A DNA stretch of 34,800 nucleotides, taken from Cochliopodium minus (taxonomy: Eukaryota; Discosea; Himatismenida; Cochliopodiidae). Location of the stretch: NCBI GenBank assembly GCA_024220525.1, contig JAMYWO010000369.1, positions 1 through 34,800 of the forward strand. The letters are read 5' to 3'. Below are positions 1-34,800 of this stretch, one piece after another (position 1 is the stretch's first letter; each line of letters starts with the position of its first letter). The position numbers and the translations under genes are program-made. Under the pieces are notes generated by a model that saw only the letters and a program-made list of their open reading frames with translations, was not told the DNA's origin and did no database searches.

Positions 1-24
1 AAACAAAAATTTATTTTTTTGTTT

Positions 25-2695
25 TTATACTTCTTGAAATGATCCTGTATCTTTCTCAAGCTCGTTTATTAAAAACAGAAAGATCTTCTCGCCAAAACTT
101 TCTAACAACTTCATCAAACTAACGTTTTTGTTGTTCACAATTTCGTTTATTTGTACGCAACAAGTTCCATGGATGATGATATCTTCGTCAGGAAGACAAC
201 GGATCAAATAGTTCAATATCTTCTCTAAAATCTGATCATCTGAAAACTGATGAAACTTCCCAATTAAAATCAAAGCAGTTTCTTTTTACCAAAAAATTGT
301 AATTTGATTTGATTCAAAAAAAAAAAATAATTTTTTACCTTTTGTTTTGCTTTGATTTTGATTATTTTCAACAATTTGAAATAAATACTCCAAAATTTCT
401 TTCAATTTTTCGTTTTCTAGTTTCTTAAAGAAGGAGACAAAAGAAATCAAGAGTTTTCTCATCCTTAGATCTGCAATTGAACACAAACTGAACAAAGTTT
501 TGATTTCTTCAAAGTTTTCCTTGATTTCATTTAGATTAAAATGATTGAGGATCCTAACGATGCATTCAAAAGACAAGATCCTGACATCATCGCTTGGATC
601 ACTTTTGATAAGATTTAATAAATCTCCGCACAAAGAAAAGTTGAAAATGTTTGCTTCAATGTCAACTTTCTCGTGTTTATCGCAGATTTTACATTGAAAC
701 TTTGGAAAGTATCTTGTGAATTCTTCCAAATCATCATTCATTTCTTCATTGATGTAAATTTCCTCCGAAAACTGATCAAAAGAGGAAGATTCAAAATCCA
801 CGCAAGAAAAAGTGCAGTTTATTTTGCTTATGGTCCTACAAAGAGACTCAAAAATGATGGGATCATCCTTTTCTTCTTTGATCTTCTGAAAGAGAAGAGA
901 GATGGTACCCTGGATCTTCTCTTCATACTCAGACTTGCAAGTGTACAAGAACAAAGGGAGAAATCCAATGGAAATGACCCTTAACATTTTCTCTTGATGA
1001 TTTATGCACTTGAAAAGGATTGCCTCTCTTTTGTCAGTGGAATAACTTGATGGGAGAATGGAGATGAGCTTCATACACACCATGATAAAAAATCCAGTAT
1101 TCTTCATGTTTGATTTCACTTCCCTTGTCCACTCCAACTCTAATATTTCCATCACCAAATTGACTAGATCATCTCCAATCTGCCTGAAATCCATGTTGAT
1201 CGTTATTTCCACAACACTTTGAAGGAGGATGGAGTAAATGGGAGAATAAACATCGTGCAAGTTGGAATTGGCAAGTTTTTGGGACATGAACTTAATGAAG
1301 AAGTAGAGTCTCTCCAACAACTTTCCAAAACTGACTGAGCTTTTAAAGGGCAAACAAACACTGATGATAGATCTCAAAGCCTTTGAGCTGGATTGTATCT
1401 CTTCGATAGAACTTTCAATTGTGAGTTTTTGTTCCAAAGCATAATTGATGATATTCTCCATTACTTCTTGCAGACTTTGATCTTCATTTTGAAATACGAT
1501 CATATCATCATTTTGATTGTCAGATGTAGAAAAATTTGTCTTTTGCTTTTTATTGGAGCTCTTTTGTGATGAGTCACCAAGCTTTTTGAGTGAAATAGAG
1601 AGGCAATTTGTTACTGAAGAATGAATACAGTCAATTTGAAAGAGAGGAAAAAAATTTGACAAATCTATTTTGACGTTTTGGCTGATAATAACTTGGCAAA
1701 ATATTTTTGACAATATTTTCTTAGAAATAAAGAATTGGTTTTAATATTCAATACCAAAAAAAAAAAATCTATTTTACCTTCAACTTTGTACTATTACTTT
1801 GAATAATATTTTCTTTGAGAGTAAAAAGATGATTTATGAAGACAAAAGAGTAATTGGATTCAAAAATTAAATACTTCTCAATAAGTGTTGCTAAAGAATC
1901 GTCAACAAACATGGTTCTCACTTTTTGAATGTTTTGAGAGGAACCTATTGATAGCAACGAGATGATTGAGCTTTGAATCATTTGTATTCTTGAAGGAGAA
2001 TGATCGATTTTGATCAAAAGATTAAAGAGACAATCAACAGAGTTTTGTACCAAGGATGAACTTCCATTCTTCAAAAATATGGATAGGACATTCCACAATG
2101 AATCACAGTTATTGAAGACAAATGGAGAATAAAAATCTATCATATGTGTTATTATCTCGCATATAAATGATGATAGTTTATGTGTGTTTTTTATATCGGT
2201 CAATGTGATGTATTTTGATGAGATATGTTTCAAATTTATTGGAAATTTGCTTTTACTATTTAAGGTGTTGGATGTATTTTCTATAATTTCTGATAAATCA
2301 GATAATTTACCCAGATATTCATCGAATGCATTTCCCAATGAGGTGCAATCCTGTTTGTGAAGCATTTTTATGAAATATTTTGAGAATTGAAGAATAATTG
2401 AGGATAATTTTGAAAGGGATGGATCCAAAAATATCATAAGAGAATTATATTGTATCATATGCCATTTATCATCTCTTTCATATTGTGCATGCTTCAAATG
2501 ATGCTCCCATATATTATTTATTTCCTTTAATAATTCTTCTATTTGATGATCATTTGTGAGATCAATTTTTGATATAATGACTTCAAATACTCCCACTGTC
2601 AATGTTTTCAATTGAAGCATACTTGAGGGTGTTGATTTCAATATCTTTTGGAATATGTTTATGAATTTATCAAAATAATTTCCCTTTTCTGACAT
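25..2695 (-). CDS. ATR/Mec1/Rad3-like PIKK, N-terminal HEAT region (partial)
   Basis: Three exons join in frame: 2695-1778, 1719-339 and 281-25, with introns of 58 and 57 nt (donors gtaaaa, acceptors aag). The product is about 850 residues of alpha-helical, HEAT-like sequence without a catalytic domain. Near the end, a stretch around 'HGTCCVQINEIV' followed by 'SLMKLL' matches the conserved segment that precedes the UME domain in ATR kinases, which signal DNA damage and replication stress in the nucleus. The ATG at 2695 is the first in frame. The frame meets a TAA at 25-27, but a possible donor (gtataa) starts at 30, so the gene probably continues left of the window into the kinase part. The family call rests on remembered motif patterns. 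The exon structure is firm and the ATR name is moderate; another HEAT-repeat protein is possible. Confidence 0.55.
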
Positions 2696-2910
2696 TATAT
2701 TTGAATATTTCTCGATTCAATTTTTTTTTATTATTTTTTATTTTTGTATTTCCAAGAAAGATTAAAAAATTTTCCAAAACAAAAATCAAAAATTTTTAAA
2801 AAGCAAAAAGAAAATTTTCATTTCAATTCTATTCAATAGAAAAGCCTTTCAATTGTTATAAATAAGCTCAAAATGGAGCTGTTTAATATACATCATCAGG
2901 GTATTATTGA

Positions 2911-3122
2911 ATGAGTTGCCTCTCAATTTTTCCTCAAATCCTGTCAGATCGAGATTCTACTCCACTTGATGGTGTGTTTGTTTGAATCTTTAAATTAATT
3001 TTTTATTTGTTTGATTAAAATGTGCTTTGATAAAAAAGATTTTTTGGATTAAGGAATGGATAGATAGATTTAGAAATGGAGAATCATTATTAAATCCTGG
3101 CCAAATCTTTTCAATTATATAA
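2911..3122 (+). CDS. Possible tiny two-exon gene, 43 aa
   Basis: An ATG at 2911 opens 21 codons up to a possible donor (gtgttt) after 2973. An acceptor (attaag) at 3053 allows an in-frame second exon 3054-3122 ending in TAA. The peptide would start MSCLSIFPQI and contain 'EWIDRFRNGESLLNPGQ', whose composition looks more like protein than the A/T background. It lies in the interval upstream of the ATR-like gene, on the opposite strand. I recognise no family, and the donor is weak. It could also be a leftover exon of a lost gene. Confidence 0.22.
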
Positions 3123-3226
3123 AATAAAAAAAATCCTCTCAAAGCCCATATACATATACTTAATTCGCTTTGATAAAATGATCCAAAATGGAATAATGTA
3201 AAATTAAAGAAATCAAAAACTTTATT

Positions 3227-4438
3227 TTATTCTACAAAATTTAATTTCAGAAAGAAAGAAGTTTTCTTGAAAGCTGATTTTTTGATCTGAACAATCAAAA
3301 ATGATCCGTTTTGTTTTTCTCCATTATATTTTATTTCAAAAGGAAAAGAAAAATTTTTCTTTAAAGTAAATGCTTTCTGAAACAGAAAATCATCGTCAGA
3401 AGAAAAGATCTTCACTTTCAAGTCAAAATCATTTGTATTAGTCAAAATTATTTTTCCAGTCCATTCATTTTTGAAAGAAATCATTTCAACAATAAAATTT
3501 TCAAGAGGAAGTTTAATTTCAAGCTTGTTTTTTTGGAGCTTTTTGTTTATTTCTTCGTTTTTAACAGATATTATTTCTGAAGAAAGGTTATTGACAAAAT
3601 CTTTGGCTTGAACAACATTCTTTGAGATTTTATCAGGAGATTCACAAAGGGGGAACATGACCAAAAAAAAAGAATCATTAATTTCATCCAATTTAAGCTT
3701 TGTCTTTGGGATTTTCGCTTTAGAATAAACTGTCTCAATATTTTTTATTGAGAAGAGATCATCAACTTCGATCACATTATACTTATGAAACATCTGAACA
3801 ACAGTTTCTCTGTAAGATATTAAATCAAAATGGTCGCAATGAGGAATCTTAATGTTTCCTTTCTCCAACAAAATTTTAAGTTTTGAGAAATTGTGAAGAA
3901 CAACAGTAACTTCTTTCAAAGGTGCATAATTTTCCCTTTTTCTAATCCATTCTATTGCATGTTGAAAATAAGATTTGTTCTTTTGAAATTCGTATGCTTC
4001 TATTTCTGAAACATCCACAAAAACAACGCAATTTGAGACATAGAAAAAATAAAAAGGATTTTCCCAATCTGAAAAAACAATGCATCCTTTACTTGTTTCA
4101 AAAGATCCCATTCCCAACCTTTTCCTTTCTGTTGAAAAGAAATGAGGAAAGTTTTTAGAGATCAAATCACACCAATGTTTACAAACCAATTTGTAACTCA
4201 ATATTTCTTCATTGTTTTTTCTATCTTTGTTGTTAATCAAGTAAGAAAAGATGAGAACCCAAACATTTTTCAAGTTTTTGTTGATTTCTGGAATTTCTAT
4301 TTTGTCCCATTCCCTTTTAAAAAGAGATGTTTTCAGGAAATCAGACCAACCTCTTCCCAACAACAATGTGATATTCTTATTCTTTCCATTATTTATTTCA
4401 TTTTCAAAGTTGTATTTTTCATTGCTTCTTTGTTTCAT
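3227..4438 (-). CDS. F-box-like protein
   Basis: This is an intronless frame of 403 residues from the ATG at 4438 to the TAA at 3227. Residues about 55-95 ('VWVLIFSYL' ... 'LSYKLVCKHWCDLISKNFP') resemble an F-box, the roughly 45-residue helix bundle that binds Skp1 in SCF ubiquitin ligases. The 'L..VCK.W..L' core is the clearest part. The remaining 300 residues are unrecognised; the last 100 are beta-rich and could be a substrate-binding fold. The frame stays open upstream of the ATG to a TGA at 4460-4462, beyond which the same frame encodes the end of a decayed Ras-like GTPase, so the start is not certain. The F-box call is by motif only. Confidence 0.55.
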   Translation of the reverse strand: MKQRSNEKYNFENEINNGKNKNITLLLGRGWSDFLKTSLFKREWDKIEIPEINKNLKNVWVLIFSYLINNKDRKNNEEILSYKLVCKHWCDLISKNFPHFFSTERKRLGMGSFETSKGCIVFSDWENPFYFFYVSNCVVFVDVSEIEAYEFQKNKSYFQHAIEWIRKRENYAPLKEVTVVLHNFSKLKILLEKGNIKIPHCDHFDLISYRETVVQMFHKYNVIEVDDLFSIKNIETVYSKAKIPKTKLKLDEINDSFFLVMFPLCESPDKISKNVVQAKDFVNNLSSEIISVKNEEINKKLQKNKLEIKLPLENFIVEMISFKNEWTGKIILTNTNDFDLKVKIFSSDDDFLFQKAFTLKKNFSFPFEIKYNGEKQNGSFLIVQIKKSAFKKTSFFLKLNFVE

Positions 4439-4459
4439 ACATTCCCTCGCCACGTGATG

Positions 4460-5379
4460 TCATGTTTCTTTGACATTATACCCTGTTTTCGCTGATGTTT
4501 CAAAATATTTGCATCCTAACATTTTCGAAAGAGCCAACCCTTAACATGATTTCAATTCTCTTCGATTGACTGAATCAACTTTTAAATTTAAGAACAAAGA
4601 AAATGTTTTAATTTGTTAATATTAGAAATTGTTTCACAAAAATTTTTAAATTTTTTAATATCAATAGAATAAATAAAAAAGAATTATTAAAGCATTTGAT
4701 ACAAAAAAAAAAAAAATTTTTAATCTATTACCCATATTTCCCGCTATTGTTAGCATTTCTTTTTGAAAAAAAAATTTTTTCTAAAAATAAAAATAAACTT
4801 TCAAATTTACTGGGGTTGAAGCAATCACATTTTATCCTATACAATATATCAATGAAAGGTTTTAATTTTTGGAAAGAGGGCCTATGAGTAACTGTGAAAC
4901 AAATTAAAAAACATTCAGATTCCCTTGCCCATTGATCTCTAAAGTCGCTGTATTCATCATACCTATAAAAAGAATGGAATATTGGAAAATTTAAAAAATT
5001 AATTTTCATACCCTGATGTATCAAGAATTTGAAAAGTAATAGATTTTCCATCCACTGTATCTTGTTTTAAGTAAGTATCATCAAATGTGGGATCATTTCT
5101 AAAATTCAAATTTTACAATGATATATCATTTATTTTCAATGAAAATTTACACTATGAAATTTTGTAAGTATTATTATTTAATGAAAATGGATTTAAAGAA
5201 TAGATCTACTTTCCTCATAATCATTATTTACAAATCTTTTAATGGTTGTAGTTTTTGCTGGTATAAAAAAATATTATTTAAAAATTATTGAAAAAAAAAG
5301 CTTGGATTTCATAAAGATTATTTTTAATACCTGCCAAGATATCTCCAAATAAAGTGATTTTTATTTTGGGAATATCCAT
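4460..5379 (-). pseudogene. Ras-family small GTPase pseudogene (introns retained)
   Basis: Six exon remnants run 5379-5331, 5257-5210, 5098-5012, 4962-4811, 4758-4732 and 4578-4460. They keep the order of Ras boxes: P-loop 'GDILAAKT', switch I 'DPTFDDTY', G3 'LDTSGYDEY', a G4-like 'GNMVD' and G5 'FETSAK'. Damage is spread over the gene. The last P-loop Gly is Ala. The exon 2 to exon 3 junction is out of phase under any GT...AG join. The G4 Lys is Met. In-frame TAA (4541-4543) and TGA (4460-4462) sit where the family has ordinary residues. Introns are present, so this is a decayed duplicate and not a retrocopy. The frame runs on past the TGA into the F-box gene. A living gene with sequencing errors is possible, but five independent faults make decay more likely. 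Confidence 0.7.
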
Positions 5380-5675
5380 TTTATTTATTTTATTATTGAA
5401 TTTTAAAAAGGGGAATGAGAATATCATTCTTAATATTTTTGAAGAAAAATCAGTCAATTGATCAAATGTTATGCTTCATGAAAAAAGTATAAATATCGAA
5501 TATTTAATATCACAAAAAAAGAGAATTGAAATTGTTAAATCTCATGATTCAAATTAAATCTTCTCTAATCTAATATAATGAATGAGGGTATCATCTCACA
5601 ATTTTTTTTATTATTCAACTGAAAATAAATTTAAAAATATAAAAAAATTCAAATTCTTTCAATACCAAACAAAAT
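5380..5675. promoter_or_regulatory. Divergent intergenic region, GTPase remnant / PI3K
   Basis: About 300 bases lie between the start of the Ras-like remnant on the minus strand and the PI3K start codon on the plus strand. The stretch is A/T-rich with poly-A runs near 5513 and no open frame of note. It must hold the PI3K promoter; no specific element can be named. Confidence 0.35.
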
Positions 5676-10631
<4,956 letters not shown>

Positions 10632-10752
10632 AAAAAAAAATATCTAATAAAACAGTTCCTAAGCTCAAAAAAAAAAGATTTATTTTTAATTTAATTATTT
10701 TAATTTAATTTTTAATTTTAATTTTTATTTAATTTTAATATTTATTTTTAAT

Positions 10753-12924
10753 TTAATTTTTATTGAGATTTTGTATTCTGTTTTCAGTCTTTGAAACAAT
10801 CAAGGGAAAATAAAGATCTTCGCTTGTGGGTTTGAGAAGTTCTTTGTCTTGTGTTTTGTTATCATTTTCTTTTCTTTCAATCTTTTTGCTTCTCCACTTG
10901 TGAATAAAATGAGAGGTAAGAACTTTTTCATCAATTTCACTATCTAATCCTGTATTGTTGTTGACATTATTTGCATTAAGGTCTTTGTTATTTTCAGGAG
11001 AAGAGATCTTGTCGTTTATTTTTTGAAGGAGAAGGGTGGAGGATTTTTTCTTTTTGACAAAGAAATTGAGAATCTTTATTTTGAGGAGATGTTGGTGGAC
11101 CATGGACGAAAGAAGCTTTCCATTTTCAGGCGAAATGTTGTAAATAGGGTCTTTCAAACTTTCATAACCATCTTTACCTTCTAACATGTATGTCTTTGTT
11201 GACTTTGAAAAAAAATTTAAATTAAATAAAAAAAAATTTTGTTTTAAATTCAAATTATTTACCACATTGTAACTCCTGTTAAGGTCCAAAGGCTCACCAT
11301 TCACTTTCACTTCTTTAATTCTTTTAAGAGGAGGCAAGGAAGAATCGAAAATGAAACTGATGCCTGAAACTTGAGGAAATCTGCCATCCTTCGCAGGCAA
11401 TTTGCTAACACCATTTTCTAATAAAAAAAAAATATTTTATTTTTAATTTGTTATTTTTTTTTTTTATTAATTTTTTTACCAAGAGCATCCAAAATTTTTT
11501 TTCCAGTCAAAGAAACGTTTACCATGATATCTTCGAAAGGCAAAACGGTCAAAAGATGTTCTAGTGTGAAATCTCCCTCTTCTACCACTATGTCTCCTCG
11601 GAATGTTCCTCCTGCCAAAAGACAAATTTCGCTGTCTAATTCCATTCTAAAAAAAAATATAAAAATAAAAATAAAAAATGCAATAAAAATAAAAAAAAAA
11701 CTTTAAATTTTACCTAGTTAAATCACAAATGTAATTTGCCAAATTGGATTCAGTTGTTCTATCAATAAAAAAATATTAAAATAATTTTGTAAATAATTAT
11801 AAAATTAAAATTAATAAATTTAAATAAAATAAAAAAATAAAAAATCAAAATAAATAATAAAAAAAAAGAAAATAAAAAATCAAAATAATAAAATAAAAGA
11901 AAATAAAAAATAAATAAAATTAAAAAAGAAAATAATAAAATAAAAAAAAATTAAAATAAATGAAATAAAATTAATAATAATAAAGAAAATAATTAAAACA
12001 AAAAATAAATAAATTAAGTTGTTTACCTTAAAACATCAGAGGTGCCATAAAGAGGCTGAGAACAAACAGCGATTTTCTTTTTGAGTTTTTGTTTGAGGAG
12101 ATTGTCGTAGTGAAGAACGATGTCTTTTTGGATGGAGACATGGGGAGAGATGGAGGAGTTTATTTCGATCATTTTGACGGAGAAGGAGGGTTTGTTTTCT
12201 TTGGTTGGAGTCACTTCCACTTCAACCAAGTATTTGAATTCTGTTCCTGCTTTCACAATGGGTATTCCTATTCAAAAAAAAAAATTTTTTTTATTTAAAT
12301 TTTTATATTTATTTTTATTTTATTTTTTAATTTTATTTATTTTTTTTTTTTATTTTTTATTTTTTTTTTTACAATTTGTTTATTACAATTTTTTTTTATT
12401 ATTTATTCATTTTTTATTTTTTATTGTTTATTCATTTTTAATTAAATTATGCTTTTTTATTTATTTTTAATAGTTTTTATTCAAATTTTTTTTGCTTTTA
12501 ATATTTATTTTTTGATTTAATTAATTTTGTTTTTTATTTTATTTATTAAAATTTTTTTAATAATTTTTTTATTATTTATTTATTTATTTTTATTTATTAA
12601 ATTTTTTTAAAATAAATAATTTTTTTAATAATTTTTATTTTTATTATTGGATATTTGGTTTTACCATTCACCAAGTGGTTTTGAACGTCATGATCTACCA
12701 AAGTTTTTTTATTAAAATTAAATTGAGAATTGAATGATATTACCATGTCCCTGAGAAAAATTTTGTGAATAATTAAAAAAAAATTATTTTCATTTTTATT
12801 TTTTTACATTCATTTATAATTATTTTATATTTGTTTTTATTTCTTTTATTTTTTTTAATTTGTAATTTAATATTTATTTCTTAATTCTTTTTTATTTTTA
12901 TTTTTATTTTTATTTTTATTTTTA

Positions 12925-12955
<31 letters not shown>

Positions 12956-14711
12956 TTAATTTTCATTTTCATTTTTATTTTGTTTTTTTTTTTGATTTTT
13001 CATTTCTACAAATTTTACTATATTTCTTTTTTCATTTTTTTTTTCATTTTTATTTTATTTTTTTTAATTTTATTTTTTTATATTTTATATTTTATTTCAA
13101 ATTTATTTCAAACTTATTTTTATTTTTACACCAAGTATCAAAGAAATTTGAGGGACAGACTTTGCCAACAACAGATCGTTAGGATGTCTGGAATGAGTGA
13201 GAGCGACCACAAAATCAACAAGTTCCTCATTCAAAAGTTGGTCGCACAAACTCTTTGCTTTCTCCACCATGTCCAAATACTTGATCCCCCTCGTGTCAAA
13301 TGATAATGTCCCTATCCAATCCTCCTCTACTATTCCCTTCATTAAAATTTTTTCAAAAATAATTTTGAATAAATTAAAAGACTTTTATTTTCATTTTATT
13401 TTCATTTTATTTTCATTTTATTTTTATTTATTTTTCATTTTAAATTTTTTTTAAAAAAAAAAATATTTTTTCAATATTTTATTTAATATTTAACTATGAT
13501 TTTTATTTTTAACTTTTAAAAAAAAAAAATTTTCTTTATTAATTGCTTTTTAATATTTTTATTGTAACTTATATATTTTAATTTTATTGTGTATAACTTA
13601 TATATTTTAATTTTTTTTTATTTCTATTCTTTTTGATTTAAAATATTTTTACTTTTTATTAATAAATTATTTAATTATTTTATTTTATTTTATTTTATTT
13701 ATTAATTAATTAATTTATTTTATTTTCATCTTGTTTATTATTTTAATAATCAATTTTATTTTATTTTACAATGAAACCGATTTTCCAGCCACCAAGGGTA
13801 ACAATTTCAAAAATGGAGGAGTGAACCAAAGAGAGATGAGATTCCCTATCTTCTATGTTAGAAAGGAGCCACTTTGCCTTTGTCTCCTTCAACAATTTGT
13901 CCAACACGCTCATTCCAAAGTCAAAATCGTGGTTCTAAAAATTTTCAAAAAATGTTACAAATATAAAAAATTTTTAAAAGATTCAATTTAAAATTTTAAA
14001 AAAAATTTAAAAAATAAAAAACAAAATTTATTTTATTCACAAATATTATGGAAAACAAATTTAAAAAAAAATTATTGCGAATTAAGAATATTTAAATGAG
14101 ATTAATTTTAAAAAATATGAAAAGAAAAATACTAAATTTTGCAAAAGAAAATAAAAAATTTAAATTTGACCAAAAAAATTAAAATAAATATTTTTTGAAA
14201 CGAATTACTCCTAACACTGCCAAGTCAACTACAAAAAATATGTATGAAATTGATGATATCTTTTAAAAATTAGGATAAACAAATATAATCTATACCTCCC
14301 AAACTGTTCACAACAGGTACCTATCAAAAATAAAAAAAAAAAAAAAATATTTTTTATATTCACCATTTGTTTTCCTTTGAATACTGTGCTGAGCTATTGA
14401 TATTGAGAAAGGGAGAAAATTAATTTATTTTATAGTGGATATATAAATTTTTATAATTTTTTGTGTACCAATGAGGGATTGAAGAGATCACCTCCAAATG
14501 TGACCAAGGTATTTTTATTTCTCAATTCATCGATTTTGGTTTTCATCCTTGCACATCCACCCACAGGCTCTATAGTATAAGCATTGAGTATCCAAAAAAA
14601 AATTAATATTGGGCATTTTTGAATTTAACCTATTTTATCTTCTTTCAGATGATATGCATCATTGAAATGAAGAAATTTAATGGTTTCTTTGGTTGCTGTG
14701 TTAGATTTCAT
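10753..14711 (-). CDS. 5'-nucleotidase family metallophosphatase
   Basis: Fourteen exons encode 574 residues in frame: 14711-14630, 14569-14469, 14393-14364, 14320-14296, 14228-14209, 13934-13770, 13336-13130, 12750-12744, 12694-12665, 12267-12027, 11758-11714, 11646-11480, 11417-11263 and 11202-10753 (TAA). The family hydrolyses nucleoside 5'-monophosphates or related phosphoesters using two metal ions. The metal-site motifs appear in order: 'LHFNDAYHL', 'GGDLFNPSL', 'GNHDFDFG', 'ALTHSRHPND' and 'GGHDHDV'. The C-terminal substrate domain has 'TESNLANYICD', 'AGGTFRGDI' and 'LPFEDIMVNVSLTG'. There is no signal peptide (start MKSNTATKE), so a cytosolic role is likely. A Lys/Asn-rich tail of about 120 residues follows the catalytic core. 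Several exons are tiny (20, 25, 30, 30 and 7 nt). The exact substrate cannot be read from sequence. Confidence 0.92.
12744..12750 (-). other. 7-nt microexon of the 5'-nucleotidase gene
   Basis: GGACATG is flanked by acceptor tttttctcag and donor gtaata. It must be included to restore the 'LGGHDH' metal-binding motif. The exon before it ends in phase 0 after GGT, and the exon after it starts with the last two bases of an Asp codon. Skipping it by the neighbouring in-frame donor gives 'LDHD' and loses Gly-Gly-His. Confidence 0.8.
12892..12952. repeat. (TATTTT)n microsatellite, about 10 copies
   Basis: A hexamer array of TATTTT lies inside the long intron that precedes the 7-nt microexon of the 5'-nucleotidase gene. 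Shorter 11-bp runs (ttttattttca, about three copies) occur near 13388-13425. A 21-bp direct duplication sits at about 13565-13585 and 13593-13613. Confidence 0.8.
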
Positions 14712-15054
14712 TTTTTTTTTATTAATCTTTTTTGAGAGGATAATTAATTTAGTTTAAAATTCGATTGTTTTGTAGAATTGAAAGAAAGAAGCAGATGATA
14801 AAGAATGGGTAGTTTTTGATTCTGTTTTAAAAATGTGATTTTTTTAACTCTTTGGAGGATTTCTCTGAATAAAAACATTCTCTGAAAATAAATAATCAAA
14901 TTTCCATCAAATATATTCATTTTAAATTCAACTATGACAAAACTTGTTCATTTCATTTCAAATTGGGTCATTTCAATTTGTTTTTCAAAAAGAAAAATTC
15001 GATTTCTTGATCATTTTAATTGAGAAATAAAAAAAAATTAGATTTGTCAATACA
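14712..15054. promoter_or_regulatory. Divergent promoter region, 5'-nucleotidase / FCBP
   Basis: About 340 bases separate the start codons of two complete genes transcribed away from each other, so both promoters must lie here. The stretch has mixed sequence in the middle (14780-14960) and A-rich tracts close to each start codon. No defined element was recognised. Confidence 0.45.
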
Positions 15055-18000
15055 ATGGATTTGAATAATTTGGATGGTTTCAATCAAATTAACAATGTAA
15101 AAGGTTGTCTTAAAAAGATCCTTGTTGAAGGAACCTCAGAAGAAAAGCCAACAAAAGGATCAAAAGTAAAAGGTAAGATTCAAAAAAAAGATTTGGACTG
15201 CAAAAAAAATTATTCTTATAATATTCTTTGAATATTCTTCTTTTTAAAAAATATTTTGAAATTGATATTTATAAATACGTAATATCATCAATAATTTACA
15301 GAATCTCAAATTTTGTCTTTAAATATCTTTATAAAACTAACAAAAACTTATTGCAATCGATATATTATAGTACATTATACTGGATGGTTGCTCGATGGAA
15401 CTGAATTCGATAGCTCCAAAAAAAGAAACACACCATTTGAATTCACATTGGGAAATGGACAAGTGATCAAAGGGTATAATCAAAAAAAATAAACCAACAT
15501 CTAACTTTAATGCATTTATAAATGCATGATAACAAAATATAAGATCATCATACGACACATCTTATCAATATACTTGATAATTTAATAACTGCTTTGATTT
15601 ATCAACTCATTTATTTTGTAGATGGGATTTGGGTGTTGCTTCAATGAAGAGAGGAGAAACCGCAAGATTGCATTTGGCACCAGAGTTTGCTTATGGAGAG
15701 AATGGATCGCTTCCCACCATCCCCAGAAGCGCCACCTTGGTATTTGAGGTCGAATTGTTGGATTGGGTTGAACCACCACCAGATAAATCAAATATGACAT
15801 CTAAACAATTGATTGAATTATCATTAAAAGAAAAGGGTATAATAAAAGAAGATAATTCCATACTTTTTAAATCTTTAATTTATACCTCATACAATTATAT
15901 TAATGGCTTAATTCTATCGTATAATCTTTATTCATCATTTATGTATCTAATTTAAAAGTTTCCAAAAATTTTTTTAAAATTTGTTTTCATTTTTTTGCAA
16001 ATATTTTTTTTTTCTTTTTTTTTTTTCAAACATTAAAATACAAAAACCAAAATAAGAAATTTTCATTTTGCTTTTAATTTCAAATTAAAAAATATTTAAT
16101 TTTTTAAAAAATAAAAGAATTGGGAAATGAACAATTCAAAAAGTCAAACTTCGAAAAAGCATTGCAACACTACAACGAATCAGCAGACTGCTACGACTTC
16201 ATCGAGGACGAAAACGACAAGAACGAAGCCAAAGTTACCTACATCGCTTCCCTCTCCAACGCCTGTGCTTGCTACCTCTCCTTGAAGAAGTGGGACAAGG
16301 TCATCTCCAAGTGCGGTGAAGTTTTGCAAGTTGACAAGAGAAATGCTAAGGGTTATTTCAGAAGGGCTTCTGCTCATTTTGAACTCCAAGAATTTTACAA
16401 GGTACTTTTTACTTAAAATTTAATTTTTTTTTTGTTTAAATTTAGAATTATTTATAATTATTCGTCAAGAAAATTATTTTTTTTTATTTTTTTTTTAATT
16501 TTCTTCAGATTTTTTTTTTACATCAACTTTTATATTCTATGATTAATCTTATTTCTTTCTCTATATTTCTTTTTAATTAAATTATTTTAATTATTCCTTT
16601 TTTATTAATTAATTTACTCAATTTTTTTTTTTTTATGTTTTTCTTATTTAATTTTTTTTTTCCCAATTAACAAAGGCAAAGCAAGACATTCTCCAAGCTA
16701 CCAAACTTGCACCTAACGACAAACAAGTGAGAAGTATGCACGAACAAATCTTAAAGAGTATCGAAAATGAAAAAAACAAAGAAAAGAAATTATTTGCAGG
16801 TGTATTTGATAAGGGTAAATCTTTCTTTTGGTTATTGTTTATTATTAATTTTTATTAATAAAAATTATTCATTCCTAATTATTTTATTTATTTCTTAATT
16901 TCATTTTTTATTTTAAAGTTTATTTTACATTTTTAATTTTATTTTATTTTATTTTTTGTTTTTTAGTTTTATTTTACATTTTTTAGTTATATTTTCATTT
17001 TTTATTTCAATTTTATATTTTCAATTTTTATTTTTAATTTTTTTTTTTAATTTTCTGTTTTATATTTTTAATTTAAAAAACTATTTCTTATTTATTATTT
17101 TTTTTTAATAATTATTTTTTATTTTTTAAATTTTTTTAATTGTTAATATTTTTAATTTTTTATCTTTTATTTTTTGTTTTATTTTTAATTTTATATTTTT
17201 TTTAATTTTCTGTTTTACATTTTTAATTTTATTTTTTTAATTTTATTTTTTCGAAATTATCGAAGGTAAAGGATCAATCTACAAAGAAGTAAACGCGCCA
17301 GTGTTCCACACAGGGCCAAACCCCAAAGTATTCTTCGACATCCAAATGGGAGAAGAGAAAGCAGGCCGCATCGTCTTTGAATTGTTCGCCGACAGAGTTC
17401 CCAAAACCGCCGAGAACTTCAGAGCTTTGTGTACTGGAGAGAAGGGTACTGGTAAGAGAGCTAAGCTTCACTTCAAAGATGTCATTTTCCATCGTGTCAT
17501 CAAAAACTTTATGATTCAATCTGGAGATATTGATCATAAAGGTACCTTTTCAAAACAAAAATTAATTTTTATTTATTATTTTTTAAAAATTTTTAATTTT
17601 ATATTTATTTTTTTTCAAATCATTTTTTTATATTTTAATTTCGTTTATTTTAATTATTTTAATTTATTTTTTTTTATTTTTTTTTTTCATTTTTTTTAAA
17701 TTAATTTTTATTTCGTTCAAATCACATTCAAAACAAAAATTAATTTTTCTTAATTTTTATATTTTTTTTTTTTTCTTTTCAATATTTTAATTTAATTGAT
17801 TTTAAATTTATTTCATATTTTCACTTTTAAACATTTGTTCCATTTTTATTTTTTTAATATTAATTATTCTTTATTTTTAAATTTCGTTCAAAAAAAAAAT
17901 TTAATTCTCAAAAATTCTTTTTTTTTTTTTTTGTTTATTTTTAAAATTTTTTTTTTTAGATGGTTATGGAGGAGAAAGTATTTATGGAGAAAAGTTTAAT

Positions 18001-18386
18001 GACGAAAACTTTGAGTACAAACACGACAGGGAAGGTCTCCTCTCAATGGCCAACTCTGGAAAAAACACTAACGGATCCCAATTTTTCGTCACTTGCAAAG
18101 CCACTCCTCATCTCGACGGAAAACACGTTGTATTTGGTAAAAAAAAATTATTTATTTTTAATTTTTTAATTTAATTTTTTTAATTTAATTTTTTAATTTT
18201 TAATTTAATTTGTTGTTTTATTTTGTTTTTTTTTTTTCAGGAAAGGTTATTGAAGGTTTGGACCTTGTCAAAAAGATTGAGAACACAGAGACTGGAGAAA
18301 ATGATAAGCCTGTCAATACTGTCAGAATCATTGATTGTGGAGAAATTAAAGAGGAAAGTTCTGGAATAGAAGAAGTAAAGAACTGA
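15055..18386 (+). CDS. Dual-family immunophilin: FKBP-TPR-cyclophilin fusion (FCBP)
   Basis: Eight exons give 485 residues in frame: 15055-15172, 15371-15473, 15622-15836, 16118-16401, 16676-16814, 17266-17541, 17960-18136 and 18241-18386 (TGA). Two peptidyl-prolyl isomerase folds are joined by a TPR domain. The FKBP part (about 20-130) keeps the ligand pocket: 'HYTGW', 'EFDSS', 'VIKGWDLG' and 'FAYGENGS'. The TPR part (about 145-275) has all five carboxylate-clamp positions that bind Hsp90/Hsp70 tails: 'KELGN', the Asn of 'SNACACYL', and Lys/Arg of 'KGYFRRA'. The cyclophilin part (about 300-475) has 'FHRVI', 'FMIQSGD', '[15 protein letters not shown]' and 'LDGKHVVFG'. The position of CypA Trp121 is His ('TPHLDGKH'), as in Cyp40, which predicts weak cyclosporin A binding. 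Likely a cytosolic Hsp90 co-chaperone. Intron phases match at every junction, so two separate genes are unlikely. Confidence 0.93.
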
Positions 18387-18611
18387 GATTTACACAATTA
18401 AAAAAAAAAGAATTTCCAAAAATTAAAATTAAAAAATCTAATTTATAAATCCTTTTTTGATCCATCTTCCAATTTCAACCAATTTTTTTCTCAAAGCAGT
18501 ATTTTATTGAGTAAATAAATTTGATAGGATAGATAAATAATTATACATAACATTTTTATTGAAAAAACTATTATATTTTTCCAGACAAACAAAATTCTTT
18601 CGTTAGTATGT

Positions 18612-18803
18612 TCAGTTGAAATTGAATTGATTTGGGTAGGGAGAGAGAATAGCAGAATGATCATCCTCAGGGAATCCTTGCAAGATGTACTGCTTTTGAA
18701 TAGGAGATTCATAATCCTTTTGATGGCTTCTGGCAATCCCAAATGAATCTTGGGGAAAAGGATTGAAAGTTATCAGCATAGCATAAGATGAACCATTCCT
18801 TCT
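18612..18803 (-). CDS. Orphan terminal exon, 63 codons
   Basis: A clean coding-like exon begins after an acceptor (aaaattag) at 18804 and ends at TGA 18612-18614. It reads 'RRNGSSYAMLITFNPFPQ' and later 'YILQGFPEDDHSAILSPY', with a balanced composition unlike the surrounding A/T sequence. An ATG directly followed by gttaat lies at 19031-19029. Joining it would give a 64-residue protein with the same ATG-then-intron layout as nearby genes, but the 225-nt intron is only a guess. The exon could also be the remnant of a longer gene or start at its internal ATG. No family recognised. Confidence 0.4.
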   Translation of the reverse strand, partial: RRNGSSYAMLITFNPFPQDSFGIARSHQKDYESPIQKQYILQGFPEDDHSAILSPYPNQFNFN

Positions 18804-18814
18804 CTAATTTTGAA

Positions 18815-20188
18815 AGTAAAGAATAAAAGATTAATATCTAATTTTAATAGATGTAAAATAAATATTTTTAACAAATAATAAAATTTTTAAAAATATATTT
18901 AGTATTGAAGTACTATATATTCTTTTCTTGAAGCTATATATTAATTTTTTTAATTATTTTTATTATTTTTTAATATGTCTTTGGAATATTAATATTTTTT
19001 TTCAAAAAAAGTAAATTGATTTATTAACCATTTTATTAAAGAAAAATATTGGAAAGATAGCTAGTGATTTCTTTTTTTTGATTTGTATTCTTGAATTGAT
19101 CTTCTTTTCATTGTATTCTGTAATACTATAAATAAATAAAAAAATTTTAACTGAAAAATAAAAAAATTATGCAAAATATTTTACATACTCTTTATCTTCT
19201 TTTTTTCTTCTTTCAACAAATTTTAATTTTTTTATTGTTCTTCAATTCCTCCTTTCATTGAATCAAGTCCAATAGTAAAATAATGTTTCAGTATTTCTAT
19301 TATTTTTCTAATTAGGATCATTATTTTTTCAACTTGGTAAAAACTTTTTTGATTTTTCTTGATTGATAATTTAATTCAATTATTCCAACAACTTTAAATC
19401 CCATTCATTTTTGTTTATTTCAGTATTTTGGTTTCAATCTTTCATTTTTTTTTTTTTATTCTTAGTTATTTTTTATTTTTTATTGTGCCAAAAATTTGAA
19501 AAGACAATTTAAAAATTTTTTTTTTTTGGATTTTGAAGAGCTTTTAAATAATTTTACAATTTAAAAAAAATTACATCTGTCAATTCACAAAAAAAAAAAA
19601 ATGATTTCTCTTACAGTATGTGAAACATTTTATATTGTGCTCCATTAAACAAAAGGATTAAATATTTTTGGTAAAATGGAGAAATAGTCAATTCTTTTGA
19701 TTATTTTTTTCATTACGGATTACAGCGTAAACAAAGTATTGTTGAACTCAAAAGTTTGATGGAAAGATTAATGATGAAAGCAATTCTATTTTTGACATTA
19801 TTTTTGAATAGAAATAAATCACAAGGAAATAAATTCTATTTTTGACATTGAAAAGAAAAGGAGAATGTAAATGATGATTAAAAACATGAATAAACTTGAC
19901 CTGAATAGACTTGGATATAATCAAAGGTAAAAATTGAAACATAGAATAAAATAATATTTTTAATCCTAATTATCATTTTTAAATATATTTTTAAATATAA
20001 CAAATATGCATCTTTTAGAAAGATATACCTAAAAATCCAGAAAAAAGGATAGAACTTGAAGTATATTTCTTTATTTGCTAAATTTATGAAAATGAAATTA
20101 AATTTATAAATATATATTAAGACAAAAGATTATTGAGAAAACATAAAAAAAAATAAAAAAAATAAAAATCAAAATCTGAAAAAAAAGT
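18815..20188. other. Mostly non-coding A/T-rich interval
   Basis: No clear gene. Segment 18970-19290 resembles 21831-22190 in the same orientation. A short plus-strand frame of about 58 codons ends near 19840 and reads 'YGLQRKQSIVELKSLMERL', which could be a relic exon. An 18-bp direct repeat (attctatttttgacatt) occurs near 19783 and 19833. Confidence 0.4.
18970..19290. repeat. Diverged dispersed repeat, copy 1
   Basis: The blocks 'aatatgtctttg', 'ggaaagatag', 'tttgtattcttg' and 'gttcttcaatt...aagtccaatag' recur in the same order and orientation at 21831-22190, with insertions and substitutions between them. Both copies lie in the flanks of family-A genes. Judged by eye; the boundaries are approximate. 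Confidence 0.45.
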
Positions 20189-21248
20189 ATGGTATGAAAA
20201 TACAAGTTAAATAAAATATACAATTATATTTAACAAATAATTAAATACCTTTTATTTGGTCTTCAAATACACCCAAAGTAATATAATTTTTCTAATTCTT
20301 TTTTTAAAAAATACTTAGGGGAACCAACTTACAAAACAATTAAACGAACTCGATACTTGCGATATAATAGGACATATTAAATTGATTGAAAGGAATAGAG
20401 AGGGGAGTCGAAAAAGAGGGAGAAATCATACAAAGTTGAATCTGTGGAAAGATATTCGCCTAAAATATGAAAACAATCCAGAGTATGTGAAATCCTGCTT
20501 ATATTTCATTAAACACAAAACCATAGGATTCACATTCCACATTTTAGTTATCCACTGCACTTTTTTGCTTGAACTCATGAAAGTACATAACAATAAGCAC
20601 AAAATAGCAATAAAGAAAGATAAAGGGATGTTCTCCCATGCAAATCATTATTTCACAGACAAAAAGGACCTAAAAACCTACTTAAAGGGCGAGATAGGCG
20701 ACGAGGGAATAGATAAACAGCTATCCGAATTGAAAAAACGAAATGATCATCTCAAGTCCAAGGTCTTCTACTTGAAGGTGGAGGAGGTGGTCCAAAACCC
20801 TTTGGATCATTTGAGCCAAGAAAAGATGGAGTCAACTGATTCTAATCCCATATCTCTGAAAAGACCATCCAACTCTGGGTCCATTACCAACAACACAAAC
20901 AACACCAATGAAAATGCTAATGTCGATAATTTATTGAATCAGAATTCAGGCGATGAAGAACCCAATCCCAAGAAAAAAAAAAACAAATCTTCCAGCCCAG
21001 AAAAAGGATATCTCCCTCCTTCTCCTAACTCTGCAGATACTGAACTCCATGAATGTAATCTTGAATCAAACGATAATGGACAAGATCATGAAAGTGAAAT
21101 AGAGAATTTCTTTGATAAAGTCGAATGGATTCCTCTCTATTTCAGTGATCGTGGCTCTTTCTTTGGAGACATAGAAGACTTCATTTTCAACGAAAATGGA
21201 AAGAGGAAGAGAAGTGAAGAAATTTCTTCAAAAGAGTTTTCATTGTAA
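20189..21248 (+). CDS. Orphan family protein A, 310 aa
   Basis: Exon 1 contributes only the ATG (20189-20191), followed by donor gtatga. Exon 2 runs 20319-21248 (TAA). The start MGNQLTKQL has Gly2 and Thr6, matching the N-myristoylation consensus. The shared family domain covers about residues 35-150: 'LWKDIRLKYENNPEYVKSC', 'MFSHANHYF', 'LSELKKR' and 'KVFYLK'. A polar tail rich in Asn, Ser and Pro follows, including a KKKKNK patch that could be a nuclear signal, and it ends acidic then basic. Relatives at 23447-23989 and 28542-29313 share the domain and the ATG-intron layout. The 3' part is copied in inverted orientation at 21427-21815. I do not recognise the domain. Confidence 0.72.
20727..21115 (+). 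repeat. Inverted repeat, left arm (389 bp)
   Basis: This segment of gene A matches the reverse complement of 21427-21815 with no length change and one difference seen (the Cys codon TGT against TAT). The arms are separated by 311 bases. The left arm is entirely coding. Confidence 0.93.
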
Positions 21249-21426
21249 TTAAAAATTGTTGAATTGTATTTTTTAATTATTATCACAATTAATATATTCA
21301 AATTCTTTTCGTTTTGCCCTCATTTCTGATCAAATCAACTCTTTAAGTAAAAAAATAAGAATATATACAAAATAAATTTTAATTGGAAATCAAATTAAGT
21401 TCCAAAATGAATCCAATTTGAAAGAT

Positions 21427-21815
21427 TCAAAGAAATTCTCTATTTCACTTTCATGATCTTGTCCATTATCGTTTGATTCAAGATTATATTCATGGAGTTC
21501 AGTATCTGCAGAGTTAGGAGAAGGAGGGAGATATCCTTTTTCTGGGCTGGAAGATTTGTTTTTTTTTTTCTTGGGATTGGGTTCTTCATCGCCTGAATTC
21601 TGATTCAATAAATTATCGACATTAGCATTTTCATTGGTGTTGTTTGTGTTGTTGGTAATGGACCCAGAGTTGGATGGTCTTTTCAGAGATATGGGATTAG
21701 AATCAGTTGACTCCATCTTTTCTTGGCTCAAATGATCCAAAGGGTTTTGGACCACCTCCTCCACCTTCAAGTAGAAGACCTTGGACTTGAGATGATCATT
21801 TCGTTTTTTCAATTC
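21427..21815 (-). pseudogene. Truncated inverted copy of family gene A
   Basis: On the minus strand this copies the second half of gene A, from the 'ELKKRND' segment to 'SEIENFF', with a single amino-acid change (Cys to Tyr). It lacks the start codon, the ATG-intron and most of the family domain, and after the homology ends it reads a few unrelated codons to a stop. An ATG just upstream on the minus strand is in a different context and meets a stop at once. It is therefore a partial duplication and probably not a gene. Near-identity means it is very recent, kept alike by gene conversion, or an assembly fold-back. Confidence 0.8.
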
Positions 21816-23446
21816 AACACTTCATTTTTTAATTTGTCTTTGTATTAATAATATTTTTTAAAAAAAGGAAATTGATATATAGTTATTTATAGCAAATTTT
21901 TAAGTTTTATAGATTCTTTTCTGATGTATCAAAAAATTAAATTAGAGAAGAAATTCGAATTGGGTTTGTAAAATATGATGTTTTCAATTTACCCTTTGTT
22001 ATAATATCTTTTCAAGATTTTTTGAAAAATTTTTATATCACTCACTATGTTATTCTGGAAAGATAGGTATTTTTTATTCGATGTTTGTATTCTTGTTTTG
22101 ATTATTCTTCTTTTTTCCTTCTTTTCCATCTCCTCAATTTTTTATAGTTCTTCATTTTCTCCTTTTCAAAGTCCAGTAGAAAATAATAATTGGTCAAAAT
22201 CTTTCGCGCATCTATTATTAATTTAAAGAATTTTATAATCATAATAACTTTATAATACTTTTTATTTTCGATTAATCGTGAATAAATTGTTCAAGAACAA
22301 TTAATATTCTTTGATTTCATTATGTTTTCATATTAATAGTTATAAATTTGTTATTTTATTGTTTATTTCCATCTTGACTTATAAATATTAATCAATTTAT
22401 GATACCACTATATTTTTGGGTTTTAGTTTCTTTAAATTTGAATAATTTGTTTATATTTCTTCCTTTTTTTGGTTTGCATTTTTTTTTATTTTATTCATTC
22501 ATGTCCTTTCTATTTTTTCTCAATCAAAAACAGAAAAAATAATTTCTTTACTTTCTCATTCCATTCAATTGTTCAAATTATCAGATCCTTCTTTTCAGAA
22601 TCTTGGAAATTCATTTTTGGTGAAATTAATTTGAAACCAAAAGTGTTACTATTGTTGATAAAAACTAACAAATTACTCTATCTTTGAAGATTACTGAATA
22701 TTGATTCAGTGAAATTTTTAAAACTATTGAAGGAACATAGTGATAAAAAACAAAAATGGAAAGACATGAAAAAAAAATAAAAAAAAACACAAAGTAAAAA
22801 AAATTTCTAAATATTTTGGAAATATAGGTAGATAAAAAGTAATGGTTATAAATATGATAAACTTATTACTTTCATTTTTAATTTAAATCTTTTTTTAAAT
22901 ATTTTTACCTTCATTTTCATTTAGATTAAAATTTTAAGGGAAACAAATTTGATATGCTTTAAATTTAATCGACCTTAAAGATAAAAAGACTATTTAAAGA
23001 CTGTAATTATTTTTTCACCAAAAATTTTCAAAATTGATTTTTTTTTTTTCAAATTTTAAAGGATGAACGGCAAGAAAAGAAAAATAGAATAGACAGGATC
23101 CAATATAAGATAATACTCCCAAAGATTTCTTTCAAATTGATTTAGATGGTAATATCTATATTTAAAAAGAGAACAAAACATACAATTCAATTTAATGCCA
23201 CTTGTGAATCATTCACACTTAATTATTACTCTGAAATTAAATTAAATAAAAAAATAATACTTTTAAATTCAAAAATAAAAGTTCAAATAGATAGATAAAA
23301 GGATACTTAAAAGGAATCGACCTTTTATTTACCATTTTTGCCCATAATAAAAATATGAACTCAAATAAATAAATATATATTAATAAATTTTCAAATATAA
23401 AGACAAAAAAATAAAAAAAAAAAGCTTCAAAAAAAACTTATTCTAA
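21816..23446. other. Non-coding A/T-rich interval
   Basis: About 1.6 kb without a supportable gene. It begins with the second copy of a diverged repeat (21831-22190). The plus-strand open frame near 22469-22687 is rich in Phe, Lys and Ile and looks like background. A short ATG frame at about 23063 (MNGKKRKIE) ends at once. Confidence 0.4.
21831..22190. repeat. Diverged dispersed repeat, copy 2
   Basis: Counterpart of 18970-19290, same orientation, with an insertion of roughly 150 bases after the first block. Judged by eye. Confidence 0.45.
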
Positions 23447-23989
23447 ATGGTAACAGATTCTCCTTGGAATGTTTTTATATAAATTATAAATTTTTGAATA
23501 AAAACATTTTGCTCTTTTACTAATTAACAAATAACAATTAATTTTTATTAGGAAAATCAACTCTTTATATGCAATAATACATTTGAAACTCTGGAGATGA
23601 TCTTTGGAAAGATGAACATGATCAGGAGAAGAAGAAGGAATGCAAGAAGTTTGAATTTTTGGAGTATTATCTTTGCTCTCTACCATATCTTGCCTCATTA
23701 TGTTGAATACCATGTAAAATTTATGAGATTTGGAAACTACCAGATTTGCATCATAAGAAATTCCCTCATTCTTGAAATCATGAATTTCCACTACAATCTT
23801 AACAACAGGAAAATACCATCTGATTCCCTCATGTTGATCCATGCAATCTATGCAATCCGTTCTAAATTGTTTCAAATATACAAAAAGGGTGATTTCGGGA
23901 ATCAATTTGTTAATCATGTTCTTTCACAATTGAAGAATTTAGGATGCAAGATTTTTTTCTTTAAGATCAACGAGAACCAAGACAATTGA
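23447..23989 (+). CDS. Orphan family protein C, 146 aa (short form)
   Basis: Exon 1 is only the ATG at 23447-23449, followed by donor gtaaca. Exon 2 is 23552-23989 (TGA), after the acceptor tttttattag. The N-terminus MENQLF resembles MGNQLT of the gene at 20189, supporting the shared split start. An Arg-rich patch 'RRRRRNAR' precedes the family domain ('LNFWSIIFALYH', 'VKFMRFGNY', 'LSQLKNLGCKIFFF'). It lacks the Asn/Ser/Pro tail of the other members and stops right after the domain, and it is more diverged, with Phe/Ile-rich replacements. It may be a short living member or one starting to decay. Function unknown. Confidence 0.62.
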
Positions 23990-24017
23990 TCCCATCTATC
24001 TTGAATTGGGTTTATTT

Positions 24018-24018
24018 N
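24018..24018. other. Ambiguous base (N)
   Basis: The only undetermined base in the window sits in a long A-rich tract between gene C and the exons at 24187. The local sequence may be unreliable in homopolymer length. Confidence 0.99.
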
Positions 24019-24186
24019 AAAAAATAGAATAAAAATAAAAAAAAAAATAAACAAAATAATAATAAAAAAAAAATTACAATTACAATTAAATTCAAAAAAA
24101 AACATAAAATAAAATAAAAATAAAAAAAATAAATGAAATAAAAAATAAAATAAAAAAAAAAAATTGAACAAAATTTTTTCGCAGAG

Positions 24187-24827
24187 GAATGGAAATATGA
24201 GGCTCAAAGTGGTTTGTTGAGTAACACCTTTCAATCTTTGGAGCAGAAAAAAATTTTTAAATTTGATGGTTCTTATTTAAAACCTCTTTCTCAAAACGAT
24301 GGAATAGGTAAAATAAAAAAACAAAAAATTTAAAAATAAAATATTAATAAAAAATAAAAATAAAAAAAATAAAAAAATAAAAATTATGAAAATTATAAAA
24401 AATATTAAAAGTTATAAAAAAATGAAAAATAAACAAAAAAAAATTAAAAATAAAAATATTTCTCGTTAAAAAAAACAAAAAAGATAAGAAATTTAAAATT
24501 AAATTATTAAAATTAAAAAAAATAAAAAAAATATTCATGTTTTTTTTTTTTTTTTGAAAAGGATATGGTCGTTGGGATGGTTTTACAATTTGTTGGTACA
24601 GCGATAGTAACAAAGTGATAGAAGAATACACTTTCTATCCTCCCGAAAACGAATTCATGTGCCTCAACGAAGAACTCTCTTGGGTGTGGTACCCCGAAAA
24701 GAACGCACTGCAAGCCAAATTTGGCGGCAATGGTTGGATAGTAGAAGGAAACATTCCTTTTTGTATTGTTATGTTTTTACAGTTGATTCGTTATGCTAGT
24801 TTGACTGTCGATCTTGATGATCTTTGA
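24187..24827 (+). CDS. Protein of unknown function, 3' two exons (5' end unresolved)
   Basis: Two exons are well supported: about 24187-24309, then a 252-nt A-rich intron, then 24562-24827 (TGA). The first reads 'EEWKYEAQSGLLSNTFQSLE' and ends phase 1 (gata|g, donor gtaaaa). The second continues 'GYGRWDGFTICWYSD' and is rich in Trp, Tyr and Gly, ending with a hydrophobic segment 'FCIVMFLQLIRYASLTV'. The acceptor of the first exon is either at 24184 or 24186. No start codon could be placed: upstream is an A-rich tract with one N, then gene C. A frame overlapping the end of gene C could be spliced in phase but looks like a shadow. No family recognised. Confidence 0.5.
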
Positions 24828-25518
24828 TCTTTTCTTTTTTTGGCAGTACTGTGGGTTGAATTTATTTTTTTGTGGGTTGAAAAAAAGAAAAAAGAAGAAA
24901 GAACTTGTTGATCTTTTTTTGAAGAAGAAGAAAATTTTCTCTTTTTTTTTTTTTTCTTTTGTTCAAAAAATCTATTTTAAAAAAAAGTATAAATTAAAAT
25001 TTTATTTTTTTTTCATGTAAAACAATCTTTCGCTTTTTCTTTTATTTTAATCATGAATTCTTTGTTTTCCATTTTTTCTCTTTTTGAAAGAAAGCTTTGA
25101 ATATGAGATCCTTTGTTATTAATTTTTTTGAATAAAGTTTCTATTGAAGGATGTTTCAAATAGACACCAACAGTTATGCCTTTAAATCTAAAAGAGATAA
25201 AATGGAAAAAATAACAAATTTGACAATTATTACTATTGAAAATGGATTGATTTAAAGCAAACATTTTTTGAATATATAATTATATTATAATCATTAAAAA
25301 ATGGAAAATAGAATTTTTGGTCATTAATTATTCATTCTTGAGGAACTTTATTCTTTAAGCAAACTCCGTTGTCACATCTTTTCATTTAATTTAAAATTAT
25401 AAGAGGTCGAAACAACTGAAAAAGAGAAATTGAAAATGGAAATTATTTTTTCAAATTTTTAAGATTATTTGAAAATATAAAAAAATAAATAAAAAAAAAA
25501 AACTAAAACGATAAAGAA
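24828..25518. other. Intergenic interval
   Basis: A/T-rich sequence. A minus-strand frame of about 83 codons at 25264-25013 starts MFALNQSIF and contains 'GVYLKHPSIETLFKKI'. It may be a small gene or a relic, but splice sites and homology do not support it further. The last 130 bases should hold the promoter of the histidine-rich gene. Confidence 0.3.
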
Positions 25519-26649
25519 ATGGAAAACAACAAAAACAATACAAACATTACACCAGAAGGAAGTGAGAAGAATGAAGAATTAAAACATTCAGATTGCAAAT
25601 ATGAAAGAAAATTGAGAAAATGGAAGAAATTAGGTAAGTATTTTGGAGGCAAACATCATCATGAAGATCATTTAGATCATCCTAAAGGATCTCATTTTGG
25701 AGGACATCATAGTAGAAAACATCATGAAAGTGAAAAAAAGAACAGAGGAGATTCTGAGGAATGCAAATACGAAAGAAAATGGAGAAAATGCAAGAAATAT
25801 GGAGCACTCAAAGGATATGGAAACCATCATGTTTTTGGGGGACACCACGGACCTCATCACGGAGAACACCATGGAGAACATCATCATGAATTTCATGGAG
25901 GACATCACCATGGATTTGGAAAGCACCATGGATTTGAAAAACCTTACCATGGAGAACATCATCATGGATCTCATCCCGAAGGATTCCATTTCGAACAACA
26001 TGGTCATGGATTTGGAGTAAATAATGGATGTGAAAGAAGAGGAGATCATAATGAAGGATCTCACTTTGGAGGACATCACAGATTCGGAGGACATCACCAT
26101 GGATTTGGAAAGCACCTTGGAGATCATCACCATGGAAAGTATCGACATTTTGGTCATGGATTTGGAGGAAAGCATCATCGTTTCCACCATGGTCACCAAT
26201 TTGAAGGAGATCGTGTAGAAAGAAGAGAAAAACGCAGATTGAAACACCAAAGATTTCATAGTCGTCTTCAAAACATCCATAATGAAAGCAAAATTAACAT
26301 CTTTAGATTCCAATCTAAATTGCAAAAACTGTTGAAAAGAACTAACGACAGATTAAATTTCAAGGAAGAGAGCTTTCAAAGAAAGAAAGAAAAACTCCAA
26401 AAGAGAATAAATGAATTCCAAAACAAATTAAAAGAGATCGAAAACAAGATTAAAGATGAGAAGTTGACTTTGACAGATGAAGAAAAGACTGAACTCACAA
26501 ACTGCCAAAGTTCTCGTGGTAGTTGTGGAGTCCGTCGTGGTGAGAAGGGTAGCTACAATAATGTAGAATCCGTTGAAAAAACTCTCAAAAATCTAAATCT
26601 TGGAAAGGCAGGCGATGAACAAAAGACTTTGATTGTTAAGCTCAACTAA
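25519..26649 (+). CDS. Histidine/glycine-rich protein with coiled-coil tail, 376 aa
   Basis: Single-exon frame from ATG 25519 to TAA 26647-26649. Residues about 48-230 are dominated by His-His pairs in repeats such as 'GHHHGFGKHHGFEKP', with Gly, Phe and Glu. Two copies of a Cys-containing basic motif ('CKYERKLRKWKK' near 27 and 'CKYERKWRKCKK' near 89) flank the first His block. Residues about 235-325 are a charged helix likely to form a coiled coil ('FQSKLQKLLKR', 'KKEKLQKRINEFQNKLKEIE'). Such His density usually binds Zn, Ni or Cu or drives pH-dependent assembly; that is inference. No signal peptide or membrane segment. No family recognised. The repeat-rich coding DNA gives long meaningless frames on the other strand. 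Confidence 0.85.
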   Translation: MENNKNNTNITPEGSEKNEELKHSDCKYERKLRKWKKLGKYFGGKHHHEDHLDHPKGSHFGGHHSRKHHESEKKNRGDSEECKYERKWRKCKKYGALKGYGNHHVFGGHHGPHHGEHHGEHHHEFHGGHHHGFGKHHGFEKPYHGEHHHGSHPEGFHFEQHGHGFGVNNGCERRGDHNEGSHFGGHHRFGGHHHGFGKHLGDHHHGKYRHFGHGFGGKHHRFHHGHQFEGDRVERREKRRLKHQRFHSRLQNIHNESKINIFRFQSKLQKLLKRTNDRLNFKEESFQRKKEKLQKRINEFQNKLKEIENKIKDEKLTLTDEEKTELTNCQSSRGSCGVRRGEKGSYNNVESVEKTLKNLNLGKAGDEQKTLIVKLN

Positions 26650-27032
26650 ATCCAAAATCAATTTTTTTGAAATTGAAAAATTTAAATAAAGAAAATTTGT
26701 TGAATTTAATCAGGAATTTGTTTCAACTTGTATCCCTTATTTTTAATCATTGAATTTTGAAAATATAAAATTCTGTTAAGATTGAATATTTATCACTATA
26801 ATATTTATATTATCACTATTTCTTCACATCTGAAAAATGTGGATTGTTAAAATATAGTTATACATCTTATATATTTAAATTTCATTAGGGAAAATATTTT
26901 CTTATTTTATTTTTTATTTTTAAACTTAGCTAAGTTTATATTGTTCTACTTCTTGATACATTCGAATGTACTCTTCTATTTGTTTTGTTTGTTTAAATTT
27001 TATGTAAACAAAATAAAAAATTTTTTAAAAAA
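26650..27032. other. Intergenic interval, promoter side of next gene
   Basis: About 380 bases of A/T-rich sequence between two plus-strand genes. No gene or repeat seen. The promoter of the gene at 27033 must lie here. Confidence 0.4.
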
Positions 27033-28133
27033 ATGGGAAATACACAAAGCAAAAGAATCCAACGGGTTGGATTCAATGATTCCAATAAACAAATCAAATA
27101 TAAACAACCCAAAAATGACGAAGATAAAGATGAATTGGATGAAGAATCAACAAAAGCAAATGAAATGTCTATGCAAATGGAACAAGAAAAAAATAACAAT
27201 TTCACTGTGAATGATGAAGAAGAATCTGCTCAACTTTCTCTGGAACTCCATAAAGAAGTAAATAATAAGAAAAAAGAATTTAATAAGGCTCTTAAAGGTG
27301 GTTCTGATTTGTTTGGCAATTTTCCTGGTTTTACCACTGATGATGAACAAATCCAAAATGTTGATAATAATCAAAACAAAAAACAAGATATCGAGGAGAA
27401 TAATCAATCTGAAAAAGAAATCCAATCCAACTTAGATATTCAATTACAAGAAAAACTTTTGATATTCGAACAAAAAATCAACAATTATATGAATAAATTA
27501 GAACAAATCGATAGAATCAACAATGACAAATTGGAGAAAATAATTTCAATTCTCAATAATAGTCAAAAACCAAAAGAGAAAAAAGGGAGATGGAGTTGGT
27601 TCTCAAAATGGAGTATGAATTATAAAAAAATAGCATATTTTTTTAATTTTCTATCTTCTATCTATCTAATTGTTTTACTCATCAATGATCTCAAAAAAAT
27701 CTATAATAACATTGAAAATGCATGGAAATCTATATTTTATATATTAAGTTCGTTGGTCACGGTCTTTGTTGCTATTATAACATCATGTCTTAAGAATAAT
27801 AGTTCGATGCCAACTCGATACGACCTCAATCCACTAAAAACTGCGGGTGGTATGACTCGTAATCATATGGATGAAATCGGATACCTAAAACATAATGGTT
27901 TAAATCGAAATGATTTCAGTGATATTGATTTAAATCGAAATGATTTCAGTGATATTGGTTTAAATCGAAATGATTTCAATCATATTGGTTTAAATCGAAA
28001 TCATATCAATCATTTCGATTCCCTAAAATATCTAAATCTTGATTCCCTTCTGAATGTTCCAAAACCTGTCATAGGAGAAAATGATAAAATGAAGATTCAA
28101 AAGAGTGATACAATTCAAACAAATGATTTATAA
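27033..28133 (+). CDS. Predicted myristoylated two-TM protein with C-terminal 10-aa repeats
   Basis: Intronless frame of 366 residues (TAA at 28131-28133). The start MGNTQSKR fits N-myristoylation: Gly2, Ser6 and a basic residue next. A long acidic/Asn/Gln region follows, then a short coiled coil near 145-175 ('LLIFEQKINNYMNKLEQI'). Two hydrophobic segments follow, near 205-225 ('FFNFLSSIYLIVLL') and 237-258 ('IFYILSSLVTVFVAIITS'). The tail carries four 10-residue repeats of the form GLNRNDFSDI encoded by 30-bp units at 27897-28016. A lipid anchor plus a hairpin of two membrane segments suggests a membrane-bound scaffold facing the cytosol. No family recognised. Confidence 0.85.
   Translation: MGNTQSKRIQRVGFNDSNKQIKYKQPKNDEDKDELDEESTKANEMSMQMEQEKNNNFTVNDEEESAQLSLELHKEVNNKKKEFNKALKGGSDLFGNFPGFTTDDEQIQNVDNNQNKKQDIEENNQSEKEIQSNLDIQLQEKLLIFEQKINNYMNKLEQIDRINNDKLEKIISILNNSQKPKEKKGRWSWFSKWSMNYKKIAYFFNFLSSIYLIVLLINDLKKIYNNIENAWKSIFYILSSLVTVFVAIITSCLKNNSSMPTRYDLNPLKTAGGMTRNHMDEIGYLKHNGLNRNDFSDIDLNRNDFSDIGLNRNDFNHIGLNRNHINHFDSLKYLNLDSLLNVPKPVIGENDKMKIQKSDTIQTNDL
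27897..28016 (+). repeat. Four 30-bp in-frame tandem repeats
   Basis: Units read GLNRNDFSDI, DLNRNDFSDI, GLNRNDFNHI and GLNRNHINHF, becoming more diverged toward the 3' end. A degenerate earlier unit (TRNHMDEI) lies just upstream. The DNA similarity of the first two units shows recent slippage or unequal exchange. Confidence 0.9.
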
Positions 28134-28541
28134 TCTTGAAGAAATATAATCTCAATAAAAAAATTTTTTTAATACACTGTATGTAAATATCAATTGTATA
28201 TTTGAAGTTATATCTCCAATATAGAGATGAATGATTTTTTTTATTTATAAGATTAAAAATAATTTTTATGACTCATAAAATTTATACCCACCATTCATGT
28301 GTTGATCATCAATTATATAGCAATCACAATAATTTTAGCAAAATTTATGTTAAGATTAAAAATTTATTATTTGCTTTCAAAATTCAAAGATAAAAAAGGT
28401 AGATACATACATGTGAAGGAGTCTATGTCAAAAAAAAAATAGGACAAATAATGGACAAAATTATTTTAATAGGAAAGGAAAAAATTAGGGAAAGGTTTTT
28501 GGGATTACAGGAAGGATGAAAAAAAAAAATGATGGACAAAG
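28134..28541. other. Intergenic interval with direct-repeat copy 1
   Basis: A/T-rich region between the 3' ends of two convergent genes. Bases about 28168-28330 resemble about 29467-29615. Confidence 0.5.
28168..28330. repeat. Direct repeat flanking gene D, copy 1
   Basis: Shares 'tgtaaatatc', 'atagagatgaa', 'actcataaaattta', 'cattcatgt' and 'caatcacaat'-type blocks in the same order as 29467-29615. The two copies bracket the orphan-family gene at 28542-29313. Confidence 0.6.
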
Positions 28542-29313
28542 TTAATTGAGATCCATTTCTTTGGGCTTACCGTAAAAAAAGTTAAAGTTAAAATTGATGG
28601 GATAATCCCATTCAATGGGCTTAATCTCAATATTGGGAGGGGACTCTTCCTTAACTTCGGAAGGGGACTCTTCCTTAACTTTGGAAGGGGACTGTATGAC
28701 ATCATGATTAAGTCTCGGAATGGTATCTAAATTGGAAATGAAAGGTTTGAGGTGTAACCACAGAGAAATAGAATTGACCTTGATTTCGGGATCTTGCATA
28801 CCCTTTCCAAATGGGGAAATGTGTATGTCATCATCGAAATAGAAGATCTTGCATCCTTGTTTCTTGAGTTGGGAAAGTAAAAAATCTGCCTTCTCGTTCC
28901 CCAAAGCATCTTTTATGTAGTTTTGGATTAGTTTCCCGGCTGCCCTGAGAGAATGATTGGCATGAGCGAACATCACCGATGCATTCTTAATTCGTTTTTT
29001 GTTTCTCTCGTAATGTTCGTAAATCACTTCCAGTATAAAGTGGCCCTTTAGAATGCAAATGCGTATGTGGTTGTATTTCAAAAAAGTTAAGCAAGTTTCC
29101 ACATAATTGTTGTTTTTGCGAAGCTTTATTAGCATATCCCTCCACATATACAGCCTTTTGCGACCTATCTTCTCTTGGATCATCTGAATGATATTCAATA
29201 GATCAGATTCTATCGTTTTTTCAGAAGGAATCAATTCATTTTTATTAATTGTATCCTAAATTTGAAAAAAAATAAATTTGCCCAAAGTAAATATTCTTAA
29301 ATTTTTTTACCAT
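28542..29313 (-). CDS. Orphan family protein D, 238 aa
   Basis: Exon 1 is only ATG (29313-29311) followed by gtaaaa. Exon 2 is 29255-28542 (TAA), after the acceptor aaatttag. The family domain spans residues about 32-150: 'LYMWRDMLIKLRKNNNYVETC', 'ILEVIYEHYERNKKR', 'VMFAHANHSL' and 'LLSQLKKQGCKIFYF'. It matches genes at 20189 and 23447 in order and spacing. The tail has a 27-bp tandem repeat encoding 'SPSKVKEE/SPSEVKEE' and ends Phe/Asn-rich. It has no Gly2, so unlike the 20189 gene it is not a myristoylation candidate. Direct repeats flank the gene on both sides, hinting that it moved or was duplicated as a unit. Function unknown. Confidence 0.75.
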
Positions 29314-29742
29314 TTTTCTTTTTGAAAAAATATATATTTGATTAATTGTAAATCTTTCATATTAATAAGAAGACAGCAAAATTTTTGAATTGATTATCCA
29401 AATATAACAGTTATATTAAAAATTTTATATCCTACAAAGTTATTATTTTTGTACATAATAAAGTGAATCATTATACATTGTTTGTAAATATCCATTATAT
29501 TAGAAGATATCCTCTATAGAGATGAAATGCTTAACTCATAAAATTTAAGAATGGATAATACCGAACAATACTCTATCATTCATGTCGAAATAATCACAAT
29601 GATTTTAATCATTATACTTGAAATGATCTGATTTAGATATAGACTCAAAAATTTGAATAAGAAATTTCGAATAATTCGCCTCTTTATTGGTTTATATTAA
29701 TTTCAAATGAAAAATTATATTGAATTTTTTCAAAATTTTCTT
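29314..29742. other. Intergenic interval with direct-repeat copy 2
   Basis: Upstream of gene D and downstream of the Lys/Glu-rich gene. It holds the second direct-repeat copy (29467-29615) and otherwise A/T-rich sequence. Confidence 0.45.
29467..29615. repeat. Direct repeat flanking gene D, copy 2
   Basis: Same orientation as 28168-28330, moderately diverged with small indels. Judged by eye. Confidence 0.6.
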
Positions 29743-30064
29743 TTATTTATGTTCTTTCTTTTCCTTTTTTTCCTTTTTTTCCTTGTGCTCTTTTTTCTCC
29801 TTTCCCTCCTTCTTTTCTTTTTTCTCTTTATGTTCTTTCTTCTCTTTTTTGTCTCTTTTCTCTATATGTTCTTTTTGTTCTTTGAGTTCTTCTTTACGTT
29901 CTTTGTGTTCATCTTTTTGTTCAGATTTGGGTGCATGATTATCCCCTTTATTTTCGTTTTTTTGTTCAGTGAAATGTCTTGGTTGTGAGTCATCTTAAAT
30001 TGAAAAATATAAATTTTGCATTATTTTCGAATTAATTCGAATGATTGAAATTGATTTTACCCAT
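29743..30064 (-). CDS. Lysine/glutamate-rich small protein, 84 aa
   Basis: Exon 1 holds ATG plus one base (30064-30061) with donor gtaaaa. Exon 2 is 29993-29743 (TAA) after acceptor tttaag, and the G|AT junction makes Asp. The protein starts MDDSQPRHFTEQK and turns into a highly charged run of 'KEHKEKKEKK' units that would form a single alpha-helix or coiled coil. There is no hydrophobic segment. The opposite strand shows long Phe/Ser-rich frames that are only the complement of AAG/GAA codons. Composition is low-complexity, so homology cannot be judged. Start placement is supported by the exact phase match. Confidence 0.6.
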
Positions 30065-30246
30065 TTTTATAGTCTTATTATTCTTTTTCGATTTTTTTTA
30101 TTTTTTTAATTTTATTTTATTTTTATATTTTCTTCATTTTAAAATTGAACTAAATCTTACTTTTCAATTCTTTTTTATAGAAAACAATTATTGATAATTG
30201 TCTTTTTTTTCTATAAACCAGTGGAATTAAAACATATTTATTATTT

Positions 30247-31841
30247 TTATTCCATATCTTCCATAACATTAAAATCATCTTCAACCTGTGACTCCTGATC
30301 ATCATTATTTTCATCATCTTCTTGTTGATCATTATTAAAATTTCCGCCGAAGAAAAATAGAAAGGGTTGTGGTCTTGATTGATTAGGGTCCCTCTCGCAA
30401 TTCATCTCCTTGAATCTTTCCAAGGCGTTACTGAAAGTGAAGGGGTACTTTTCGAGCCACGTGAAGTCGCAATACAAGGAAGGGTTCTCAATATAACTTT
30501 TAATGTTGAACTTGAATGGGGAATCTCCCAAATTAACTTTTACTGAATCTCCGTTTCTCATAGAAACTGTGGGATAATAAACTCCTAAAGTAAAAAAAAA
30601 AAACATTTATTTACAAATGTAGTAACAATAAATTTAAAAAAATGATTCAAAACCATAATAAAACCATAATAAAACAAAAAATAACAAAAAATAAAATCAA
30701 AAAGTTATAATTAAAATAAATTTAAAAAAAAATAAAAAAAATAAAAAATAAAATAAAATAAATAAAAAATAATCTAAATTTAAATTGTTTCAAACCCATT
30801 TCTAGAGTTTGCTTTCTTATGGACACAACCTTGCCATTTTTGGTGACTATCATAGCTTGACGACTCCAGTCAACTCCTAATCCTACTACATCCCCTTCAC
30901 CAAAAATCTCTATTGTTTCACAAACTAGAGGATTGTGTTCCCTAATTGTCCCATCATCAGCTGTCCAAACAAAAAATTTTAAATCAATATAAAAATTAAA
31001 AAAAAAATTAATTTTTCAAATTAAAAAATAAAAAAAATTTACAATGATAACCTGTTTTTTTAAGAAAATACAAATAATTTTGTTTAATTTTTGATTATTT
31101 AAAATTTTTTTTCTCTTTTTTTTACCCAATGTATTTTTTTCCCATCCAACAAATCTACTAAAATTGTATTCATGTGAAGTGATTCCAATACCTTTTAAAT
31201 TTATAATATTTTAAATAAATTTTTTTTCTGTGAAAATGAATTTTATTTTTACCAATCACATTGTTTAATTTTAAAACCTTCAATTCGAAATATTCTACTC
31301 CACAAAACAATATCTCCTTCAATTCATCTTGATTATATTCTTCGAAGAGCTTTTTATTGGTGGAGATGAATGGTTTATCTGGCACAACATTACAATTATG
31401 AGTCTTACTCTTGATGATATTTCCATCTTCGATTTCAAGGGATATATCATTCAGTTTATCATCTTTTTTCATTATTTTCGGTGAATAATTGTGATAGGCA
31501 CTGAATTTTGTCTTATAACTCAAATTATCGCTATTGCTACCCAATATATACGCTTGATTGGTCATATTCATCTTCTTGCATTTTCTTTGATAGAATATCT
31601 GCCTGTTTAACACTTCTTGATTCTTTTTGCAGGTCAACATTAAGGATAAAAGGTCTTGGATATCTAATTCCAAGTAGATTTCTATCAAAAGATAAATGGG
31701 CAAATCAAATATTCCTTTTTCTTTTATGACCTCCCCTTCTTTCAACATTTTTTTTTTTATTTTATATTTCTCATTAAAAAAAAATAAGCTTCCATTTTCA
31801 TGATAACTATTGAAAGCATATCCAATTCCAAAATCGATCAT
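30247..31841 (-). CDS. F-box/SPRY domain protein, 388 aa
   Basis: Five exons join in frame, all in phase 1: 31841-31253, 31191-31126, 31051-31043, 30960-30796 and 30584-30247 (TAA). Residues about 43-90 form an F-box ('IFDLPIYLLIEIYLELDIQD' and 'LTCKKNQEVLNRQIFY'). A SPRY domain follows ('YFELKVLKLNNVIGIGITS', 'RFVGWEKNTLGYHSDDG', 'GDVVGLGVDWSRQAMIVTKNG', 'YYPTVSMRNGD'). The tail is strongly acidic (DDENNDDQESQ). F-box proteins bind Skp1 and present targets to SCF ubiquitin ligases, and SPRY would be the substrate reader, as in the FBXO45 type. The third exon is only 9 nt. The gene lies 33 bases downstream of the Las1 stop on the same strand. Confidence 0.9.
31043..31051 (-). other. 9-nt microexon of the F-box/SPRY gene
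   Basis: GTTATCATT lies between acceptor aaaaaacag and donor gtaaat. It encodes the Tyr-His of 'LGYHSDDG', a conserved SPRY core strand. Because it is 9 nt in phase 1 on both sides, skipping keeps the frame but removes three residues of the core. Confidence 0.85.
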
Positions 31842-31874
31842 TTTTAAAAAATAATAAATAAATTGATTTAATTC

Positions 31875-33953
31875 TTAGAATTGAGACAATAAACTTTCTA
31901 TTTCGTTTTTGGCGTTTGAAATGATAGATTGTCTTTCAGATTCAATATTGGATACAACACTTTCACCCACAGAATCAAATGAAAGATGAGAAGATATAAC
32001 AGAAGAGGAGTCATCGTTGAGAACAGGATTGGAAGAGGGCAAAGGATTGCTTAACTTGATAAAATAAGCTCCGACGTGATTATTAAGGGAAGAAGGGAGA
32101 TGAAGAACAGGAAATTTATCACCAGGAAGAAGTCCAATGGGAGAATCAGAGTTAATCTCCAACTTCCAAATAGAATTGGTATTCAAAAGTAGAGTTTTTT
32201 GATTGACCAAAAGCTCCAATTCATCCAAATCTAAAATTTTTTGTTTTTTATCAACTCTTTGAGTTTCTTTTTCATTATCTTTTGGAGTGAATCTTTCACT
32301 AGTTTTGGTTTTTTCCTTTTTCACTTTTTTTTTTTCCTTTTCATCTGTTGTTTTTCTCTTTTTCTTGTTGAAATCAGAAGTAAGAGTTCCAATTTTGCTG
32401 ATGGGAAGAGTGAGGGCATCAATGAAAGCTTGTGTCTTCTTGTTGTGGTAAGTTTGAGAGTTGGAAATCAAAAAATTTAAAATGACTTCTAAATCTCTTT
32501 TCTTGGATGACAGCAAAGAAAAAGGGGAAGAGGTATTCAAAACTTTTGAATAAGATGTTGGGAAGTAAAAGTTCTTCACGAGAAAATAATACCAATTTAT
32601 TCTTAATGTTTGATCGCTTTTTCTAACGGAAGACAAAGAAGGAGAGAAAAAGGGAAGCAAGAAAGAAATAGACAAATTTAGAATGAATTTAGGGATCTTC
32701 TTGTCTAATGCAACTAAAATTCTCTTCCAAAAATAAAAGTAGTAATCTTCTTTGGTGTCAAAGTCGAGCTGCTCCTCTTTTTCATTGTTCAAATCAACAT
32801 CCACACCTCCCTTGTTTTGAACATTAGATTTTTGAGAAAGAAAGTTGGAGAGGGGAGTAGTTAAATATGGTTTCATAAGAAAATGGAGAACAGAATTAAA
32901 AAGAGGAGAAGAAGAGAGGTTGGAATAATCGTTTTCGCCATTGTTGTTTGAGAAAGAAGAAGTATGAGAATTGGAATAACATATTTCCAAGCTCTTAATG
33001 ACTTTCTTCATTCCCTTCTTGAACATTCTGTCAAACAAAACTGGATTAGTCGTGTTCTTTGAAGAGGAGGAAATATTTTTCTTGTTGTTTCCAGTTTTGT
33101 CCTCGTTCAAAAAATTGTTGAGAAGCTTCTCGAATTTTGAACCATGCAACACAACTCCCTCTTCATCGTTATAAAAAAGATAAAAAGAAGATGAAAAGTT
33201 GGACAAAGTTTCCTGGAAATAAAGAGAAGGCTCTTTATCAGTAAACACTTGGCTTTGTACTTCCCAATAATATATCTTTATCCAATCAAATGCTTCCAAT
33301 GTAACTTTTCTGAGCAAAGACAGAGTTGGAAGTCCTTTGTGAACCAGGTTCTGTCTCACTTCGATGAATTTTGTTGGGAAGGAAATCTTCTTTGCGATCA
33401 CTGCCATAGGTTTTGCTTGGTTTTTTTTCTGTAAAGGATCTAAATTGTAAATTTAAAGTTTAATCGAGAAAATGCTGAATGAAGAATACTTTTTAAAGAG
33501 AATTTGTTTTTTTGAATTATATTTCACACCCTAATATTATTTCAGCGGATATTAATTTTATTACTCAACAAATTTAAACTTTAAACTTTTTTTTTGGATA
33601 TCTCCATTCACAATCAAATAATTTTATCTAATTTTACCAATCATTCCACTCACAAATCTTGTAAAACAAGATGAATATGTTATTTGTAACTGTTGAGAAG
33701 ATATAAATTGTTTTTCCTTCATATTTCCTTCATTTATTGGATGTTCAGGATCCAATAAGAATACCTGCAACAACATCAATGTTGATTCCAATCCACTTGT
33801 AAGATTTTGTTTTGATGACCAACTGTTTATTCTATCAACAGCTTTTAAGATATTTTCTTTATTAGAATTTTGCCCACAAATCCATTCTTTTACCTCCATC
33901 CATTCTTCCCAATTCAACCAAGGTATTTTTTTGTATATTGTACTTTTTCTCAT
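31875..33953 (-). CDS. Las1-family pre-rRNA ITS2 endoribonuclease
   Basis: Two exons, 33953-33638 and 33439-31875 (TAA), join in phase 1 over a 198-nt intron to give 626 residues. The N-terminal HEPN nuclease domain has 'VPWLNWEEWMEVKEWI', 'LESTLMLLQVFLLDP', 'FVSGMIDPLQ' (across the junction) and the catalytic R-x4-H in 'RQNLVHKGLPTL'. Las1 cuts ITS2 of pre-rRNA with the Grc3 kinase in the nucleolus. The long C-terminal half is low-conservation and includes a Lys-rich block near 465-500 ('KKKRKTTDEKEKKKVKKEK') that fits nuclear or nucleolar import. The gene starts 160 bases from a divergent small gene. The N-terminal exon alone ends the domain, so the two exons must be one gene. Confidence 0.9.
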
Positions 33954-34113
33954 TTTATTCCTCCTTTTATTTTATTTTATCACTTGAAAAGTAAAATCAG
34001 AGGAATATTAATCATAAATCAACTTGTAAAGTGTATTAATGAAGGATATATTGGTTGATTGATTCTTTTATAAAAAAAAAAAAAAAAATATTTGAAAGAT
34101 TTTCTTAAAACAA
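33954..34113. promoter_or_regulatory. Divergent promoter region, Las1 / QCR10-like
   Basis: Only 160 bases separate the start codons of two genes transcribed apart, including a run of about 18 A at 34072-34089. Both promoters must fit here or overlap the 5' untranslated regions. Confidence 0.45.
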
Positions 34114-34533
34114 ATGGATCCTAATAAAATATATCCAAACCCAAACGTACCAATCAGAAATTTGGCAAATTATTTCACCAGAACCAAAAATTTTGTTCCT
34201 AAATTTGCTAAGACGTAAAAAAATTATAATTATATTTATCTAGTTGTTAAAAATCAATTTAACCAGATTCTAATAACATTATAGAATATTATTTATTCAT
34301 TTCATATAAAATAATATTGCCTCTTTTGATATATTCAAAGAATAACAATCTAATTTATTAGATATAACAAAATAATTTGTTCATTTGATTATTTATTCAA
34401 AAAAATTTATAGATATGGATTATCTACTGCAATATATGGAGGAGCTGCAGGATTTTATCTTTTATTCATGGTTGAACCTGATTTTGTCTTTAAATATGTT
34501 CCTTATTATTCAAAATTCCACCAAGAAAAATGA
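34114..34533 (+). CDS. QCR10/UQCR11-like cytochrome bc1 complex subunit, 73 aa
   Basis: Two exons, 34114-34214 and 34413-34533 (TGA), join in phase 2. The layout matches the smallest bc1 subunit: an N-terminal segment with aromatic and basic residues ('NYFTRTKNFVPKFAKTYG'), one membrane span rich in Gly and Ala ('AIYGGAAGFYLLFMV'), then 'EPDFVFKYVPYYSKF', which parallels the conserved '...VPYI..KF' end of UQCR11. In mitochondria this subunit sits at the edge of complex III. The protein is tiny and weakly conserved, so the assignment rests on pattern and length; another small inner-membrane respiratory subunit is the main alternative. Confidence 0.55.
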
Positions 34534-34727
34534 TCATGAAAGAATAAATTAAACTTATTATAAAATATGTTCAATATTATTTATTTTGGTCAATTCCCTT
34601 CATTCATTCTTTTTCATATCAAAAAAGAAAATCTTTTCAATAATTATGAAAAAAATTATATTTTAATCCTTTATTATCAAAAATATATTTATAAAAAGTA
34701 TTTCTTTATTAAAAATGTAAAATAAAA
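34534..34727. other. Intergenic A/T-rich interval
   Basis: No gene seen between the small respiratory subunit and the tRNA. Confidence 0.5.
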
Positions 34728-34800
34728 GGGATTTTAGCTCACATGGTAGAGCATCCGCTTTGCATGCGGAGGGTAATGGGATCGATACCCATAAGTTCCT
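34728..34800 (+). tRNA. tRNA-Ala (anticodon UGC)
   Basis: A cloverleaf folds without an intron: acceptor GGGATTT with AAGTTCC, D-stem GCTC/GAGC, anticodon stem TCCGC/GCGGA around loop TTTGCAT (anticodon TGC), and T-stem ATGGG/CCCAT. The third acceptor pair is G:U, the alanine identity element recognised by alanyl-tRNA synthetase. The last base of the window (34800, T) falls at the discriminator position, where alanine tRNAs usually have A. Confidence 0.93.

Follow-up and report, generated by a model that had tools for sequence, protein, structure and literature searches.

A probable ancestral start-codon intron in a fast-evolving orphan gene family of Cochliopodium minus

We report an orphan gene family of the amoeba Cochliopodium minus in which a single ancestral spliceosomal intron, in phase 0, very probably separates codons 1 and 2, the family having spread by gene duplication. 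Three of its members lie in the 34,800-nt stretch of DNA analysed here (the window). In the arrangement that we propose from genomic sequence, exon 1 would comprise the 5' leader and the ATG, and exon 2 the remainder of the reading frame. What is new is that an orphan, fast-evolving family bears a start-codon intron; the intron placement itself is known and implies no new mechanism.

Layout and members of the gene family

The three window genes, here termed A, B and C, have a first coding exon that consists of ATG alone. A sequence-only reading of the same DNA had placed these exons at 20189, 23447 and 29313, followed by introns of 127, 102 and 55 nt, and both coordinates and lengths are right. 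The features are listed below, with a slash marking the predicted exon-intron boundary.

20189..20191, plus strand: first coding exon of gene A, ATG alone; the same ATG/GTAT context and a similar leader occur in member D (contig C89)
20192..20318, plus strand: predicted start-codon intron of gene A, 127 nt, phase 0, GTATGA...TTAG; unspliced, the frame reads M, V, stop
20319..21248, plus strand: second and last exon of gene A, 309 codons, orphan family; open frame and coding score
23447..23449, plus strand: first coding exon of gene B, ATG alone; retained in the 95% identical copy B' (contig C219)
23450..23551, plus strand: predicted start-codon intron of gene B, 102 nt, phase 0, GTAACA...TTAG; stop if unspliced
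23552..23989, plus strand: second exon of gene B, 145 codons; open frame and coding score
29311..29313, minus strand: first coding exon of gene C, ATG alone; called in one of two gene-finder runs
29256..29310, minus strand: predicted start-codon intron of gene C, 55 nt, phase 0, GTAAAA...TTAG; frame shift and stop if unspliced
28542..29255, minus strand: second and last exon of gene C, 237 codons; open frame and coding score
21390..21821, minus strand: A', an inverted fragment of gene A lacking the 5' end; 389 bp identical at 21427-21815

The introns of A, B and C are AT-rich and each is followed by one long second exon. In their own frames these exons reach coding scores of 138, 36 and 96 bits, respectively, against negative scores in the other frames; the training data of the coding model behind these values included the window itself. 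Over the first 120 nt of exon 2 the scores are 12 (A), 1 (B), 9 (C), 23 (D) and 8 (F) bits, again with negative values in the other frames; the score of gene B is low over this segment, and D and F lie outside the training data. The predicted spliced junctions join the ATG to GGGAACCAA in A, GAAAATCAA in B and GATACAATT in C. Splicing, as we infer it, would join the leader and ATG to the frame, making protein output dependent on it, since the unspliced transcripts of A, B, B', C and D, read from the sequence, soon meet a stop codon. Two of the donors are weak: among 267, that of D is at the 13th percentile and that of A at the 28th.

Further members were sought in the C. minus genome (44.65 Mb in 598 AT-rich contigs, the window being contig C364). 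Protein searches with A retrieved C, D, B' and the fragment A', and searches with C retrieved F (contig C280) plus the other members; those with F and B yielded no additional members in the genome. The family thus numbers at least six full-length loci (A, B, B', C, D and F) and one fragment (A') on four contigs, a lower bound given that the best candidates alone were scored. Genes A, B and C are divergent paralogues, and members are 27-34% identical to C. A and D share 47% identity over residues 1-157, in an alignment that begins at codon 2, with dN 0.43 and dS 0.64 (87 codons). B and B' are 94.8% identical along 1,495 nt that comprise 0.9 kb of upstream DNA, the intron and exon 2, a likeness by which the pair is a recent duplicate that took this upstream sequence with it. 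Likewise, the 100% identity of the 389-bp inverted repeat at 20727-21115 and 21427-21815 marks it as a partial, inverted copy of gene A of recent origin.

No Pfam family scores above cut-off for A-D or F, all matches being below it. The predicted fold of the family protein weakly resembles winged-helix DNA-binding domains; Pfam returned no match to the ETS family model at E up to 1 for A-D and up to 0.1 for C and F.

The window also holds other features. One predicted 8-exon gene at 15055-18386 (plus strand) encodes an FKBP-TPR-cyclophilin fusion (Pfam FKBP_C, TPR_1 in two stretches, Pro_isomerase). It has the layout of the FCBP dual-family immunophilins, which the available portion of a 2018 report describes as limited to single-celled eukaryotes (PMC6316441). 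A His/Gly-rich repeat protein at 25519-26649 shows no Pfam family over cut-off. Positions 29591-29677 form the core of a dispersed repeat found in at least 39 other places at 84-89% identity (among the best 40 candidates scored); eleven copies align over about 180 bp or more, the window copy matches the core alone, and Rfam gave no match for the element.

Descent of the intron

An AG immediately precedes codon 2 in all six full-length members, and in five of them an ATG adjoins the GT donor of the one intron that can be read in the gene. The exception is F, which has GTG there and reads GTGGTAAAA at the matching junction. The second codon starts with G in 6/6 members and is soon followed by N-Q or N-E, allowing for the longer N-terminus of C. 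Upstream regions and introns were compared with 82 upstream regions and 246 introns of the same genome as controls, using the first 300 nt of control introns. The A-D upstream alignment reaches the ATG, with z 10.9 against 30 shuffles, and its score was reached by none of the 82 control regions from either side. The A-B score was reached by 0 and 1 of the 82 controls, and that of B-D by 3 and 9. The intron bodies of family members resemble one another no more than control introns do. For the upstream region of C, the score against any other was reached by at least 26 of 82 controls. Since C shares neither intron nor upstream similarity, it is by position that its intron points to common descent.

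Taken together, the conserved AG, the ATG/GT in five of six members and the A-D leader running up to the ATG make inheritance the best reading of the intron position. Under this model, duplication would have carried upstream sequence along, and the intron position would have been inherited while intron bodies diverged. The proposal of the sequence-only reading that sharing of the intron by family members reflects common descent is thereby strengthened, with the junction kept across four contigs and the A-D upstream score unmatched among controls. The comparison that it had suggested, an alignment of upstream regions and first introns, gave a divided outcome: upstream sequence is shared by A with D and by B with B', and A with B comes close to standing clear of the controls, while neither the introns nor the upstream regions of C or of a neighbouring Lys/Glu-rich gene resemble those of the family.

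A different history, in which introns were gained independently at a proto-splice site made of ATG and a following G, we consider very unlikely. It would account for the G that opens the second codon in 6/6 members, for the dissimilar introns and for the distinct upstream region of C, and in the available part of a study on Spironucleus vortens Rps4 repeated gain could not be excluded (PMC6679479). Against it stand the identical acceptor position in 6/6 members, with no intronless member found, the leader that A and D share across the same junction, and the lack of an excess of ATG-only exons in our genome sample.

That sample comes from a gene finder built as a hidden Markov model. The window plus bases 20001-30000 of 20 large contigs, 234,800 bases in all of which 60,956 are N, served to train the model, and it predicted 99 complete genes, 73 with introns. 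The first exon measures 3 nt in four of these genes: C, a gene of 28 aa, a gene with an in-frame stop and one more. It measures 4 nt in three genes and 5 nt in one. For the window genes, the ATG-only exon was called in one of three (C) in one run and in none in the run that served as the false-start control; a 12-nt first exon from 20194 was preferred for gene A and a start inside exon 2 for gene B. The false-start control covered 14 of 21 loci (161,626 bases), seven loci with more than 6,000 N being left out. With ATG as the start, 1 of 52 intron-containing predicted genes of at least 100 aa had an ATG-only exon, compared with 0-3 of 48-58 when 15 false start triplets were substituted. No genome-wide excess of ATG-only exons is therefore seen in this small sample, and the control shows that the gene finder cannot measure the genome-wide rate of start-codon introns. 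Three ribosomal protein genes could be read at their start (RPL15, RPS8 on contig C329 and RPS23), and 0/3 have a start-codon intron; RPL37A, with no start located, and a further RPS8-like place, on contig C7, are outside this count.

Neighbouring reading frames and alternative starts

The sequence-only reading had extended the start-codon arrangement to an unrelated Lys/Glu-rich gene and, tentatively, to one further exon. The features concerned are:

30061..30064, minus strand: proposed first exon of the Lys/Glu-rich gene, ATGG; at chance level
29743..29993, minus strand: Lys/Glu-rich open reading frame, proposed second exon, purine-rich; 39.0 bits in frame, -2.8 and -100.7 in the other frames
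18612..18803, minus strand: exon of 63 codons, unsupported; coding-like score of 23.9 bits

In the Lys/Glu-rich gene, ATGG/GTAAAA at 30064 and a 67-nt intron can be read, and over its first 120 nt the open reading frame scores 21.1 bits in its own frame and 9.9 in the next. First exons of 4-5 nt also arise with false start triplets, in anywhere from 0 to 4 of the 48-58 predicted genes with introns, and the ATGG exon is not distinguishable from chance. The exon at 18612-18803 was to follow the same plan with an ATG at 19031, where the donor, GTTAAT, is weak (18th percentile, n=267), and a search of its own genome returned no relatives of this exon. Neither locus is a supported case of the start-codon arrangement.

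These neighbours were central to the suggestion that a promoter/5'UTR/ATG/first-intron module has been copied in front of unrelated reading frames, which our comparisons render highly improbable. The readable ATGG/GTAAAA of the Lys/Glu-rich gene speaks for such a module, and so does the likeness between the 3' ends of its intron and that of C (score 17.6, z 5.0; a level that 5 and 1 of the 246 control introns attained). This likeness is, however, short and AT-rich and the best of 15 pairs. The other leading pair joins D to the 19031 candidate (6 and 15 of 246 controls); it too is a short AT-rich match, and both are unproven. The upstream regions of C and of the Lys/Glu-rich gene fall within controls when compared with the family; for the latter, scores were reached by 6 and 9 of 82 controls against A, by 14 and 13 against D, and by 14 and 2 against the 19031 region.

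Five of the 21 upstream pairs have z above 3: A-D, A-B (4.2), B-D (3.6), 19031-A' (10.1) and C-A' (5.2). The C-A' match was dropped, its best match being a 33-nt purine-rich stretch inside the Lys/Glu-rich exon. In the 19031-A' pair, 19284-18965 aligns with 22187-21824, both on the minus strand, in three ordered blocks that cover part of the proposed 19031 leader and intron. The first segment lies upstream of the 18612-18803 frame and the second adjoins A', so that a leader-like stretch precedes two frames, and this match would be the nearest case here to one leader serving both. Nevertheless, the 19031 ATG falls between the aligned blocks, in a part without counterpart, and insertion of the fragment of A into a duplicated segment is a simpler account.

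DNA searches likewise found no copied module. Among 62 places found with 20000-23000, 19 AT-rich matches to the leader or intron of A were aligned (14 covering the ATGGT site, four ending short of it and one reaching its first base), and ATGGT is kept in 0/19. Matches to the Lys/Glu-rich leader on contigs C153 (two), C35 and C136 are A-rich and without ATGGGT. These searches excluded the last 450 nt before the ATG of B and the intron of B, and a match on contig C343 to 29454-29526 was compared with the Lys/Glu-rich leader alone. The claim of a cassette shared by non-homologous neighbours thus loses its footing, their upstream regions and introns being no more alike than controls except for the two weak or odd matches described above.

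It is hardly probable that the family frames start inside exon 2 and that the ATG/GT is a coincidence. ATGGTA does occur 40-240 nt upstream of 23/258 control acceptors and 86/946 intergenic AGs (about 9%), and at one gene it means little, but its joint presence by chance in A, B, C and D is unlikely. The first in-frame Met of exon 2 lies at codon 17 in B, where the gene finder began this gene, and at codons 26 (C), 37 (F), 42 (D) and 88 (A). A and D nevertheless align from codon 2, far upstream of their first Met, which makes exon-2 starts unlikely at least for these two genes.

Member F, which keeps the acceptor and a GT donor without the junction ATG, suggests that the family may not depend on a local ATG. 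Translation could begin at GUG, or the AUG could come from a trans-spliced leader or an exon farther away; the start codon would then be a swappable part, an idea that we hold to be very doubtful. Another possible start for F (contig C280, locus L048, 536-660) is the ATGATG at 287, which is in frame with exon 2 and has a GT donor 33 nt further along. Spliced leaders that supply the AUG are known from flatworms, and the acceptor that F keeps before codon 2 with no ATG at the donor would suit them; yet that the exon 2 acceptors are trans-splice sites for a leader ending in AUG is the least probable account, given the local ATG/GT in 5/6 members, the ATG inside the exon in three ribosomal protein genes and an AG frequency that is just mildly higher immediately upstream of predicted starts (0.064 over the final 15 nt vs 0.027-0.048 further up, 61 genes).

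Relation to known start-codon introns

Inheritance of one start-codon intron by the whole family, the reading that we favour, places it within a class named and counted in 2006 by Nielsen and Wernersson, who proposed that the 5'UTR could be exchanged between genes by exon shuffling (PMC1626468), an idea akin to that of the sequence-only reading. The genes described here resemble that class in that an intron in phase 0 separates codon 1 from codon 2, as seen in the genomic sequence of 5/6 members. In the sections of that report available to us, the sets are homology-reduced, drawn from animals, fungi and plants, conserved and rich in ribosomal proteins, whereas here we deal with one fast-evolving orphan family. 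Short, lysine-rich proteins are a trend of the 2006 sets, as are conserved ones, conservation being no requirement (PMC1626468). This family, with no Pfam family over cut-off, departs from the trend to conservation.

Introns at the start codon are also known in Yarrowia lipolytica, where, according to the available text, 42 were counted, located behind any of the three start-codon bases (A, T or G), and are well spliced, and introns right after the ATG raised reporter expression (PMC13309789). The expression effect was thus measured in Yarrowia, while the C. minus introns are known from their sequence; by analogy, an intron at the start codon may also raise expression in this family. In Spironucleus vortens, a protist as well, Rps4 has an intron directly after the ATG; in the part of the report at hand it is described as the intron of a widely distributed ribosomal protein gene, unlike the orphan family studied here (PMC6679479). 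Our literature search found no paper that treats first introns at the start codon together with de novo genes and exon shuffling.

The result lends no support to a novel means of activating new genes. In this family, the retention of a start-codon intron through the expansion of a fast-evolving set of genes can be put to the test.
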